This document shows positions 1 to 64,000 of a DNA stretch of 64,000 bases, in pieces. Numbering within the stretch: position 1 is the stretch's first letter; every line of letters starts with the position of its first letter. This stretch comes from Kytococcus sedentarius DSM 20547 (GTDB taxonomy: Bacteria; Actinomycetota; Actinomycetes; Actinomycetales; Dermatophilaceae). The stretch covers positions 558,001 through 622,000 of the forward strand of contig NC_013169.1 in assembly GCF_000023925.1 (NCBI RefSeq). The letters run 5' to 3'. Made by a program: the position numbers and the translations under genes. A model generated the notes under the pieces. It searched no databases, had not been told where the DNA came from, and was given only the letters and a program-made list of their open reading frames with translations.

Positions 1-1231
1 GGTCGGCCCGGGCACCGAACACCTCGGCGTCGCCCCCGACGGGGAGGTCCGATGCGGGGCCCCCGGTCACCATCAGGTTGGCCACTCGCCCGAGAGTCCC
101 CAGGTGCGGTGCCCAGTCGGCGAGCAGCCCCCCGGTGGCGGGGTCCAGCCCCTCGATGCCGTGCCCCGGCCCCACCGACTCGGCGCCGGTGGCCAGCACG
201 ATCGCGTCCACGCGGTGTCGGGTGCCGTTGACGTCCACGACCGCATCGGGGGTGATGCGGTGGATCCCGATGCGCAGCAGGTCCAGCCGCCCCTGGGTGA
301 CGCCACGGAACCAGGCCTCGCTGCGGACCGTCCCGCGGGAGACCGGGGTGGAGGCGTGGTGGTGCTCCAGGGCCTGGGGCTCGAGGTGCTGGCGGGCCAG
401 GCGGGTGGCGTCGTGCATCGCGCGCTGCCAGGGCATGGGGGAGGGCCGCAGCACGGTCTCTGCCGCGTCCCAGGGGGCGCGTGCGGGGGCCGGCAGGGCG
501 GTGCGCACCACCTGGTTCACCCGCCGCGCGCGGTCTCCGGCGGTACGGACCCGGGAGTTGCTCATCACCAGGTCGACCGGGTCGGTGGTGGGGCGCTCGG
601 GCAGGATCCAGGGCTGGTCGGGGGAGAAGACGGTCACCCGGGAGGCCCCCTCGGCCAGCGCCGCGGCGGTGTGGACGTGCTCCAGCGGCGCGAGGTGGCC
701 GGCGGTGGGGTGGGTCAGGACGGCGACGTGCTGACCGTCCAGCTCCGCCGCCGGGTCCCACACGTGCGTGTGCAGCAGGGGGCCCTCGAAGGCATTCGTC
801 CCCCGGATCTCCGGGACCAAGGGGTCGCCCTCCAGGCCGGTGGCGAGCACGAGGAACTGGGCCTCCAGGGTGTCGCCGGACCCCAGGTGCAGGGTCCAGG
901 ACCCGTCCCCGGCCTGGGTGGCCGAGGCGACCCGGTCGGTCAGGAGGCGCTCCCCCATCGAGGTCCAGGCGGCGACGCGCTGCAGGTAGGACCGCATCGC
1001 GTCGGCGAAGGGGGAGGACTCCGCGGGCGTGCGGGGCCGGCCGGGCAGGGTCGACTCGCTGAGGGAGCCGCGGCTACGTGCGCCGGGGTCCAGGCGGTCG
1101 AGCCAGCGCCCTCCGACGCCGCCGCGCTCGTCCACCACGACGACGTCGTGGATGCCCTGGCGCGCCAGGGCATCCACCACGGACACGCCGCCGAAGCCGG
1201 CGCCGACGACCGCGACGGTGCAGCGGGTCAC
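1..1231 (-). CDS. FAD/NAD(P)-dependent oxidoreductase (flavin monooxygenase-like), 3' end beyond window
   Basis: The open frame runs without a stop from a GTG start at 1231 to the left edge (about 410 codons), so the C-terminus is missing. The N-terminus has a Rossmann dinucleotide-binding fold with VVGAGFGG near residues 8-15, then VVVVDERGGVGGRW, typical of FAD binding. Two ATG-type motifs follow, LVLATGLEG near residue 125 and DAIVLATGAE about 215 residues later. This arrangement fits flavin-containing or Baeyer-Villiger-like monooxygenases and other two-domain FAD oxidoreductases. The substrate cannot be told. The GTG overlaps the stop of the exonuclease III gene by 4 nt (GTGA), so the two are probably co-transcribed and translationally coupled. 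Confidence 0.8.
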   Translation of the reverse strand, partial: MTRCTVAVVGAGFGGVSVVDALARQGIHDVVVVDERGGVGGRWLDRLDPGARSRGSLSESTLPGRPRTPAESSPFADAMRSYLQRVAAWTSMGERLLTDRVASATQAGDGSWTLHLGSGDTLEAQFLVLATGLEGDPLVPEIRGTNAFEGPLLHTHVWDPAAELDGQHVAVLTHPTAGHLAPLEHVHTAAALAEGASRVTVFSPDQPWILPERPTTDPVDLVMSNSRVRTAGDRARRVNQVVRTALPAPARAPWDAAETVLRPSPMPWQRAMHDATRLARQHLEPQALEHHHASTPVSRGTVRSEAWFRGVTQGRLDLLRIGIHRITPDAVVDVNGTRHRVDAIVLATGAESVGPGHGIEGLDPATGGLLADWAPHLGTLGRVANLMVTGGPASDLPVGGDAEVFGARAD

Positions 1232-2073
1232 GGCGTGTCCCGGGTGCCGGTCGGGAGGTCGATTGCGAGGTCCACGACGACCGGGGCGTGGTCGCTGGCG
1301 CCCTTCCCCTTGCGTTCCTCGCGGTCGACGAAGGCCCCGGTCACCCGGTCGGCGAACGGCTGGGACCCGAGGACGAAGTCGATGCGCATGCCCTGCCGCT
1401 TGGGGAAGCGCAGCTGCTGGTAGTCCCAGTAGGTGAACGTGTCGGGCTCGGTGTGGGGACGCACGACGTCCACCAGGCCGGCGTCGAGGAAGCCCTGGAA
1501 GGCGGCGCGTTCGGGTTCTGTGACGTGGGTGTGGCCCTCGAAGGCGGCGATGTCCCAGACGTCGGTGTCCAGCGGAGCCACGTTGAAGTCGCCCACCAGG
1601 GCCAGCGGCAGGTCCTCGCCGGCCCACGTGCCGGCGTGCCCGGCCAGCGTGTCCAGCCAGCCCACCTTGTAGTCCATGTGGGGGTGCCCGATCTCGCGCC
1701 CGTTGGGGACGTACAGGCTCCACAGGCGGATGCGGGGGGTCGCGCTGCCGTCGGCGCGTGGCTGACCCCCGACCGTGGCCCCCAGGGCGCGGGCCTCCAC
1801 GACGGGCTCGTCGCCCCATCCGGGCTGGTCGGGGAAGGCCACGGTGACGTCCTCGAGGCCCACGCGGGAGGCGATGGCCACGCCGTTCCACTGGTTGAGT
1901 CCGTGGAAGGCGATCTCGTAGCCCAGTTCCGCGAAGCGTTCGGCGGGGAACTTGTCGTCCTGCACCTTGGTCTCCTGCAGGGCCAGGACGTCCACCTCGT
2001 GACGTTGCAGGAACTCCGCCACCCGGTCGAGGCGGGCGCGGAGGGAGTTGACGTTCCAGGTCGCGATGCGCAC
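1228..2073 (-). CDS. xthA: Exodeoxyribonuclease III (AP endonuclease family)
   Basis: This 281-residue protein has the usual length for the family. It carries the ordered active-site motifs of the exonuclease III / endonuclease-exonuclease-phosphatase fold: WNVNSLRAR at residues 6-14, LQETKVQD with the metal-binding Glu34, GLNQWNGVAIASR, GDFNVAP, and a C-terminal SDHAPVVVDL containing the catalytic Asp-His pair. The enzyme nicks DNA at abasic sites and trims 3' ends in base-excision repair. The GTG start follows a -10 hexamer TACAGT (minus strand, 2080-2085) by 6 nt, which suggests a leaderless mRNA. The downstream oxidoreductase overlaps by 4 nt. Confidence 0.95.
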   Translation of the reverse strand: MRIATWNVNSLRARLDRVAEFLQRHEVDVLALQETKVQDDKFPAERFAELGYEIAFHGLNQWNGVAIASRVGLEDVTVAFPDQPGWGDEPVVEARALGATVGGQPRADGSATPRIRLWSLYVPNGREIGHPHMDYKVGWLDTLAGHAGTWAGEDLPLALVGDFNVAPLDTDVWDIAAFEGHTHVTEPERAAFQGFLDAGLVDVVRPHTEPDTFTYWDYQQLRFPKRQGMRIDFVLGSQPFADRVTGAFVDREERKGKGASDHAPVVVDLAIDLPTGTRDTP

Positions 2074-2090
2074 AGGCCCACTGTAGGAGG

Positions 2091-2684
2091 TCAGGCGTCC
2101 GGGCCGGTGGGCGCGTCAATCCAGAACTGGGTGTAGGTCCGGGCGCCGTCGGAGGGCGTGGCGTGACGTGCGGCCCAGGCGTCCAGCAGCGCTTCCACCT
2201 CGGTGTTGAGCTGCTCGGCCTCCTGCGGGGTCAGCTGGAGGGTGGTGCGCTTGAAGCGCGTGGGCACCTGGATCCCGCTGGCGCTGCGTAGGGCCCGTTC
2301 GACCGTGGGCAGCAGGGTGGAGAGGTAGGTCTCGGTCCCGGCATCGTCCTGCCGCAGCGCCGAGTGGGTGACCGCCAGGTGGTCGGCGGCCGCTCGCCAA
2401 GGCCGCTCCCGGCCGTCGAGGGAGTCCGCGCGCCGCACGATGCCGAACTTCTCCAGGGCGCGCAGGTGGTAGCTCATGGCCGAGGGGGTGGTGCCCACCG
2501 CGGTGGCCGCGGCGGACGCCGTCAGCACCCGGCCGTCGTAGAGCAGCTCGATGACGTGCTGCCGCGCCACGTGGGCCAGCGCGCGGACCGGGCGGGCGCC
2601 GGTGATCCGCAGCGTGCTGCCGGTGTGGTCGTGGGTGATCTCGACGCCCTCGGGGAGGTCGGGGGTGGGGTCCTTCGCGGCCAT
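2091..2684 (-). CDS. ArsR-like winged-helix transcriptional regulator
   Basis: The 197-residue product has an ArsR/HTH_20-type winged helix in the first half: ARQHVIELLYDGRVLTASA, then the recognition-helix region GTTPSAMSYHLRALEKFGIVRR and a basic wing with DGRERPWR. The remaining 100 residues look helical, with a heptad-like segment (LTPQEAEQLNTEVEALLDAWAA) that may mediate dimerisation. ATG 2684 follows a purine-rich GGTGGGG. The gene is divergent from an MFS pump, and a perfect inverted repeat lies in the shared promoter. It is therefore inferred to repress the pump, and perhaps itself, with a small-molecule substrate of the pump as effector. No metal-binding cysteine motif is seen. Confidence 0.85.
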   Translation of the reverse strand: MAAKDPTPDLPEGVEITHDHTGSTLRITGARPVRALAHVARQHVIELLYDGRVLTASAAATAVGTTPSAMSYHLRALEKFGIVRRADSLDGRERPWRAAADHLAVTHSALRQDDAGTETYLSTLLPTVERALRSASGIQVPTRFKRTTLQLTPQEAEQLNTEVEALLDAWAARHATPSDGARTYTQFWIDAPTGPDA

Positions 2685-2714
2685 GACCCCACCGTAGACG
2701 ACCTGAAAGACATC

Positions 2715-2750
2715 TTGCGCATAGAGTTGTGAAGCATTACCTTCACAATC
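2715..2750 (+). promoter_or_regulatory. Promoter and operator of the first MFS gene
   Basis: A -35 hexamer TTGCGC (2715-2720) and a -10 TACCTT (2738-2743) are 17 bp apart. Seven nt separate the -10 from the ATG at 2751, and no Shine-Dalgarno is present, so the transcript is probably leaderless. A perfect inverted repeat TTGTGAAG-N6-CTTCACAA (2727-2748) covers the spacer, the -10 and the presumed start region. A bound dimer there would block polymerase. The adjacent ArsR-like regulator is the obvious candidate ligand (inference). Confidence 0.75.
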
Positions 2751-4070
2751 ATGAAAGAAAACCTTCGCAATTCCGCCTCGATCTGGACCGAGGGGGACAT
2801 CCGCTGGATCCTGCCCGCGCGTCTCGCAGCCCTGCTCGGCAGCTCGGCCCTGGCCACGGCCCTGCTGCTCACCACCGAGGGCGCCGGGCGAGGGGCGGTG
2901 GGGGTGGCCCTGCTCATGGGGGCCGTGACCCTGCCGGTGGTCCTCACCATCGGCTGGACGGGCCGCCTGGCGGACACTCGCGACTCGCGCCAGCTGCTCC
3001 TGGCCGCGACGGCGGTCCAGCTGGCGGGTCTTGCGGGCCTGGTGGCCGCCGTCCGTGCGCCGGGACCGGGAGGTGGCAGCGAGACCCTCTGGTGGTGGCT
3101 GACCCTGGGAACGGTGGCGCTCGTCCAGACCGGCCACGCTCTCGAGCTGCCGGTCTGGCCCGCCCTGACCGCCAAGGTGGTGGGGGACGAGCGCATCGGG
3201 GACGCCATGGCGTGGCAGCAGGGGCTCGGCGTGCTCGCGGCACCCGCCGGGGCGCTGCTCGGCGCGTTCGCCTACTCCCTCGGCGGCGTGGTGGCAGCCG
3301 CCGGCATCACGGCGCTCTGCGCTCTCGCCGGGGGTGTGGCAGCACTCGCGATCCGGACCCGCCGGGGTGGCGGGGCGGCCACGCACCCACTCGCCACCGA
3401 CGAGATCGCCGAGTCGGAGGACGCGGAGGCCCCGCCCACCGTCTCTACCCTCCGCTGGCTCGTCACCCACCCGGTGCTCGGGCCGATCCTCTTGGTGCTC
3501 ACTCCACTCGTGCTCGTGGGGGAGGCGGTCAACGTGGTGGAAGTGCTGCTCGCCCGGCAGGAGCTGGGAGCCTCGGCCGCCCAGTACGGATGGGGTGAGG
3601 TCGCCTTCGGGGTCGGCGCGGTCATCGGGACGTGGGGCGTCCGGCGCGTCACCTCCGATGCCGCGAGGCTCGTCCTCTTCCTCGGCGGCTTCTGGGTCGT
3701 GTCCGTCCTCATCCTGGTCGCGGGGGTCGTCCCGTCGTGGTGGTGGTACGTCGGGCTGGCCGTCCCCATCGGCGCCGGCAACATGGCCGCCAACGTCAGT
3801 TCCGCCACCCTGCTGATGCTCCACACGCCCGAGGCCCGGCGCGGGCGGGTGCAGGCCGCCTTCGTGGGCACCGTCCGTGCCTTCTCCCTGGGTGCCCTGG
3901 CCATCGGTGGCCTCCTCGGGTCCGCCCTCGGCCCTCGCGGCACCTACGTGGCCTGCGGAACCGCCGCCTGCCTGGTGATGCTGGCCGGCAGCGTCTGGCT
4001 GCACCGCGCCCATCGTGCGGCGCGTCCCAGCGGGCGCCGGCCCCGCCGGGCTGCGACAGTTGTCCCATGA
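2751..4070 (+). CDS. Major facilitator superfamily efflux pump
   Basis: This 439-residue membrane protein has about twelve hydrophobic segments. Its loop GRLADTRDSRQL resembles the cytoplasmic MFS motif A region, and it has a central charged loop (RTRRGGGAATHP). It resembles the EntS/MFS_3 type of drug or siderophore exporter. It is clearly paralogous to the second MFS gene at 5627: PVWPALTAKVVGDERIG here matches PVWEALVPRIVGEGRVG there, and GASAAQYGWGE matches GASEAQYGASE. The ATG lies 7 nt after a -10 box with no ribosome-binding site. Its stop overlaps the start of the SDR gene (ATGA), so pump, SDR and pyrE form one probable operon under the divergent regulator. Confidence 0.88.
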   Translation: MKENLRNSASIWTEGDIRWILPARLAALLGSSALATALLLTTEGAGRGAVGVALLMGAVTLPVVLTIGWTGRLADTRDSRQLLLAATAVQLAGLAGLVAAVRAPGPGGGSETLWWWLTLGTVALVQTGHALELPVWPALTAKVVGDERIGDAMAWQQGLGVLAAPAGALLGAFAYSLGGVVAAAGITALCALAGGVAALAIRTRRGGGAATHPLATDEIAESEDAEAPPTVSTLRWLVTHPVLGPILLVLTPLVLVGEAVNVVEVLLARQELGASAAQYGWGEVAFGVGAVIGTWGVRRVTSDAARLVLFLGGFWVVSVLILVAGVVPSWWWYVGLAVPIGAGNMAANVSSATLLMLHTPEARRGRVQAAFVGTVRAFSLGALAIGGLLGSALGPRGTYVACGTAACLVMLAGSVWLHRAHRAARPSGRRPRRAATVVP

Positions 4071-4957
4071 CCTCGGTTGAGCACTCCTCCCACCCGATGG
4101 CGCTGGTCACCGGCGCCTCCTCAGGCATCGGCAAGCAGTTCGCCGAGCAGCTGGCCGCCAAGGGGCACGGTCTCGTGCTGGTGGCCCGCGACCGCGAGCG
4201 CCTGGAGGCCCTGGCCATCCACCTCGGCACGCACTACGGCGTCCCGACCGAGGTGCTCTCGGCCGACCTGACCCAGCGCGCCGACATCGAGCGGGTCGCG
4301 CGGCGGATCCGCCAGGACGAGGCGCCCGTGACGGTGCTGGTCAACAACGCCGGCTACGGGCTGGGATCTGGCTTCCTCCGCAGCGAGATCGAGGACGAGG
4401 AGGACGCTCTGACCGTCATGGTGCGGGCCGTCATGGTGCTCAGCCAGGCCGCTGCCCAGCGGATGGCGGACCGGGGCGCGGGGGTCATCATCAACGTCTC
4501 CTCGGTGGCGGGCTTCCTGCCCTACGGCAGCTACGGGGCCGCCAAGGCCTGGGTCACCCGGTTCTCCGAGGGCCTGGCGCTGGACCTCCACGGCACCGGG
4601 GTGCACGTCCAGGCGTTGCTGCCCGGGCTGACGCACACCGAGTTCCACGCGCGCAGCGGGGAGAAGTTCGGCGGAGCGCCGGAGTGGATGTGGCTGCCGG
4701 CCGAGAAGGTCGTGCGCGAGTCCCTGGCCGCGGTGGGGTCCGGGGAGGTCACCTGCGTGCCCGGGCTCCCGTACAAGGCGGCGATGCTGGTGCTCCCGCG
4801 CCTGCCGCGGCGGGTGGTGCTGGCCCTGGTGCAGCGGGCGAACGAGCGGGACCGCGCCGCCCGCGCTGCCCGCCGGGCGGTCACGACCCGGGCCGAGGGT
4901 CCGCCCCAGGAGCACCTCGAGGAGCCGGCCGGCGACTCGCTACCCTCCGGGGCATGA
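4067..4957 (+). CDS. Short-chain dehydrogenase/reductase (SDR)
   Basis: This 296-residue classical SDR has the cofactor loop TGASSGIG near residues 15-22, NNAG near residue 90, the catalytic serine in NVSSVAG, and YGAAK as the YxxxK active-site motif. The reaction is NAD(P)(H)-dependent oxidation or reduction of an unknown substrate. The C-terminal 40 residues are rich in Arg, Glu and Pro and extend beyond the catalytic fold. The gene overlaps the MFS pump upstream and pyrE downstream by 4 nt each (ATGA junctions), so it is translated as part of a tightly coupled operon. Confidence 0.9.
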   Translation: MTSVEHSSHPMALVTGASSGIGKQFAEQLAAKGHGLVLVARDRERLEALAIHLGTHYGVPTEVLSADLTQRADIERVARRIRQDEAPVTVLVNNAGYGLGSGFLRSEIEDEEDALTVMVRAVMVLSQAAAQRMADRGAGVIINVSSVAGFLPYGSYGAAKAWVTRFSEGLALDLHGTGVHVQALLPGLTHTEFHARSGEKFGGAPEWMWLPAEKVVRESLAAVGSGEVTCVPGLPYKAAMLVLPRLPRRVVLALVQRANERDRAARAARRAVTTRAEGPPQEHLEEPAGDSLPSGA

Positions 4958-5511
4958 CCAGCGCAGCGTCCTCCGTCAAGCAGCAGCTCGCCGACACCAT
5001 CGCCGCCGATGCGGTGGTGTACGGCCGGGTGACCCTCTCCTCCGGCAAGGAGGCCGACTACTACGTCGACCTGCGCCGGGTGACGCTCTCGGGCAGTGCG
5101 GCGCCGCTGGTGGGCCGGGCGATGCTGGAGCTCACCGCGGACTTCGAGTTCGACGCCGTGGGTGGCCTGACCATGGGGGCCGATCCGGTGGCCACCGCGA
5201 TGCTGCACGCCGCGGCCGCGCAGGGTCGCCCCCTGGACGCGTTCGTCGTGCGCAAGGCCGGCAAGGCCCACGGCCTGCAGCAGCGCATCGAGGGTCCCTC
5301 CATCGAGGGGCGCCGGGTGGTGGTGGTGGAGGACACCTCGACCACGGGCAACTCGCCGCTCACCGCCGTCGAGGCCGCCCGGGAGGCCGGTGCCGAGGTG
5401 GTGGCCGTCGCCGTGATCGTGGACCGGTCCTCCGGGGCGCGGGAGGCCGTGGAGGCGCAGGGCGTCGAGTACCGGGCGGCCCTGGGGCTGGGCGACATCG
5501 GCCTGGCCTGA
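4954..5511 (+). CDS. pyrE: Orotate phosphoribosyltransferase
   Basis: The product is 185 residues. It has the phosphoribosyltransferase fold and the PRPP-binding loop VVVVEDTSTTGNSPL in its C-terminal half. The N-terminal region YGRVTLSSGKEADYYVDLR matches the orotate-binding part of OPRTases (usually TLSSGKxSxYY). The enzyme transfers ribose-5-phosphate from PRPP to orotate to give OMP in pyrimidine synthesis. No other pyr gene is nearby, so this is an isolated pathway member that ends an operon begun by a drug-type pump and an SDR. The start overlaps the SDR stop by 4 nt. Confidence 0.93.
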   Translation: MTSAASSVKQQLADTIAADAVVYGRVTLSSGKEADYYVDLRRVTLSGSAAPLVGRAMLELTADFEFDAVGGLTMGADPVATAMLHAAAAQGRPLDAFVVRKAGKAHGLQQRIEGPSIEGRRVVVVEDTSTTGNSPLTAVEAAREAGAEVVAVAVIVDRSSGAREAVEAQGVEYRAALGLGDIGLA

Positions 5512-5626
5512 GTCACCGGACCGTTGCCCGGCGGCTCTCGGCGGGCAGCGGGCGACCGCAATCCATACCAAGTCTTTACACGGCTGGCTCCTCTTCCCCC
5601 GCCCGGCGACCTAGGGTCAAGGGGCC

Positions 5627-7063
5627 ATGCCTGCCACCCTGACCGCCGAGTTCAGCACCCCGCCACAGCAGTCCCTGTGGAGGGTGCCGGACGTGCCGTG
5701 GGTGGTGGCCGGCCGCGGACTGGTGACCGCCGCCTCGAGGATGCTGATGGTGGCGCTCATGCTCTGGGTCGAGGCCTCCCCGCACGGTGCGGTCGGCCTG
5801 GCCGCCGTGATGCTGGCCGTGGCGCTGCCTGCGTTGTTCTTCATGGGGACCGCGGGAGAGGTGGCCGACCAGCACGACTCCCGCCACGTCCTGACCGTCG
5901 GGGTCCTGGTGCAGGTCCTGGGCGCCCTGGGGGTGACCGCCGCCGTGGCCTGGGCTCCGGCATCGATCGCGCTGCCCCTGGTGATCGTGCTGGCCTTTGT
6001 GTATCAGGCGGGCGCCACGTTCAACGCCCCGGTCTGGGAGGCGTTGGTCCCCCGCATCGTGGGGGAGGGCCGGGTGGGGGCCGTGGCCTCCTGGCAGCAG
6101 GGCATCACCAGCGTCGCCGGTCCGCTGGGCGCAGCGCTGGGCGGCGTGCTCGTAGGGTGGACCTCGGGCACCGTCGCGTTGGGGGTGACCGCGGCGCTGG
6201 CCGCCCTGGTGCTCGTGCCCGCACTGTCCGTCCGCACCCGTCGTGGCGGGCCGGCCGACGCGCTGCTGCGTGACGCCCGTGAGGAGGCCCGTCGCAAGGC
6301 CGCGGAGGCCACGCCCTGGGCCCGCTTCTGGCGGCGCACCCCCTTCGGGCAGGTCTCGCGCAGCATCGCGGCGGTCCGCTCGGTGCCGACGGCGGCCGTC
6401 ATCGTCACCGTGATGGTGTCGTTCATGATCGCCCAGGGCGCCTCCAACGTCATCGAGGTCTTCCTCGTGCGCGGTCCGCTGGGCGCCAGCGAGGCGCAGT
6501 ACGGCGCCAGCGAGGCTTTCGCCGCGGTGGGCGGCGTGGTCGGCGCGTGGATGACGGCCCGCATCCTGGCCCCCTCCCAGCGGGTCTGGGCCTTCGTCGC
6601 CGGTCTGGTCACCGGCGGCGTGGCCCTACTCTGGATCGGTCTGGCGCCGAACTTCTGGTTCTACGTGGTCGGCCAGGTGGCCTTGGGCGTGATGCAGGCG
6701 CTCGTCGTGGCCAGCGCGATCACCGTCACCGTCACCAGCACCCCCGACGAGCGGCGCGGCGCCGTGATGGCGGGGCTGGGCGGTCTCACCCGGTTGGGGA
6801 CGGTCGGCGCGCTCGGGGTGGGTGCCATCATCGGATCGGTGATGGACCCCCGCCCGGCCTTCCTGGCGCTCGGCGCCGCCGCGCTGGTGCTGCTGGTCGT
6901 CTCCGGGTGGCGCCTGCCTGGGATCGCCCGGGACATGGCCGTCCAGGAACGCGAGCAGGAGCAGCGGGAGCAGGACGAGCAGGCAACCGCGGACCTGCCG
7001 GTGGAGCCGGACTCGCTGGGGCAGCAGGAGCCGGCCACGTCCAGGGTGTCCGCCCGCGCGTGA
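5627..7063 (+). CDS. Major facilitator superfamily efflux pump (paralogue of the gene at 2751)
   Basis: This 478-residue MFS protein has about twelve membrane segments and the loop GEVADQHDSRHVL in the motif A position. A charged central loop (RDAREEARRKAAEATPW) joins the two halves, and the C-terminal tail is acidic and Gln-rich (EREQEQREQDEQATADL), probably cytoplasmic. It shares many positions with the 2751 pump, so the two are products of duplication. ATG 5627 follows AAGGGG by 2 nt. A possible -10 TAGGGT lies at 5612-5617. No dedicated regulator or palindrome is seen here, unlike its paralogue. Confidence 0.88.
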   Translation: MPATLTAEFSTPPQQSLWRVPDVPWVVAGRGLVTAASRMLMVALMLWVEASPHGAVGLAAVMLAVALPALFFMGTAGEVADQHDSRHVLTVGVLVQVLGALGVTAAVAWAPASIALPLVIVLAFVYQAGATFNAPVWEALVPRIVGEGRVGAVASWQQGITSVAGPLGAALGGVLVGWTSGTVALGVTAALAALVLVPALSVRTRRGGPADALLRDAREEARRKAAEATPWARFWRRTPFGQVSRSIAAVRSVPTAAVIVTVMVSFMIAQGASNVIEVFLVRGPLGASEAQYGASEAFAAVGGVVGAWMTARILAPSQRVWAFVAGLVTGGVALLWIGLAPNFWFYVVGQVALGVMQALVVASAITVTVTSTPDERRGAVMAGLGGLTRLGTVGALGVGAIIGSVMDPRPAFLALGAAALVLLVVSGWRLPGIARDMAVQEREQEQREQDEQATADLPVEPDSLGQQEPATSRVSARA

Positions 7064-7075
7064 CACGCTGGTCCG

Positions 7076-7783
7076 GTGCCTGACCCCACGCCCCGCTCCA
7101 GCCAGCCCGAGCACGATGCGGGCACCGGCCCGGCGCGCGTCGTCGGGGTGGGTCCGTGGGAGGGCCCCTGGCCCCGGGACGACGCGGGCGAGCTGCCGGC
7201 GCACCTGGACCCCGAGCTGCTCGAGCACGGCGACCGCCGCAACGTGGCCGACGCGTTCCGCTACTGGAGCCAGTCGGCGATCGTCGCGGCCCTGGACGAG
7301 CGGCGCCACGGGTTGCACGTGGCCGTGGAGAACTGGGGGCACGACTTCAACATCGGCTCGGTGATCCGTAGCGCCAACGCGTTCAACGTGGCGGCCTTCC
7401 ACATCGTCGGGCGACGCCGCTGGAACCGGCGGGGGGCCATGGTCACCGACCGCTACCAGCACGAGTTCCACCACGCCGATGCGGGGGAGCTGGCCGCGTG
7501 GGCGGCCGCCGCTCCTCGACAGGACGGGGGCACGGGGCTGCCGCTGATCGGCATCGACAACCTGCCCGGATCCGTGGCGCTCGAGGGGTACATGCTGCCT
7601 GCCGAGTGCGTGATGGTCTTCGGCCAGGAGGGGCCCGGCCTGACGCCGGAGGTGGTCGCGCGCTGTGAGGCGGTGCTCCACATCGAGCAGTTCGGGTCCA
7701 CCCGGTCGATCAACGCCGGGGCGGCCGCGGCGGTGGCGATGCACGCCTGGGTGCGCCAGCACATCCACGGCCTGCCGGCCTGA
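7076..7783 (+). CDS. TrmH/SpoU-family RNA 2'-O-methyltransferase
   Basis: This 235-residue protein has the three SpoU motifs of knotted SPOUT methylases: motif 1 NIGSVIRSANAF near residue 97, motif 2 CVMVFGQEGPGLTPEV near residue 180, and motif 3 FGSTRSINAGAAAAVAMHAW near residue 208. Such enzymes use S-adenosylmethionine to methylate a ribose 2'-OH in tRNA or rRNA. The target is not evident. The N-terminal 70 residues are a Pro-rich lead plus a segment not typical of TrmH itself. The start is GTG, 12 nt after the MFS stop, and a recognisable ribosome-binding site is absent. Confidence 0.88.
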   Translation: MPDPTPRSSQPEHDAGTGPARVVGVGPWEGPWPRDDAGELPAHLDPELLEHGDRRNVADAFRYWSQSAIVAALDERRHGLHVAVENWGHDFNIGSVIRSANAFNVAAFHIVGRRRWNRRGAMVTDRYQHEFHHADAGELAAWAAAAPRQDGGTGLPLIGIDNLPGSVALEGYMLPAECVMVFGQEGPGLTPEVVARCEAVLHIEQFGSTRSINAGAAAAVAMHAWVRQHIHGLPA

Positions 7784-7912
7784 CGGCGGGCAGGTGCCGC
7801 TGCCCCATCGGCTCTGACAAGATGGCGACCGCACGGCACCGGCGCCGGCCGCGCGCGGCGTGGACCACGCATCGGTGCCCCGGCTCTGGACGGACTCACC
7901 GAGGAGAACCAC

Positions 7913-8953
7913 ATGCCCATCGCAACGCCCGAGGTCTACCGCGACATGCTCGACCGGGCCAAGGCGGAGAAGTTCGCCTACCCGGCCATCAACGTGAGCT
8001 CGTCGCAGACGCTGAACGCCGCCATCCGCGGCTTCGCCGAGGCCGGTTCCGACGGCATCATCCAGGTGTCCACCGGTGGCTCGGAGTACTTCTCCGGCCC
8101 CACCGTCAAGGACATGGTCACCGGAGCCCGCGCCTTCGCGGCCTTCGCCCGGGAGGTGGCGAAGAACCACGACGTGAACATCGCGCTGCACACCGACCAC
8201 TGCCCCAAGGACAAGCTGGACGGGTTCGTGCGCCCGCTGCTGGACGCCTCCGAGGAGGAGTACAAGGCGCACGGCACCCCGCTCTTCCAGTCGCACATGT
8301 GGGACGGCTCGGCGGTGCCGCTGGAGGAGAACCTGCAGATCGCCTCCGAGCTGCTGGAGCGCTGCAGGGCCCTTGACATCATCCTCGAGGTCGAGATCGG
8401 CGTGGTCGGCGGCGAGGAGGACGGCGTGGCCAACGAGATCAACGAGCAGCTGTACACCACCCCCGAGGACGCCATCGCCACCGTCGAGGCCCTCGGTCTG
8501 GGGGAGAAAGGGCGCTACATGGTTGCCCTGACCTTCGGCAACGTGCACGGCGTCTACAAGCCCGGCAACGTGAAGCTGCGCCCGGAGATCTTGCAGCAGG
8601 CGCAGGCGGCCGTGGTGGAGAAGTTCGGCCCGAGCCAGCACTCGTCGGTGGCCGAGAAGCCCTTCGACCTGGTCTTCCACGGCGGCTCGGGCTCCACCGA
8701 GCAGGAGATCTCCGACGCGGTGGACTACGGCGTGGTGAAGATGAACGTGGACACCGACACCCAGTACGCGTTCACCCGCCCGGTGGCCGGCTACATGCTG
8801 GAGAACTACTCCGGCGTGCTGAAGATCGACGGCGAGGTGGGCAACAAGAAGCAGTACGACCCGCGCTCCTGGGGCAAGGTGGCCGAGGAGGCCATGGCCG
8901 CTCGCGTGGTGACCGCCTGCGAGAACCTCCGCTCGGCCGGGACGCACCGCTGA
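7913..8953 (+). CDS. fba: Class II fructose-bisphosphate aldolase
   Basis: The 346-residue length is typical of the class IIA aldolase. Zinc and substrate motifs are intact: HTDHCPKDKL near residue 103, EVEIGVVGGEEDGV, TFGNVHGVYKPG with a zinc-ligand histidine, FHGGSGS, and MNVDTDTQYA. The enzyme cleaves or forms fructose-1,6-bisphosphate in glycolysis and gluconeogenesis in the cytoplasm. A strong ribosome-binding site (GAGGAGAA) precedes ATG 7913, after a leader of at least tens of nt. The DUF3151 gene starts inside its stop (TGATG), a pairing seen widely in Actinobacteria. Confidence 0.96.
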   Translation: MPIATPEVYRDMLDRAKAEKFAYPAINVSSSQTLNAAIRGFAEAGSDGIIQVSTGGSEYFSGPTVKDMVTGARAFAAFAREVAKNHDVNIALHTDHCPKDKLDGFVRPLLDASEEEYKAHGTPLFQSHMWDGSAVPLEENLQIASELLERCRALDIILEVEIGVVGGEEDGVANEINEQLYTTPEDAIATVEALGLGEKGRYMVALTFGNVHGVYKPGNVKLRPEILQQAQAAVVEKFGPSQHSSVAEKPFDLVFHGGSGSTEQEISDAVDYGVVKMNVDTDTQYAFTRPVAGYMLENYSGVLKIDGEVGNKKQYDPRSWGKVAEEAMAARVVTACENLRSAGTHR

Positions 8954-9402
8954 TGGCCGGCGGGACCGGAGGCTCCCTGAGCAGCAGCGGCAACCTGCTG
9001 GGCATCCCGGAGACGCACCTGCCCGAGGACCCGGCCGTGGCCGCCCTCGAGCAGGGGCAGGACGCGCGGACCGTGGCCGCCGCGAGGCCGACCTCCTCGG
9101 CGGCCTGGGCCGAGCTGGCCGAGGCCGCGCTGGAGGACGGGCTGACCGTGGAGGCCTACGCCTTCGCGCGCACCGGCTACCACCGCGGGCTGGACTCGCT
9201 GCGCCGTGCCGGCTGGAAGGGCCAGGGGCCGGTGCCGTGGGAGCACGCGCCGAACCGTGGCTTCCTGCGGTGCCTGGCCGTGCTCTCGAAGGCCGCGGGC
9301 GTCATCGGGGAGACCGATGAGGAGCAGCGCTGCGCGAGCTTCCTGGCCGACTCCTCGGCCACCGCGGCGGCCGAGCTCGGGATCGAGCGCCCCGCGGTCT
9401 GA
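8953..9402 (+). CDS. DUF3151 family protein
   Basis: This 149-residue soluble protein matches the actinobacterial DUF3151 pattern, including ARPTSSAAWAELAE, EAYAFARTGYHRGLDSLRR and WEHAPNRGFLRCLAVL. The function is unknown. The family is recurrently encoded directly after fba, and here the two overlap by 1 nt (TGATG), which implies co-translation. No signal peptide or membrane segment is visible. A role tied to aldolase or central carbon metabolism is inferred from neighbourhood only. Confidence 0.85.
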   Translation: MAGGTGGSLSSSGNLLGIPETHLPEDPAVAALEQGQDARTVAAARPTSSAAWAELAEAALEDGLTVEAYAFARTGYHRGLDSLRRAGWKGQGPVPWEHAPNRGFLRCLAVLSKAAGVIGETDEEQRCASFLADSSATAAAELGIERPAV

Positions 9403-9416
9403 GGTGCGGCGGGGCG

Positions 9417-10187
9417 TCAGGCGACGAAGAGGTAGGCCGCCGCGGCCACACCGGCCACGATGACGGCGCCCCGCAGCACCGGGTCCGGGAGCAGGCGCGC
9501 CACCCGCGCGCCGGCGTACCCGCCGAAGACCGAGCCCAGCGCCAGCATGCCCGCGGCGAGCCAGTCGATCTCCGCGACCACCACGAAGAGTGAGGCGGCG
9601 GTGAGCTTGGAGGCCAGCATCGACGTGGTGCGCATGGCCGCCAGGAAGCGCAGGTCCAGGTCGAGCGAGAGGGCCAGCAGCGCCAGCATCATCACGCCCG
9701 CGCCCGCGCCGAAGTAACCCCCGTAGGCGCCGATCAGCAGGGTGAACCCGATCGCGATGGGGGAGAGCGTCACCCGGTCGCCACCCTCACCGTGGGACTC
9801 CCGCCGGCGTGCCAGCCACCGGGAGAGGCGTGGCTGCACCGCGACGATGGCGCAGGTGAACAGCAGCAGCCACGGGGCGACCAGCTCGAAGACCCCGGGC
9901 GGCAGCACCAGCAGCAGCGCGGCGCCGGCCAGGCCGGACAGGCCGGTGAGCACGAGCACCAGCAGGTTCAGGCGCGGGTGCTCGCGGACCTCCTCGCGAT
10001 AGCCGAGCCCGCCCCCGACACCCGCAGGCACCAGGCCGACGGCGTTGGTCATGTTGGCCAGCACCGGCGGCAGTCCGAGGGCCACCAGCACCGGGAAGCT
10101 CACGAGGGACGCGACGCCCACGCTGGAGGTGAGGGCGCCGGCGCCGAAACCGGCGACGAGCACGATCAACGCGTCGCCGAGCGTCAT
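9417..10187 (-). CDS. TauE/SafE family membrane transporter (sulfite-exporter type)
   Basis: This 256-residue protein has about eight hydrophobic segments arranged as two similar halves. It begins LIVLVAGFGAGALTSSVGVAS and has the second-half signature GAYGGYFGAGAGVMMLALL, as in TauE/SafE permeases. Members move sulfite, sulfonates or other organic anions, in either direction. ATG 10187 has a good ribosome-binding site, GAGAGGA, 5 nt upstream. The gene is divergent from the carboxyltransferase gene across a 111-bp region containing operator-like TGG...CCA repeats. It is therefore likely co-regulated with the carboxyltransferase, GntR and MatC genes and may carry a related acid. Confidence 0.85.
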   Translation of the reverse strand: MTLGDALIVLVAGFGAGALTSSVGVASLVSFPVLVALGLPPVLANMTNAVGLVPAGVGGGLGYREEVREHPRLNLLVLVLTGLSGLAGAALLLVLPPGVFELVAPWLLLFTCAIVAVQPRLSRWLARRRESHGEGGDRVTLSPIAIGFTLLIGAYGGYFGAGAGVMMLALLALSLDLDLRFLAAMRTTSMLASKLTAASLFVVVAEIDWLAAGMLALGSVFGGYAGARVARLLPDPVLRGAVIVAGVAAAAYLFVA

Positions 10188-10236
10188 GGTCGTCCTCTCG
10201 TGGTCTGGGTCCGGGCGTGCCATAGTGGCACCTGTC

Positions 10237-10259
10237 CCACTGGTCAGGCCACTGGACCA
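10237..10259. promoter_or_regulatory. Operator-like repeats between TauE/SafE and carboxyltransferase genes
   Basis: CCACTGG occurs twice as a 12-bp-spaced direct repeat (10237-10243 and 10249-10255). TGGTC-N9-GACCA (10241-10259) forms an interrupted palindrome. The segment TGGTCAGGCCA (10241-10251) matches TGGACTGGCCA, the reverse complement of 12415-12425 in the GntR/MatC promoter, at 9 of 11 positions. Binding by the nearby GntR protein is inferred. For the minus-strand gene, CTGACC and TATGGC at 17-bp spacing nearby could be its -35 and -10. Confidence 0.55.
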
Positions 10260-10298
10260 CACCGGCCCGGCCGCCTGCCGCGATCCCCCGGAGGAGCC

Positions 10299-11747
10299 AT
10301 GACCGCGACCGCCCACGATGCCAGTGGCCAGACGCCGCGCCGCTACGGGGCCCGGGAGCTGGTGGACCTCGTCCTGGACGCCGGGTCCTTCACCAGCTGG
10401 GACGAGCCGGTGGACCACGGCGAGGTGGGCGACTCCTACCGCGACGCGCTGCGGCGTGCCGCGGAGAAGTCCGGCGAGGACGAGTCGGTGCTCACCGGGC
10501 GTGGCGCCGTGCAGGGACGCCCGGTGGCCGTCCTGGTGGGGGAGTTCCGGTTCCTGGGCGGCTCCATCGGCCGGGCGGCGGCGCACCGCATCGTGACCGC
10601 GGTGCGGCGGGCGACGGCCGAGGGCCTGCCCCTGTTGGCCAGCACCGCATCGGGCGGCACCCGTATGCAGGAGGGGACGCCGGCGTTCGTCACGATGATC
10701 GAGATCTCGCGGGCGATCATGGAGCACCGCCGGGCCGGTCTGCCCTACCTGGTGCACCTGCGGCACCCCACCACCGGGGGCGTCTTCGCGTCCTGGGGAT
10801 CCCTCGGGCACGTCACCGTCGCCGAGCCGGGCGCCCTCATCGGCTTCCTCGGCCCGTCGGTCTACGAGGGCCTGCACGGCGAGCCCTTCCCCGAGGGCGT
10901 CCAGCGCGCCGAGCACCTCGCGCAGCTGGGCGTGATCGACCGGGTGGTGGCCACCGAGGACCTGCCGCAGCTGGTCGCGACCTCGCTGGCGGTGCTGGCG
11001 GACCCGGCCACCGAGCCGCGCTTCGAGCGGGCCCCGCTCACCGCATCGCCGCCCGAGGACGACTGGGAGGCCGTCGTCACCACCCGCCGCGGCGACCGCC
11101 TGGGCGTGCGCGACCTGCTGGCGCACGCCGCGGCCGAGACCATCACCATCCGCGGCACCGAGAAGGGGGAGATCGACGACTCGGTGCTGGTCGCGCTCAC
11201 CCGGCTGGACGGGCTGCCCTGCGTCGTCATCGGCCAGGACCGCGCGCGGCAGAGCCGTACCTCTCCGATGGGACCGGCCGCCCTGCGTCAGGCGCACCGG
11301 GCCATGCAACTGGCCGAGGAGCTGGGCCTGCCCGTCGTGACCGTCATCGACACCCCGGGCGCCGAGCTCTCGGTCGATGCGGAGGAGCGCGCCATGGCCG
11401 GGGAGATCGCCCGCTGCATCGGCCGGCTGGCGACCCTGGAGGTGCCCACCCTGGCGGTGATCCTGGGGCAGGGGTGCGGGGGCGGTGCGCTGGCCCTGCT
11501 CGCCGCCGACGAGGTGCTCGCCCTCGAGAACGCGTGGTTGGCACCCCTGCCGCCCGAGGGGGCCAGCCTCATCGTGCACGGCGACGTAGAGCACGCCGCG
11601 GACCTTGCGCGCTCGCAGCAGGTGGGGGCCGGCGCGATGGCGCGGGCCGGCATCGTGCAGGGAGTGGTCCCCGAGGCCGGGCGGTCCACCGAGGAGCTGG
11701 CCCGCGCCGTCGCGGCAGAGGTGGTGGGGCGGCTCAGGAGTCGCTGA
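10299..11747 (+). CDS. Fused acyl-CoA carboxylase carboxyltransferase (beta plus alpha domains)
   Basis: This 482-residue protein joins an AccD-like half and an AccA-like half. The first half holds GGTRMQEGTPAF, HPTTGGVFASWGSLG and AEPGALIGFLGP. The second half holds TVIDTPGAELSVDAEE, GQGCGGGALALLAADEVLALENAW. The zinc-finger CxxC pairs of bacterial AccD are absent. Such enzymes move CO2 between biotin and an acyl-CoA, or catalyse the reverse. No biotin carboxylase or carrier gene is adjacent, so partners must lie elsewhere, or the protein acts in acid breakdown such as malonate. ATG 10299 follows GGAGG by 4 nt. The gene is convergent with, and overlaps by 14 nt, the GntR gene, and shares operator-like sites with the MatC promoter. 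Confidence 0.85.
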   Translation: MTATAHDASGQTPRRYGARELVDLVLDAGSFTSWDEPVDHGEVGDSYRDALRRAAEKSGEDESVLTGRGAVQGRPVAVLVGEFRFLGGSIGRAAAHRIVTAVRRATAEGLPLLASTASGGTRMQEGTPAFVTMIEISRAIMEHRRAGLPYLVHLRHPTTGGVFASWGSLGHVTVAEPGALIGFLGPSVYEGLHGEPFPEGVQRAEHLAQLGVIDRVVATEDLPQLVATSLAVLADPATEPRFERAPLTASPPEDDWEAVVTTRRGDRLGVRDLLAHAAAETITIRGTEKGEIDDSVLVALTRLDGLPCVVIGQDRARQSRTSPMGPAALRQAHRAMQLAEELGLPVVTVIDTPGAELSVDAEERAMAGEIARCIGRLATLEVPTLAVILGQGCGGGALALLAADEVLALENAWLAPLPPEGASLIVHGDVEHAADLARSQQVGAGAMARAGIVQGVVPEAGRSTEELARAVAAEVVGRLRSR

Positions 11748-12366
11748 GGCGCAGCAGCCCGTCGCAGCGCGTGGCCGCGGTCGCGGCGTCCCCCCGGACG
11801 ATGGCGCGCGCCAGCCGGGCCAGGGCGTCCTCCAGGGCCGGGGAGTCGGCCGGGTCCGGGGCACTGGCGCCGAGCATGGCGTCGAGGTCGGTCAGCAGCT
11901 CGGAGTGCGCCAGGTGACGGATGCAGCGCCAGGTGTCCCTGAAGGTGCGGGTCGTGCCGTCGCCCGCCAGCATCGCGGCGCGCAGTGCGTCGTTCGGGTT
12001 GGCCGCCGCGGCCCGGGCGATCCCGGCGAGCACGGCCTCCCGGGCGACGGCCACCTCATCGCGCGGGGTGGCGGTGAGGGTGGAGGCGAGCGCGTCGAGT
12101 TCACCGGCCCCGCCGGGGGAGCGCACCAGGGCGCCGACCCCGTGGCGCACCTCGATGCGGCCCTTGCTCTCCAGGGAGGCCAGGGCGCGGGACAGGGTGG
12201 CCCGGCTGACGCCCAGCTCCGCGGCCAGCTGGCGCTCGCTCGGGAGGCGGTCGCCGGCGGACAGGCCCTGTGCGTCGATGAAGTTCGAGATGTGGGTGGC
12301 CAGGCGGTCGTGCAGGCGTTCGCGCCGCAGGGGGGCGAACGTCGGGCGATCGGGTGAGCCGGCCAT
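11734..12366 (-). CDS. GntR/FadR-type transcriptional regulator
   Basis: This 210-residue protein has an N-terminal GntR winged helix: IDAQGLSAGDRLPSERQLAAELGVSRATLSRALASLESKGRIEVRHG. An all-helical C-terminal domain of about 130 residues resembles the FCD ligand-binding type (RDTWRCIRHLAHSELLTDLDAML). FCD regulators commonly bind carboxylic acids. ATG 12366 is 7 nt after a -10 TACACT (minus, 12374-12379) with no ribosome-binding site, so it is probably leaderless. The gene is divergent from the MatC-like carrier and convergent with the carboxyltransferase. It is inferred to control both promoters in response to the transported acid. Confidence 0.88.
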   Translation of the reverse strand: MAGSPDRPTFAPLRRERLHDRLATHISNFIDAQGLSAGDRLPSERQLAAELGVSRATLSRALASLESKGRIEVRHGVGALVRSPGGAGELDALASTLTATPRDEVAVAREAVLAGIARAAAANPNDALRAAMLAGDGTTRTFRDTWRCIRHLAHSELLTDLDAMLGASAPDPADSPALEDALARLARAIVRGDAATAATRCDGLLRLSDS

Positions 12367-12373
12367 GCGCCGG

Positions 12374-12435
12374 AGTGTAGCCACAAGACGGACTTTGCTG
12401 GACTGGTTGTCAGGTGGCCAGTCCACTGACACAAT
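12374..12435. promoter_or_regulatory. Divergent GntR/MatC promoter with operator
   Basis: On the plus strand, TTGTCA (12407-12412) and CACAAT (12430-12435) with a 17-bp spacer form the carrier promoter. On the minus strand, TACACT (12374-12379) is the regulator -10. A perfect inverted repeat TGGACTGG-N11-CCAGTCCA (12399-12406 and 12418-12425) overlaps the carrier -35 and spacer. A GntR dimer bound there would repress the carrier and could affect its own gene. The inner TGG-N5-CCA unit recurs before the carboxyltransferase gene. Confidence 0.7.
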
Positions 12436-12488
12436 CGGCCGGATCATGGCGTGGGTCACATCGGCCCGCGCGCTCATCAGGAGGCTGC

Positions 12489-13832
12489 ATGTCGCACGAA
12501 ATCATCGCGTTGGCGGTCTTGGCCATCGTGTTCCTCATCGCCACCCTGCGGGGGGTCAACATGGGTGCGCTGGCCCTGGTGGCCAGCTTCATCGTGGGCC
12601 TCAGCGTCTACGGGGTCTCGGTCGACGACGTGCTCAGTGGGTTCCCGGCCGACCTGTTCGTGATCCTGGTGGGTGTCACCTACCTGTTCGCCCTGGCGAA
12701 GAACAACGGGACGGTGGACTGGATCGTCCACTCGGCCGTCCGCGCCGTCGGAGGGCGCGTGGCGCTCGTTCCGTGGGCGATGTTCCTCGTCTGCGCCGCG
12801 GTCACGGCCATGGGTGCGGTGAGCCCGGCCGCGGTCGCCATCGTGGCGCCGGTGGCCATGGGCTTCGCGCTGCGCTACCAGATCCACCCGCTGATGATGG
12901 GGATGATGGTGGTGCAGGGCGCCACGGCCGGCAGCTTCTCGCCCATCGGCATCTTCGGCTCCATCACCAACGGCGTGGTCGAGGGCAACGGCATCCCCGG
13001 CAACCAGTTGGTGCTGTTCCTCACGACCTTCTTCGCCAGCGCCGCCATCGCGGCCCTGGCCTACGTGGCCTTCGGTGGGCGGCAGCTCGTCGCCCGCGGA
13101 CGCGAGCCCATCGCGGTGGGTGGTTTCGTGGACGAGGGGCCGACCCCGTGGAGCGAGAAGCGCTCGGGTGAGCCGCACTCCGCGGTGGAGGCCCGCCGCT
13201 CGACCGAGCAGGAGCAGGAGGCCGCCCAGGCCACCCGCCTGGACGCCCAGCGTTCGCTGACCCTGGTGGGCATGCTCGCGCTCTTGGTGGGCGCCCTTGG
13301 GTTCGACCTCGACGTGGGCTTCACCGCGCTGACGATCGCCGTCGCGCTGACGCTGGTGTTCCCCGCATCGGCCAAGGGTGCGGTGGAGAAGATCAGCTGG
13401 GGAACGGTCCTGCTGATCGGCGGAATCGTCACCTACGTGACGCTGCTGCAGAACCAGGGCGTCGTGGACTGGCTCGGCGACGGCGTCGCGAACGTCGGTG
13501 CCCCGCTCGTGGCCGCGCTGCTCATCTGCTTCATCGGCGCCGTGGTCTCGGCCTTCGCCTCGACCACCGGCATCATCGGTGCGCTCATCCCGCTGGCCGT
13601 GCCCTTCCTGCTGACCGACCAGGTGTCCGCCATCGGCCTCATCGCGGCGCTGGCCATCTCGAGCTCGGTGGTGGACTGCAGCCCGTTCTCCACCAACGGC
13701 GCCCTGGTGGTGGCGAACGCGGAGCCCGAGCAGCGCGAGATGGTGTTCAAGCGCCTGATGCAGTGGGGCATGTCGATCGTCGTGGTCGCCCCGCTGGTGG
13801 CTTGGGCGGTGCTGGTGGTGCCGACCGTCTGA
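12489..13832 (+). CDS. MatC-like dicarboxylate carrier (SLC13/ion transporter superfamily)
   Basis: This 447-residue protein has about eleven to twelve membrane segments. It begins EIIALAVLAIVFLIATLRGVNMGALALVA and contains GAVSPAAVAIVAPVAMGFA and STTGIIGALIPLAVPFLL, the paired signature regions of dicarboxylate carriers with the MatC N-terminal domain. A hydrophilic loop of about 60 residues (EARRSTEQEQEAAQATRLDAQRS) lies mid-protein. MatC of rhizobia imports malonate. Malonate or a similar dicarboxylate is a reasonable but untested substrate here. ATG 12489 has GGAGG 4 nt upstream. The promoter contains the GntR-type operator. Confidence 0.85.
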   Translation: MSHEIIALAVLAIVFLIATLRGVNMGALALVASFIVGLSVYGVSVDDVLSGFPADLFVILVGVTYLFALAKNNGTVDWIVHSAVRAVGGRVALVPWAMFLVCAAVTAMGAVSPAAVAIVAPVAMGFALRYQIHPLMMGMMVVQGATAGSFSPIGIFGSITNGVVEGNGIPGNQLVLFLTTFFASAAIAALAYVAFGGRQLVARGREPIAVGGFVDEGPTPWSEKRSGEPHSAVEARRSTEQEQEAAQATRLDAQRSLTLVGMLALLVGALGFDLDVGFTALTIAVALTLVFPASAKGAVEKISWGTVLLIGGIVTYVTLLQNQGVVDWLGDGVANVGAPLVAALLICFIGAVVSAFASTTGIIGALIPLAVPFLLTDQVSAIGLIAALAISSSVVDCSPFSTNGALVVANAEPEQREMVFKRLMQWGMSIVVVAPLVAWAVLVVPTV

Positions 13833-13851
13833 CGCCGGGCCCGTCCGGACG

Positions 13852-14484
13852 TCAACCGGCCCCGGGCTGGAGGGCCGCGGAGACGCGGCCCTCCAGCCGT
13901 TCTCGGGCCGCGGGCCACTCGTCGGCCAGCAGCGAGAAGCAGGCGGTGTCCCGGACGGTCCCGTCCGGGCGCCGCTTGTGGTGGCGCAGCACCCCGTCGT
14001 GGTGGGCGCCGAGCTTCTCGATCGCCGCCCGGCTGTGGGCGTTGAGGGCGTCGGTGTGCCAGACCACCACCTCGGCGCCCAGCCCCTCGAAGGCGTGGTG
14101 CAGCAGCTGCAGCTTGCTCTCGGCGTTGTGGCCACGGCCCTGGAACCACCCGGCCAGCCACGTGTAGCCGATGGCCACCGAGCGCACGTCCGCGTCCGGC
14201 GCGTAGTACGAGGTGGTGCCCACGAAGGTGCCGTCCACCGCATCGAGCTGGGCCAGGGGGAGGCGCGTGCCCCGCTCCTGCTCCGACAGGGCGGCCTCGA
14301 TGTCGGCGCGGGCGTCGGTGAGCGTGCGGGGGAAGGGTCGGGACAGCCACCGCCACGCCTCCGGGCCGGTGGCCTGGGCGGCGGAGAACCATCCCTCGGC
14401 GTGGTCGGGGGCGAGGGGCACGAGGCGGACCATCCGGCCCACATCGGCCGGGGGTGGGGTGAGCCAGGGGGCGTCGGTGGTCAT
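13852..14484 (-). CDS. GNAT-family N-acetyltransferase (RimJ/RimL type)
   Basis: This 210-residue protein has the RimJ/RimL organisation. VRLVPLAPDHAEGWF is the first strand-helix. IGYTWLAGWFQGRGHNAESKLQLLHHAFE is the acetyl-CoA pyrophosphate loop region, with RGHNAESK in place of the usual RGxG/AT core. NAHSRAAIEKLGAHHDGVLRHH is the C-terminal part. It would transfer an acetyl group from acetyl-CoA to a protein N-terminus or small amine. The substrate is unknown. The gene is convergent with the carrier, and its last 45 bases contain a perfect 14-bp hairpin usable as a terminator for that gene. Confidence 0.85.
   Translation of the reverse strand: MTTDAPWLTPPPADVGRMVRLVPLAPDHAEGWFSAAQATGPEAWRWLSRPFPRTLTDARADIEAALSEQERGTRLPLAQLDAVDGTFVGTTSYYAPDADVRSVAIGYTWLAGWFQGRGHNAESKLQLLHHAFEGLGAEVVVWHTDALNAHSRAAIEKLGAHHDGVLRHHKRRPDGTVRDTACFSLLADEWPAARERLEGRVSAALQPGAG
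13865..13898 (+). terminator. Terminator hairpin for the MatC-like gene, inside the GNAT 3' end
   Basis: A perfect 14-bp stem starting GGCTGGAGGG (13865-13878) pairs with 13885-13898 around a 6-nt loop, 32 nt after the carrier stop. No T-tract follows. The hairpin lies within codons of the convergent GNAT gene, so the coding sequence doubles as a termination signal. Confidence 0.6.
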
Positions 14485-14530
14485 GCGGCCATGCTCCACC
14501 GTGCGAGCGCTTCCCGCATCGGCCCCCACC

Positions 14531-14589
14531 CCGAGGTGGCCACTCGTGGTCACCTCGACAGTCCAGGTGACCACGAGTGGCCACCTCGG
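14531..14589. repeat. 25-bp perfect hairpin built from four GAGGTGRCCAC units, upstream of purA
   Basis: The arms 14531-14555 and 14565-14589 are perfect reverse complements with a 9-nt loop. Each arm is itself a near-palindrome: GAGGTGGCCAC, two bases, then GTGGTCACCTC. The element therefore contains four copies of GAGGTGRCCAC in alternating orientation. It lies in the 318-bp gap (14485-14802) between divergent GNAT and purA genes, 214 nt before the purA start. It is too far upstream of the apparent purA -10 to be a leader structure. The rest of the gap holds GC-rich sequence with repeated GGCAGCCTGA and the purA promoter. Confidence 0.85.
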
Positions 14590-14664
14590 TGGGGCGGGCA
14601 GCCTGATGGGGTGGCCCCCCTGGCGGGGCAGGCAGCCTGACGCAGGCGGGCACGCCCGCATCGG

Positions 14665-16140
<1,476 letters not shown>

Positions 16141-16151
16141 GTCGAAAACAC

Positions 16152-16187
16152 AGTGGGCCCCGCCGGGACGTCCCGGCGGAGCCCACT
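16152..16187. terminator. Bidirectional terminator between purA and the convergent lipoprotein gene
   Basis: An 18-bp stem with one mismatch (left arm AGTGGGCCCCGCCGGGAC) and virtually no loop lies 11 nt past the purA stop and 14 nt past the convergent gene. There is no T-tract, as is usual in very high-GC genomes. Confidence 0.8.
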
Positions 16188-16200
16188 CGTGTCGTTGGCC

Positions 16201-16599
16201 TCAGGTGAGAAGCCAGACGCGGTCGGTCTGGTCGGTGCAGACTTCCGGGATCGTCACAGAGACGGTGTCCTCGGCCTCCTGCCGGCTGGCCCCCCATCCG
16301 CCGATCGTGACCTCGGAGGCCAGGTCGTACTCCTTGTCCGGCGTCTTCACCGTGTCGCCCTGCACGGACGAACCGGAAGGCAGTACCGCCAGATACTCCG
16401 TGCCGTCGACCGTGGCCTTCAGGCACCCGTCCGACTCGGAGAGGGTCGCGGTGTAGCCCTTGTCGGTGTGGCCCCACTCACCCTGCCATGTGGCGGCCTG
16501 AGTGCCGTCCTGGCCGCAGCCGCTGGTCACGCAGAGGGTCAGAGCGCAGCCCAGGAGTGCACCGGCGCGACGCGGATTGAAGAAGCGGTCCATGGACAT
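16201..16599 (-). CDS. Small secreted lipoprotein, unknown function
   Basis: This 132-residue product begins with a basic n-region (MDRFFNPRRAG), a hydrophobic stretch ALLGCALTLCV and TSGCGQD, a plausible lipobox with Cys28 as lipidation site. The mature part is acidic and contains two further Cys residues (GCLKATV, EVCTDQ) that could form a disulfide. No known domain is recognised. It starts inside the stop of the upstream gene (TGATG), so the two secreted proteins are co-expressed. Base composition is lower in GC than in the purA gene next door, in keeping with accessory DNA. Confidence 0.65.
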   Translation of the reverse strand: MSMDRFFNPRRAGALLGCALTLCVTSGCGQDGTQAATWQGEWGHTDKGYTATLSESDGCLKATVDGTEYLAVLPSGSSVQGDTVKTPDKEYDLASEVTIGGWGASRQEAEDTVSVTIPEVCTDQTDRVWLLT

Positions 16600-17255
16600 C
16601 ACCAGTTCCCGCCGGAAGCGAACTCCGGCCCCGATTCCTTCGCCGCGAACTCGACCGAGGCGGACTTCACGAAATCGGGCAGTTCGAGTTGCTGTTCCAC
16701 ATGCACCGGTGACATGCCGCCGACTCGCGCCAGCCGAGTGTTTGCGGAAGGTCGCGTCATGACGGTGATGTTTGCTTCGTTGGTCTTCGGGTCGATGGTC
16801 GCCGAAATGTCCTGGGCGCCGTCGGTCAGCCTTGCGGTTTGGTCCACCAAGTCGTACTCCGCTTCGGAACGGGTGGTGGCCGGGACCGCGTAGGACACCA
16901 GCAATCTCTCGACGAGGGAGGGGTCCGATGCCGTCACCGCGGTCACAGCAGCCTCGTAATGGTCCGGGCGCATCGCGATGTAGGTGCCCCGTGAGCCGGG
17001 GCCATCCCATTCGGCGTCGACATACCCCTCGGGCATGTCGCGCTGCAGTTCGTCCACGAGGACGGCGAACTCGTCCTGTCCCGAAACGTACCTGGACACG
17101 TCATCGGTGGGCATGCCAAGGTCCTGGGAACTGGTGAATTCGTCGACCTGCTGGGACTGCGCTGGCGAGATGGCCGCCTCGTCCTCGCCGTGTGCCGCAG
17201 ACCAGAGGAGGGTCAGGGCGCCTGCCAGCGCCACGGTAACGCGATGGGATGTCAT
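16599..17255 (-). CDS. Secreted protein, unknown function
   Basis: This 218-residue protein has an N-terminal signal peptide (MTSHRVTVALAGALTLLWSAAHG, with cleavage likely near residue 23), then an acidic hydrophilic body without cysteines. Segments such as RYVSGQDEFAVLVDELQRDMP and SYAVPATTRSEAEYDLVDQ give no family match that I can name. It is upstream of and overlaps a small lipoprotein gene by 1 nt, so both probably act outside the membrane together. A promoter with TAGACT lies 45 nt upstream. GC content is visibly lower than in flanking housekeeping genes, suggesting acquisition. Confidence 0.65.
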   Translation of the reverse strand: MTSHRVTVALAGALTLLWSAAHGEDEAAISPAQSQQVDEFTSSQDLGMPTDDVSRYVSGQDEFAVLVDELQRDMPEGYVDAEWDGPGSRGTYIAMRPDHYEAAVTAVTASDPSLVERLLVSYAVPATTRSEAEYDLVDQTARLTDGAQDISATIDPKTNEANITVMTRPSANTRLARVGGMSPVHVEQQLELPDFVKSASVEFAAKESGPEFASGGNW

Positions 17256-17299
17256 GGTGTTGTCCGTCAGTCGTGCCCCCCCTGTGAAGGGCTGATGGC

Positions 17300-17327
17300 A
17301 GTCTAGGGCTGCCCCCCAGGCCGGCAA
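17300..17327 (-). promoter_or_regulatory. Promoter of the secreted-protein pair
   Basis: On the minus strand, TTGCCG (17322-17327) and TAGACT (17300-17305) are 16 bp apart and 45 nt upstream of the ATG at 17255. Confidence 0.5.
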
Positions 17328-17392
17328 TGGTTTCTGGAAACACGCACTGGGCGAGCGGCTTACGGCAGATGGCGCGCGACAGGCGGGTGCGC

Positions 17393-17469
17393 TCACCCCT
17401 CGGTGGTCACCGCCACCCGGTGCGCGGCACGGGTGAACACCACGGAGAGAGAGCGCGCCCCGCCGGGGG
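17393..17469 (-). pseudogene. Decayed copy of the helD 3' end
   Basis: Read on the minus strand this stretch encodes PGGARSLSVVFTRAAHR followed by VAVTTEG and a stop. The intact helD gene at 18728 ends PGGARVLYVVFTRAAHR then MVVLAEG and a stop. About 18 of the last 24 residues are identical, and the stop codon and following bases (CTCACCCCTCGG on the plus strand) are also shared. No upstream helicase sequence remains. The fragment lies 1.3 kb from the real gene with a lipoprotein gene in between, so it marks an old partial duplication. Confidence 0.85.
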
Positions 17470-17554
17470 GTCTCCTGCTCCGGTCGGTGGTCGGGAGGAG
17501 CCGGCGGAACCACAGGAGGATCCCTGTGTCCCGCAGGCCGCCTACCGTGGCCGC

Positions 17555-18670
17555 ATGAGGCGCATGTGGATGGTCCTGACCGCGGCCGGGCTGGGCTTGA
17601 CCGCCGGGTGTGGGTCAGGTGTGGACGGGGGGCAGGTGGAGGAGTTCGAGTCGTGGGCCCGGGACCAGCCGCAGGTGCAGTCGGTCGACTCGGTGACCTT
17701 CGAGGAACCGGACACCCTGTTCGGCGGAACCAACCCCGAGGTCATCACGACGCTGCACTTCTCGCCCGAGACCAGCGATGAGCAGATCCTCTCCGTCGCC
17801 GGGGCGATGGCCGGTGCCCTCACCGAGGGAGGGGACCCCAAGTACCGGGTCGGTGAGCGGGAGGGCGTCACCTTCCGACTGCAGGGCGACGACCTGGTCG
17901 ACCGGCGGACCCTGGGTCTGGCCTCCGACCTCGAGGCTGCGGCTCCCGACGCGCAGCCGCTCGATCCCGACGTGGACCACGTGGCCATGGTGACGCCGTC
18001 GAGCGTCTCGGCGGTGGTGCGGGATGCGGACATGGCCGACCTCGCGCGGTCCATCGCAATCAGCGGTGGTGCCGTCGGCAACGACCTGACGGTCACCATC
18101 CAGGGGCAGGGCGGGTCGTCGTTCACCTTTCAGGCGGGGGCCGGCCAGGACACTGCGTCGCTCGCCGCGATCGGCGCGGAGCTCGCAGGGCAGGGCATCG
18201 AGGTCCGGACGATGCAGCAGACACCGGACGGCCACCTGTCCATGGAGGTCGGGGAGATGGACCGCTCCCAGGCGGTCGAGCTCGACCGGGCGGTGCGTTC
18301 GTGGCCGGCCGGGGCCGTGGTGCAGGGCGAGGTGGCCGCCTCGGCTGTGCCGGGGGCGACCGACCCGGTCAACCTCGCGTTCGACACCCGCCTGCTGCCG
18401 GCCGGTCAGATGGAGGGCCTGCTCGACGCCGTCGGCGAGGTCCCCGACCCGTGGACCGTCCTCAGCGTCGGCATCACCGAGGGGCGCAGCGCCGCCTACC
18501 TGGCCATCCCCGGCGATGACCGGGAACCCTCTGCGGAGGACATCGCCCGAGTGAAGGAGGGTGGGCTGGCGCTCACGCGGTACGTGGACAGCTACTTCCT
18601 CAACGGCACCCAAGAGGAGGGCGATGCCGTCCCGGGTGAGTGGGTCTCGCCGGGGCCGCAGAACCCCTGA
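17555..18670 (+). CDS. Lipoprotein, unknown function
   Basis: This 371-residue protein begins MRRMWMVLTAAGLGLTAGCGSG, a short signal sequence ending in a lipobox with Cys19, so it should be anchored to the outer face of the membrane. The body contains three loosely similar stretches of strand-helix character (VTTLHFSPETSDEQILSVAGAM, LTVTIQGQGGSSFTFQAGAGQ, VNLAFDTRLLPAGQMEGLLDAV), perhaps repeated domains. ATG 17555 lies 6 nt after TACCGT (17543-17548) with no ribosome-binding site, so it is probably leaderless. The gene sits between a decayed and an intact copy of the helD 3' end. Confidence 0.7.
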   Translation: MRRMWMVLTAAGLGLTAGCGSGVDGGQVEEFESWARDQPQVQSVDSVTFEEPDTLFGGTNPEVITTLHFSPETSDEQILSVAGAMAGALTEGGDPKYRVGEREGVTFRLQGDDLVDRRTLGLASDLEAAAPDAQPLDPDVDHVAMVTPSSVSAVVRDADMADLARSIAISGGAVGNDLTVTIQGQGGSSFTFQAGAGQDTASLAAIGAELAGQGIEVRTMQQTPDGHLSMEVGEMDRSQAVELDRAVRSWPAGAVVQGEVAASAVPGATDPVNLAFDTRLLPAGQMEGLLDAVGEVPDPWTVLSVGITEGRSAAYLAIPGDDREPSAEDIARVKEGGLALTRYVDSYFLNGTQEEGDAVPGEWVSPGPQNP

Positions 18671-18727
18671 GGCGCCTCGGAGCCCCGGTGCGGCCGCGTC
18701 CCGGCCACCATCGGCCTCCCGCAGCCC

Positions 18728-20995
18728 TCACCCCTCGGCCAGCACAACCATCCGGTGCGCGGCGCGAGTGAAGACCACGTACAGCACACGCGCGCCGCCG
18801 GGGGACTCGGCCACGATCTCCTCGGGGTCCACCACCACGGTCGCGTCGTACTCCAGGCCCTTGGTGCTCATCGGGTCGATCGCCACCACGCGCGGGTGCT
18901 CGCCGCGCAGCGGCTCCAGCGCCGCCTCCACGTCCACCCGGTGGACCGCCGGGGTGATCACCGCGATCGCGCCGTCCACCTCATCGACCAGCTCGCGCGC
19001 CGCCTCCACGGCCGCGGTCGCCCACGCGCCGGAGTCCTTCCCCGTTGCCGTGACGCCCACCTCCCGTGGCTGGACCCCGGTCTCGCGCACCGCGTTCGGG
19101 ATGTCCGCCTCCGGCTCGTGGCGGCGGATGTACTCCGCGGCGTAGGCGAAGATCTCGCTGGCGTTGCGGTAGTTCGTGTCCATGTGGAACGAGCGGCGCG
19201 GCTTGGCGCCGAAGGTCTCGTCGCGGGCCTCTTCGGCCTCCGCCGCATCGGGCCAGCTGGCCTGCGCCGCGTCACCCACCACGGTCCACGACGCGGTCCG
19301 GCCACGGCGGCCCAGCATGCGCCACTGCATCGGGGAGAGGTCCTGCGCCTCGTCCACCAGCAGGTGGGCGTACGTCGCGGGCTGCTCCACGGTGCCGTAC
19401 AGCAGCTTCTCCCAGGCTGTGGTGGGGGAGACCTGGTGGTACTCGGTCTCGGCGCGGCCCTCGCCACCCTTCAGCGCGGAGACGCCGTACTGGCTGGCGT
19501 CGTCCAGCTCCTCGACCTCGTAGAAGCCCCGCTCGGTGTCGACCTCCACCTGCGGCTGCCCGATGCGGGCGGAGACCTCGTCCACCAGGGCCGCGTCGGC
19601 CACCGACCAGGTGCCCGTGTCCAGGGCCACCTGCATCGATGCGGCGAGAGCGGCCTGCTCCTCGGCGTCCAGCGCGTCCCGGGCCCAGCCGGCGAGCTGC
19701 TCGGCGTCGGCGAGCCAGAGCACCACCTCGCGCGGGTCCACGGGACGCCACCAGGACTCCATGAAGGCATCCACCTCGCGGGAGTCCTCGAAGCGGCTGA
19801 AGAAGCGCTCCCGGTCCTCGCGCAGGATCTCGCCGGAGGTCTGCGAGCGTGCTTGGGTCCAGGCGGCCTGGGAGAGCATCTCGCGGGCTGCCGCGGCGGC
19901 GTCGTTGCGCTTGGCGCCGCGCAGCACGGTGTTGCGGATGCGTCGCAGGTCCTGCTCCACCAGCCGGATGGCGTGCCCGGAGACGAAGCAGCGCAGCTCC
20001 ACCGGGGCGTCGGGGGCCGGGGCCTTCGCGGCGCGGGCGAGGACCTTGCGGATGCGCAGCATCCCCTTCACGCGCGCGGCCTCCGGGGCGTCCAGGCGCA
20101 GGCCGGTCATGCCGTCCACCACGTCACCGGCGGCGCGCAGGGCCACCGAGTCCTCACCCAGCGTGGGCAGCACGCGCTCGATGTAGGCGGTGTACGCCGC
20201 GCTCGGACCGATGACGAGCACGCCACCGTGCTCGTAGCGGCGCCGGTCGGTGTAGAGCAGGTAGGCGGCGCGGTGCAGGGCAACCACCGTCTTTCCGGTG
20301 CCCGGGCCACCGGTGATGGTGGTGACGCCGCGGGCCTCGGCGCGGATGGCCTCGTCCTGGTGCTGCTGGATGGTGGCCACGATGTCCCGCATGCGCCCAC
20401 CGCGGGAGCGGGTGAGGGCGGCCATCAGGGCGCCGTCGCCGACCACCGGCAGGTCCTCCGGCGGCTCGGCCACCATCAGGTCGTCCTCGATGCCGATGAC
20501 CTGCTCGGCGCGGCAGCGCAGCACGCGACGGCGCACCACCTTGTGGGGCTGCACGGGCGTGGCGCGGTAGAAGGCGCTCGCGGCCGGGGCGCGCCAGTCG
20601 ACCACCAGCGGCTCGTAGTCGTCGTCGCGCACGCCCAGGCGGCCGATGTAGCGCACCTCCTCGACGGTGGGTGCCTCGCCCTCCGCGGGGCCGGCATCCG
20701 GCATCGAGTGGTCCAGGTCGAGGCGCCCGAAGACCAGGCCCTCGTGCTCCATCTCCAGGGAGGTGCGGCGCTTGTGGCTGGAGAACACCAGCGCGTCGCG
20801 CTCGAACAGGCCGGACATCTCCTCGTCGCGGACGTCGCCGGTGCGCATGGTGCGCCCGCGGGCCAGCCCCTCGGCCTCCACCAGGCCGGCCCGCTCGGCG
20901 GCCTTGGCCAGCTCGGCGTGCACGCGATCGACGTGCGCCTGCTCGAGGGCGATCTGCTGCTCGACGAGGGGGTCCTGCTCACGGGACGTGCTCAA
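18728..20995 (-). CDS. HelD/HelR-type RNA polymerase recycling ATPase (UvrD-like superfamily 1)
   Basis: This protein of about 755 residues has an N-terminal acidic coiled-coil-like region (VEQQIALEQAHVDRVHAELAKAAER), then Walker A GGPGTGKT, HLLVDEAQDLSPMQW as Walker B/motif II, a motif III-like VVGDAAQASWPDA, and C-terminal YVVFTRAAHRMVVL. The layout matches HelD proteins, which enter RNA polymerase channels and release stalled complexes. Actinobacterial HelR members are linked to rifampicin tolerance. TTG 20995 is preferred as start because AGGAG lies 6 nt upstream. The alternative ATG 21034 falls at the -10 TAGACT (21036-21041) and could not be in the mRNA made from that promoter. Confidence 0.88.
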   Translation of the reverse strand: MSTSREQDPLVEQQIALEQAHVDRVHAELAKAAERAGLVEAEGLARGRTMRTGDVRDEEMSGLFERDALVFSSHKRRTSLEMEHEGLVFGRLDLDHSMPDAGPAEGEAPTVEEVRYIGRLGVRDDDYEPLVVDWRAPAASAFYRATPVQPHKVVRRRVLRCRAEQVIGIEDDLMVAEPPEDLPVVGDGALMAALTRSRGGRMRDIVATIQQHQDEAIRAEARGVTTITGGPGTGKTVVALHRAAYLLYTDRRRYEHGGVLVIGPSAAYTAYIERVLPTLGEDSVALRAAGDVVDGMTGLRLDAPEAARVKGMLRIRKVLARAAKAPAPDAPVELRCFVSGHAIRLVEQDLRRIRNTVLRGAKRNDAAAAAREMLSQAAWTQARSQTSGEILREDRERFFSRFEDSREVDAFMESWWRPVDPREVVLWLADAEQLAGWARDALDAEEQAALAASMQVALDTGTWSVADAALVDEVSARIGQPQVEVDTERGFYEVEELDDASQYGVSALKGGEGRAETEYHQVSPTTAWEKLLYGTVEQPATYAHLLVDEAQDLSPMQWRMLGRRGRTASWTVVGDAAQASWPDAAEAEEARDETFGAKPRRSFHMDTNYRNASEIFAYAAEYIRRHEPEADIPNAVRETGVQPREVGVTATGKDSGAWATAAVEAARELVDEVDGAIAVITPAVHRVDVEAALEPLRGEHPRVVAIDPMSTKGLEYDATVVVDPEEIVAESPGGARVLYVVFTRAAHRMVVLAEG

Positions 20996-21035
20996 CGCGT
21001 GCTCCTGCTGTGGGTGCCGTCGGCAAAGGGCCATC

Positions 21036-21041
21036 AGTCTA
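21036..21041 (-). promoter_or_regulatory. Probable helD -10 box
   Basis: TAGACT on the minus strand, 40 nt upstream of the TTG start. Its position rules against the in-frame ATG at 21034. No 19-bp rifamycin-associated element could be recognised nearby. Confidence 0.5.
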
Positions 21042-21077
21042 CGGGCCGCGGCCGGGCCGCACGGTAGCCTCGGATCC

Positions 21078-21635
21078 ATGGAGACCCTCACCACCGAGCG
21101 CCTCGTGCTCCGGCCCTTCACCACGGGCGACCACGACTTCGTCGCCGACCTGCACCGGCACCCCGGCATCGAGCGGTTCATCCCCTCCCAGGCCACCACC
21201 ACCCCGGAGCGCACGTCCCACCAGCTGGAGCGGTTCACCTCCTACGCCGACCACCCGGTGCACGGCATGTGGTGCGTCACGCTGGCCGACGGCAGGCCGG
21301 TGGGACTGCTGATGCTCAAGCCGATCCCGTTCTCGGCGGACAACCCCCGCGCCGACGGGGAGTCCGACCTCGAGCTCGGCTGGCGGATCCACGTCGACCA
21401 CGAGGGGAACGGGTACGCCACGGAGGCCGCCCGCCGGGTGCTGGAGCACGCCTGGGGCGCGGGGCTGCCGCGGGTGGTGGCCGTGACCGATCCGGAGAAC
21501 CACCCCTCGATGCGGGTGTGCACGCGTCTGGGCATGCGCGACGCGGGGCTCACCGACGACTACTACGACGAGACGGTGCGGCTGTTCGTCCTGGAGCGGC
21601 CGGACGCGGACGAGACCGCGGAGGACCGGGTATGA
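21078..21635 (+). CDS. GNAT-family N-acetyltransferase (RimJ/RimL type)
   Basis: This 185-residue protein starts METLTTERLVLRPFTTGDHDFV, the classic RimJ/RimL N-terminus. It contains ELGWRIHVDHEGNGYATEAARRVLEHAW, with GNGYATEA as acetyl-CoA loop, and ends with ENHPSMRVCTRLGMRDAG. Function: acetyl transfer to an unknown amine or protein N-terminus. ATG 21078 is 8 nt after TAGCCT (21064-21069) with no ribosome-binding site, suggesting a leaderless transcript. The sirtuin gene starts within its stop (ATGA), so an acetyltransferase and a deacylase are encoded together. Confidence 0.88.
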   Translation: METLTTERLVLRPFTTGDHDFVADLHRHPGIERFIPSQATTTPERTSHQLERFTSYADHPVHGMWCVTLADGRPVGLLMLKPIPFSADNPRADGESDLELGWRIHVDHEGNGYATEAARRVLEHAWGAGLPRVVAVTDPENHPSMRVCTRLGMRDAGLTDDYYDETVRLFVLERPDADETAEDRV

Positions 21636-22387
21636 GCGGCCTCGTCCCCGATGCGGTGGTCGACCTGGCGCGCTCGGCCCGGCGGGTGCTCGTGCTCACC
21701 GGGGCCGGAGCATCGGCCGAGTCCGGCGTGCCCACCTTCCGGGACGCCGCGACCGGGCTGTGGGCGCGCTTCGACCCGATGGAGCTCGCGACCCCGGAGG
21801 CGTGGGCGGCTGACCCCGCCCAGTGCTGGGCCTGGTACGCGTGGCGGGCGCACCTGGTGCGGGGTGCGGAGCCGAACGCGGGGCACCGCGCCATCGCGGC
21901 CTGGCAGCAGCACGAGGGGGTGGACCTGCGCGTCAGCACCCAGAACGTGGACGGCCTGCACGAGCGGTCCGGCGCCGAGGTGTTGGCCCACGTGCACGGC
22001 GACCTGTTCGCGCTGCGGTGCGCACGGTGCGGGGCGGCGTCCGACGCGGAGTACCCGCCGGTGCCCGAGCCCGTGGAGCGGCTGGAGCCACCGGTGTGCG
22101 GGCGCTGCGGTGGTCTGGTGCGGCCGGGCGTGGTGTGGTTCGGGGAGATGCTCCCCGCGGGGGCGCTGGAGGCCACGGTGACCGCTGCGGAGTGGGCCGA
22201 GATGGTTGTGGTGGTGGGCACCTCCGGGATGGTCTACCCGGCGGCTGCCGTCCCGGGCATCGCGCGGGAAGCCGGGGTTCCCGTGGTGGAGGTGAACCCC
22301 GCGGGGTCCTCGCTGCCGGACGGGGCGGACCACGTCATCGAGGCGCCCGCCGGCCAGGCGCTTCCGGCGCTCGTCGCCGCCTTGTAG
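21632..22387 (+). CDS. Sir2-family NAD-dependent protein deacylase
   Basis: This 251-residue sirtuin has GAGASAESGVPTFRDAATGLW near residue 23, TQNVDGLHERSG, catalytic His in HVHGD, two zinc CxxC pairs (CARCG, CGRCGG) and GTSGMVYPAA. The segment WAWYAWRAH carries the Tyr-x-x-Arg pair that in SIRT5 and CobB binds acidic acyl groups, so desuccinylase or demalonylase activity is likely besides deacetylation. It consumes NAD and releases O-acyl-ADP-ribose. It overlaps an acetyltransferase gene by 4 nt. A macrodomain protein able in principle to process O-acetyl-ADP-ribose is encoded 1.5 kb downstream. Confidence 0.93.
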   Translation: MSGLVPDAVVDLARSARRVLVLTGAGASAESGVPTFRDAATGLWARFDPMELATPEAWAADPAQCWAWYAWRAHLVRGAEPNAGHRAIAAWQQHEGVDLRVSTQNVDGLHERSGAEVLAHVHGDLFALRCARCGAASDAEYPPVPEPVERLEPPVCGRCGGLVRPGVVWFGEMLPAGALEATVTAAEWAEMVVVVGTSGMVYPAAAVPGIAREAGVPVVEVNPAGSSLPDGADHVIEAPAGQALPALVAAL

Positions 22388-22456
22388 CCGCTCTCCCGTC
22401 TCGCTCTCGGCCCGGAGCGGCGACGATGCGCATCGCCGAGCTGCTCGCCGCGGCCA

Positions 22457-23104
22457 TCAGTCCAGCCCCAGGGTGGTCACCTGTCGCTCCACGAGGGCTG
22501 CGAAGAGGTGGTCCGCGGGGTCGGCGGTCCCCACGAGGTGTCCGGCGAGCTCCAAGCTGACCACGCCCACGAGGGCCGCCAGCTCGGCGAGCACGGCCCC
22601 CAGCCGGGCCGGTTCCGCGTCGAGCTCGGACGCTGGGCCCGCCAGCTGGTCCAGCAGCTCCGCCCCGGCGAACCTCGAGGCCGCCGCGGCCCCGTTCCGG
22701 GCCGCCGCCAGGAAGGGGCTCGCCACGGCCGTCGCGGCAGGCACCGTCTCCGGCGGTGCCTGGTAGCCGGGGATCGGGGTGCCGTAGATCAGCTGGAACT
22801 CGTGGGGGTGCTGGCGCGCCCAGTCGCGGAAGGCTGACGCCAGGTGCCGCCACCGATCCGCGGGTGAGCCGTCCGGAGCCTCTCCCAGGGCTCCGGCGAG
22901 GTGCTCGTAGCTCTCGATGATCATCGCGGTGAGCAGAGCCTCCCGGGAAGGGAAGTAGCGGTACACCGCTGACGAGACCAGGTCGCTGCCCCGGGCCACG
23001 GCCCGCATGGACAGCCCCACGCCCCCGCGCTCTGCGATCTCCTTCCGCGCGGCGTGGAGGATCCGCGCCCGGGTCTGCTGCTTCGTCTCCTCACGTGTGC
23101 CCAT
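22457..23104 (-). CDS. TetR/AcrR-family repressor with WHG-like ligand domain
   Basis: This 215-residue protein has a TetR DNA-binding domain at residues 8-60 (TRARILHAARKEIAERG, then LSMRAVARGSDLVSSAVYRYFPSREALL). The ligand domain contains FQLIYGTPIPGYQAPPE, a WHG-type pattern. ATG 23104 has GAGAGGA 8 nt upstream. The gene is divergent from a small membrane-protein gene across a 105-bp region holding three copies of a palindromic operator, so it is inferred to repress both genes and to be released by an unknown ligand. Confidence 0.9.
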   Translation of the reverse strand: MGTREETKQQTRARILHAARKEIAERGGVGLSMRAVARGSDLVSSAVYRYFPSREALLTAMIIESYEHLAGALGEAPDGSPADRWRHLASAFRDWARQHPHEFQLIYGTPIPGYQAPPETVPAATAVASPFLAAARNGAAAASRFAGAELLDQLAGPASELDAEPARLGAVLAELAALVGVVSLELAGHLVGTADPADHLFAALVERQVTTLGLD

Positions 23105-23124
23105 GGGCCCGATCCTCTCACTGA

Positions 23125-23192
23125 AAGAGCAGTGCTCTTGACTTGCGAGAGCAGCGCTCTCTACCGTGAGGGGCGCTGAGAGCGCCGCTCTC
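23125..23192. promoter_or_regulatory. Three 15-bp palindromic operators in the TetR/membrane-protein promoter
   Basis: Operators follow RAGAGC-N3-GCTCTY: AAGAGC-AGT-GCTCTT at 23125-23139, GAGAGC-AGC-GCTCTC at 23147-23161, and GAGAGC-GCC-GCTCTC at 23178-23192. The rightward promoter is TTGACT (23138-23143), an 18-bp spacer, and TACCGT (23162-23167). Operator 1 touches the -35, operator 2 fills the spacer, and operator 3 covers the early transcribed region. The centre spacings are 22 and 31 bp, and the sites are fully symmetric, so they are strong candidates for TetR binding. Confidence 0.85.
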
Positions 23193-23209
23193 GGAATGAG
23201 AGGAGAACC

Positions 23210-23860
23210 ATGTCTGCCACCGCCCGCACCCTCCACCCCATCGACCCCCGCCGCCTCGTCGCCCCGCTCACAGGGCTCGGCGCGGGGATGTGCGGCTACC
23301 TGCTCCTGCGCCCCTACGGCGATGTCGGGGGAGGCGCCACCCTCGAGGCGGCAGCCGCCTTCGCCTCACCGCTGTGGGTGGCCTCGCACTGCCTGGGGGT
23401 GGTGGCCCTGGCCTCGTTCGTGCGCCTCCTGCTACGCGTCCATGAGGTGGGCCCCGACCTCGCAACCCGCACCGCGCGCGCGTCTGGCCTGCTCGGCCTC
23501 GTGCTCGTGCTGCCGTACTACGGCGCGGAGGCCTTCGGGCTCCACGCGGTAGGCCGGGCCGCCCAGTCCGGCACCGCGGGGGTGATGACGCTCGAGGAGG
23601 CCATCCGCTCCCAGCCGGTGGCGATCACCGCCTTCGGAGCGGGGCTCCTGCTCCTCGCGCTGGCCGCCGGGTGCTTGGGCCGGGGCTGGCAGCGAGCCGC
23701 CGGGAGCCGGGCGGCCTGGCCGCTCGCCGCGCTGATGGCGGTCTTCCTTCCGCAGTTCTACCTGCCGCCGGTGGGTCGGATGGCGTACGGCGTGGCGGTC
23801 GCGCTGGCCGCGGTGTGGATGCTCGTGTCGGCCTGGCGGACCGACTCGTCGCGGGGCTGA
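23210..23860 (+). CDS. Integral membrane protein under TetR control, unknown function
   Basis: This 216-residue protein has about six hydrophobic segments, such as LGLVLVLPYYGAEAFGLHAVG, AFGAGLLLLALAAGCLG and VAVALAAVWMLVSAW. I do not recognise a transporter motif. It is not a standard MFS, SMR or ABC protein. ATG 23210 has GAGAGGAGAA immediately upstream. Its promoter is covered by three operators of the divergent TetR gene, so it must be expressed only under a specific signal. A role in resistance or envelope stress is conceivable by analogy with other TetR partners but not shown. Confidence 0.75.
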   Translation: MSATARTLHPIDPRRLVAPLTGLGAGMCGYLLLRPYGDVGGGATLEAAAAFASPLWVASHCLGVVALASFVRLLLRVHEVGPDLATRTARASGLLGLVLVLPYYGAEAFGLHAVGRAAQSGTAGVMTLEEAIRSQPVAITAFGAGLLLLALAAGCLGRGWQRAAGSRAAWPLAALMAVFLPQFYLPPVGRMAYGVAVALAAVWMLVSAWRTDSSRG

Positions 23861-23869
23861 CGCTGCCCC

Positions 23870-24406
23870 TCAGCCCCGCGCGGCCTCGAAGGCGGACAGC
23901 AGCTCGGGTGAGAACAGCACGAACCGCACCAGCCGAACCGACTGCGGTGCGTCCGCGGCGAACTCCTGCGCCGCCGCCATCGCCGCCGCTGCCGCATCGG
24001 CCGCCGACCACCCGTACACGCCCGCACCCACGGCGGGCAGGGCCACGGACGCCGCCCCCACCTCATCGGCCACGCGCAGCGAGTTCGCGAAGGTGGCCCG
24101 CAGCAGGGCGGGGTCGGTCTGCCCCGCGCGGCGGTTGGGCCCCACGGTGTGCACCACCCACCGGGCCGGCAGGTTCCCGGCGCCGGTGGCCACGGCCTCG
24201 CCCACCGGCAGCCCGTCGGGCAGCGGCCCGGCCCGCAGCTCCTCGCACTCGGCCAGCAGGTCCGGCCCGGCGGCGCGATGGATCGCGCCGTCCACCCCGC
24301 CGCCGCCCCGCAGCCCGGAGTTGGCCGCGTTGACGATGGCGTCGACCTCCTGGGTCGTGATGTCGCCCTGGACGCACTCGATGCGGACCTCGTCCTGTGT
24401 GCTCAT
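23870..24406 (-). CDS. Macrodomain protein (O-acetyl-ADP-ribose deacetylase type)
   Basis: This 178-residue protein is a single macrodomain. VQGDITTQEVDAIVNAANSGLRGGGGVDGAIHRAAG at residues 13-48 is the ADP-ribose-binding signature with the catalytic Asn/Asp region. VHTVGPN and VALPAVGAGVYGW complete the pocket. MacroD-like members hydrolyse O-acetyl-ADP-ribose or mono-ADP-ribosyl groups on proteins or nucleic acids. The start follows CACACT by 6 nt and a purine-rich GGAGG. It is near the sirtuin but on the opposite strand, so the functional link is suggestive only. Confidence 0.9.
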   Translation of the reverse strand: MSTQDEVRIECVQGDITTQEVDAIVNAANSGLRGGGGVDGAIHRAAGPDLLAECEELRAGPLPDGLPVGEAVATGAGNLPARWVVHTVGPNRRAGQTDPALLRATFANSLRVADEVGAASVALPAVGAGVYGWSAADAAAAAMAAAQEFAADAPQSVRLVRFVLFSPELLSAFEAARG

Positions 24407-24516
24407 GCCTCCAGTGTGGAGGGTTCGCGCGGGCGTGGGCTGGGAGGTGCTGCTCGCGGGGGTGGGGCGGTGGGTACTCCTGCCTGCAGGACGCAGGTCC
24501 TCGATACCGTCGAGGC

Positions 24517-25077
24517 ATGACCACGCTGCGCAACCGCCTCCGTGCCCTGCCGTCCTTCCCGGCGGACCTGCCCGAGTTGGACCCCGACCGGGCCCCGGCC
24601 AGCCCGCACGACCTCTTCGCGAGCTGGCTGGGCGACGCCATCGAGGCGGGCGAGCGCCAACCGCACGGCATGACCCTGGCCACCGTCCGGGACGACGGCA
24701 CCCCGGTGGCCCGCACGCTGATCCTCAAGGACGTCGACACCGACGGTTACCACTTCTCCACGCACCGCAGCAGCCGCAAGAGCCAGCAGCTGGCCACCAT
24801 CCCGCGGGCCTCGATGCTGTTCTGGTTCAAGGAGGCCGGGCGCACGGTCCGCATCACCGGCGGGGTGCAGGAGCTGGGCCGCGAAGCCTCGGAGCGGGAC
24901 TGGCAGGGTCGGCCGTCCTACGACGGTGAACCGAACCCGGACTGGCAGCTCTACGCACTTCTGCCCGAGGAGTTCGAGTTCATGCAGGCCCGCGAGGACC
25001 GCCACCACACCCGCCTGGAGTACCTGCTCGGTGCGGCCGGGTGGGAGCGCGGCCTCGTCCGCACCCCCGCCGGCTGA
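24517..25077 (+). CDS. Pyridoxamine 5'-phosphate oxidase family protein
   Basis: This 186-residue protein contains RTLILKDVDTDGYHFSTHRSSRKSQQLATIPRASMLFWF, which follows the FMN/PLP-binding core of PdxH, and ends in a helix with LEYLLGAAGWERGLVRT. It is shorter than typical PdxH (about 210-230), and the C-terminal active-site region of PdxH is not obvious (HHTRLEYL instead of HDRxxF). It may be a PdxH-like oxidase or a related flavin-split-barrel enzyme. ATG 24517 lies 6 nt after TACCGT (24505-24510) with no ribosome-binding site, so it is leaderless. Confidence 0.75.
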   Translation: MTTLRNRLRALPSFPADLPELDPDRAPASPHDLFASWLGDAIEAGERQPHGMTLATVRDDGTPVARTLILKDVDTDGYHFSTHRSSRKSQQLATIPRASMLFWFKEAGRTVRITGGVQELGREASERDWQGRPSYDGEPNPDWQLYALLPEEFEFMQAREDRHHTRLEYLLGAAGWERGLVRTPAG

Positions 25078-25090
25078 GCCCACCCCCCTC

Positions 25091-25175
25091 GGCAATTTGG
25101 CCACCTGATGCTCACGCATCGCGCGAAACCCCGGCGTGTCGCGACAACCCGGGCACATCAGGTGGCCACCTTGCC
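25091..25175. repeat. Long inverted repeat upstream of purD
   Basis: The 20-bp arms 25091-25110 and 25156-25175 match at 18 of 20 positions (core TGGCCACCTGATG against CATCAGGTGGCCA) with a 45-nt loop. The right arm ends 17 nt before the purD -10. It shares AGGTGGCCAC with the palindrome upstream of purA. It could be a terminator for the PNPOx-family gene, a protein-binding element or a dispersed repeat. The sequence does not decide. Confidence 0.75.
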
Positions 25176-25205
25176 CGGGGGTGGGGTGCCGATAGGGTTC
25201 GCGGC

Positions 25206-26546
25206 GTGAAGATCCTCGTCATCGGCACCGGGGGACGCGAGCACGGCATCCTCGAGGCCCTCCGCCGCACGCAAGACCCCGCCCACCCGCTCGAGCTCTT
25301 CGCGGCCCCGGGCAACCCCGGCATGGCGCAGCTCGCCGAGTGCCGCGCCGTCGATGCTGCCAGCCCGGCCGCCGTCGTCGCCCTCGCCCAGGAGCTGGGT
25401 GCCGAGCTCGTCGTGGTCGGTCCCGAGGCCCCGCTGGTGGCGGGCGTCGCCGATGCCCTGCGCGATGCGGGAGTCCCCACCCTGGGCCCCGACCAGGCCG
25501 CCGCCCGCCTGGAGGGCAGCAAGGCCTTCGCCAAGGAGGTCATGGCCGCCGCGCAGGTCCCCACCGCGCAGGCCCGCACCTGCACCGACGACGCCACGGT
25601 CGCCGAGGCACTCGATGCCTTCGCCACCTCCGGTGCGGGTACGCCCGTCCCGTGGGTGGTCAAGGCCGATGGCCTCGCCGGCGGCAAGGGGGTCGTGGTG
25701 ACCACCGACCGCGCGGAGGCCGAGCAGCACGCCACCGACTGCATCGCCAAGGAGGGCCAGGTCGTCATCGAGGAGTACCTCGACGGCCCCGAGGCCAGCG
25801 TGTTCTGCCTGCTGGACGGCATCACCGCCCGCGCCCTGCCCGCCGCGCAGGACTTCAAGCGGGCCGGCGACGGCGACCTCGGCCCGAACACCGGCGGCAT
25901 GGGTGCCTACAGCCCGCTGCCCTGGGCGCCCGAGGGCTTCGAGGACGAGGTGGTCCGCACCGTCGCCCAGCCCGTGGCCGACGAGATGGCCCGCCGCGGC
26001 ACGCCCTTCGTGGGCGTCCTCTACGTCGGCCTGGCGCTCACCGCCGCCGGCCCCCGGGTGGTCGAGTTCAACGTCCGCTTCGGCGACCCGGACTCCCAGG
26101 CCGTCCTCGCGCGCCTCACGTCGCCGCTGGCGCCGCTGCTGCTCGCCGCCGCGACCGGCAGTCTGTCCGATGCGGCGGACCTCACCTTTGCCGACGAGTC
26201 CGCCGTCGTCGTGGTCCTCGCCGCCGACGGGTACCCGGTCAGCCCCGTGCCGGGGGGTCAGCTCACCGGCATCGCCGAGGCCGAGGCGCGCGGGGCCGTC
26301 GTGCTGCACGCCGGCACCCGCACCGAGGACGCCTCGGGCGACCTGGCCAGCGGCGCCGGGACGACGAACCGGTCCCCGCGCCTGGTGGCCGCCGGGGGCC
26401 GCGTGCTCGATGTGGTGGCCCGCGGCGCCGACCTCGCACACGCCCGGCATAACGCCTACGCCGCGCTGTCCCTCATCGACCTGCCCGGCGGGTGGGCGCG
26501 CACCGACATCGCCGCGGACGCAGCGGCCGGAAGGATCGTCCTGTGA
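25206..26546 (+). CDS. purD: Phosphoribosylamine-glycine ligase
   Basis: This 446-residue GARS starts VKILVIGTGGREHGILEAL. It has LVVVGPEAPLVAGVAD, the ATP-grasp loop KADGLAGGKGVVV and the family signature RFGDPDSQAVL. It joins glycine to phosphoribosylamine with ATP, the second step of purine synthesis. The start is a GTG at 25206, 7 nt after TAGGGT (25193-25198) with no ribosome-binding site, so a leaderless GTG mRNA is likely. purC begins within its stop (GTGA overlap), forming a purDC operon. Confidence 0.96.
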   Translation: MKILVIGTGGREHGILEALRRTQDPAHPLELFAAPGNPGMAQLAECRAVDAASPAAVVALAQELGAELVVVGPEAPLVAGVADALRDAGVPTLGPDQAAARLEGSKAFAKEVMAAAQVPTAQARTCTDDATVAEALDAFATSGAGTPVPWVVKADGLAGGKGVVVTTDRAEAEQHATDCIAKEGQVVIEEYLDGPEASVFCLLDGITARALPAAQDFKRAGDGDLGPNTGGMGAYSPLPWAPEGFEDEVVRTVAQPVADEMARRGTPFVGVLYVGLALTAAGPRVVEFNVRFGDPDSQAVLARLTSPLAPLLLAAATGSLSDAADLTFADESAVVVVLAADGYPVSPVPGGQLTGIAEAEARGAVVLHAGTRTEDASGDLASGAGTTNRSPRLVAAGGRVLDVVARGADLAHARHNAYAALSLIDLPGGWARTDIAADAAAGRIVL

Positions 26547-27553
26547 CCACTCCTGCAGACCCCCAGCGCACTGCGCAGCCCGGCACCCCCACCGGGCCAA
26601 CCCTCCCCGGGTATGAGCTCGTCCACGCAGGCAAGGTGCGCGAGCTCTACGCACCCGGCCCCGACGCCCCGCTGCCCGGGGGGTTCGCCGCGGACGAGGT
26701 GCTGCTCATGGTGGCCAGCGACCGCATCAGCGCCTACGACCACGTCCTGTCCACCCCCATCGAGGACAAGGGGGAGGTGCTCACCCGGATGAGCCTGTGG
26801 TGGTTCGACCAGCTGGCCGACCTGGTGCCGCACCATGTGCTGGCCACCGAGGCGCCGCTGGTTCCCGAGCAGGTGGCGGGCCGTGCGGTGCTGGTGAAGC
26901 GGCTGCGGATGCTGCCGGTGGAGTGCGTCGCACGAGCCCACCTCACCGGTGGCGGGCTGAGCGAGTACCGGAGGGCCGGGACGGTCTCCGGGGTGCGCCT
27001 GCGCGAGGGCCTCGTCGACGGCGACGAACTGCCCGACCCCATCTTCACCCCCTCCACCAAGGCGCCGGCGGGGGAGCACGACGAGCCGATCAGCTACGAG
27101 CAGGTGGTCACCACCATCGGTGAGCCCTTGGCCCGCGCGGCGCGCAATCTCACCGTCGCCATCCTGCGGCGGGGGCACGAGGTGGCGGCCGGGCGCGGCA
27201 TCATCGTGGCCGACACGAAGGTGGAGTTCGGCCTGGAGGGGGTCGAGGCCGAGCGGGACCTGCGCACCGTCACCCAGAAGGAGCTCGATGCCGGGAGCGT
27301 CCGCATCGTGCTGGCCGACGAGGTGCTCACCCCGGACTCGTCACGCTTCTGGCCAGCGGAGGGGTTCGAGGCGGGGCGCCAGCAGCCGAGCTTCGACAAG
27401 CAGTACGTGCGCGACTGGCTGACCTCGCCGGCGTCCGGGTGGGACAAGGAGTCCGACACCCCGCCGCCGGTTCTGCCCGCTGACGTGGCCGCGGCGACGC
27501 GGGGCAAGTACGTGGAGGCCTACGAGCGCCTCACGGGCGAGTCCTTCCGTTGA
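26543..27553 (+). CDS. purC: SAICAR synthetase (phosphoribosylaminoimidazole-succinocarboxamide synthase)
   Basis: This 336-residue protein is of the longer yeast/actinobacterial type. It contains HAGKVRELYAPG, SDRISAYDHVLSTPI, PVECVARAHLTGGGLSEYR, and IIVADTKVEFGL with the ATP and aspartate-binding residues. It condenses CAIR with aspartate using ATP. The GTG start overlaps the purD stop by 4 nt, so the two enzymes are translationally coupled. No obvious terminator follows. The next gene is convergent. Confidence 0.96.
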   Translation: MTTPADPQRTAQPGTPTGPTLPGYELVHAGKVRELYAPGPDAPLPGGFAADEVLLMVASDRISAYDHVLSTPIEDKGEVLTRMSLWWFDQLADLVPHHVLATEAPLVPEQVAGRAVLVKRLRMLPVECVARAHLTGGGLSEYRRAGTVSGVRLREGLVDGDELPDPIFTPSTKAPAGEHDEPISYEQVVTTIGEPLARAARNLTVAILRRGHEVAAGRGIIVADTKVEFGLEGVEAERDLRTVTQKELDAGSVRIVLADEVLTPDSSRFWPAEGFEAGRQQPSFDKQYVRDWLTSPASGWDKESDTPPPVLPADVAAATRGKYVEAYERLTGESFR

Positions 27554-27604
27554 ACTGAAGGTGTCGGTGCAGGGGTCTGGGCCGTCTTGGAGACGCTGGG
27601 CTGA

Positions 27605-27970
27605 TCAGCCCCACCATCGCCCAAGGGCCGCGGCGGCCTCAGCCGGCTCCACGACACCGCTCGCCACGCCCACGACGAGGTCGTAGGCCTCGTCGTCCGG
27701 TGCGTCGAGCTCGGCTCCGTTGAGGCCGTAGAACACCACGAGCGACAACCAACCCAGGCGCTTGTTGCCGTCCACCAGCGGGGGGTTCCGCACGATGGAC
27801 TCCAGCAGAACCGCTGCCTTCAGGTCGAGTTCCGGGTAGGCCTCCTGGCCCCACACGGAGGTCGAGGGCCGGTGGGCCGCTGACTCGAGCAGCCCAACGT
27901 CACGCACCGGGCCCACGCCGAGGTCGCCTGTGAGGGTGAGTAGGTCCTCGAGGGTCAGGTAGGTGGTCAC
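27605..27970 (-). CDS. Doc/Fic-family toxin with altered catalytic motif
   Basis: This 121-residue death-on-curing protein begins TYLTLEDLLTLTGDLG and carries the Fic core IVRNPPLVDGNKRLGWLSLVVFYGLNG. In Doc/Fic proteins the motif is HxFx(D/E)GNKR. Here residue 63 is Pro (codon CCC) where His is expected, while Asp67, Gly68, Asn69, Lys70 and Arg71 are kept. Loss of the catalytic His should abolish phosphotransfer or AMPylation. The GTG start overlaps the antitoxin stop by 4 nt, as in an intact operon. It may therefore be an inactivated toxin retained with its antitoxin, or a repurposed protein. Confidence 0.88.
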   Translation of the reverse strand: MTTYLTLEDLLTLTGDLGVGPVRDVGLLESAAHRPSTSVWGQEAYPELDLKAAVLLESIVRNPPLVDGNKRLGWLSLVVFYGLNGAELDAPDDEAYDLVVGVASGVVEPAEAAAALGRWWG

Positions 27971-28170
27971 GTGCCGAGTTTGTCGAGCAGGTCGGCGTAG
28001 CGCTCGCGTGCCTTTGCGGAGAGGGTGCGCACCGTGCTCTCATGTCCGCGCCGCGCGGCAGTCTCCCGGATGGCGCGAACGGTGGCCTCCTGGCGGCTCA
28101 CGCCCTGGGCCGCGGCCAGCTCCCCGAGCAGCCGGGCGTCCTCATCGGTCAGTCGCAGCGTCATGGCCAT
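27967..28170 (-). CDS. Ribbon-helix-helix antitoxin of the Doc-like toxin
   Basis: This 67-residue protein starts MAMTLRLTDEDARLLGELAAAQGVSRQEATVRAIRE, a CopG/Arc-type ribbon-helix-helix (beta strand at residues 3-8, then two helices). A basic C-terminal segment TLSAKARERYADLLDKLG probably wraps the toxin. RHH antitoxins repress their own operon and neutralise the toxin. The gene lies directly upstream of the Doc-like gene with GTGA overlap. A decayed copy of its first 22 codons is found 1.4 kb away at 29503-29568. Confidence 0.85.
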   Translation of the reverse strand: MAMTLRLTDEDARLLGELAAAQGVSRQEATVRAIRETAARRGHESTVRTLSAKARERYADLLDKLGT

Positions 28171-28220
28171 GCCGGCATGGTATCGATGCGGTATCACGCA
28201 GCGTCGGTAGCGTGAGCGGC

Positions 28221-28322
28221 ATGATCGCACGCTGGAAGGACCTCTGCCTCGACGCAGTGGACGTCCCCGCCGCCTCGGGTGGTGACCTGCCGCGGTTGCC
28301 GTCCTTCAGCCACCGTCCCTGA
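28221..28322 (+). pseudogene. Truncated copy of the VOC-family gene start
   Basis: The first 18 codons read MIARWKDLCLDAVDVPAA, matching MIARWKDFCIDAVDVPAA of the copy at 29631 at 16 of 18 residues. The frame then departs (SGGDLPRLPSF) and stops after 33 codons. The promoter is also shared: TAGCGT then 7 nt before ATG in both copies. It is thus the 5' end of a glyoxalase-like gene, cut off near 28277 where unrelated sequence with two minus-strand genes begins. Confidence 0.85.
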
Positions 28323-28920
28323 CGCTGCGGGCGACGCCTGCGACGTCCTCGGCGCCCGCCCACGGCGAGCCTGGCTCTTCACCTGCCACCATGGGGTTCT
28401 CGAGCTCGCCCGAGTCCTGGTACCAGAGACCATCGGGGAACAAGAACTTGGCGGGGTCGTCCGCGACACCTCCGTCGGGAAGGCTCAGGGACGCGTCCTC
28501 GGTGGAGTCGCCGGTCCACTGGCTCCAGACGGCGACCACCTCCCCGTCCGGGAGCGCAGCGCGAAGGTCATCGAGGTCTGCTCCCTCCGGCCGAATCATC
28601 TCGAGATGCACCACATCTCCCGCCTGGCCGGGGCCGTGCAGGGGCTCGACCACCTCCGCGGTCAACGAAGCGAACTCGTAGCGGACCTCGCCCAGGATCG
28701 TGCGTTGGTGACCGGGCTGCACGCCCGTGAGCCGGACGAGGGCAGCGCCAGCGGCGCGGTCGTCCACCGTGGCCTTGGAGTCCACCGGGTCGTAGTCGAC
28801 GTGGGTCCCGCTGTCGGTGGTGAGGTCGTGCAAGGAGCGTTCCTCCTCCTGGGCCGAGCACCCAATGAGGGCCAACGCCGCGACGGAGGTGAGGAGCGTG
28901 TGCTGGGGCCGAATATTCAT
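28306..28920 (-). CDS. Lipoprotein, member of a local family
   Basis: This 204-residue protein has a signal sequence ending LIGC with Cys21 as lipidation site. The mature part contains LDDLRAALPDGEVVAVWSQWTGD and PDGLWYQDSG, recalling LAEVEELRPEGPYLVFWEDT and EGFWYELDVEP of the lipoprotein at 35482, so these are probably distant paralogues. Function is unknown. Its 3' end overlaps the truncated VOC fragment on the other strand. Together with the metzincin gene it fills the segment between two diverged copies of antitoxin-VOC junction DNA. Confidence 0.7.
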   Translation of the reverse strand: MNIRPQHTLLTSVAALALIGCSAQEEERSLHDLTTDSGTHVDYDPVDSKATVDDRAAGAALVRLTGVQPGHQRTILGEVRYEFASLTAEVVEPLHGPGQAGDVVHLEMIRPEGADLDDLRAALPDGEVVAVWSQWTGDSTEDASLSLPDGGVADDPAKFLFPDGLWYQDSGELENPMVAGEEPGSPWAGAEDVAGVARSVRDGG

Positions 28921-28929
28921 GATGTTCCC

Positions 28930-29472
28930 TTAGAAAGCGCGGTTGATGTCATCGCGGTCAGACGCACTGAACGATCGCCATCGCCAGTGCGTGGAGGGGA
29001 CCTCTCCCTGGATCATGGCGCTGACGCTGTCGTGCCGAAAACTCAGGCTGTGGCCAACTTCATGAACTGTTGTCTTGCGGATGTCGGACCAGTCGTTGGC
29101 CCCTCGCTTCAACTCTGGGAAGTCGATGTACACAGAACCCTTGTAGCTACGCCCGCCTCTACAGTCATCGCACTGGTACCGCCCCCTGACTCCGGGAGGG
29201 AGATCTTCACTGAACCACGTCATATCGTTATAACCGAAGTAGCGGCCGCATCCGTATCCGATGTACTCGATGGTGAGGTCCGTGGTGTCTCGCAACCGCC
29301 GCATGGCGTAGCCCGCCGCCTCCTGTTCGTCGGCCGTCATATTGGCGTAGCAATACGTATGGTTCCCATCCGCCGGCCTCCCCCAAGGCTCCTCCGGATA
29401 ATCAGCAACAGCTGCCGGGGAGGGTATGAGTATCAAACTGATGGTTGTGGCGGTCAATAGCCGGATGCCCAT
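28930..29472 (-). CDS. Secreted metzincin-type zinc metalloprotease
   Basis: This 180-residue protein has a signal peptide (MGIRLLTATTISLILIPSPAAVA). Near residue 138 it has HEVGHSLSFRH, an HExxHxxSxxH zinc site, then a Met-turn SAMIQG 5 residues later. This is the metzincin arrangement, with Ser where the usual Gly stands. Four Cys (YCYAN, GYGCG, CDDC) could form disulfides. It is small, like snapalysin or minimal matrixins. ATG 29472 is chosen because the preceding in-frame residues encode a decayed antitoxin start and would bury the signal peptide. GC content is clearly below the genome norm, indicating acquisition. Confidence 0.82.
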   Translation of the reverse strand: MGIRLLTATTISLILIPSPAAVADYPEEPWGRPADGNHTYCYANMTADEQEAAGYAMRRLRDTTDLTIEYIGYGCGRYFGYNDMTWFSEDLPPGVRGRYQCDDCRGGRSYKGSVYIDFPELKRGANDWSDIRKTTVHEVGHSLSFRHDSVSAMIQGEVPSTHWRWRSFSASDRDDINRAF

Positions 29473-29502
29473 GCGATCAGCATGAGTCCTCAGGGGGGGT
29501 GT

Positions 29503-29568
29503 CAACCCCTTGGCCGCGGCCAGCTCGCCAAGCGGGCGGGTACTCTCATCGGTCGGCTGCCGAACCAT
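29503..29568 (-). pseudogene. Remnant of a second antitoxin gene start
   Basis: Read on the minus strand from ATG 29568 this gives MVRQPTDESTRPLGELAAAKGL, against LRLTDEDARLLGELAAAQGV of the intact antitoxin. The nucleotides also match in blocks (GGCCGCGGCCAGCT, CTCATCGGTC). It lies upstream of the VOC pseudogene in the same relative position as the intact antitoxin lies to the truncated VOC fragment. Confidence 0.75.
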
Positions 29569-29630
29569 GGGCCCGGCAGCACAGTGCCGCACTGGGTGAC
29601 TATCCGTCACCACCCGCTAGCGTTCCATAC

Positions 29631-30187
29631 ATGATCGCGCGCTGGAAGGACTTCTGCATTGATGCGGTGGACGTCCCTGCAGCCCTGCGGTTCTGGTCCG
29701 TCGCCCTGGGGCTGGAGGGGCAGGAGAGTGGCAACGGTGCTGTCCTGCGCGGGGACACCCCGGACCAGACCGTGTGGATCAACCGTGTCGACGAGTCCCA
29801 CCGGGTGAAGAACCGCCTGCACGTGGACGTGAACACCACCTCGGTCGAGCGGCTCGTCGAGAGCGGCGCCGCCGTCCTCGATGCCGAGTCCTTCGCCTGG
29901 ACCGTCCTGCGCGATCCCGACGGTGGCGAGATCGGCCACGACGACGACCAGGCTGGTGGTGGTTCGACCTGCCGGACCCCTTCCCGGCGGAGTCCGTGGT
30001 CTTCGTGCCGGTGCCCGAGCCGAAGGTGGAGAAGAACCGCGTGCACCCGGACCTCTGGGGTGGGGAGGCCGACCTGGTCGCGGCCGGTGCCACGGTCGTC
30101 GACCGACAGCCTGGCTGGGTGGTCCTGGCCGACCCGGAGGGCAACGAGTTCTGTGCCTTCGCCCCACCGGACGCCGACGAGTGCTGA
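29631..30187 (+). pseudogene. VOC/glyoxalase-like gene broken by deletion and frameshift
   Basis: From ATG 29631 the frame encodes DVPAALRFWSVALGLEGQESG through AWTVLRDPDGGE, a typical first VOC half. After about codon 103 it goes into low-complexity Arg/Ser reading. Near 29950 a different frame takes over with GWWWFDLPDPFPAE and ends WVVLADPEGNEFCAF, the second half of such proteins. The two good halves are out of frame, and the expected linking segment (about 40 residues) is missing, so the gene is most likely inactive. TAGCGT lies 7 nt before the ATG (leaderless). Confidence 0.75.
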
Positions 30188-30307
30188 CCCTCTCCTCAGG
30201 TGAGGCGCACGGTCCTCATCACAGATCGAGCACAGTCGGATCAGCGCTCTGGTGAGTGGGGCGCAGGGTCTGCCATGCTGGCTTCACCATCAACCGAGGG
30301 GGGAACC

Positions 30308-30745
30308 ATGACCACGACCACTCGTCTCCTGACCATCGGCCTCGCCGCCACCGGAGTCATCGGCCTGGCGGGCTGCGACGGCCTCCTGGGTGCGTTGCAA
30401 CCCTCGTCGGTCCAGGTGTCCGACGGGATGGTGGTCTACACCAACCCGCCGAACCACGCCGAGGGGGAGCCCCTCATCATCGGTGAGCTGACCTGGGACG
30501 CAGACCACGCGTGCTGGTACACCGTGGGCGCCGACGGCTCCGAGGCGACCACCGTCTACCCGGAGGGCACGACGAGCACGCCCGGCGAGCAGATCACCTT
30601 CGCAGGCGGGGAGGTGGTCCGCGCGGGGGAGGAGCTGGCGGTCGGTGGCACCGGGTGGACCCCGGGCGAGGACGAGGGGTTCACGCCCGACATGCGGTGT
30701 GGAGAGCGCGAGCTGCACTTCTCCGCGGGGACCGGCCCCCTCTGA
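30308..30745 (+). CDS. Small lipoprotein, unknown function
   Basis: This 145-residue protein has a signal sequence (TTRLLTIGLAATGVIGLAGC) ending in a clean LAGC lipobox with Cys23. The mature part has two cysteines far apart (HACWYTV, MRCGEREL) that may pair. No domain is recognised. A strong GAGGGGGGAA precedes ATG 30308. It stands alone between the broken VOC gene and the purS promoter. Confidence 0.75.
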   Translation: MTTTTRLLTIGLAATGVIGLAGCDGLLGALQPSSVQVSDGMVVYTNPPNHAEGEPLIIGELTWDADHACWYTVGADGSEATTVYPEGTTSTPGEQITFAGGEVVRAGEELAVGGTGWTPGEDEGFTPDMRCGERELHFSAGTGPL

Positions 30746-30783
30746 CCGCAACGGGCTCGCGAGGGGCGGGTGCACTGCGCCAG

Positions 30784-30789
30784 TAGACT
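30784..30789 (+). promoter_or_regulatory. Probable purSQL -10 box
   Basis: TAGACT in AGTAGACTCCGG, 60 nt upstream of the purS start, resembles the purA -10 context. No clear -35 and no purine-regulator box or riboswitch fold is seen in the 53-nt leader. Confidence 0.45.
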
Positions 30790-30848
30790 CCGGTCTGCAC
30801 GCGGGTGCGCAGTCAGCGGCCCGATCGCCACGTCCCCCAGGAGCGTCC

Positions 30849-31139
30849 ATGGGCCACGTCATCGTCGACGTCATGCCGAAGCCGGAGATCCTCGACCCGC
30901 AAGGCAAGGCCATCGCCGGCGCCCTGCCCAAGCTCGGCATCGAGGGCTTCACCGAGGTCCGCCAGGGCAAGCGCTTCGTGCTCGCCGTCGACGGGGAGGT
31001 CACCGATGCCGTCCTCTCCTCCGCCCGCGAGGCCGCGACCACGCTGCTGAGCAACCCCGTCATCGAGGACGTCGTGAGCGTCCGTGAGGCGACCGCGGCC
31101 GAGCTGGAGGCCGACAAGGCGCAGGAGGCCACGGCGTGA
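30849..31139 (+). CDS. purS: FGAM synthase subunit PurS
   Basis: This 96-residue protein has the PurS pattern: [28 protein letters not shown] at the N-terminus and [10 protein letters not shown] near the end, with a short extra tail. PurS joins PurQ (ammonia source) and PurL (synthetase) in the trimeric FGAM synthase. CAGGAG lies 5 nt before ATG 30849. purQ begins inside its stop (GTGA), starting the purSQL operon. Confidence 0.95.
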
Positions 31140-31804
31140 AGGTCGGCGTCGTCACCTTCCCCGGCTCCCTGGACGACCGCGACGCGGCCCGCGCCATCGA
31201 GCTGGCCGGCGGCCAGGCCGTGGCCCTGTGGCACGGCGACGAGGACCTCACCGGCATCGATGCGGTGGTCCTCCCGGGCGGCTTCTCCTACGGCGACTAC
31301 CTCCGCTGCGGCGCCATCGCCCGGTTCGCCCCGATGATGACCCGCGTCATCGCCGAGGCGCAGCGCGGCATGCCCGTGCTCGGCATCTGCAACGGCTTCC
31401 AGGTGCTGTGCGAGTCGCACCTGCTGCCCGGCGCCCTGATCCGCAACGACCACCAGACCTTCGTCTGCCGCGACCAGCGCCTCCGCATCGAGAACGCGAC
31501 CACCGCCTGGACCTCCGGCTACGCCGAGGGCCAGGAGATCACCATCGTGCTCAAGAACGGCGAGGGCGGCTACGTGGCCGACGACGCCACGCTCGACGCC
31601 CTCGAGGGCGAGGGCCGCGTCGTGGCCCGCTACCTCGAGCACAACCCGAACGGCTCCCTGCGCGACATCGCCGGCATCACCAACGAGCGCGGCAACGTGG
31701 TGGGCCTCATGCCCCACCCGGAGCACTGCGTCGAGGAGGGCTACGGCCCCTCCACCGACGGCCTGCCCTTCTTCACCTCCGTCCTGCGGGAGATGGCCCG
31801 ATGA
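31136..31804 (+). CDS. purQ: FGAM synthase glutaminase subunit PurQ
   Basis: This 222-residue class I amidotransferase starts [21 protein letters not shown]. It has the nucleophile Cys in [11 protein letters not shown] and the His-Glu pair in [10 protein letters not shown]. It supplies ammonia from glutamine to PurL. The GTG start overlaps purS by 4 nt, and its stop overlaps purL (ATGA), so the three subunits are made in one coupled unit. Confidence 0.97.
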
Positions 31805-34197
31805 CCCCCACGCACCAGACCACCGGCCCCGATGCGGTGAACGCCGACCTCGACACCGTCACCCACGCCGCCAGCACGCCCGAGACCGAGCAGCCCTGGG
31901 CCGACCTGGGCCTGGCCGCCGACGAGTACGCCCGCATCCGCGAGGTCCTCGGCCGCCGCCCCACGAACGCCGAGCTGGCCATGTACTCGGTCATGTGGTC
32001 CGAGCACTGCTCCTACAAGTCCTCCAAGGTGCACCTGCGCCAGTTCGGTGAGAAGCAGTCCGACGAGATGCGTGAGCACCTGCTCGTCGGCATCGGCGAG
32101 AACGCTGGCGTGGTCGACATCGGCGACGACTGGGCGGTCACCTTCAAGGTCGAGTCCCACAACCACCCGAGCTTCGTGGAGCCCTACCAGGGCGCCGCCA
32201 CCGGCGTGGGCGGCATCGTCCGCGACATCATCTCGATGGGGGCGCGCCCCATCGCGGTCATGGACGCCCTGCGCTTCGGCGACCCGTCCCACCCGGACAC
32301 GCTGCGCGTGCTGCCCGGGGTGGTCGCCGGCATCAGCGGCTACGGCAACTCCCTGGGTCTGCCCAACATCGGCGGGGAGACCCGGTTCGATGCGGTGTAC
32401 CAGGGCAACCCGCTGGTCAACGCCCTGTGCGTGGGGGCGATGAAGAAGCAGGACATCCACCTGGCCAACGCCTCGGGCGTGGGCAACCGGGTGGTGCTCT
32501 TCGGCGCCCGCACCGGCGGCGACGGCATCGGAGGTGCCTCGGTGCTGGCCTCCGGCTCGTTCGACGCCGACGGCCCGTCCAAGCGCCCGAGCGTGCAGGT
32601 GGGCGACCCGTTCAGCGAGAAGGTCCTCATCGAGTGCTGCCTGGAGCTGTACCGGGAGGGCCTGGTCGAGGGCATCCAGGACCTCGGGGCGGCCGGCATC
32701 TCGTGCGCCACCAGCGAGCTGGCCTCCAACGGCGAGGGCGGCATGCACATCGAGCTCACCAGCGTGCTGCTGCGCGACCCCACCCTGAACGCCGGCGAGA
32801 TCCTCATGTCGGAGTCGCAGGAGCGCATGATGGCCGTGGTGACGCCGGAGAACGCCGAGGCCTTCGAGGCGGTCATGGCCCGCTACGAGGTCGAGTACTC
32901 CTGGCTCGGCGAGGTCACCGACACCGGGCGGCTGGTCATCGACTGGCAGGGCGAGACCATCGTCGACGTGGACCCGCGCACCGTGGCCCACGACGGCCCG
33001 GTCTACGAGCGCCCCTACGCCCGCCCGGAGTGGCTCGACGCGGTGCAGGCCGACACCGTCACGGCGGCCGGCCTGGAGCGCCCCGGCTCCGCAGCCGACC
33101 TGCGTGCCACGCTGCTCGACCTGCTCGGCAGCCCGAACCTGGCGGATGCGTCCTGGATCACCGACCAGTACGACCGCTACGTGCAGGGCAACACCGCATC
33201 GGCCATGCCGGACGACGCCGGCATCGTGCGCGTGGACGAGCAGACCGGCCGCGGCGTGGCCGTCTCGACCGACTGCAACAACCGCTTCAGCTACCTGGAC
33301 CCCTACGCCGGGGCGCAGCTGAGCCTGGCCGAGGCCTTCCGCAACGTGGCGGCCAGCGGTGCGGCGCCGCGGGCGGTCTCGGACTGCCTGAACTTCGGCT
33401 CCCCGGAGGAGCCGGGCACCATGTGGCAGTTCGCCGAGGCCATCCGCGGCCTGGCCGACGGTTGCCTGGAGCTGGGCATCCCGGTGACCGGCGGCAACGT
33501 GTCGCTGTACAACTCCACCGGGGACACCGCCATCCACCCCACCCCGCTGGTCGCGGTGCTCGGTGTGCTGGACGACGTGGCCCGCCGCATCCCCACCGCC
33601 TGGCGGGCCGCCGGGCTGGACCTGGTGCTGCTCGGCGAGACCCGCGACGAGCTGGACGGCTCGGCCTGGGCCGGGCTGCACGGACACCTCGGCGGTGTGC
33701 CGCCGCAGGTGGACCTCGCGGCCGAGCGCCGGCTGGGCGAGCTCCTGGGCCGCGCGGCGGACGAGGGCCTGGTGGCCGGCTCGCACGACCTCTCCGAGGG
33801 GGGCCTCGCGGTCGCCCTGGCCGAGGGCGTGGAGCGCCACGGCACCGGTGCCCGGGTGGACCTGGCCTCGCTGCTGGGTGCTGGTGGCGCTGCGGCGGGC
33901 GAGGGCGCGCTCGATGCCGCTGCGGCGCTGTTCTCGGAGTCCGGCGGCCGCGTGCTGGTCGCCGTCGCGCCCGAGCACCGCGAGGCCTTCGACGCCCTGG
34001 TCGCCGAGCACGGCGTGCCGGCCGTCGCGCTCGGCACCACCACCCCCGGCGACTCCTTGCGGGTGGAGACGGGCGCGGGCGAGCTGGTGCTCACCGCATC
34101 GGAGATCTCCACGGCGCGCCAGCGGACCTTCCGCGAGCTGCTCGCCGGGGACGAGGCCGTCGTCGAAGCCGCCGTTGCCGAGGCGCACGGGCACTGA
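31801..34197 (+). CDS. purL: FGAM synthase large subunit PurL
   Basis: This 798-residue small-type PurL (partnered with PurS and PurQ) contains [12 protein letters not shown] near residue 65, [28 protein letters not shown] with the ATP/Mg site, [15 protein letters not shown], and the second-half repeat [14 protein letters not shown]-like segment. It converts FGAR, ATP and ammonia to FGAM, the fourth step of purine synthesis. The N-terminal 35 residues are a variable Thr/Pro-rich lead. Two small membrane-protein genes follow at 1 and 9 nt spacing and may belong to the same transcript. Confidence 0.97.
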
Positions 34198-34198
34198 C

Positions 34199-34555
34199 GT
34201 GTACGTCGTCTTGCTGCCGCTGGCGGCGCTCATCGCGGTGGCGGTCGTGGTGATCGGCCGTGCCGTCTCCGGCGGTGGGCGCCCCGCCCCCGGGTGGATG
34301 ACGCCGGCCGCGGCGGTCGTGATGGTGCTGGTTGCCGGGGCCTACGCCCTGCTGGGCACCGTGGTGGCGCGGACGCGCGACGCGCAGGGCTTCGAGGCGC
34401 TCAACGCGCCGTTCGCGGCCTCGCTGATGGTCCTGCTGGTGCCGGCGGTCGTGCTCACGGTGCAGTTCTGGCGCGACCGGACGACCCACCGCTTTGCCGC
34501 CGCGATGGTGGCCGCCGCGCTCGGGCTGCTGCTCGTGCTCGGCATCCAGTTCTGA
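34199..34555 (+). CDS. Small membrane protein following purL
   Basis: This 118-residue protein has about four hydrophobic segments (VYVVLLPLAALIAVAVVVIG at the N-terminus, then AAAVVMVLVAGAYALLG, LMVLLVPAVVLTV and AAALGLLLVLGI). The start is a GTG one base after the purL stop, so it depends on coupling. Its C-terminal half, FWRDRTTHRFAAAMVAAALGL, resembles FWRARTDRAFTVAMMVTLAM of the next gene, so the two are paralogues. Function is unknown. Confidence 0.65.
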   Translation: MYVVLLPLAALIAVAVVVIGRAVSGGGRPAPGWMTPAAAVVMVLVAGAYALLGTVVARTRDAQGFEALNAPFAASLMVLLVPAVVLTVQFWRDRTTHRFAAAMVAAALGLLLVLGIQF

Positions 34556-34564
34556 GGAGACTGC

Positions 34565-34930
34565 ATGGACCCTGCTGACCTGTGGGTGCCGACCATGGCG
34601 GTGGTGCTGGTGACCGCGCTGGCCGTGTTCGCCGCCACCCGCCGCAGCGAGCCAGCCGGCCCCCTGAAGCGTGGGGTGGCCGGGGTGGCGACGGCGGTGG
34701 TCGTCGGGTGGGTGGCCTGGGCGGCCGTCGCGAGCGTCACCGGGGGACCGCTGCCGGGCGGGGGAGGCGCGGGCTACCTCAGCGTGCTGGGGCTGCGCGC
34801 GTTGTCGGTGGGGGCCGTGCTGGTCACCTTCTGGCGGGCGCGCACCGACCGTGCGTTCACCGTGGCGATGATGGTGACGCTCGCGATGTCGCTGCCCGAG
34901 CTCGGCTGGGCGGCCGACGCCCTGCGCTGA
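34565..34930 (+). CDS. Small membrane protein, paralogue of the preceding gene
   Basis: This 121-residue protein has about four hydrophobic segments beginning LWVPTMAVVLVTALAVFAATRR. A Gly-rich loop (TGGPLPGGGGAGY) precedes the last two segments. GAGGAGA lies 6 nt before ATG 34565. It pairs with the 34199 gene, sharing the FWRxRTxxxF motif, and the two might form a hetero-oligomer. No family is recognised. It is probably the last gene of the purSQL transcript. Confidence 0.68.
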   Translation: MDPADLWVPTMAVVLVTALAVFAATRRSEPAGPLKRGVAGVATAVVVGWVAWAAVASVTGGPLPGGGGAGYLSVLGLRALSVGAVLVTFWRARTDRAFTVAMMVTLAMSLPELGWAADALR

Positions 34931-35006
34931 GGCATTGGCAAAGAATCCACCCCCGGGCTGACCGATCCGAGCGCGGCGGGGCGGCTCCCGGGCGCACACT
35001 CATCCC

Positions 35007-35441
35007 ATGGACACACCGTTCCCCACCCGCCTCCCGCTGCCCACCGGCATCACGCGCCCCCGGGTTGTCGGTGCCCTGGCGGTGCTCGCGATGGCCGTGC
35101 CGCTGACGGCCGGGTGCGGTCCCGAGGAGGGCGAGAAGCACGACGAGAAGCTGGAACAGTGCGACCGGGCGCCGGACAACACCGAGCTGGGACACATGGT
35201 GAGCTCCCGCGACGCGGAGGACCGTCCCGTGCCGACCCTGGATGAGCTGGTGGCGCAGGCCGAGGGGATCGCCGTGGTGCACACCGGGCGGGTGTGGCCC
35301 GGCGAACAGACCGAGTCGGGCCTCGGGGGTGGTGAGGCGTCGACCGCCGTCACCGCCCGGGTGCTGCGGTCGGTGAAGGGGGACCGGCGGCGCCTCACAG
35401 GGGCGTCACAGTGTTCGCACAGTGCGCCGATCCGGCTGTGA
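35007..35441 (+). CDS. Lipoprotein, probably truncated family member
   Basis: This 144-residue protein has a signal segment PRVVGALAVLAMAVPLTAGC ending in a lipobox. The middle, LDELVAQAEGIAVVHTGRVW...VTARVLRSVKGD, parallels LTELDGIALVEPAGDLR...LPVTVLDGVEGA of the 224-residue lipoprotein just downstream. After this point it ends in unrelated RRRLTGASQCSHSAPIRL. The C-terminal half of the family is therefore missing, most simply by a frameshift or deletion. It may be a pseudogene or a short version. Confidence 0.6.
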   Translation: MDTPFPTRLPLPTGITRPRVVGALAVLAMAVPLTAGCGPEEGEKHDEKLEQCDRAPDNTELGHMVSSRDAEDRPVPTLDELVAQAEGIAVVHTGRVWPGEQTESGLGGGEASTAVTARVLRSVKGDRRRLTGASQCSHSAPIRL

Positions 35442-35481
35442 GCCACTAGGCAGAACCCGACTGGAGCCCCATGCTCGTGTC

Positions 35482-36156
35482 ATGAGCACACAGACCCTGC
35501 GGGGCACCCACGTCCTCGCCATCGCAGCCCTCGGCGCGATGGCCCTCACCGGCTGCGGCACCGGGGAGGAGGGGGCAGCCCCGTCGCAGTCCGTCACTGC
35601 GGCGGCGCCGTCCGGCACATCGGATCCGGGCGGCTCGCCCTCCGGCGACGCCGTCTGCGCGGTCGGCTCCGTGGACCCCTGGCACGAGAGGCTCGCCCCG
35701 GGGCTCGCGGGTGCCGACTGGCCCACCCTTCCCGCTCCGGCCAAGGCCCTCACCGAGCTGGACGGCATCGCCCTCGTGGAGCCCGCCGGGGACCTCCGGG
35801 AGTCGGGGGCCAAGGGCGCCTACGAGCTGCCGGTGACCGTCCTCGACGGGGTGGAGGGCGCGGAGGACGGCCAGCACCTCACGGTCGTCCTCCTGGGCGA
35901 CGGCCTCTCGCTGGCCGAGGTCGAGGAGCTGCGCCCCGAGGGTCCCTACCTCGTGTTCTGGGAGGACACCGAGCAGGGTGCGGTGCCGCATGCCGAGGGC
36001 TTCTGGTACGAGCTCGACGTGGAGCCGTGCTCGAACAGCGAGGGCGCCGTCTCGCAGGTCAGCGACCCGGTCGCGGGCATCGGCTCCCCGCTCGGCTGGC
36101 AGGAGACCCACACGCTGGCGGGCATGGTCGAGCAGCTCCGCGCCGCCCAGGGGTGA
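35482..36156 (+). CDS. Lipoprotein, unknown function
   Basis: This 224-residue protein has a signal sequence (LAIAALGAMALTGC) with Cys25, a Ser/Pro/Gly-rich linker to residue 60, then a folded region with LTVVLLGDGLSLAEVEELRPEGPYLVFWED and FWYELDVEPCSN. It appears related to the lipoproteins at 28306 (minus) and 35007. No known catalytic motif is seen. ATG 35482 lacks a good ribosome-binding site. Confidence 0.7.
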   Translation: MSTQTLRGTHVLAIAALGAMALTGCGTGEEGAAPSQSVTAAAPSGTSDPGGSPSGDAVCAVGSVDPWHERLAPGLAGADWPTLPAPAKALTELDGIALVEPAGDLRESGAKGAYELPVTVLDGVEGAEDGQHLTVVLLGDGLSLAEVEELRPEGPYLVFWEDTEQGAVPHAEGFWYELDVEPCSNSEGAVSQVSDPVAGIGSPLGWQETHTLAGMVEQLRAAQG

Positions 36157-36183
36157 GGGGCCGCTGGGTCTGCCGCGCCCCGC

Positions 36184-37431
36184 TCAGGCCTGGCGGTAGC
36201 TCGCGAGGAAGTTCCCCATCCGTTCCACGGCGACTGTGAGCGTGTCCGGGTGGGGGAGGGTCACCACGCGGAAGTGGTCGGTGGTGGGGATGTTGAAGCC
36301 CGACCCGTGGGTGATGAGGATCTTCTCGCTGCGCAGCAGGTCCAGGGCGAACTGCTGGTCGTCGGCGATCGGGTGCACCTCGGGATCGAGCCGGGGGAAG
36401 GCGTACAGGGCGCCGGTCGGCTTGACGCAGCTCACCCCATCAATGGCGTTGAGGCCCTCCCAGGCGACGTCCCGGCTGCGGGTGAGACGGCCGGTGGGCA
36501 GCAGCAGGTCCTCGATCGACTGCTTGCCCCCCAGAGCGGCCTGGATGGCCTGCTGGCCGGGCACGTTGGCGCACAGCCGGGTGGAGGTGAGCAGCTCCAC
36601 GCCCTCCAGGAAGCCGGCGGCGTGGTCGCGCGGTCCGGTGATGACCATCCAGCCGGAGCGGTACCCGGCCACGCGATAGGTCTTGCTCAGCCCGGACAGG
36701 GTGACGCACAGCAGGTCCGGGGCGAAGGTGGCCAGGTTGGTCACCGGCAGGTCGTCGTAGGTGATGCGGTCGTAGATCTCGTCGGCGAACAGCAGCAGCC
36801 CGTGGCGACGCGCGACGTCCGTGATCGCCCGCAGCGTCTCGTCGCTGTAGACGGCGCCGGTGGGGTTGTTCGGGTTGATGACGACGATCGCCTTGGTGCG
36901 CGGGGTCACCTTGGACTCGAGGTCGGCCACGTCCGGGTTCCAGCCGTCCTCCTCGTCGCACCGGTAGTGCACCGGGCGGCCGCCGGCGAGCGAGGTCGCG
37001 GCGGTCCACAGCGGGTAGTCGGGGGAGGGGACGAGCACCTCGTCGCCGTCGTCGAGGAGGGCGTTGAGCACGAGCATGATGAGCTCGGAGACGCCGTTGC
37101 CCAGGTACACGTCGTCGACGTCGACCTCGGGGAAGCCCGGGGTCTCGTTGTAGCGGTCCACCACTGCCCGACGGGCCGACAGGATGCCCTTGGACTCGGA
37201 GTAGCCGTGCGAGACCGGCAGGGTGGCGATCATGTCGCGCACGATGTCCGGCGGCGGCGGGAAGTCGAACGGCGCTGGGTTGCCGATGTTCAGCTTCAGG
37301 ATGTGCTCGCCGGCGGCCTCCATGCGCTGCGCCTCGGCGTTCACCGGGCCACGGATCTCGTAGAGGACGTCCGCGAGCTTGGCGCTCTGCGGCAGGGAGC
37401 GAGGCGTGGTCCGGTCACCGGGCGTCGTCAT
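36184..37431 (-). CDS. alaA: Alanine/glutamate-pyruvate aminotransferase, AlaA type
   Basis: This 415-residue class I PLP aminotransferase is close to E. coli AlaA throughout: LYEIRGPVNAEAQRME, LKLNIGNPAPFDF, YLGNGVSELIMLVLNALLDDGDEVL, PSPDYPLWTAA, INPNNPTGAVYSDE, and SGLSKTYRVAGYRSGW with the PLP lysine. RLCANVPGQQAIQAALGG and FRVVTLP with the carboxylate-binding Arg complete the match. It converts pyruvate and glutamate to alanine and 2-oxoglutarate. It stands alone, 49 nt downstream of the minus-strand spermidine-synthase-like gene. Confidence 0.93.
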   Translation of the reverse strand: MTTPGDRTTPRSLPQSAKLADVLYEIRGPVNAEAQRMEAAGEHILKLNIGNPAPFDFPPPPDIVRDMIATLPVSHGYSESKGILSARRAVVDRYNETPGFPEVDVDDVYLGNGVSELIMLVLNALLDDGDEVLVPSPDYPLWTAATSLAGGRPVHYRCDEEDGWNPDVADLESKVTPRTKAIVVINPNNPTGAVYSDETLRAITDVARRHGLLLFADEIYDRITYDDLPVTNLATFAPDLLCVTLSGLSKTYRVAGYRSGWMVITGPRDHAAGFLEGVELLTSTRLCANVPGQQAIQAALGGKQSIEDLLLPTGRLTRSRDVAWEGLNAIDGVSCVKPTGALYAFPRLDPEVHPIADDQQFALDLLRSEKILITHGSGFNIPTTDHFRVVTLPHPDTLTVAVERMGNFLASYRQA

Positions 37432-37480
37432 GTTCGGAATCGTCCCACGCGACGTGAGCGCCGCCGATCACCCGGGCCGG

Positions 37481-38350
37481 TCAAGCGCGAGGCGGCCCCG
37501 TCCATCGGGCCAGGACGGCACCGGCCCGCACCTCGGTGGGCAGGGCGGAGCGCCCCACGCGCCGCTCCAGAGCGGTGGCCCAAGCCGGGGCGCCCCGGCC
37601 CGGCGCCGTGCCCTCGTCCGTCCCACCGCGCCGGGCGACGACCACCACATTGCCCGGCCGGCGGCTGTTCAGCACCTCCCGGGCGCCGATGAGGGCGATC
37701 TCCTCCGCGCGCCACCCACCGGCCACCCACGCACCGAGCACCTCCCCGGTCCGCGCCAGCTCGGGTTCGTCGGCCACGTTCATGGCCAGCACCCCACCGG
37801 GCGCGAGCACCCGGAGGCAGTCCGCCGCGAACCCCGCGGTCACGAGCTCGTCGGGTACGCGCCCGGCGTCGAAGGCGTCCACCACCACGGCATCGGCGCT
37901 GGCGTCCTTGAGTCCCGCCACGCCGGTGCGGCCGGCCTGCGGGCGCACCCGGATGCGGTGACCCGCCGGGAGCGGGAGGCGGGCGCGCACCGCATCGGTC
38001 AGGGCCGCGTCGGGCTCCAGCACGATCTGCGGCGAGCCGGGCCGGGTGGCCTGCACGTAGCGGGGGAGCGTCAGTCCCGCGCCACCGACGTGGGTCACCC
38101 CGATCCGCTCCGGCGGGGAGGGCGTGGCCACAAGGTCGAGTACCGCGGCCAGGTGGGCGATGTACGGGAAGTCCAGCCGCCGCGGGTCGTCGGTGTCCAC
38201 GTGGGACTGGGGTCGCCCGTCGCGGAGCACGATGACGCCGCCGCCCTCGGCCTCCTCGAAGCCGATGCGGTCCGGCAGCACGTCCTCCTCCCGGCCGCGG
38301 GGCGCCGGGGGCACTGGGCGGCGGCGGCCGGCGCGCTCACGTCGCCCCAT
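37481..38350 (-). CDS. Spermidine synthase-like methyltransferase-fold protein
   Basis: This 289-residue protein has DGRPQSHVDTDDPRRLDFPYIAHLAAVLD, then HVGGAGLTLPRYV, the nucleotide-binding loop of spermidine/spermine synthase-like proteins. EPDAALTDAVR, DAVVVDAFDAGRVPDEL and LAPGGVLAMNVAD follow. Actinobacteria encode several such proteins whose aminopropyl or methyl transfer role is unproven. The polyamine-synthase HGxxQ and catalytic Asp context is altered, so the activity is uncertain. It ends 49 nt before the alaA start, and 79 nt separate it from the dehydrogenase upstream. Confidence 0.8.
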   Translation of the reverse strand: MGRRERAGRRRPVPPAPRGREEDVLPDRIGFEEAEGGGVIVLRDGRPQSHVDTDDPRRLDFPYIAHLAAVLDLVATPSPPERIGVTHVGGAGLTLPRYVQATRPGSPQIVLEPDAALTDAVRARLPLPAGHRIRVRPQAGRTGVAGLKDASADAVVVDAFDAGRVPDELVTAGFAADCLRVLAPGGVLAMNVADEPELARTGEVLGAWVAGGWRAEEIALIGAREVLNSRRPGNVVVVARRGGTDEGTAPGRGAPAWATALERRVGRSALPTEVRAGAVLARWTGPPRA

Positions 38351-38429
38351 CAGGACCGCCCCAGCACGGTGCCGTGCTCCCGAGCCCCCGCCACGAGCTG
38401 CCGGGCGCTCGTGCCGGTCGGGGAGCCGC

Positions 38430-39485
38430 TCACGGTCGCAGCATGACCTTGATGGCGGTGCGCTCGTCCATGGCCGTGTACGCCCGGGCGACCTCCGCCA
38501 GCGGCATCACCGCATCGAAGACCTGGCCCGGGTCGATCTCGCCGGCCAGCACCTTGTCGCGCAGCATCGGCGCGTACTCGCGCGCAGGCGCCACCCCGCC
38601 GGCGAGGTTCACGTTGCGGCGGAACATCAGCTCGATCGGTAGCTCGATGCCGTGCGGCACCCCCACGTAGCCGACCGTCCCGCCGGGCCGCGCGGAGCGG
38701 ATCGCCTGCAGCATCGAGTCGTGGGTGCCCACGCACTCCAGGACACGGTCGGCGCCCCATCCGTCGGTGAGCTCGCGCAGCGCCTCGACCCCCTCGTCAC
38801 CACGGGTCTCGATGATGTCGGTGGCCCCAAACGTTCGCGCCACCGCCTGCCGCTGGGGGTAGCGCGACATCGCGATGACGCGCTCGGCGCCCTGCAGGCC
38901 GGCGGCCAGCACCGCGCACAGACCCACCGCGCCATCGCCCACGACGGCGACGGTCTCGCCGGGCTGCACCCCGGCGCGCAGGGCCGCGTGCCACCCGGTT
39001 CCCATGACGTCCGAGCAGGTCAGCAGGGAGGCCAGCAGGCGCTCGTCCACCGAGGCGTCGATGCCGTCGACCGGGACCAAGGTGCCGTCCGCGCGGGGAA
39101 CCCGCACGGCCTCGCCCTGCCCGCCGTCCACGAAATGCCCGTCGCGGTCCTCACCGCCCCAGCCGCCACCACGCTCGCAGGAGGTCTGCATGCCCCATCG
39201 GCACGCGGCGCACTCGCCGCACGACCAGACGAAGGGGGCGATGACGAACTGGCCGGGACGCACACCCGTCACCTCGGGGCCCACCTCCTCGACGACGCCG
39301 ACGAACTCGTGGCCGATGCGGCGGGGCTCGTCCACGGCGTTGGCGCCCCGGTAGGGCCACAGGTCGGAGCCGCACACGCAGCTGGCGACAACGCGCACGA
39401 CGGCGTCGGTGGGCAGCACGACCTGCGGGTCGGGGACCTCGGTCAGGCGGACGTCCCCGGGGGCATGGATCACGGTGGCCTTCAT
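38430..39485 (-). CDS. Zinc-dependent alcohol dehydrogenase (MDR family)
   Basis: This 351-residue medium-chain dehydrogenase has the catalytic zinc ligands in [12 protein letters not shown] and [12 protein letters not shown]. Its structural zinc loop is [15 protein letters not shown], and the NAD(P) loop is [16 protein letters not shown]. It ends with [14 protein letters not shown]. It would oxidise an alcohol or reduce an aldehyde. The substrate is unknown. ATG 39485 is preferred over an in-frame upstream ATG because AAGGA precedes it. It is divergent from arcA. Confidence 0.92.
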
Positions 39486-39613
39486 ACGTGCGATCCTTGC
39501 ACGCGACATGCACCCCGGGCAGCCGGGACCTGCTGGCCCAAGGGGGGTCGGCGTCCCGCCGGAGGCACGGCCCCGCGCCGCCTCCGCCGTCCCGGGAGAG
39601 GAAGGATCTCTCC

Positions 39614-40843
39614 ATGCCGTTCCACGTTGGTTCCGAGGTGGGCAAACTCAAGCAGGTGATCGTGCACCGTCCCGGGCTCGAGATGAGCCGGTTGACGCCC
39701 ACGAACTGTGAGCGCTACCTGTTCGACGAGGTGCTGTGGCTCGAGAAGGCGCAGGCCGAGCACGACGAGTTCCGGGCGGTCATGGAGGGGCGCGGCGTCG
39801 TCGTGCACGAATTCTCCGACCTGCTGCGCGAGACGCTCGCCGTGCCGGACGCCAAGAAGCACGTGCTGGACAACTCGCTGGACGAGCGCATGGTGGGTCC
39901 GCAGGCCGCCGACGAGCTGCGCGGCGTCTTCCAGGCCATGTCCGACGAGGAGCTCGCCACCTACCTGGTCGGGGGCCTCACGAAGGGCGAGCTGAACGCC
40001 CGCCTCCCGCGCAGCACCAGCCTGTACCTGAACACCCTCACCGACCGGGACATGGTGCTGGCCCCGCTGCCCAACCACCTCTTCACGCGCGACACCTCGG
40101 CGTGGATGTTCGGCGGTGTCTCGGTGAACTCCATGCACAAGAAGGCCCGCCGCCGCGAGACGGTCCACTTCGAGGCCATCTACCGCTGGCACCCGCTCTT
40201 CGCCGAGGCCGACTTCGCGCGCTGGAACGACGGGCTGCAGAGCGGCCCGGCGACCACCGAGGGCGGCGACATGCTCGTCATCGGCAACGAGGCGGTGATG
40301 ATCGGTGTCTCCGAGCGCACCAACCCGCAGGGTGTGGAGCGCGTGGCGCAGAATCTGCTGCGCTCCGGCCAGGCGAGGACGGTGCTGGCACTGGACATGC
40401 CGAAGGCCCGGGCCCTGATGCACCTGGACACGGTGATGACCATGCTCAACCCCACCACCTTCACCCGGTACCAGAACCTGCCGCCCATGCAGAGCTGGAC
40501 CATCCGCGCCGACGGCGAGGGTGCCGAGGCGGGCCTCGAGTTCACCCACAACGCGCCGGAGCGGCTGGACGCGGCGATCGCCGAGGCCCTCGGGGTCGAC
40601 CGGATCGAGGTGCTGGCCGCCGACCAGGACGAGCGCTCCGCCGAGCGCGAGCAGTGGGACGACGGCTGCAACGTGCTCGCCCTGGAGCCGAACGTGGTCG
40701 TCGGCTACGAGCGCAACACCACCACGAACGACTACCTGCGCGCGCAGGGCGTCGAGGTGCTCACGATCGACGGCGGCGAGCTCGGCCGGGGTCGGGGTGG
40801 CCCCCGCTGCATGAGCTGCCCCATCGAGCGCGAGGCCGTCTGA
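39614..40843 (+). CDS. arcA: Arginine deiminase
   Basis: This 409-residue protein has the full-length ArcA pattern: [69 protein letters not shown] with the catalytic His, and C-terminal [10 protein letters not shown] with the nucleophile Cys. It hydrolyses arginine to citrulline and ammonia. The arginine deiminase pathway usually has arcB, arcC and an antiporter adjacent. None are seen here, so this arcA is an orphan, perhaps for acid or nitrogen metabolism. AAGGA precedes ATG 39614. The next gene starts 1 nt after its stop. Confidence 0.96.
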
Positions 40844-40844
40844 G

Positions 40845-41261
40845 GTGCCGCCCCGCCGCCGCATCGACCCGTCCGCGGGGCACGCGGCGGTGGGGCAGTG
40901 GCTCGCCGCGCAGTCGGGTCAGGACGAGGGGGAGCCCGCGCCCGTCGCGGTGGACCGGCAGGTGCTGGCCACCGCGGTGCGGTTCACGCTGGAGGAGCTG
41001 GGCGCCCGCGCTCCGGGACGCTCGGTGGAGGTGAGGGTCCCGCCGCTGGGCGTGGTGCAGTGCGTCGAGGGCTCCACGCACCGCCGGGGCACGCCGCCGG
41101 CCGTGGTGGAGATGGACGCGGCCACGTGGCTCGCCCTCGCGACGGGGCGCTTGGCGTGGGTCGATGCAGTGGGCGCCGGTTCGGTGCAGGCCTCCGGGCA
41201 GCGGGCGGACCTGGCTTCCCACCTGCCCCTGGTCGAGGACGCAGGGGCCCGGCGGGCCTGA
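40845..41261 (+). CDS. Sterol-carrier-like (SCP-3) family protein
   Basis: This 138-residue protein has a hydrophobic helix followed by strands, VAVDRQVLATAVRFTLEELGARAPGRSVEVRVPPLGVVQC, and VVEMDAATWLALATGRLAWVDAVG. The last segment matches the SCP2-like lipid-binding fold of the actinobacterial sterol carrier family that is often encoded beside purF. Ligand and role are unknown. The GTG start is one base after the arcA stop, so expression is coupled to arcA here. Confidence 0.78.
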   Translation: MPPRRRIDPSAGHAAVGQWLAAQSGQDEGEPAPVAVDRQVLATAVRFTLEELGARAPGRSVEVRVPPLGVVQCVEGSTHRRGTPPAVVEMDAATWLALATGRLAWVDAVGAGSVQASGQRADLASHLPLVEDAGARRA

Positions 41262-41268
41262 GGGCGGA

Positions 41269-41559
41269 TCAGCTGCCGCGGCGCTCGCTGCGCTTCAGGG
41301 CGATGGCGTCGACGATCGCGAAGACGACCCCGCCCAGCAGCAGGCCGGCGATGCCGAACATCACGGCGAGGAACGCGAAGGACCGTCCGGGGGAGTACAT
41401 CGGGGAGGACGGCCCCATCACCGTCACGAGCCCGGCGAGGGCCACGCCCAGCACGGTGCCGATGAGCACGAAGGGCAGCACCCGTGGCGCGCGGTGCACC
41501 GGGGTGGGGTCGGGGGTGGGGGAGTTCTGGTCGGGGAATTCCTGGGTCTCGTCCTGCAC
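41269..41559 (-). CDS. Small membrane protein, two transmembrane helices
   Basis: This 96-residue protein has a Pro/Asp-rich N-terminus (SPTPDPTPVHRAP) and two hydrophobic segments, VLPFVLIGTVLGVALAGLVTVMG and FAFLAVMFGIAGLLLGGVVFAIVDAIAL, with a short basic tail. The GTG start at 41559 is 6 nt after TACCGT (minus, 41566-41571), a leaderless arrangement. It is divergent from purF. The function is unknown. Confidence 0.72.
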   Translation of the reverse strand: MQDETQEFPDQNSPTPDPTPVHRAPRVLPFVLIGTVLGVALAGLVTVMGPSSPMYSPGRSFAFLAVMFGIAGLLLGGVVFAIVDAIALKRSERRGS

Positions 41560-41646
41560 GGTTCCACGGTACGTGGACGGCTGGGCCTGCTGCCGGCACC
41601 ACCCCCCCATCGGGCGACTGCATGATGGGCGCCACCCTGTGGGACC

Positions 41647-43203
41647 ATGTGCCCCGTGACCCGAGGTGATGGCCGTCTGTCCCATGCTCTGCTCCCCGAC
41701 GAGGCGCTCCCGCAGGACGAGTGCGGGGTGTTCGCCGTGTGGGCGCCCGACGAGGACGTCGCGACGCTGACCTACTACGGGCTCTACGCCCTGCAGCACC
41801 GCGGCCAGGAGTCCGCCGGCATCGCGGTGTCCAACGGCTCGTCGCTGCTGGTCTACAAGGACATGGGCCTGGTCTCCCAGGTGTTCAACGACCAGGTGCT
41901 GCGCCCGCTGAAGGGGCACATGGCCATCGGGCACACCCGCTACTCCACCACCGGGGCCTCGGTCTGGGAGAACGCCCAGCCCACGTTGGCCGGTTCGGAC
42001 GACCGCACGCTCGCGCTGGCGCACAACGGCAACATCATTAACTCCGCCGAGCTGCTCGACCGGTTGAAGGAGCTGCTGGACGGCGACGTGAGCAAGGCTG
42101 CCGGGGAGCTGGGCCGGGGGAGCACCACCGACACCGCGATCCTCTCCTCGCTGCTGAGCACCGGGGAGGGCACCGTGCTGGAGCGCGCGCAGCGGATCCT
42201 GCCCACCGTGCGCGGTGCGTTCTCGCTGGTCTTCCTCGACGAGAACCGCCTGTACGCCGCCCGCGACCCGCAGGGTGTGCGCCCGCTGGTGATCGGCCGC
42301 CTGAGCCGCGGCTGGGTGGTCGCCTCGGAGACGGCGGCCCTGGACATCGTGGGCGCCAGCTTCGTGCGCGAGGTCGCCCCCGGTGAGCTGATCGCCATCG
42401 ACCACGACGGGCTGGAGTCGGTCTCCTTCGCCGAGCCCGAGCCCAAGGGCTGCATCTTCGAGTACGTCTACCTCGCGCGGCCGGACACCAAGATCGCCGG
42501 CCGGGAGGTCTACGACGCCCGGGTGGAGATGGGGCGTGCGCTGGCCCGGCGGCACCCGGCCGAGGCCGACATGGTGATGCCGGTGCCCGAGTCCGGGACG
42601 CCCTCGGCCATCGGCTACGCCGAGGAGTCCGGCATCCCCTACGGCCTGGGGCTGGTGAAGAACTCGTACGTGGGGCGCACCTTCATCTCGCCCACGCAGA
42701 CCATCCGGCAACTGGGCATCCGGCTCAAGCTGAACCCGCTGAAGCACGTCATCGCCGGCAAGCGCCTGGTGGTCGTGGACGACTCGATCGTCCGCGGCAA
42801 CACGCAGCGGGCCCTGGTGAAGATGCTCCGCGAGGCGGGCGCTGCCGAGGTGCACGTGCGCATCAGCTCGCCGCCGGTGGAATGGCCCTGCTTCTACGGC
42901 ATCGACTTCGCCACCCGCGCCGAGCTCGCCGCGGCGAACATGACCGTCGAGGAGATCTGCACCTCGATCGGCGCGGACTCGCTGGGCTACGTGGAGGTCG
43001 AGGACATCGTCGCGGCCTCGGAGCAGCCAGCCGACCGCCTCTGCGCCGCCTGCTTCGACGGTGTCTACCCCATCCCCCTGCCCACCGACGGCCGCACCGG
43101 CAAGAAGTGGCTGGAGCTCGAGCGGGCCGCCCGCGCCACCGACCCGACGGACGTGGGCACCCAGCAGGTGCGCGACTTCGCGCAGAACCCCGGCCGCCCC
43201 TGA
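41647..43203 (+). CDS. purF: Amidophosphoribosyltransferase
   Basis: This 518-residue protein has a short propeptide ending DE before Cys26 in CGVFAVWAPDED, the N-terminal nucleophile exposed by processing. GLYALQHRGQESAGIAV and GHTRYSTTG form the glutaminase domain. VVVDDSIVRGNT is the PRPP loop. The cysteines at GCIFEYVY, WPCFYG and RLCAACF match the 4Fe-4S cluster of the B. subtilis type. It makes phosphoribosylamine from PRPP and glutamine, the first committed purine step. ATG 41647 is weakly supported. GTG 41656 is an alternative. purM follows after 82 nt. Confidence 0.96.
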   Translation: MCPVTRGDGRLSHALLPDEALPQDECGVFAVWAPDEDVATLTYYGLYALQHRGQESAGIAVSNGSSLLVYKDMGLVSQVFNDQVLRPLKGHMAIGHTRYSTTGASVWENAQPTLAGSDDRTLALAHNGNIINSAELLDRLKELLDGDVSKAAGELGRGSTTDTAILSSLLSTGEGTVLERAQRILPTVRGAFSLVFLDENRLYAARDPQGVRPLVIGRLSRGWVVASETAALDIVGASFVREVAPGELIAIDHDGLESVSFAEPEPKGCIFEYVYLARPDTKIAGREVYDARVEMGRALARRHPAEADMVMPVPESGTPSAIGYAEESGIPYGLGLVKNSYVGRTFISPTQTIRQLGIRLKLNPLKHVIAGKRLVVVDDSIVRGNTQRALVKMLREAGAAEVHVRISSPPVEWPCFYGIDFATRAELAAANMTVEEICTSIGADSLGYVEVEDIVAASEQPADRLCAACFDGVYPIPLPTDGRTGKKWLELERAARATDPTDVGTQQVRDFAQNPGRP

Positions 43204-43285
43204 ACCCGCTGCCGGCTGCCCGGGCGACCCGGACGGCAGGCCCCGCACCGTCCACCGCAGACCGACCACCCCGCAGAAGGTCCTC

Positions 43286-44413
43286 ATGAACACCCCGCAG
43301 AACACCCCCGGCATCACCTACGCCCAGGCCGGCGTCGACACCGAGGCCGGCGACCGCGCCGTCGAGTTGATGAAGTCCTCCGTCGCCCGGGCGACCCGCC
43401 CCGAGGTGGTCGGCGGGCTCGGTGGCTTCGCGGGCCTCTTCGACGCCTCCGCCCTTCAGGGCATGTCCCGGCCGCTGCTCACCACCTCCACCGACGGGGT
43501 GGGCACGAAGATCGCCATCGCCCGCGCGCTCGACCGGCACGACACCATCGGGCAGGACCTGGTGGCGATGGTCGTCGACGACATCGTGGTCTGCGGCGCG
43601 GAGCCGCTGTTCATGACCGACTACATCGCCACCGGCTCGGTGGTCCCGGAGCGGATCGCGGCGATCGTCTCCGGCATCGCCCGCGGGTGCGAGCTCGCCG
43701 GGGTGGCGCTGGTGGGCGGGGAGACGGCCGAGCACCCGGGGCTCATGGCGCCGGACGAGTACGACCTGGCCGGCGCGGCGACCGGCGTGGTGGACGCGCC
43801 GGACGTGCTCGGCCCAGAGCGGGTGGCGCAGGGCGACGCCGTGCTGTGCATCGCCTCCTCGGGCCTGCACTCCAACGGCTTCTCGCTGGTGCGCCGTGTG
43901 GTCGAGCACGCCGGGCTCTCCCTGGAGGAGGAGGTGCCGGAGTTCGGCCGCACCCTCGGCGAGGAGCTGCTCGAGCCCACGCGCATCTACTCACTGCCCT
44001 TGCTCGAGGTGATCCGGGCGACGCGCGTGCACGCCCTGAGCCACGTGACCGGCGGCGGGCTGGCCGCGAACCTCGCCCGCGTGATGCCGCAGGGCCTGTA
44101 CGCCGCGCTCGACCGCTCCACCTGGGCGCCGGCCCCGGTGTTCGATGCGGTGCAGCGCTGGGGCGGGGTCGACCGTGCCGACCTGGAGAAGACCCTGAAC
44201 CAGGGCGTCGGGTTCGTGGCGCTGCTGCCGCAGGAGTCCGTCGACACGGCGGTCGAGCTGTTGGCGGGTCACGGCATCGATGCCTGGGTGGCCGGTGAGG
44301 TCCACGGGTCGGCCGAGGCGGGACTGGGTGCCCAGGTCGCGACCGGTGACTGGGTGACCGGGGCCAAGGGCGTCGAGGGCGGGGCCGCGGCGCTGGTGGG
44401 CGACCACGCCTGA
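43286..44413 (+). CDS. purM: AIR synthetase (phosphoribosylformylglycinamidine cyclo-ligase)
   Basis: This 375-residue protein has ITYAQAGVDTEAGDRAVELMK, LLTTSTDGVGTKIAIA, DDIVVCGAEPLFMTDYIATG, GCELAGVALVGGETAEHPG, and SSGLHSNGFSLVR, all typical of PurM. It closes the imidazole ring from FGAM with ATP. AGAAGG lies 7 nt before ATG 43286. A strong terminator follows, and the convergent DUF3073 gene lies beyond it, the usual actinobacterial neighbourhood. Confidence 0.97.
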   Translation: MNTPQNTPGITYAQAGVDTEAGDRAVELMKSSVARATRPEVVGGLGGFAGLFDASALQGMSRPLLTTSTDGVGTKIAIARALDRHDTIGQDLVAMVVDDIVVCGAEPLFMTDYIATGSVVPERIAAIVSGIARGCELAGVALVGGETAEHPGLMAPDEYDLAGAATGVVDAPDVLGPERVAQGDAVLCIASSGLHSNGFSLVRRVVEHAGLSLEEEVPEFGRTLGEELLEPTRIYSLPLLEVIRATRVHALSHVTGGGLAANLARVMPQGLYAALDRSTWAPAPVFDAVQRWGGVDRADLEKTLNQGVGFVALLPQESVDTAVELLAGHGIDAWVAGEVHGSAEAGLGAQVATGDWVTGAKGVEGGAAALVGDHA

Positions 44414-44459
44414 GGCGGGCATCGGGCCGGCATCGGACCTCCGGATGGGCCCCCGGACG

Positions 44460-44492
44460 CGCGAACGCCCCCGGTGAGCGGGGGCGTTCGCG
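44460..44492. terminator. Terminator of purFM (bidirectional)
   Basis: A perfect 14-bp stem (left arm CGCGAACGCCCCCG) with a 5-nt loop lies between the convergent purM and DUF3073 genes. Confidence 0.85.
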
Positions 44493-44508
44493 GTGTGGGG
44501 ACTGCTGG

Positions 44509-44703
44509 TCAGCGGTCGTTGGCCGGCCAGCGGTCCTCGTCGTCCTCGTCGTCGGAGGAGCTGGAGTACCCGTTGCGGGAGGACTCGCGGTCCGACGAGG
44601 CGCGCAGTTCCCTCTCCAGCGCGCTCAGGTCGGTGTCGGGGGAGTAGTACTTCAGCTCCCGAGCAACCTTGGTCTGCTTTGCCTTGGCTCGGCCGCGCCC
44701 CAT
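44509..44703 (-). CDS. DUF3073 family protein
   Basis: This 64-residue protein starts MGRGRAKAKQTKVARELKYYSPDTDLSALERELR and ends in an acidic Ser/Asp-rich tail (SSSSDDEDDEDRW). This is the DUF3073 pattern of small actinobacterial proteins, commonly next to purM. The function is unknown. The basic head and acidic tail suggest binding to nucleic acid or another protein. GGGGG lies 9 nt upstream of the ATG. The 208-bp upstream gap (44704-44911) holds a TTGACA on the minus strand at 44750-44755 but no matching -10. Confidence 0.88.
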   Translation of the reverse strand: MGRGRAKAKQTKVARELKYYSPDTDLSALERELRASSDRESSRNGYSSSSDDEDDEDRWPANDR

Positions 44704-44911
44704 GGCGTGACCCCCTAACCGGTCTGGCGGAGCGGCATCGCGCTACACATGTCAATCGCGTGGCGTCATCAGTCCTGAACGGTGCGGCGTCACGCGAGTG
44801 TCGTGCGAGGCGTAGCGGCCCCGGGGTTCGTATATGTCGTGTCGCAGAGTTTACAACACCGACCCCCGGCCCGGCGGGTGGGCTCGCGGGCAGCAGAGCC
44901 CGGTCGGAGGG

Positions 44912-45127
44912 TCAGGGCTTGCTGGTGTCCACGTCGTTGCCGAGGATCTCCATCAGGGGCCAGATGCCGATGATGACCAGGCTCACGATGATGCCCAGCA
45001 GGATGAACAGGGCCGCGTGGACCGCGGGGCTCATGCGGTGCTTCTTGATGCCCTCGTCGTCGCCCCCGTGGGTAGCGGACTCCGGCGCGGCCGCGTGGGT
45101 CGTGGTCGCCACAACGTTGTCAGTCAT
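44912..45127 (-). CDS. Small single-pass membrane protein
   Basis: This 71-residue protein has a His/Glu/Asp-containing N-terminal part (HGGDDEGIKKHRMSP) and one hydrophobic helix AALFILLGIIVSLVIIGIWPLM, then a short acidic tail. ATG 45127 lies 7 nt after AACACT, possibly leaderless. A longer in-frame start upstream would add a basic segment without a ribosome-binding site. Nothing identifies its role. Confidence 0.6.
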   Translation of the reverse strand: MTDNVVATTTHAAAPESATHGGDDEGIKKHRMSPAVHAALFILLGIIVSLVIIGIWPLMEILGNDVDTSKP

Positions 45128-45241
45128 GCCGGTCAGTGTTCCACGGGCACGGGCCGCTCGACAGGCCCAGAAGGTCACAGGTCGAGAACAATTCCCCGGC
45201 CGTTGCCCCGGTCCGGCCCCCCGGGGGCACCCGGACCGCGC

Positions 45242-45943
45242 TCAGCGGCGCAGCAGGAGCGCCCCTCCGGCGAGCAGCACCAGGGCCAGGGCACCCAGGC
45301 CCACCCAGCCGGTGGTGCTCAGGCCGCCGCTGGAGTCCTGGTCGGAGTCCTGTGCGTCGGAGCCCGCCTCGTCCGAGGGGGTGCCGGTGGCCTCGGTCGT
45401 GGTGCTCTCGGTGGGCTCGGTGGAGGCGGAGTCGCTCGGCGCTGCGGTCGGCTCGGACGAGGGGGACCCGGCGGGCTCGGAGCTCCCACTCGGCGCCCCG
45501 CTCGACTCGGCAGGCTCCGAGCTCTCCGCGGGCGAGCTCCCCGCATCGTCGCTGTCGGCTGCCACGGTGAAGTCCGTGGTGCCGGAGATCGGGTGCCCGT
45601 CGGAGGAGACCACCCGCCAGGTGGTCGTGTAGCTGCCGTCCGCGAGATCCTCGGGCAGGTCGAAGGTCACGACCGACCCGTCGGCGGTGGGCTCGCCCTC
45701 GGCCACGACCTCGCCGGCGGAGTCGGTCACGGAGACGCGGTTGCCCACCTGCTGCACGGCGTCGCTGTAGGTCAGGACCAGTTCGTCGGGGGCCTCGGTG
45801 AGGGTCTCCCCGGCGCTGGGCTCGGCACCCTCCAGCACGTCGTGGGCCCCGGCAGGTGCGGCGAACGTGCACGTCAGGGCCGCCGCCCCCACGGCGGCGA
45901 GGGCGCGGGTGCGGCGGGCGCGGGCAGAGTGGTGCGTGGTCAT
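45242..45943 (-). CDS. CopC-domain copper-binding protein, cell-wall anchored type
   Basis: This 233-residue protein has a signal peptide (RTRALAAVGAAALTCTFAAPAGA) whose mature N-terminus begins HDVLEGAEPSAGETL. A CopC domain ends near GHPISGTTDFTVAAD. The N-terminal His and the later SDGHP are the usual Cu(II) ligands. A Ser/Glu/Pro-rich stalk of about 75 residues and a C-terminal membrane helix plus Arg-Arg (LGALALVLLAGGALLLRR) tether it to the membrane. ATG 45943 lies 7 nt after TAGGAT (minus, 45951-45956): leaderless. No copD is adjacent. Confidence 0.88.
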   Translation of the reverse strand: MTTHHSARARRTRALAAVGAAALTCTFAAPAGAHDVLEGAEPSAGETLTEAPDELVLTYSDAVQQVGNRVSVTDSAGEVVAEGEPTADGSVVTFDLPEDLADGSYTTTWRVVSSDGHPISGTTDFTVAADSDDAGSSPAESSEPAESSGAPSGSSEPAGSPSSEPTAAPSDSASTEPTESTTTEATGTPSDEAGSDAQDSDQDSSGGLSTTGWVGLGALALVLLAGGALLLRR

Positions 45944-46034
45944 GGCGCCCATCCTAGAACTCCGATATCGCGTAGTAGAACCGGGTTCGTGGACGCGCCC
46001 CCGACGGCTGGCAGTCGCCGCCTACCCTGAGGCC

Positions 46035-46667
46035 ATGCCCGTCACCTCCTACCGCACCCTCGCCCGCGACGCCCATGGCGAGATCGAGGAGAAGAACTCA
46101 CGCTTCGTGTGCCGCATCGCGCCCAGCGACTCCGAGGAGGCCGCGCGCGCCGTCATCGAGGCCGAGCGCCGCACCCACCACGACGCGCGGCACCACTGCA
46201 GCGCGTTCGTGCTCGGGCCCGACGGCCGCATCGAGCGCTCCAACGACGACGGGGAGCCCGCCGGCACCGCCGGCACCCCCATGCTCGACGTGCTGCGCGG
46301 CTCGGGCTACCGCGACGTCACGGCGGTGGTGACCCGCTGGTTCGGTGGCACCAAGCTGGGCGCCGGCGGGCTCGTGCGCGCCTACGGGGACGCGGTGCGC
46401 GCGGCCCTGGAGGACGCTCGCCCGCGCGAGCGCCGCCTGGTGTGCGAGCACTCGCTGGTCGTCGCGCACGCCGAGGCGGGCCGCATCGAGAACGACCTGC
46501 GGGTGGCCGGGTTCGTGGTCACCGGCACCGACTACGCCGAGCGGGCGACCCTCCACGTCGCCACCCCGCCCGACCAGCAGGACGCGCTCGCCTCGGCCGT
46601 GGCCGTGGCCACCGGGGGTGGGGGCGTGCTCGTGCCCGGCGACGAGCGCTGGGTGGACGCCCCCTGA
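46035..46667 (+). CDS. YigZ/IMPACT (UPF0029) family protein
   Basis: This 210-residue protein has EEKNSRFVCRIAPSDSEEAAR, HHDARHHCSAFVLG, SNDDGEPAGTAGTPMLDVLRG and VTRWFGGTKLGAGGLVRAYGDA, all signature segments of the YigZ/IMPACT N-terminal domain. The C-terminal DUF1949-like ferredoxin fold follows. IMPACT proteins act on translation control in eukaryotes. The bacterial role is not settled. ATG 46035 is 6 nt after TACCCT (46023-46028), leaderless. Confidence 0.9.
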   Translation: MPVTSYRTLARDAHGEIEEKNSRFVCRIAPSDSEEAARAVIEAERRTHHDARHHCSAFVLGPDGRIERSNDDGEPAGTAGTPMLDVLRGSGYRDVTAVVTRWFGGTKLGAGGLVRAYGDAVRAALEDARPRERRLVCEHSLVVAHAEAGRIENDLRVAGFVVTGTDYAERATLHVATPPDQQDALASAVAVATGGGGVLVPGDERWVDAP

Positions 46668-46670
46668 GAC

Positions 46671-46717
46671 GCCCGATGGGGTGAGCCGCCCACGCCGGGC
46701 GGCTCACCCCATCGGGC
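46671..46717. terminator. Bidirectional terminator, 21-bp perfect stem
   Basis: The arms 46671-46691 and 46697-46717 pair perfectly (start GCCCGATGGGGTGAG) around a 5-nt loop, 3 nt after the YigZ stop and 7 nt from the convergent ATP-grasp gene end. Confidence 0.88.
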
Positions 46718-46724
46718 CGGGGGA

Positions 46725-48005
46725 TCAGAAGCCGTGCGAGCTGGGCTTCGGGTAGTACTTCAGGAACTTGCGGACGTGGTTGAGCATGGCGACCACGGTG
46801 TAGCCCTGGCGCCACAGCGAGTCCTTGCGGGGGTTCCACAGCGGGTGGTGGATGCCGTTGCGGGCGGCCGCGTTGACCCGGCGGCGCAGCTCGGGGTCCA
46901 GCACGTAGCGCATGAGGAAGGGCTTGAACAGGACCGTGTAGAGGATCTCGTTCTCCACCCGCACCGGGGTGTGGCGCTTGTTCTCGACCACGTCGGTCAC
47001 CACGAACTCGGCGACGTTCGCGCCGGCGGCGGTCACGTAGTAGTTGTTGCGGCCGATGCGGGAGTTCATCTCCAGGAAGTAGCCGGTGCCGTCGCGCGGG
47101 TCGACCTTCACGTCGAAGTTCGCGAAGCCCTGGTAGTCCATGTGGTCCAGGAACTTCACCGCCGAGTCCCACAGGTCGGGCAGGGCGGTGGTGAACATGG
47201 CCGCCGGGTTGCCCAGGGCGGTGGGGGAGTGCTCCTCCAGCAGCACGTGGGCGCTGCACAGCAGGGTGGTCTCGCCGTTGCGGTCGCGGTAGGCGGTCAC
47301 CGAGCGCATGTAGGTGTCGTCGCCACCGATGAGCTGCTGCACGAGGAACTGACCGGTGAAGCCCGCGGCGCGCAGGACGCGGACCATGTCGTCGTACTGC
47401 TCCTGGGTGTCCAGGAAGTAGACCTTCTTCTTGCCGGCGAACTTGAGGGTCTCGTACTGGCTGGTGGTTGCGGGCTTGGCCACCACGGGGAAGGGCTGCT
47501 CCACGGCCGGCGCGGCCCAGTCCGCACCGTCGGAGCCGGCGAAGTCGAGCACCTGCGTGGCGGGGTGGGGGATGTCCAGCTCGGCGCATGCCTGGGCGAA
47601 CTCGACCTTGTCGCTGATGCGGTCCAGCAGGTCCACGCCGGGCATGGGGATCGTGTAGTACGGCGCGAGCTCGTCGACGCGCTCCATCACCATGCGGACG
47701 ATCGTGTCCTGGTTGGTCAGCAGCACCAGCGGGTGGCGGCCGTGGTGCTTCCTGCCGATGCGCACCAGCTCGTCGATGGTGTCGTCGGAGGTCTTGTCCT
47801 CGCCGATGAGGTGGTGGTTGATGATCTCCGAGCGCATCACCGGCCCGGTCTCGACGCGGGAGACGACCGTGGGGATCGTGCCGTAGCGATCGTTGAAGGC
47901 GCGGGCGAGGGCATAGACGCCGATGTCGCCACCGACCATCACCAGGTCGAACGCCGGGGCGTCGGGGCTTGCTGCGGGGGTCTTGGGCACGTCGTCTCCT
48001 GACAT
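46725..48005 (-). CDS. ATP-grasp domain protein (carboxylate-amine ligase like)
   Basis: This protein of about 426 residues begins with a Rossmann-like domain (FDLVMVGGDIGVYALARAFND) and continues into an ATP-grasp fold with PFPVVAKPATTSQYETLKFAG, KKKVYFLDTQEQ, FLVQQLIGGDDTYMRSVTAY and FANFDVKVDPRDGTGYFLEMNSRIGRNN, the metal-binding Glu/Asn region. The family joins a carboxylate to an amine or thiol using ATP. The substrate is unknown. The start is uncertain: ATG 48005 lacks a well-placed ribosome-binding site, while in-frame GTG 47990 has AGGAG 5 nt upstream and a -10 TAGGAT at 48022-48027. Confidence 0.82.
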   Translation of the reverse strand: MSGDDVPKTPAASPDAPAFDLVMVGGDIGVYALARAFNDRYGTIPTVVSRVETGPVMRSEIINHHLIGEDKTSDDTIDELVRIGRKHHGRHPLVLLTNQDTIVRMVMERVDELAPYYTIPMPGVDLLDRISDKVEFAQACAELDIPHPATQVLDFAGSDGADWAAPAVEQPFPVVAKPATTSQYETLKFAGKKKVYFLDTQEQYDDMVRVLRAAGFTGQFLVQQLIGGDDTYMRSVTAYRDRNGETTLLCSAHVLLEEHSPTALGNPAAMFTTALPDLWDSAVKFLDHMDYQGFANFDVKVDPRDGTGYFLEMNSRIGRNNYYVTAAGANVAEFVVTDVVENKRHTPVRVENEILYTVLFKPFLMRYVLDPELRRRVNAAARNGIHHPLWNPRKDSLWRQGYTVVAMLNHVRKFLKYYPKPSSHGF

Positions 48006-48120
48006 CTGGGGTGCTCCGGCGATCCTATGCGCAGGCTGCCTGGTGCGCCTCAGTCCGGCGCGCTCTCGGAACGGGGCCACGCCTCGGTGGGCGGCCACCT
48101 GGGCTGGGCCCCTTCGCACG

Positions 48121-48158
48121 ACGACGCCCCGCCCACCAACCGGTGGACGGGGCATCGT
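48121..48158. terminator. Terminator downstream of lpd
   Basis: The 17-nt arms 48121-48137 and 48142-48158 match at 15 positions (GCCCCG, CCACC core) with loop AACC, 27 nt past the lpd stop on the minus strand. Confidence 0.75.
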
Positions 48159-48184
48159 GCTGGGCGGGTGCCCAGAGGGTGAAC

Positions 48185-49579
48185 TCAGAGGTTGATCATG
48201 TGGCCGGCGATGCCCTCGACGGCCTCCTTGACCGACTCGGACAGCGTCGGGTGGGCGAACACATTGCGAGCCACCTCGTCGGCGGTGAGGTCCCACTTCT
48301 GGGCCAGGGTCAGCACCGGCAGCAACTCGGTGACCTCCGGGCCGATCATGTGGGCGCCGATGATCTCGTTGTGCTCGGCGTCGGCCACCACCTTGACGAA
48401 CCCGCGGGCATCGCCGAAGCCCATCGCCTTCCCGTTGGCGGAGAAGGGGAACTTCGAGACCTTCACGTCGTAGCCCTTCTCCTTGGCCTGGGCCTCGGAG
48501 TAGCCGAACGACGCGATCTGCGGCTGGCAGTAGGTGGCGCGCGGGATGAAGTCGAACTCCACCGGCATCGTGTCGGCACCGGCGATGCGCTCGGAGGCGA
48601 CGACGCCCATGGCCTCGGCAGTGTGGGCGAGCATCAACTTCCCGGTGACGTCACCGATGGCGTAGATGTTCTCCACCGCTGTCCGGCCCCACTGGTCGAT
48701 GTCGATGGCACCGCGCTCGGTGGTCTCGACCCCGACGTTCTCCAGGCCGTAGCCCTCGATGCGGGGGGCGAACCCGATCGCCGAGAGCAGGCGGTCGGCC
48801 TCGAGGACCTCCTCGGAGCCGTCCTTGCTCACGGTGACCTTCACGCCCGAGCCGGTGTCCTCGACCTTCTCCACCTTGGTGGAGAGCTTCACGTCCACGC
48901 CGAGCTTCTTGTAGTGCTTGAGGAGCTCCTTGGAGATCTCCTCGTCCTCGGTGGGCACCATGCGGTCCAGGAACTCCACGATGGTCACCTTCACCCCGAA
49001 GTTCGCCATCACGTAGGCGAACTCCACGCCGATGGCGCCGGAGCCGGCGATGATGATCGACTCGGGCAGCTCCTCGTCGAGGATCTGCTCCTCGTAGGTG
49101 ACGACGTTCTCGCTGAGCTCGACGCCGGGGATCATCCGGGTGGTCGCGCCGGTGGCGATGATGAGGTGGTCGTAGGTGACCTCCTGGGTCTCGCCGTCGT
49201 TGAGGTCCACCGAGACGGTCGAGTCGGACTGGATGGTGCCCCAGCCGTCGATCTCGGTGATCTTGTTCTTCTTCATGAGGAAGTGGACGCCCTTGACGAT
49301 GCCCTCGGAGACCTTGCGGCTACGCGAGTGGGTCGGCCCATAGGACATGGTGGCGTCGCCCTCGATGCCGAAGGTCTTCTTCTCCTTGGTCAGCGTGTAC
49401 GCGAGTTCCGCGTTGCGCAGGAGCGCCTTGGACGGGATGCAGCCGACGTTCAGGCAGACACCGCCCCAGTACTTCTTCTCGATGACGGCAACCTTCTTGC
49501 CGAGCTGGGCGGCACGGATGGCGGCGACGTAGCCACCGGGGCCCGCGCCAAGGACAACGACGTCATAGTGATCGGCCAT
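48185..49579 (-). CDS. lpdA: Dihydrolipoyl dehydrogenase
   Basis: This 464-residue flavoprotein has [23 protein letters not shown], the redox disulfide in [20 protein letters not shown] loop [35 protein letters not shown], and C-terminal [14 protein letters not shown] with the catalytic His-Glu. It reoxidises lipoamide in 2-oxoacid dehydrogenase complexes. It is encoded alone. ATG 49579 is 6 nt after CATACT (minus, 49586-49591), so the mRNA is probably leaderless. Confidence 0.96.
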
Positions 49580-49711
49580 GGCCCCAGTATGGCAAGCGTT
49601 GTCCACCGGCGCTGCGCCGTGCCCGCCCCGGGTGCCTGGAGGGCCGACCGTGAACTCCGTCACTGTCCCCGGGGTGCGGGTTCTCGCGGCGTGGCGCGGG
49701 TGGTTGACTGA

Positions 49712-49733
49712 GGTCCCGCCGGCCGGCGGGACC
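49712..49733. repeat. 22-bp perfect palindrome before the ACT-domain gene
   Basis: GGTCCCGCCGG followed directly by its reverse complement, ending 21 nt before the ACT gene start and just after a TTGACT (49704-49709). It could be an operator or a leader hairpin for the ACT/anthranilate synthase pair. Confidence 0.6.
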
Positions 49734-49754
49734 CCTCGAGACCCGGAGGTCGCC

Positions 49755-50078
49755 ATGAAGCGCCACGCACTGTCCGTCACCGCTGAGAACCACCCCGGCG
49801 TCCTCACCAAGGTCTGTGGCCTGTTCGCCACCCGGGACGCGAACATCCAGTACCTCGCGGCCGCCCCCACCCTGCAGAAGGGCGTCTCCCACATGACGAT
49901 CGTGGTGCGCGCGAACGACCAGTTCGACGTCGAGGACCTCATCACCCACGTGGAGCAGGTGCCGCACGTCGTGGCCGTCGAGGCCATCGACGACGTCGAC
50001 GCCGTGGCGACCGAGCTGCAGACGACCGCCGACCGCGCCCCCCGCACCGTCGGGTCGCTGACCCAGCGCGCCTTCTGA
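49755..50078 (+). CDS. ACT-domain protein (IlvN-like)
   Basis: This 107-residue protein is a single ACT domain: [36 protein letters not shown] and [35 protein letters not shown]. It resembles the small regulatory subunit of acetolactate synthase, but the catalytic subunit is not nearby. ACT domains bind amino acids. The gene ends 1 nt before the fused anthranilate/ADIC synthase, so it may act as its feedback sensor (inference). CGGAGG lies 5 nt upstream of ATG 49755. Confidence 0.82.
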
Positions 50079-50079
50079 G

Positions 50080-52053
50080 GTGGAGGGGACCCCCATCGCG
50101 CCGGAGGACGGCGGGGCCGGTGAGCCCGCGTCCGTGGAGCCCGCAGTGCCCGCAGAGCCCGCGGTGTCCGCAGAGCTCTTGGCGCCCCTGCTGGGTGAGC
50201 ACGCCCCGCCGTTCGCGCTGATCCACCGCGCCGAGGACCCGGCGCACGTGCTGCTCCTCACCGGGCAGGTGCAGGACCTCGACCGGCTGGCCGAGATCCC
50301 CTCCCCCGGGGAGCTCCCGGTGCTGGCGATGGTCCCCTACCGCCAGGTGGCGGAGCGTGGCTTCGCGGCCCACGACGACGGAGCGCCGCTGCGGGTGCTC
50401 CTCCCGGAGCGTGCGCAGCGCCTCGAGGTCGATGGGGTGCTCGACGCCCTCGCGCGCCTGGTGCCCACGGCGCCGGCAGTGACCGGGGAGCGCATGAGCG
50501 TCTCGGATGCCGATTACGCCGCGATGGTGCGCCGCGTGATCACCGACGAGATCGGCCGGGGCGAGGGAGCCAACTTCGTGATCCGCCGCGACGTGGTGGC
50601 CGACGTCGACGCCGCGCCGGCTACGGCTGCGCTGGGCTGGTTCCGGGCACTGATGGACCAGGAGGCCGGCGCCCACTGGACCTTCGTGGTGCACACGCCG
50701 GGCCACACGCTGGTGGGTGCGTCGCCGGAGCGCCACGTCGGGGTGGCCGACGGCTGGGCCGTCATGAACCCCATCTCGGGGACCTTCCGCCACGGGGAGC
50801 ACGCCTCGCCCGGGGAGCTCGTCAGCGCCTTCCGGGGCTTCCTCGAGGACACCAAGGAGACCGAGGAGCTCTTCATGGTGGTGGACGAGGAGATGAAGAT
50901 GATGGCCCGCGTCTGCTCCAGCGGCGGCCGGATGACGGGGCCGCAGCTCAAGCAGATGGCGCACCTCACCCACACCGAGTACGTGCTCGACGGGCAGACG
51001 GAGATGGACCCGCGGGAGGTCCTGCGGGAGACGATGTTCGCCCCCACGGTCACCGGGTCGCCGATGGAGAACGCCTGCACGGTGATCCACCGGCACGAGC
51101 CGACCGGCCGTGGCTACTACTCGGGCGTCCTGGCCCTGCTCGACCGTGACGAGGCGGGCCGCGAGCGACTGGACGCCCCCATCATCATCCGCACGGCGCA
51201 GCTGCCCCACAACGGCACGGTGAGCGTCTCGGCTGGGGCGACGCTGGTGCGCCACAGCTCGCCGGAGGCGGAGGTGGCCGAGACCGCGGTGAAGGCCACC
51301 GGGATGCTGGCCGCGATGGGCCTGCGCCCGCAGCGGCCCCGGGGCGCGGCGCCGGACCTCGCGGGGCTCCCGGGCGTCTCGGCGGCACTGGCCGCGCGCA
51401 ACGACCGGTTGTCGCCCTTCTGGCTCGCCCCGCAGGCGCCCACGCACGTCGAGGGGGTCGCCGGCGCCTCGGTGCTGGTGATCGACGCCGAGGACGCGTG
51501 GACGCAGATGCTGGTGCACCAGCTGCGGCACCTCGGCATGGTGGGCCGGGTGAAGCGGTGGAACGAGGTCACGCTGGACGACGTGGCGGGCCCCGCCGCG
51601 CCCGACCTGGTGCTCAGCGGCCCCGGCCCGGGTGACCCGACGGACCTGACGCAACCCCGCATCGCGCGGCTCCACGAGCTGGTCTCCGCGCGCCTGGAGG
51701 CCGGTGGGGCGCTGGTGGCGGTCTGCCTGAGCCACCAGGTGCTCGCGCACCTGGCCGGCCTGCCCATCGAGCGCCTCGACGAGCCGCACCAAGGGGTGCA
51801 GCTCGAGGTGGACTGGTTCGGCCTGCCGGCCCGCATCGGCTTCTACAACACCTTCGTCGCACGGGGCCCGGCCGCGGGCGGGGTGCGGGTGGCCGGACGG
51901 GAGCTGGAGGTCACTGCCGAGCCCGGGAGCGGCGCCGTGCGCGGCCTGCGAGGGCCGGGGGTCGCGACCATCCAGGGCCACGCGGAGTCCGTGCTCTCCG
52001 CCGACGGCCTGCCGGTGCTGCGGGAGATGGTGCGCCACGCCCTGGGTGCCTGA
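50080..52053 (+). CDS. Fused anthranilate/ADIC synthase (TrpE-TrpG, PhzE-like)
   Basis: This 657-residue protein has a chorismate-binding domain ([54 protein letters not shown]) and a C-terminal class I glutaminase ([41 protein letters not shown] with nucleophile Cys, GHAESVL). MNPISGT and CLSHQ are more like PhzE (2-amino-2-deoxyisochorismate synthase) than TrpE/TrpG. It would make ADIC or anthranilate from chorismate and glutamine. No other phz or trp gene is near. The GTG start lies 1 nt after the ACT gene stop, so it is co-translated. Confidence 0.85.
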
Positions 52054-52070
52054 TCGCACGTCCCACACAC

Positions 52071-52106
52071 GAGGACGGCCGGCGCCCCCGGGCACCGGCC
52101 GTCCTC
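52071..52106. terminator. Bidirectional terminator after the anthranilate/ADIC synthase gene
   Basis: A perfect 12-bp stem GAGGACGGCCGG / CCGGCCGTCCTC with a 12-nt loop, 17 nt after the stop and 15 nt from the convergent DedA gene end. Confidence 0.8.
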
Positions 52107-52121
52107 GCGCAGGGGGAGGGG

Positions 52122-52733
52122 TCAGCGGGCCGCGCGCCGCGCGCTCACCCGCTTGTAGACGAACCACAGCACACCCAGCACGAGCAGCGCGAGCACGATC
52201 TTGCTGATGATGCTGACGGTGCCCTCCACCGCATGCCAGTTGGAGCCCAGGACGTAGCCGAGGGTCACCAGCAGCGCGTTCCACGCCGAGGAGCCGAGCA
52301 GCGTGTAGAAGAAGAAGGTGCCGAAGGGCATCTGGGAGGTGCCGGCCGGGATGGAGATGAGGCTGCGCACGCCCGGCACGCAGCGCCCGGTGAGGACCGC
52401 TACCTTGCCGTACTTGTCGAACCACCGGTGGGCGGCGTCACCGTCGTTCTCCTCCACCAGCGGCAGCTTGGCCATCCAGCGGATGGTGCGCTCACGCCCG
52501 AAGGCCCGGGCCACGGCGTACAGGAACACCGCACCGGCGACGGAGCCCGAGGTGGTCCACAGCATCACCTCGAGCCACCCCATCTGACCCTGCCCGATGG
52601 TGAACCCGGCCAGCGGGAGCACCAGCTCGCTCGGGATCGGGGGGAAGACGGTCTCGAGCAGCATCATCAGTGCCAGGCCCGGTCCTCCCAGGGCTTCGAT
52701 GACAGAGGTGATCCACTCGTTGAGATTCGCCAT
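52122..52733 (-). CDS. DedA-family membrane protein
   Basis: This 203-residue protein has EALGGPGLALMMLLETVFPPIPSELVLPLAGF, the DedA N-terminal motif with the conserved acidic and Pro residues. FDKYGKVAVLTGRCVPGVRSLISIPAGTSQMP is the conserved Arg/Gly loop, and four or five membrane segments are present. DedA proteins recycle or flip undecaprenyl phosphate or other lipids. ATG 52733 lies 6 nt after TACCCT (minus, 52740-52745), so a leaderless mRNA is likely. An upstream GTG at 52739 is less likely. Confidence 0.9.
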   Translation of the reverse strand: MANLNEWITSVIEALGGPGLALMMLLETVFPPIPSELVLPLAGFTIGQGQMGWLEVMLWTTSGSVAGAVFLYAVARAFGRERTIRWMAKLPLVEENDGDAAHRWFDKYGKVAVLTGRCVPGVRSLISIPAGTSQMPFGTFFFYTLLGSSAWNALLVTLGYVLGSNWHAVEGTVSIISKIVLALLVLGVLWFVYKRVSARRAAR

Positions 52734-52800
52734 GCGCACAGGGTAGTCAACGGGGGGTGCCCCTCCGGTCCCTCCGCGGGGTCAGGAGGGCCTCACACAC

Positions 52801-52837
52801 AGGAACGCCGCCCCGTCGGCGACGGGGCGGCGTTCCT
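52801..52837. terminator. Terminator of the tRNA cluster
   Basis: A perfect 17-bp stem (AGGAACGCCGCCCCGTC) with loop GGC, 15 nt beyond the tRNA-Phe 3' end on the minus strand. It also separates the cluster from dedA. Confidence 0.85.
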
Positions 52838-52851
52838 CACGATGGTGGCTG

Positions 52852-52924
52852 TGGCCAGAGGCGGGGTCGAACCGCCGACCTTTCGATTTTCAGTCGAACG
52901 CTCTACCAACTGAGCTATCTGGCC
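52852..52924 (-). tRNA. tRNA-Phe (anticodon GAA)
   Basis: 73 nt without encoded CCA. Acceptor GGCCAGA pairs with TCTGGCC, discriminator A. The D-arm contains AGCTCAGTTGGTAGAGC, the anticodon loop CTGAAAA gives GAA, and the T-arm is GGTTCGACC. Confidence 0.95.
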
Positions 52925-52953
52925 AGGGCGACGATCGACGATCATCGTTCCTG

Positions 52954-53027
52954 CGACCTCGACGGGACTCGAACCCGCGACCTCCGCCGTGACAGGGCGG
53001 CGCGCTAACCAACTGCGCCACGAGGCC
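52954..53027 (-). tRNA. tRNA-Asp (anticodon GTC)
   Basis: 74 nt without CCA. Acceptor GGCCTCG pairs with CGAGGTC through one G-U, discriminator G. The anticodon loop CTGTCAC gives GTC, and the T-loop is GGTTCGAGTCC. Confidence 0.95.
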
Positions 53028-53171
53028 TTGCACTCGCACTGTGTTGCCGTGCGACTGGGGAATCATACGCAACAGCGGGCGCACCGCCAAATCGGCCTGA
53101 TAGTGCGGATTCTGCTCCTGCGGGCTTCCCGTTGCCCGGCCCTGCGCCCCGGTGGGGCGGGTGGCCGAGAG

Positions 53172-53244
53172 CATCCCCAACGGGATTCGAACCCGCGTTA
53201 CCGGCGTGAAAGGCCGGGGTCCTAGGCCGCTAGACGATGGGGAC
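53172..53244 (-). tRNA. tRNA-Glu (anticodon TTC)
   Basis: 73 nt without CCA. Acceptor GTCCCCA pairs with TGGGGAT, including G1-U72, discriminator G. The anticodon loop CTTTCAC gives TTC, and the T-arm GGGTTCGAATCCC is perfect. Transcription order is Glu, Asp, Phe, then terminator. The 144-bp spacer to tRNA-Asp shows nothing further. Confidence 0.95.
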
Positions 53245-53284
53245 CCGTCCCACCCGTGGGCAGGACGCGCACAGTGTACGCACC

Positions 53285-54367
53285 TCAGAGCCGCCCAGCG
53301 GCCCAGGCGCGGACCTCCTGGGCGGGCCAGGTGGTGACGATGCGCTCGGGCGGCACCCCCGCATCGGCCGCGCGTTGGGCGCCGAAGCGGAGCAGGTCCA
53401 GCTGGCCCGGGGCGTGGGCGTCGCTGTCGATGCTGAACAGGCACCCGAGCTCCAGGGCCAGGGCCAGCAGCTCGTCCGGCGGGTCGCTGCGCTCCGGGCG
53501 GGCGTTGATCTCCACCGCCACCTCGTGCTCGGCGCAGGCCGCGAACACCTCCCGGGCGTCGAACTCGCTGGGGGGACGGGTGCCCCGGGAGCCGGTCACC
53601 AGCTGGCCGGTGCAGTGCCCCAGCACCGAGGTGAGCGGGTTCTCCACCGCGGCGAGCAGGCGCGGGGTCATCTGCCGCGCGGGCATGCGGAGCTTCGAGT
53701 GCACGCTGGCCACCCGCACGTCGAGGACCGCCAACAGGTCCTCGTGCTGGTCCAGCGCGCCGTCGTCCAGGATGTCGACCTCGATGCCGTGCAGCAGCTC
53801 GATCGACCGCCCCTCGTCCTCCATGCGCTCGCGGACCTCCGCCACGGTGTCGCGCTGCGCGACCAGGCGCTCGGCCGAGAGCCCGTTGGCCACGCGCAGC
53901 CGGGGGGAGTGGTCGGTGACCGCGAGGTACTCCCGCCCCAGGTCGTCGGCGGTGCGGGCCATGTCCACCAACGGCGACCCGCCGTCGCTGTCGGTGGTGT
54001 GGCTGTGGAGGTCGCCCCGCAGCCGGTGCAGGAGCGCCTCCCCGGCCTCGGTCATCTCCAGCAGCGGGCCGCCGTGGTCGCGGCGCGCTGCCACGACCTT
54101 GGCCGGCACCTTCCCCGAGACCGCCTCCCGCAGGACCCCGGCCGTGGAGGACCCGATGCCGTCCAGCGACTGCCACGAGTCCGCGGCCACGTGGTCGGCG
54201 AACTTGTGGTCGTCCAACCTCTCCACGGTCTCGGCGGCGCGGCGGTAGGCGCCGATGCGGTGGGACGACTCCCGGGCGCGCTCGTACAGGTACGCGACCT
54301 CCCGGAGAGCCGCGAGGGCGTGCTCGCGGGCCTCTGCGGGGGAGGGGACCTCGGGGGGCGTGCTCAC
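53285..54367 (-). CDS. PHP-domain phosphoesterase (PolX C-terminal-like)
   Basis: This 360-residue protein has an N-terminal helical domain like the polymerase X 8-kDa/HhH region (YLYERARESSHRIGAYRRAAETV, WQSLDGIGSSTAGVLREAV). A PHP domain follows: LRGDLHSHTTDSDGG, LAVTDHSPRL, HGIEVDILDDG, VASVHSKLR, GHCTGQLVTGSRG, VEINARPERSD and FSIDSDAHAPGQL. The metal ligands are intact. No polymerase domain is present between them. A role in DNA repair end-processing is inferred. The GTG start 54367 is 7 nt after TACCCT (minus, 54375-54380), a leaderless arrangement. Confidence 0.88.
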   Translation of the reverse strand: MSTPPEVPSPAEAREHALAALREVAYLYERARESSHRIGAYRRAAETVERLDDHKFADHVAADSWQSLDGIGSSTAGVLREAVSGKVPAKVVAARRDHGGPLLEMTEAGEALLHRLRGDLHSHTTDSDGGSPLVDMARTADDLGREYLAVTDHSPRLRVANGLSAERLVAQRDTVAEVRERMEDEGRSIELLHGIEVDILDDGALDQHEDLLAVLDVRVASVHSKLRMPARQMTPRLLAAVENPLTSVLGHCTGQLVTGSRGTRPPSEFDAREVFAACAEHEVAVEINARPERSDPPDELLALALELGCLFSIDSDAHAPGQLDLLRFGAQRAADAGVPPERIVTTWPAQEVRAWAAGRL

Positions 54368-54455
54368 CCCATCGAGGGTAGCGCCGGGCGGCGTGGCCCG
54401 CGGGTCGGTAACCGGGGCGATCGCCCTACCGGCAGGGGTGCGGGAGGATGGCGGG

Positions 54456-54914
54456 ATGCTGAACGTGATCGCTTGCCCCGGACCGGATCTCTCTGCTGCC
54501 CAGCTCCACGGCCTGCTGAAGCTGCGCGTGGACGTGTTCGTGGTGGAGCAGGAGTGCCCCTACCCGGAGGTCGACGGGCTCGACCTGGAGCCCACCACGA
54601 CCCACGTCTGGGTGGAGCGGGACGGTCAGGTGGCCTCGACGCTGCGGCTCCTGGACGCCGACGGGCCGGCGGGGCCGCTGGTGATCGGGCGGGTGGTGAC
54701 CGCGCCCGACCACCGCGGGACGGGGCTGGCGGCCGAGCTGATGGGCTGGGTCCTCGAGCGGCGCGGCCGGCGGACACTGGAGCTCGAGGCCCAGTCCCAC
54801 CTGGCCGGCTGGTACGAGCGCTTCGGGTTCGTGCGCACGGGGCCGGACTTCGACTGGGACGGCATCGCCCACACGCCGATGGAGCGCCGTCCCTCCGTGG
54901 GGCAGGGTGCCTGA
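54456..54914 (+). CDS. GNAT acetyltransferase, ElaA type
   Basis: This 152-residue protein has HGLLKLRVDVFVVEQECPYPEVDGLDLEP, the ElaA N-terminal signature. IGRVVTAPDHRGTGLAAELMGWVL holds the acetyl-CoA loop DHRGTGLA, and LEAQSHLAGWYERFGFV is also present. The substrate is unknown. GGGAGG precedes the ATG at suitable distance. Confidence 0.9.
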   Translation: MLNVIACPGPDLSAAQLHGLLKLRVDVFVVEQECPYPEVDGLDLEPTTTHVWVERDGQVASTLRLLDADGPAGPLVIGRVVTAPDHRGTGLAAELMGWVLERRGRRTLELEAQSHLAGWYERFGFVRTGPDFDWDGIAHTPMERRPSVGQGA

Positions 54915-54992
54915 CACAGCCCCCTCGTGACGTTGTCGGTGGGGGGCGGCATCATGGGGGTGAACCCGTCATCGACGCAGGAGGAGACAGCC

Positions 54993-55415
54993 ATGGCTGA
55001 CCTGAGTGACCACGGCCCGAAGCCGTACACGGTGAACATCGAGGAGGCCACGCTGGCCAACGAGAACTTCCGCGCCACGCTGTGGACCGGGGAGTTCCTG
55101 CAGATGACCGTGATGACCATCCCGCCGGGCGGCGAGGTGGGTCTGGAGATGCACGACGACCACGACCAGTTCATCCGTGTGGAGCAGGGCCAGGCGCGCG
55201 CCCAGATGGGCCCCGCGAAGGACGACCTCTCCTTCGACGAGACCATCGGCGACGACTGGGTGGCCATCGTCCCGGCCGGCCAGTGGCACAACTTCACCAA
55301 CACCGGTGACGAGCCGCTGAAGCTGTACTCGCTGTACGGCCCGCCGGACCACGTGAAGGGCACGTTGCACCCGACGAAGGACGACGCGGACGACGACCCC
55401 AACGAGCAGCACTGA
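54993..55415 (+). CDS. Cupin-domain protein
   Basis: This 140-residue single-domain cupin has MTIPPGGEVGLEMHDDHDQFIRVEQGQARAQMG as motif 1, with metal ligands His, Asp/Glu and Gln/Glu, and VAIVPAGQWHNFTNTGDEPLKLYSLYGP as motif 2 with the ligand His. It resembles the conserved cupins annotated as mannose-6-phosphate isomerase-like, but the activity is unknown. GGAGGAG lies 8 nt upstream of ATG 54993. Confidence 0.9.
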   Translation: MADLSDHGPKPYTVNIEEATLANENFRATLWTGEFLQMTVMTIPPGGEVGLEMHDDHDQFIRVEQGQARAQMGPAKDDLSFDETIGDDWVAIVPAGQWHNFTNTGDEPLKLYSLYGPPDHVKGTLHPTKDDADDDPNEQH

Positions 55416-55421
55416 GCTGAC

Positions 55422-55874
55422 ATGACGACCGTCCCGGCCGCCCGTCGCAGTGCGAGGGTGCGCGCCGGGGCGGTCGTGTGTCCCGTCCTCCTCGCTGGGT
55501 GCTCCGCAGCGATGACGAGCATCGAGCCCGGGGCGAACTACGGGTGGCCCGAGGTGGAGGGGATGTCCGGCGACGGCGGCGAGGGGTTCACCGACCCCAT
55601 CGCCCAGTTCGAGCCGGCCGAGGCCAGCCCCAGCGGCATCCTCGTGCGCGATGGCCGGGTGCTGATGGCGGGGCTGCGGGGGGAGTCGCTCCGGGCCGTG
55701 CCGGTCGACGGCCCCGGGAAGGCCCGCGTGGTGCTCGAGGGACTGGGACGTCTCCGCGACGTCGTGGCCGCTCCGCACGGTGCGGTGTGGGTGGTCACGA
55801 ACAACACGGACGGACGAGGGAGCCCCCGGGACGGGGACGACCGCATCGTGCGGGTCGACCTGCCCGGGGGCTGA
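55422..55874 (+). CDS. PQQ-dependent sugar dehydrogenase-like lipoprotein with large internal deletion
   Basis: This 150-residue protein has a signal sequence and lipobox (VVCPVLLAGCSAAM) running within 15 residues into GANYGWPEVEGM, the signature of the late beta-propeller blades of PQQ-dependent (sorbosone/glucose) dehydrogenases. LVRDGRVLMAGLRGESLRAVPVDG and DDRIVRVDLPGG follow. Full-length relatives are near 350-400 residues, so the N-terminal two thirds of the propeller, with the catalytic His, is absent. The reading frame is intact, so it is either an in-frame deletion remnant or a minimal protein. Its stop codon lies in a 21-bp repeat. Confidence 0.75.
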   Translation: MTTVPAARRSARVRAGAVVCPVLLAGCSAAMTSIEPGANYGWPEVEGMSGDGGEGFTDPIAQFEPAEASPSGILVRDGRVLMAGLRGESLRAVPVDGPGKARVVLEGLGRLRDVVAAPHGAVWVVTNNTDGRGSPRDGDDRIVRVDLPGG

Positions 55875-55891
55875 GGCGGGGAGCTGGCGGG
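55871..55891. repeat. 21-bp direct repeat, left copy
   Basis: Begins CTGAGGCGGGGAGCT and is identical over 21 bp to 58861-58881. It includes the TGA of the PQQ-like gene and abuts the stop of the minus-strand DUF4352 gene. The two copies bracket a 2.97-kb block of DUF4352, histidine kinase and response regulator genes. Confidence 0.85.
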
Positions 55892-56674
55892 TCAGCGCAC
55901 CGAGACGACCACCTCGGCCGGGTCCCAGAAGCCCGGGCCCATGAGCTTGAGCTCCTGGGGCTTGGCGTCGGCGGGGACGTCGAAGACGATGGTGCCCTTG
56001 AGGGTGTTGCCCGGGTTGACGTCCTCGAGGAACGAGTCGTTGCCCGGCACGTAGATGGCAGCCTCCCCGTCAGCGGAGTGCTCGCGGCCCTCGGTGTCCA
56101 CCAGCTTGTGCTCGCTGTCGTTGAACATCTGGGCCTCCGACCCCGTGTTCGTCACCGAGAGCTTGACGAGCACGAACTGGCCCTGCGGCTTCTGGCCGAA
56201 GGTCGAGTCACCGATCTGCTTCACGCCGGGGGTCACCTTGGTGACCGTGTACTCGAAGTCGCCGGCCGAGACCGGGTCGCCCACCCCCGGCGCGTCGTCC
56301 TGGGCGGGTGCCGGTGCCTCCTCGGCTTGCTCCTCGTCGGCGGGTTCCTGATCGGCCTGCTCGTCGGCAGCCGGCTCCTGATCGCCGCCGTCGCCCGCCG
56401 GCTCGGCATCCTGACCCGTCTCCGCGGCGGAGGCAGCCTCCTTCGTGGGGGAGTTGCTGGCGCTGGGGGCCGCATCGTCATTCCCCCCACCGAGCTGGGT
56501 CAGCCCCACGAGGGCCACGATCGCGAGCAGGGCAGTGAGGAACTTGTGCCGGCGGAACCAGTTGCGGCGGCGGGGAGGGGTCGGGGCGGCCTGCCACGCA
56601 GAGTGCTGCCCGTGCTGTCCGTAGTGGTCGTGCTGGGGTCCGTCCTGCGGGGGCGGCGGGGTCTGTGTGCTCAT
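55892..56674 (-). CDS. DUF4352-domain membrane-anchored protein
   Basis: This 260-residue protein has a cytoplasmic Pro/Gln/His-rich N-terminus (TQTPPPPQDGPQHDHYGQHGQH), basic RRRNWFRRHK, and one membrane helix FLTALLAIVALVGLTQLG. An acidic Glu/Ala/Pro/Asp linker of about 70 residues follows, then a DUF4352 immunoglobulin-like domain: VGDPVSAGDFEYTVTKV, GQFVLVKLSVTNTGSEAQMF, DVPADAKPQELKLMGPGF. It is likely exposed outside the membrane. GGAGGAGAGA lies just before ATG 56674. It is divergent from a two-component system and might be its sensor partner or target (inference). Confidence 0.85.
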   Translation of the reverse strand: MSTQTPPPPQDGPQHDHYGQHGQHSAWQAAPTPPRRRNWFRRHKFLTALLAIVALVGLTQLGGGNDDAAPSASNSPTKEAASAAETGQDAEPAGDGGDQEPAADEQADQEPADEEQAEEAPAPAQDDAPGVGDPVSAGDFEYTVTKVTPGVKQIGDSTFGQKPQGQFVLVKLSVTNTGSEAQMFNDSEHKLVDTEGREHSADGEAAIYVPGNDSFLEDVNPGNTLKGTIVFDVPADAKPQELKLMGPGFWDPAEVVVSVR

Positions 56675-56854
56675 GGTCTCTCCTCCACGGTGGTGGCCCC
56701 GGTTGCTCCGGGGTGGACCCATCACACGTGCCCGGACCGGGTCCGCACCTCGCCCGATCGGCTGGCGATGACTGCCCGATGGGGGGAACCCGGCCCACCA
56801 CGGGCCACCCGGTTGGCGGAGGAGATCGTCGGTGCGGACGCCTACGGTGGCGCC

Positions 56855-58129
56855 ATGACAATGCGGACGACGGCCGCCGCCCTGCGGGGCCGGCGGCGGG
56901 TGGCGTGGTGGGCGATGATGCTCCCCACCGTGGTGCTGGGGGTGCTCTGCGCGACGCTCAGCATCGGGCTCGCCTTCGAGCGGGCGGGTCAGGAGGCAAC
57001 GGCCTGGATGATGTGGCTGATCATCGGGTGCCTAGGGGTGCTGGGACAACCGGCGCTCCTCCTGGCAGTGCGGGCGCGTCCGGTGGCTGTCGGGTACGGC
57101 ACGTCCCTCGCGTCCCTCCTGTGGCCGCTGGGGTGGTTCGTCCCCGTGGTGGCCTGGGCGCTGGCCATCGTCTACGCGCCCGCGAGGGCGGATGACTCCG
57201 CCGACGGTGGTGACGTGCCGGTGATCGGGCTGCTCACGGCGGTGGGGATGTGGTGGATCGTGTGGCGCGACAGCATCCAGGCCACGGACAAGGGGTCGTT
57301 GTTCAAGCTCCTCCTCCACGCCCCCGCCGAGGGGCAGCAGGCGCCGCAGTCCAGCGACCCCCTCCCCTGGTGGTTCGCGGTCGCCCTCACGGCGCTGCTG
57401 ATGACCCTCGTGGGCACGCTCGCGCAGGCGGTCCGTTCACGCCGGGAGGGGGCTGCGGCCCGGGCGCGCACTGCCCGCGCAGAGGGGGAGCGGGACCACA
57501 CACGCACTGAGCTCGGGCGCCAGGTGGAGCGAGAGCGCATCGCACGAGAGGTCCACGACACCCTGGGGCACCGGTTGTCGCTCCTGTCAGTGCATGCTGG
57601 CGCGCTGGAGCTGCAGGCCGAGGGGCGCGACGAGGAGGTCTCGCGCAGCGCCGCCCTGGTGCGGCAGGGAGCCCGTCAGGCGATGGACGACCTGCGGTCC
57701 CTGGTCGGCATCCTCAGGGAGGACCCAGACGGTTCGCCCGCCCCCTCGCTGGTCGACCTCCCGTCCGTGATCGACGAGGTGGCCGCGGCGGGGGACCCCG
57801 TCGTCGCCACCGTGTACCTCCACGACGTCGAGGGGGCGGACGAGGCGCTGTCCCGGGCGGTGTACCGCATCGTCCAGGAACTGCTCACGAATGCGCGGAA
57901 GCACGCCCCGGGCGTCCCGGTCCGTCTGGTGGTGGAGGGATCGCCCCTGCACGGGGTCAGTGTGGAGACGGTGAACCGCCTCGAGGGGGTCCCGCGTGCG
58001 GGGGGCGCGGGGTTGGCCGGGGTCCGGGAGCGGGCGGAGCTCCTCGGCGGGAGTGTCGAAGCCGGCCCAGCGGGCGGGGTCTTCCGGGCCCGTGCCTGGC
58101 TCCCGTGGCGTGGCCGCCAGGGGGAATGA
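56855..58129 (+). CDS. Sensor histidine kinase, NarL/DesK type (HisKA_3)
   Basis: This 424-residue protein has four to five N-terminal membrane helices (WAMMLPTVVLGVLCATLSIGLAF through WWFAVALTALLMTLVGTLAQAV), a coiled linker, the HisKA_3 box ERERIAREVHDTLGHRLSLLSVHAG with the phospho-acceptor His, and an HATPase with IVQELLTNARKHAPG and GLAGVRERAELLGGSV. It should autophosphorylate in response to an envelope signal and pass phosphate to the next gene product. ATG 56855 is 6 nt after TACGGT (56843-56848), so it is leaderless. Confidence 0.9.
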   Translation: MTMRTTAAALRGRRRVAWWAMMLPTVVLGVLCATLSIGLAFERAGQEATAWMMWLIIGCLGVLGQPALLLAVRARPVAVGYGTSLASLLWPLGWFVPVVAWALAIVYAPARADDSADGGDVPVIGLLTAVGMWWIVWRDSIQATDKGSLFKLLLHAPAEGQQAPQSSDPLPWWFAVALTALLMTLVGTLAQAVRSRREGAAARARTARAEGERDHTRTELGRQVERERIAREVHDTLGHRLSLLSVHAGALELQAEGRDEEVSRSAALVRQGARQAMDDLRSLVGILREDPDGSPAPSLVDLPSVIDEVAAAGDPVVATVYLHDVEGADEALSRAVYRIVQELLTNARKHAPGVPVRLVVEGSPLHGVSVETVNRLEGVPRAGGAGLAGVRERAELLGGSVEAGPAGGVFRARAWLPWRGRQGE

Positions 58130-58177
58130 GCTCGCCCGCGGCGGAGGTCGTCGGTGGGGCCGCCTACCCTGTGCGCC

Positions 58178-58864
58178 ATGCCACGCACCGCCGCCGAGGG
58201 CCCTCCGACCAAGGTTCTGGTGGTGGATGACGACCGGCTCTTGTGTGCCGGTCTGACCTCGATCCTGCACACCACCCCTGACCTCGTGGTCGTCGCTGCC
58301 GTCCACGACGGGGCGCAGGTGCAGGGTGCGGTGGACGCCCACCGGCCCGACGTGGTGCTGCTGGACATCCGCATGCCCGTGCTGGACGGCATCGAGGCCA
58401 CCCGCCAGCTCGCCGCCCGGGCGAGCCGCCCTGCCATCGTCGTGATGACCACGTTCGAGGGGGACGACACGGTGGTGCGGGCCCTGGGCGCCGGAGCGGA
58501 CGGCTTCCTGCTCAAGGCGGAGGACCCGCGGCAGATCATCGACGCCGTGCGCTCGGCCGCTGCGGGGCACAGCCCCCTCTCCCCGACGAGCGCCCGCTCG
58601 CTGGTCCGCCTCGTGGGACCCGGGTCACGGGCCGACCTGGCCAGCAGGGCCCGCGAACTGGCGGCCGGTCTCACGGAGCGTGAGCGTCAGGTCGCGGCGT
58701 TGGTCGGCGAGGGGCTGACGACTCCGCAGATCGCGGCCCGCCTGTTCGTCAGCGAGGCGACGGTGAAGACCCAACTGGCCGAGGTGCAGCGCAAGTGGGG
58801 CTGCGAGAACCGGACCCAGGTGGCGGTCTGGGCGGACCGCGCGGGCCTCATCGCCCACGACTGA
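58178..58864 (+). CDS. NarL/LuxR-family response regulator
   Basis: This 228-residue protein has a receiver domain (KVLVVDDDRLLCAGL, phospho-acceptor Asp in VVLLDIRMPVLDG, VVMTTFEGDD, Lys in FLLKAEDP) and a C-terminal LuxR helix-turn-helix (LTERERQVAALVGEGLTTPQIAARLFVSEATVKTQLAEV). It pairs with the kinase 48 nt upstream but has its own -10 TACCCT (58165-58170), 7 nt before ATG, so it can be expressed separately as a leaderless mRNA. Its stop lies in the right 21-bp repeat. Targets are unknown. Confidence 0.93.
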   Translation: MPRTAAEGPPTKVLVVDDDRLLCAGLTSILHTTPDLVVVAAVHDGAQVQGAVDAHRPDVVLLDIRMPVLDGIEATRQLAARASRPAIVVMTTFEGDDTVVRALGAGADGFLLKAEDPRQIIDAVRSAAAGHSPLSPTSARSLVRLVGPGSRADLASRARELAAGLTERERQVAALVGEGLTTPQIAARLFVSEATVKTQLAEVQRKWGCENRTQVAVWADRAGLIAHD

Positions 58865-58881
58865 GGCGGGGAGCTGGCGGG
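58861..58881. repeat. 21-bp direct repeat, right copy
   Basis: Identical to 55871-55891. It includes the TGA of the response regulator gene and ends 2 nt before the stop of the minus-strand FNT gene, so both copies occupy the same kind of convergent 3' junction. Confidence 0.85.
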
Positions 58882-58883
58882 CC

Positions 58884-59681
58884 TCAGGCCTCGGCCGGGT
58901 CGGTGTGCACCTCGCTGGCGCGCACGGCGCGGGGCGCGGTGACGCCCACGACCCCGCCGACGAGGTTGAGCAGGGCGGTCCACCAGAACCAGTTCCACCA
59001 CGCGCCCCAACCCACGCCCTCGGCGCCGGTGTGCTGGGCGCCGAAGATGATGATCGAGTCCAGCACCGAGTGGAACAGGCTCAGCCCGGCCAGGAGGAAG
59101 CCGCAGGCCACGGAGGCCGTGATCTTGCCGAAGTCGCTCTCGCTGCCGGCGTGCATGCGGGTCATCAACGTGATGACCAGGCCGCCAAGGAGGGCGAGGG
59201 CGGCGCCCTTGGCGGACAGCGGCACCTCCACGAAGTGCCGGGCGGACTCCACGAGCGTGCCGTGCAGGTCCGGGAAGCCCAGCACCACCAGCCACATCAC
59301 CAGCCAGCCGCCGACGAGGTTCGTCACCAGCGTGATCCCCCACAGGCGCAGCAGCTGGCCGACCGAGCCCTCCCCGGCGAGCACCCCGATCACGGGGTAC
59401 AGGAAGCCCTCGGTGAAGAGCTCGCTGTGGGCCAGGAGGATGGCGACCAGTCCGATGGAGAAGGCCAGCCCGGCCAGCAGGTGGCTGTCCGTGGCGTCGA
59501 GGGTGGCGATGTAGGCGAGCACGCCCAGGCCGATCTCGATGCCGCCGAGCAGGCCGGTGGCCACCAAGGCCCGCCAGGAACGGTGGAGCCGTTCCGCCCC
59601 CTCCTGACGGACCTCGTGGTACTCGGAGCGGATCTCCTCCTCGGCGTGGTTCTCGTCGGGATGGTTCGCAACGTCCGTCAT
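58884..59681 (-). CDS. Formate/nitrite transporter (FNT) family channel
   Basis: This 265-residue protein has an acidic N-terminus (NHAEEEIRSEYHEVRQEG) and about six membrane segments. LLAHSELFTEGFLYPV and LWGITLVTNLVGGW are the FNT signature region, and AACGxxL-like structure is seen in the second half (SVACGFLLAGLSLFHSVLD). FNT channels pass formate, nitrite or other small anions. The YfdC-like N-terminus makes the exact substrate uncertain. ATG 59681 is 6 nt after CATACT (minus, 59688-59693), leaderless. Confidence 0.88.
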   Translation of the reverse strand: MTDVANHPDENHAEEEIRSEYHEVRQEGAERLHRSWRALVATGLLGGIEIGLGVLAYIATLDATDSHLLAGLAFSIGLVAILLAHSELFTEGFLYPVIGVLAGEGSVGQLLRLWGITLVTNLVGGWLVMWLVVLGFPDLHGTLVESARHFVEVPLSAKGAALALLGGLVITLMTRMHAGSESDFGKITASVACGFLLAGLSLFHSVLDSIIIFGAQHTGAEGVGWGAWWNWFWWTALLNLVGGVVGVTAPRAVRASEVHTDPAEA

Positions 59682-60221
59682 CGCGTCAGTATGGGGGCTC
59701 GTCCGTCCTGGTCCCCACTGCGCGCCGTCCTCTCGGCGGGAGCGACGCGTCATCAGGCGTGCTGAAAACTCTCGAGCCCCGCGATGACGTCACGCGGGGT
59801 GCGGTCTGCGGGCCTCGGGAGCGGGTGTGCTCCGTGGAGCACGCTCGTCGCCGGACACGCGCAGGCGCCGAGGAGGAGGAGGCCGGTTGTACAGGCTGCC
59901 CACTTGATGAGCTCTTGGTGGAGAGCGGGTGGCGGCGGGACCAGGATTCGCGTTGGGCCTGCAATTCGGGTGACCGGTGGCGAGGGTGCGGGTCGCGTGT
60001 GTCCCGTCGTCCGTGGGGGGCGACCCACGCTGGGGCGAACGCCTCGCGACCCGAGCGGTGATCGAGGACCTTCGGTGGACCTCCGTAGAGAGTTCGAGAA
60101 CCCCTGCCCGGCCTTGAAAACGGTGGCTTCTCGCAGGTCGCGGGGGGTCTACCGACGAGATCGGAGACCGATAGAGCCGTCCGTAGTGGACTCGCGAGGG
60201 CGCATGCTGCGCGCTGTTGGG
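59682..60221. other. 540-bp intergenic region at the edge of the accessory island
   Basis: No convincing gene is present. It holds the FNT promoter, a hairpin CCCCGCG-N9-CGCGGGG (59777-59799) whose loop is ATGACGTCA, and a second hairpin GTGCTCC-GT-GGAGCAC (59827-59842). Overlapping frames in several registers show no family-like sequence. Base composition falls across this region, so it is a likely junction between core and acquired DNA. Confidence 0.6.
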
Positions 60222-60569
60222 ATGACTCAAACCTTTCTGAGCCCGGCGCAGGTGGACGAGCTGGTGGCCCTCTACGAGGAGGGCGCGACGCTGGTGGACC
60301 TGGGTGAGCGGTTCGGCATCCATCGCCGTACGGCTGCCGCGCATCTTGTCCGCCGCTCGGTCCCGATCCGCAGGCTCGGTCTCGATGAGCGCCACCTCGC
60401 AGAAGCTGTTGAGTTGTACTCCGGCGGCTTGACGCTCATGGAGGTGGGGCTGCGGTTCGGGGTCAGTCAGCAGGCGGTGAGAAGAGCGCTAGCCGCCAAG
60501 GGTGTCGAGATTCGCTCCAGCGGGCGCCGTCAACTCGCGGTGAACCAGTCTGCGCGCTCGGCACCGTAG
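60222..60569 (+). CDS. Tandem helix-turn-helix protein (recombinase-tail like)
   Basis: This 115-residue protein has two successive HTH units: VDELVALYEEGATLVDLGERFGIHRRTAAAHLVRR and LAEAVELYSGGLTLMEVGLRFGVSQQAVRRALAAKG, each a Hin/resolvase-type motif. Such double HTHs form the C-terminal tail of some actinobacterial serine recombinases, but no catalytic domain is encoded here. It may be a recombinase remnant or a small DNA-binding regulator. ATG 60222 is chosen. An in-frame ATG 60204 would add six residues. It is convergent with the PIN-like gene. Confidence 0.6.
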   Translation: MTQTFLSPAQVDELVALYEEGATLVDLGERFGIHRRTAAAHLVRRSVPIRRLGLDERHLAEAVELYSGGLTLMEVGLRFGVSQQAVRRALAAKGVEIRSSGRRQLAVNQSARSAP

Positions 60570-60614
60570 TCACCTGTCGCTCCCGTCGATGGACCAGGGT
60601 CATCACCTTCGCCG

Positions 60615-61613
60615 TCACAGACTCGCGGCGACCAGCACCTCGACCAGCTGTTCGGGTTCGAAGATGAGCTTGGTGTCGAACCGCTCATCGAGCCTGCCGT
60701 CCTTCTCCCGCGTCAAGGCTCGGACCCACTGTTGCTCGGTGAACACCACGTCGCAGTAGACCGCGGGGACGGGAAGTTGGACGACGTCGATGAAGTCGTT
60801 CGCCTTCCACTTCTGGTGCGAACGCGGATGGAGGTGCTTGCTCACTCGCAGAGCGTTCGTCACCCGGCGGGTGGGAAGGGACTCAACGAGTTGGAGCAGG
60901 CCAACTCCACCCAAAGTCTCGGTCACTTCCGTGGCGCTGATGCCCGCGGCCGTGACCCGCTCACGGATGGCCGGGGCGATATCGTTGAAGTCCGAGTGGA
61001 CGACCGCAGGAAGCAACTCAGCGCGCGGCACCTTCCGCCGCGCGATCTCCTCAGCGACGCTAACTTCGTGCCGCACGAACAAGCCACCCCAGTTGACTAA
61101 GTCGAGTGGTAGGCCCGCGCGTGCGTGAGTGCTTGGACCTGCGCGCAGCAGTAGCTCTTCGAGCGGGCGGTCGATCGGAGTTCGGAGGTCGCTGCTCTTG
61201 TCTTCGGAGGCCGTCCGTTGGTCGGTCCGCCTCTTGGAGTTGTGGACGCCGCCGGCAGTCAGGTGCGCGATGCCTCGTCCGAAGACGCGAGGCGCAGTCA
61301 CATCGTTTGGCCGTCCGAAACGGGCGCGTAGGGCGATGTCGATCTCGTACTGAAGAAGTTGCTTGGGTGTGGTGATGGCGTCGAAGTCGGACAGCTCGAT
61401 CATCGTGTCGACCAGGCGGTTCCTGGAGCCGTCGTTGTGGTTCTTGGCTGTCTCCCAGTACCGATACAGATCGAGGGGGAACGATGCCACTTCGTGCGCC
61501 CTTGCGGCCCGGCACATCTCGAGTGCATCGCGGTAGCGCGCGCCGTCCGGCCGGCCATGCGCTGCTCTGGCGAGACCGATCCATGCGAACTGATCGAGGT
61601 AGACGTGAAGCAC
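60615..61613 (-). CDS. PIN-like nuclease candidate
   Basis: This 332-residue protein begins MLHVYLDQFAWIGLARA with Asp7 in the first strand, followed by FPLDLYRYWETAKN (Glu54). Near the end it has KANDFIDVVQLPVPAVYCDVVFTEQQW, with Asp273, Asp276, Asp288 and Glu293 as candidate metal ligands. Together these suggest a PIN-like fold with a large helical insert. PIN domains cut RNA. I recognise this only at fold level. The GTG start follows GAGGG. It lies downstream of a large helical-repeat gene on the same strand (139-bp gap), likely in one transcript. Lower GC than the core marks it as acquired. Confidence 0.6.
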   Translation of the reverse strand: MLHVYLDQFAWIGLARAAHGRPDGARYRDALEMCRAARAHEVASFPLDLYRYWETAKNHNDGSRNRLVDTMIELSDFDAITTPKQLLQYEIDIALRARFGRPNDVTAPRVFGRGIAHLTAGGVHNSKRRTDQRTASEDKSSDLRTPIDRPLEELLLRAGPSTHARAGLPLDLVNWGGLFVRHEVSVAEEIARRKVPRAELLPAVVHSDFNDIAPAIRERVTAAGISATEVTETLGGVGLLQLVESLPTRRVTNALRVSKHLHPRSHQKWKANDFIDVVQLPVPAVYCDVVFTEQQWVRALTREKDGRLDERFDTKLIFEPEQLVEVLVAASL

Positions 61614-61649
61614 GGGACCCTCAGATCACAACGGAGCACATGCTCGAAC

Positions 61650-61772
61650 TCACATCCACAGGCGTGCTCCCTTCCACTTGAGGGTGGTCGAGTGTGCTAC
61701 CCGCGGCTCCATGTTCATGGGCACTCCCGGATTCGGCCGTTGTCGAGAGAATCTAGGCGGGCCCGTTGGCAT
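61650..61772 (-). CDS. Possible small ORF between the island genes
   Basis: A 40-codon frame starts inside the end of the large gene (ATG 61772) and ends 36 nt before the PIN-like start, with MNMEPRVAHSTTLKWKGARLWM as its last part. No ribosome-binding site or family is recognised. It is listed because the 139-bp gap is otherwise unexplained. Confidence 0.2.
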   Translation of the reverse strand: MPTGPPRFSRQRPNPGVPMNMEPRVAHSTTLKWKGARLWM

Positions 61773-64000
61773 CGCGGACGCGGTGGCCGTCGTCGCCGTG
61801 GTCGGCGGGGATGTCGAGCAGTGTGAGCAGGTTTCCGTCCTTGTCGATGCAGTCGAGTAGGTCACGGTGTGGGATGTCATCGGTGGCGTATCGGTACCGG
61901 CGGGTCAGGAGGTCACGCATCGCGTTCTCACCGGGAGCTTCGGGCCGTCCGCGGAGGTTCCACCGGCGGGCGACTGACACCGTCTGAGTGAAGATGTGCA
62001 TGTCGACGACGTCGTCGGTGAACTCTGATAAGGGCATCGTCGGGGAAGCTGATGTCTCCGGTTCGCGGGCAAGGTCGAGCGCTCGCCGGGGGTCGCCTAC
62101 ACCGGGTCGTAGTCCCGCGCGTTTCATCCGCCAGTTCATGGAGGTGTTCACTAGAGCGACGAGGATTTGCCAGTCGAGCCAACCATCATTGCGTAGCCTC
62201 ACGATGGTCGCTCGCCCGGCTTGATCAGACAACAGCCGTGGGAGCGTGAACCGCAGGGCCTCATTGGCAACTTCGTACCGTTCGCGGATGGCCTGAAGTG
62301 ACTCATCGCGGTCATAGCCCGGACCTGTAACGGTTGAGGCCGGCAAGTGCTCACACTCGGTGGGTTGGAAGGCGTCGGAGGACGACGGCCTGCTTGCGTC
62401 AGCGCATCGGGCGTAGTGATCGTCGTCCAGTAGGGCGGCGGTCTCCTCGTAGGGGCGACCGATAGACACCTTGTGAATGAGGCCGCCTCTGAACAAGGGC
62501 TCTAGGAGGTCCTGGAGTTCGTCTGGTGGGCGGACATGGACGGCGTGGAGCAGTTGGTAGCACATCGCGAGGATCGCCCGGTTGTGCGCTTCGGGGTCCG
62601 TCAGCGAGTTCGATAGGACAACGTTGGCCAGGACCTCGGGCCTTGAGTCGTCGATGTCGATCGAGTCGTCTTCTCGGCTAGCGCCGGGTCTCACGTCCAC
62701 GGTGACCCGAATTGTGCTCTTGATCAGGACCGGGTTCATCGGTGCGATGTCAGCCAAGAGGACCTGGAGCGCGGCGACGAAGCCCTCGGCGGTCAACACC
62801 GTCTCTCGGTTGTTGTCGAACTGGAAGGTCCAGCGGACGCCGAGGGCTTGGAAGTCGATGAGTCGTCTGTGGCCGACATCGCCGAGGAGTGGGCCAGCAA
62901 GCTCCTCGGCGGCGCGAGCCTGGAACTCGTGCTCGGTCATGTCGAACCGTGAGTCGTCGTGCTCGATGACTTCGACCAACTGTTTGTACCAGTTCGTCGT
63001 CTTGAGGGCTGCTTCGATCAGTGGTTCAAGCTCGGGCCAGAATGTGCGGATGCCGGCTAGCTCCAAGGTGGCATTGGTGTCGTGTGCTGCGAGGTCGGGG
63101 TGTTTGTCGTAGTCGAATGGATCGGTCAGCATCTGGGCGCGCGCCAGGAGTGCGACTTCGGTGAGTCGGGCCGCGTCGACCCAGGCGCCGGCCTGCTGGG
63201 CGTACTTGGCTGTCTCCAGCAGGGCCTTGGGCACGTGCACCTGCACGTCGATGTCGTCGCTCATCATGGCCAGGGCGGCGGCGGTGCACGCGTACATCTT
63301 GGCCGCGTACATCAGCCCGAGGCCGGCGTATAGCGAGCCCAGGTAGCGCATCGTGAGGATGGCACCGTAGATGGTGTCCCCGTTGAACCATTGTGCTTTC
63401 GCGTTGTGCAGTTCGGCCAGAGCCTTCAGGGGCTGACCGGCCCTCACGAATGCCATCCCGCGATCGCGGCATCGCTCGGCGGTGGCGGAGTCGCCCTGTA
63501 CTTGGGCCAGCACGATGTCGAAGCCGTCACGGACCTTTTCGTAGTTGGTGTGCCCGGAGGCTGCGGGCGCGTACATCGTGAACAGACGCGCGAGTTCGCT
63601 GGACGAGTAGGCGCGAGCCCTTGGCAGTAGGTCGACCAGCTTCTCCAGAAAGGACATCGCCGCGTCGAAGTCGAACAGGTACGACACCGGCAATGCCGAG
63701 GTATCGACGGCGAACTCGTCGAGTTGCACTCCGACGTTGGAGGCAACCGCGGCAGGTGGGGGCTTGCCGTCAGTCGTCTCGATGCGCTCCCAGTCCGGTA
63801 CCAGGTGGGTGAACGCGAGTGTTCCCGTCAAGGTCGCCGACCGCACCGGATGCGTCACCGAATCTGTGGCGTCGAGTAGGTTGACGAGGTGCGACCGTAG
63901 CCGCAGCATCGCAGCACTGATCTCGGATGCCTCGGCCTTCGCGACCCCGGTCATCCACATCGTCCCCCAGTACGCGCAGAGCGTCACAGCATCGTCAACG
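61753..64000 (-). CDS. Large helical-repeat protein, 5' end beyond window
   Basis: At least 748 codons are open on the minus strand. The frame continues to the right edge (VDDAVTLCAYWG precedes the first start-like codon), so the N-terminus is missing. The visible part is mostly helical, with TPR-like pairs such as CRDRGMAFVRAGQPLKALAELHNAKAQW, YLGSLYAGLGLMYAAKMYACTAAALA and LLETAKYAQQAGAWVDAARLTEVALL. It ends in an acidic tail. No ATPase, nuclease or protease motif is seen in this part. It could be a sensor or scaffold for the PIN-like protein. GC and codon use differ from core genes. Confidence 0.65.
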   Translation of the reverse strand, partial: VDDAVTLCAYWGTMWMTGVAKAEASEISAAMLRLRSHLVNLLDATDSVTHPVRSATLTGTLAFTHLVPDWERIETTDGKPPPAAVASNVGVQLDEFAVDTSALPVSYLFDFDAAMSFLEKLVDLLPRARAYSSSELARLFTMYAPAASGHTNYEKVRDGFDIVLAQVQGDSATAERCRDRGMAFVRAGQPLKALAELHNAKAQWFNGDTIYGAILTMRYLGSLYAGLGLMYAAKMYACTAAALAMMSDDIDVQVHVPKALLETAKYAQQAGAWVDAARLTEVALLARAQMLTDPFDYDKHPDLAAHDTNATLELAGIRTFWPELEPLIEAALKTTNWYKQLVEVIEHDDSRFDMTEHEFQARAAEELAGPLLGDVGHRRLIDFQALGVRWTFQFDNNRETVLTAEGFVAALQVLLADIAPMNPVLIKSTIRVTVDVRPGASREDDSIDIDDSRPEVLANVVLSNSLTDPEAHNRAILAMCYQLLHAVHVRPPDELQDLLEPLFRGGLIHKVSIGRPYEETAALLDDDHYARCADASRPSSSDAFQPTECEHLPASTVTGPGYDRDESLQAIRERYEVANEALRFTLPRLLSDQAGRATIVRLRNDGWLDWQILVALVNTSMNWRMKRAGLRPGVGDPRRALDLAREPETSASPTMPLSEFTDDVVDMHIFTQTVSVARRWNLRGRPEAPGENAMRDLLTRRYRYATDDIPHRDLLDCIDKDGNLLTLLDIPADHGDDGHRVRDANGPA

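Follow-up and report, generated by a model that had tools for sequence, protein, structure and literature searches.

Two minus-strand genes near the end of the 64,000-nt stretch of the Kytococcus sedentarius DSM 20547 genome analysed here (the window) lie in a low-GC actinobacterial defence island. In the reading that we favour with some confidence, they are two neighbouring, self-sufficient nuclease-type immune genes and not partners; their activity, trigger, target and role in phage defence are what we infer. The larger product (1044 aa) would be a one-protein sensor-effector with a PD-(D/E)XK-like head and a TPR-like body containing a strand-rich segment. Its repeats may bind an intruder-derived protein or another cue, upon which the protein would change shape or assemble and the head would cut DNA, either that of the phage or, as abortive infection, that of the host. 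The 332-aa product would be a single-protein PIN ribonuclease: the two ends of the chain would together make up the PIN domain, with a helical insert lying between them. The insert would hold the nuclease silent until infection, when the protein would cleave RNA (tRNA or mRNA) and halt phage growth. It is taken to act as one protein because no constant partner was found. The sequence-only reading had described the two genes as a large sensor paired with a small nuclease; its observation was confirmed and its interpretation partly supported.

Gene layout and the defence island

The genes described earlier were found, as a 332-aa ORF and a 748-aa open frame beside an HTH protein (Table 1). Extension past 64000, proposed earlier as the way to the N terminus of the large protein, yielded 296 further residues and a full length of 1044 aa in the genome (L002:4754-7888), the gene extending another 887 nt beyond the window edge, as far as G000:C1:622887. 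These residues include the nuclease-like head, which, being encoded beyond 64000, was hidden from the earlier reader.

Table 1. Features of the two-gene region (positions in the window)
Feature	Position	Strand	Basis or remark
HTH protein ORF	59784-60569	plus	ORF listing; convergent with PIN gene
HTH part common to L009 and L012 (last 115 codons)	60222-60569	plus	
Split-PIN protein, 332 aa	60615-61613	minus	ORF listing
Gap between large gene and PIN gene, 139 nt	61614-61752	minus	
76-aa frame	61650-61880	minus	overlaps large-gene end; stops inside 139-nt gap
Large protein, C-terminal 748 residues in window	61753-64000	minus	open frame reaching window end
Large protein, N-terminal 180 residues	outside window, past 64000	minus	candidate PD-(D/E)XK-type motif pattern

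The GC content is indeed below that of the surroundings (0.639 for 60222-64000 and 0.719 for the whole window), and values of 0.62-0.68 continue for about 12 kb beyond the window edge. Low GC alone is weak evidence, because other parts of the window also dip, though less deeply (0.66-0.69). The suspected defence setting was borne out past 64000, upstream of the large gene, where a PDC-S06 ATPase (a PADLOC candidate; 873-aa AAA ATPase; E 2.8e-117) and a type II-like CBASS operon encoding CapV, a CD-NTase and Cap2 were identified (SMODS 3.7e-33; CBASS_lipase 266 bits with a cut-off of 200; PADLOC E1-E2 9.2e-292). Nine neighbours of the large gene at six loci were also scanned with PADLOC; six matched something and three did not.

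The 332-aa PIN-like protein

The putative catalytic acids of the 332-aa protein are D7 and E54 in the N-terminal part and D273, D276 and D288 in the C-terminal part, the two groups being separated by a helical insert of about 200 aa. This order of acidic residues, already remarked upon, is not a matter of chance, because it is conserved across 14 aligned members: D7, E54 and D276 in all of them, D273 in 13 and D288 in 12. The alignment includes the window's own protein and two close copies and excludes L005, which is truncated, and L012, in which the frame is broken. Purifying selection was evident between close copies (dN/dS 0.20-0.32, three pairs). The structure prediction suggested earlier was run with AF2 and gave a model that is weak overall (mean pLDDT 55.5), with confident termini and an unconfident middle. 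In the structural comparison of this model, the 17 best entries, which are all those shown at Z > 5, were VapC/PIN or protein-only RNase P structures of the PIN family (Z 5.7-8.6; next row Z 4.5), the best with Z 8.6 and rmsd 3.6 over 127 aligned residues of a 133-residue chain. Foldseek searches with the model against PDB and viral models gave no match at E <= 0.001. The model assigns the protein a PIN/VapC-like predicted fold of the VapC-like alpha/beta kind, in agreement with the PIN-like identity proposed earlier, and the protein probably cuts RNA. No meaningful match of the window protein was found in Pfam, PADLOC, NCBIfam or PDB sequences, and its relatives gave chance-level matches only in the family-library searches (11 members scanned in the case of NCBIfam).

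Relatives of the PIN gene were found immediately after drmC in a DISARM operon, beside patatin/ThiF/E2 genes, near a SIR2 gene, in the filamentous phage PfAC03 and, judged by eye, next to a tape-measure-like ORF on a phage contig. Their neighbours change from locus to locus. The Pf PIN gene had no DNA match in E. coli genomes; distant homologues such as DS-3 would escape this search because it compared DNA only.

The predicted fold, closest to VapC toxins, raises the possibility that the PIN protein is a toxin whose antitoxin is either the HTH protein (60222-60569) or the product of a small ORF. The HTH gene moves together with the PIN gene in two of the three other genomes that share this block (L009 and L012), and a 76-aa frame, co-directional with the PIN gene and ending 36 nt before its start, is open in all four. 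In PfAC03 the PIN gene is preceded, on its own strand, by the gene for an Arc-like DNA-binding protein, and the phage's paper gives 'TA' as its only defence (PMC11878078). That phage, however, carries a separate annotated RelE/Phd pair. In addition, the HTH gene runs towards the PIN gene from the opposite strand and lies outside the stretch that L008 shares. The 76-aa frame overlaps the end of the large gene, and in L008 it is poorly kept, its second half diverging. The PIN protein is also more than twice as long as the VapC chains matched (332 as against 130-147 residues), and the changing neighbours of its relatives also speak against such a pair. We consider a VapC-type pair unlikely.

The large repeat protein and its heads

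Because the N terminus lies outside the window, the large protein was modelled with AF2 from the L008 copy (96% identical), and this model too is weak (mean pLDDT 57.5). It predicts a TPR-like fold at residues ~205-665, as expected from the helical repeats recognised earlier, together with a strand-rich segment. The TPR-like structural matches of this body reached Z <= 12.9, a level that helical repeats often score without kinship. Six pairs of close copies gave dN/dS of 0.17-0.22, indicating purifying selection. The Walker A pattern was absent from all ten actinobacterial copies scanned; among the 15 copies scanned, a strict P-loop match was present in L025 and a loose one in L026, and in the others the corresponding sites do not fit the pattern.

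We read residues 1-180 as a nuclease-like head with a PD-(D/E)XK-type motif pattern, which the libraries do not name. The motif (F28, E29, TGP48-50, GD55-56, D60, E62, K101, D105) was kept in all 17 aligned heads, comprising 11 members of the window's family, the head of G177 and five sister proteins. The usual E-x-K site is altered in the window's family relative to the sister family: it is T-x-[QNE] in those 11 members, T-x-Q in G177 and S-x-K in the five sister proteins. A head profile matched the sister family with a hhalign probability of 99.2%. No fold is claimed for the head because its AF2 model is unreliable (pLDDT < 50 for residues 1-96 and 153-186).

Searches of Pfam, PADLOC, NCBIfam and PDB sequences with the window's large protein gave no meaningful match. 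In agreement with the earlier statement that no known system is recognised, neither protein is named by the searches of Pfam, NCBIfam and PADLOC. PDB profile matches of the head were designed trefoil-knot proteins only (over 27 residues, best E 7e-4); weak matches to designed knots, oxalyl-CoA decarboxylase and viral fusion proteins were taken as chance. The pattern of the large protein matched 69 stretches in viral contigs, none of which was confirmed. Its relatives likewise gave nothing meaningful in PDB or NCBIfam, and the 15 searched against Pfam gave one meaningful match, to the Cap4 nuclease, with a second case in a later search. In these two Bacteroidota proteins, L015 and L028, a homologous body bears the Cap4 nuclease as its head; both matches exceed the cut-off (E 1.2e-6 and 4.9e-8, respectively). 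In G177 the head of the window's family is fused to a P-loop STAND-type protein. Heads are thus exchanged among bodies: related bodies carry their own head or Cap4, and the same head occurs on a STAND-type protein. The large protein probably senses invaders and cuts DNA.

Linkage of the two genes and comparison with known systems

Among 396 genomes of the phylum, the PIN gene was detected in ten. Two had the large gene or its head, G177 being counted for its head alone, and G000, the window's genome, was the only one with both. Because these counts are too small, linkage was examined by targeted searches of gene holders, in which plasmid records stood without the chromosomes of their hosts and short contigs may be missing from the genome assemblies. 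The PIN gene was found in 4 of the 18 genomes or records holding the large gene, all on one block, and not in the other 14 (5 genome assemblies, 9 plasmid records). Conversely, 3 of 17 PIN holders, all of them block holders, had the large gene, which was not found in the other 14 (7 genomes, 7 plasmid records). L009 is counted among the large-gene holders and not among the PIN holders; the latter set includes some genomes with partial PIN matches only and leaves the phage records L030, L031 and L058 outside.

Adjacency was observed only in the four genomes with the common block (G000, L008, L009 and L012), whose large proteins are 93-96% identical to the window's; this block has recently moved. 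The two genes are therefore not an obligate pair, and the sensor-nuclease pairing proposed earlier is not supported, since they adjoin only on one block and, in each direction, 14 holders of one gene yielded no match to the other. The sequence-only reading had allowed that genes lying consistently apart and within ordinary metabolism would speak against it; the two do lie apart as a pair, whereas the settings observed are mostly mobile elements or defence loci and not ordinary metabolism.

Some evidence would still fit a single system in which infection is sensed by the large repeat protein, which in turn frees or switches on the PIN ribonuclease. On the block the genes are adjacent on the same strand with an identical 139-nt gap in all four genomes, and both are under purifying selection. 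In L008 the main common stretch (4.4 kb) consists of these two genes without the ATPase or the HTH gene, neither of which was found in the fetched locus; a further common stretch of 0.4 kb lies upstream. This two-gene stretch and the conserved gap could hint at a functional pair. Yet the four linked cases amount to one block, the PIN frame is broken in L012 while the large gene is open, the large protein has a nuclease-like head of its own, and in most holders of either gene the other was not found. A single system is in our view improbable. It is slightly less probable again that a two-nuclease cassette operates in this lineage, the repeat sensor with its DNA-cutting head also releasing the split-PIN RNase, so that one trigger would destroy both DNA and RNA; L008 is the best-fitting case because its main common stretch is just these two genes.

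In G000, L009 and L012 the ATPase, the large gene and the PIN gene share order and strand over common stretches of 7.6-8.2 kb (94-97% DNA identity), an arrangement which could reflect one operon-like system that includes the PDC-S06 ATPase. The gaps of about 140 nt between the genes argue against it, and no sign of the ATPase was seen at L008, L010, L011, L013, L014 and L015, within the stretches fetched for these loci; we regard such a three-gene system as very unlikely. Two self-sufficient genes remain our preferred reading, and the two families, unnamed in the Pfam, NCBIfam and PADLOC searches, are plausible defence nucleases.

Among the open-licence PMC papers searched, DS-3 was the closest to the PIN protein and nothing was recognised on the large family. 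PDC-S06 is matched by the neighbouring ATPase, a separate gene. VapC PIN toxins share the predicted fold and the order of acidic residues with the window PIN; however, the latter is a 332-aa protein with a long insert and no evident antitoxin gene. DS-3 is a one-protein defence system with a PIN domain split between the N and C terminus, and its authors see no cognate antitoxin and propose auto-inhibition until infection (DefensePredictor, PMC13092281). As described there, it resembles the window PIN in its split domain (in the window protein, acidic motifs at 7/54 and 273-288, both ends being modelled with confidence). The likeness noted is one of architecture, and the window gene, for its part, belongs to a defence island of an actinobacterium. 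A DS-3 model was looked for in NCBIfam without success: the accessions next to DS2_1 are DS2 models (NF053871, NF053872) or nonexistent (NF053873). The PIN family would extend the DS-3-type one-protein split-PIN architecture to actinobacteria, rhizobia and phages.

The large family appears more interesting, as a repeat protein without a detectable NTPase and with an exchanged nuclease head. The Cap4 nuclease (PF14130) is carried on the homologous body in the two Bacteroidota relatives, whereas the head of the window copy is different and unnamed by Pfam. Avs and NLR-like STAND nuclease proteins combine an N-terminal nuclease-type head with a C-terminal repeat body, and those of the Avs type use an NTPase. 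The large protein likewise has a nuclease-type head and a repeat body, and the same head occurs on the STAND-type protein of G177, but no P-loop motif was detected in the ten actinobacterial copies scanned. If active, the large protein would test NTPase-free switching of a nuclease by a repeat sensor.

Layout of the island

The genome of Kytococcus sedentarius DSM 20547 (G000) is a single contig of 2.79 Mb, the window being G000:C1:558001-622000. Both minus-strand frames recognized in the sequence-only reading were present. The smaller encodes a protein of 332 aa; the larger runs past the window edge, and its full length of 1044 aa was read from a 20-kb stretch of the same genome (L002). Read 5' to 3' on the minus strand, the island comprises genes for a CapV patatin, a CD-NTase (SMODS) and a Cap2-type E2-E1 protein, a region of small ORFs, and the genes for an AAA ATPase, the large protein and the PIN protein, followed by a convergent HTH gene. 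No separate Cap3 gene was noticed in the ORF list at the CBASS operon. About 12 kb past the window edge has a GC content of about 0.62-0.68, compared with 0.719 for the whole window. A Mutator-type transposase was detected further upstream. The ORF beside it has an IrrE/M78 peptidase match below cut-off and a CapP match (E 3.5e-7), and is possibly the remnant of a CBASS regulator. Elsewhere in the genome, a 572-aa protein matches NCBIfam DS2_3_antiphage at 493.6 bits, under the 630-bit cut-off; it adjoins an ORF that by eye resembles a cation transporter, with no obvious defence operon.

Coordinates of the features discussed (L0xx, fetched locus, plasmid or phage records)
Feature	Coordinates	Strand	Remarks
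HTH gene	window 60222-60569	+	
PIN gene	window 60615-61613	-	
76-aa frame	window 61650-61880	-	overlaps the large-gene end, stops just before the PIN gene
Large gene	window 61753-64000 and onward	-	
AAA ATPase	L002:8025-10646		873 aa; beyond window; PADLOC candidate PDC-S06, E 2.8e-117
CBASS operon, type II-like	L002:11316-15162 = G000:C1:626315-630161		beyond window; CapV patatin, CD-NTase, fused E2-E1 Cap2
ORF beside Mutator transposase	L002:18385-18909		beyond window
DS2_3_antiphage-like protein	G000:C1:2069169-2070854 (L059:5155-6873)		
Short PIN-like ORF, Pseudarthrobacter	L013:9275-9736	opposite to large gene	
Split-PIN gene, Pseudomonas phage PfAC03	L058:9001-9948		annotated hypothetical protein only; preceded by Arc-like DNA-binding gene

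Co-occurrence of the large and PIN genes

DNA comparison with G000 revealed a shared block in three other loci: L009 (7.6 kb, 96.6%), L012 (8.2 kb, 94.5%) and L008 (4.4 kb, 95.0%). The L008 stretch spans the large and PIN genes only, with a separate 0.4-kb stretch matching from further upstream. L009 and L012 share the PDC-S06 ATPase as part of the block; the sequence fetched for L008 showed no copy of it. All four block holders have a 139-nt gap between the large and PIN genes. In L012 the large gene is open and the PIN frame interrupted, for which a sequencing error could account.

PIN turned up in four of the 18 genomes or records that carry the large gene, all of them block holders; the remaining 14 are five genome assemblies and nine plasmid records. 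The large gene was found in three of 17 genomes or records with PIN, again all block holders (L009 lies outside the 17), leaving seven genomes and seven plasmid records with PIN alone. The proposed pairing of a sensor with a nuclease was not borne out, since co-occurrence is limited to one block and the genes are apart in the other genomes and records searched. The observation was confirmed and its interpretation holds in part; a paired system should no longer be assumed by default. The two genes are to be considered singly.

The probable split-PIN protein

Plasmid-borne relatives of PIN were detected in Gordonia (71%), Rhodococcus ruber (48.5%) and R. pyridinivorans (42%), with more remote ones in Mycobacterium and Streptomyces and others on Mesorhizobium and Bradyrhizobium plasmids. 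Relatives also occur in the Pseudomonas filamentous phage PfAC03, on one IMG/VR contig, and on a second phage contig, adjoining an ORF that by eye is tape-measure-like. In 14 aligned members, YxD7, E54 and D276 are kept throughout, D273 in 13 and D288 in 12; YxD7 lies close to the N terminus, and D273, D276 and D288 lie close to the C terminus. Both ends of an AlphaFold2 model from a five-row alignment are confident and have PIN-core strands and helices; the middle, of ~200 residues, is poor. Foldseek alone gave no match to the model at E <= 0.001. The 17 entries listed above Z 5 in a second structural comparison all belong to the PIN family, with VapC toxins and protein-only RNase P among them. 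Four of these (1ye5, 1v8o, 2fe1, 3h87) are PIN proteins and the RNase P group is PIN-type, labels that do not come from the entry titles. Based on the confident PIN-core ends, these structural matches and the conserved acids, the protein is most likely a PIN domain broken by a helical insert.

It has also to be asked whether PIN is the toxin of a toxin-antitoxin pair. All four block holders keep the 76-aa frame, a candidate antitoxin gene, open, though its second half is diverged and poorly kept in L008. We regard this explanation as the less likely one. We lean towards the large and PIN proteins each being a one-protein nuclease system; trigger, target and a putative defence role of both are read from setting and architecture. 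A possible published analogue of the PIN protein is DS-3, a one-protein defence system that likewise has a split PIN domain. Separate PIN copies lie behind DISARM drmC, beside patatin/ThiF/E2 genes and near SIR2. Further copies, that of Mycobacterium paragordonae for one, lie among transposases, and some neighbourhoods have no defence gene.

Architecture of the large protein

Copies of the large protein were found on seven more actinobacterial contigs (61-96% identity), remotely in Chryseobacterium, and in 12 plasmid records, including Streptomyces, Mycobacterium, Agrobacterium, Ensifer, Bradyrhizobium (frame broken), Blastomonas and Hymenobacter. Their surroundings vary: neighbours at different loci include a type I methyltransferase (L010), a Druantia-E-like helicase (L014), CHAT and HEPN proteins with a restriction endonuclease, Shedu, and ABC-three-component genes. 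Three scanned neighbours had no PADLOC match (two in L013, one in L014). A different short PIN-like ORF, identified by eye and without a PADLOC match, lies beside the large gene in Pseudarthrobacter.

Residues of about 205-665 are TPR-like. In the head (residues 1-180), FE29, TGP, GD56, D60xE62, K101 and D105 are kept in 17/17 aligned heads. Five plasmid proteins (L051-L055; 1063-1112 aa, no Pfam match) form a sister family with the same head type; hhalign matches them to the head along 163 columns at 99.2% probability and to the full-length protein along 665 columns at 99.9%. Where the window's family has T-x-Q/N/E in the head, they have S-x-K, and they are a better candidate for testing the putative nuclease activity of the head. 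The same nuclease-like head occurs in another genome of the phylum (G177, locus L034), fused to a P-loop protein with a Walker motif, which from its sequence, with no library match, we label STAND type with an Avs-like arrangement. Two Bacteroidota relatives have a body homologous to the large protein and an N-terminal Cap4 nuclease domain over the Pfam cut-off. These combinations show heads and bodies being swapped, as in known effector-sensor immune proteins.

What is new is the architecture of the large family and how widely split-PIN genes occur, rather than a two-gene system of a new kind. No P-loop was found in the 10 actinobacterial copies of the large protein scanned, which sets it apart from Avs/NLR proteins; their logic is nevertheless the nearest to its own.
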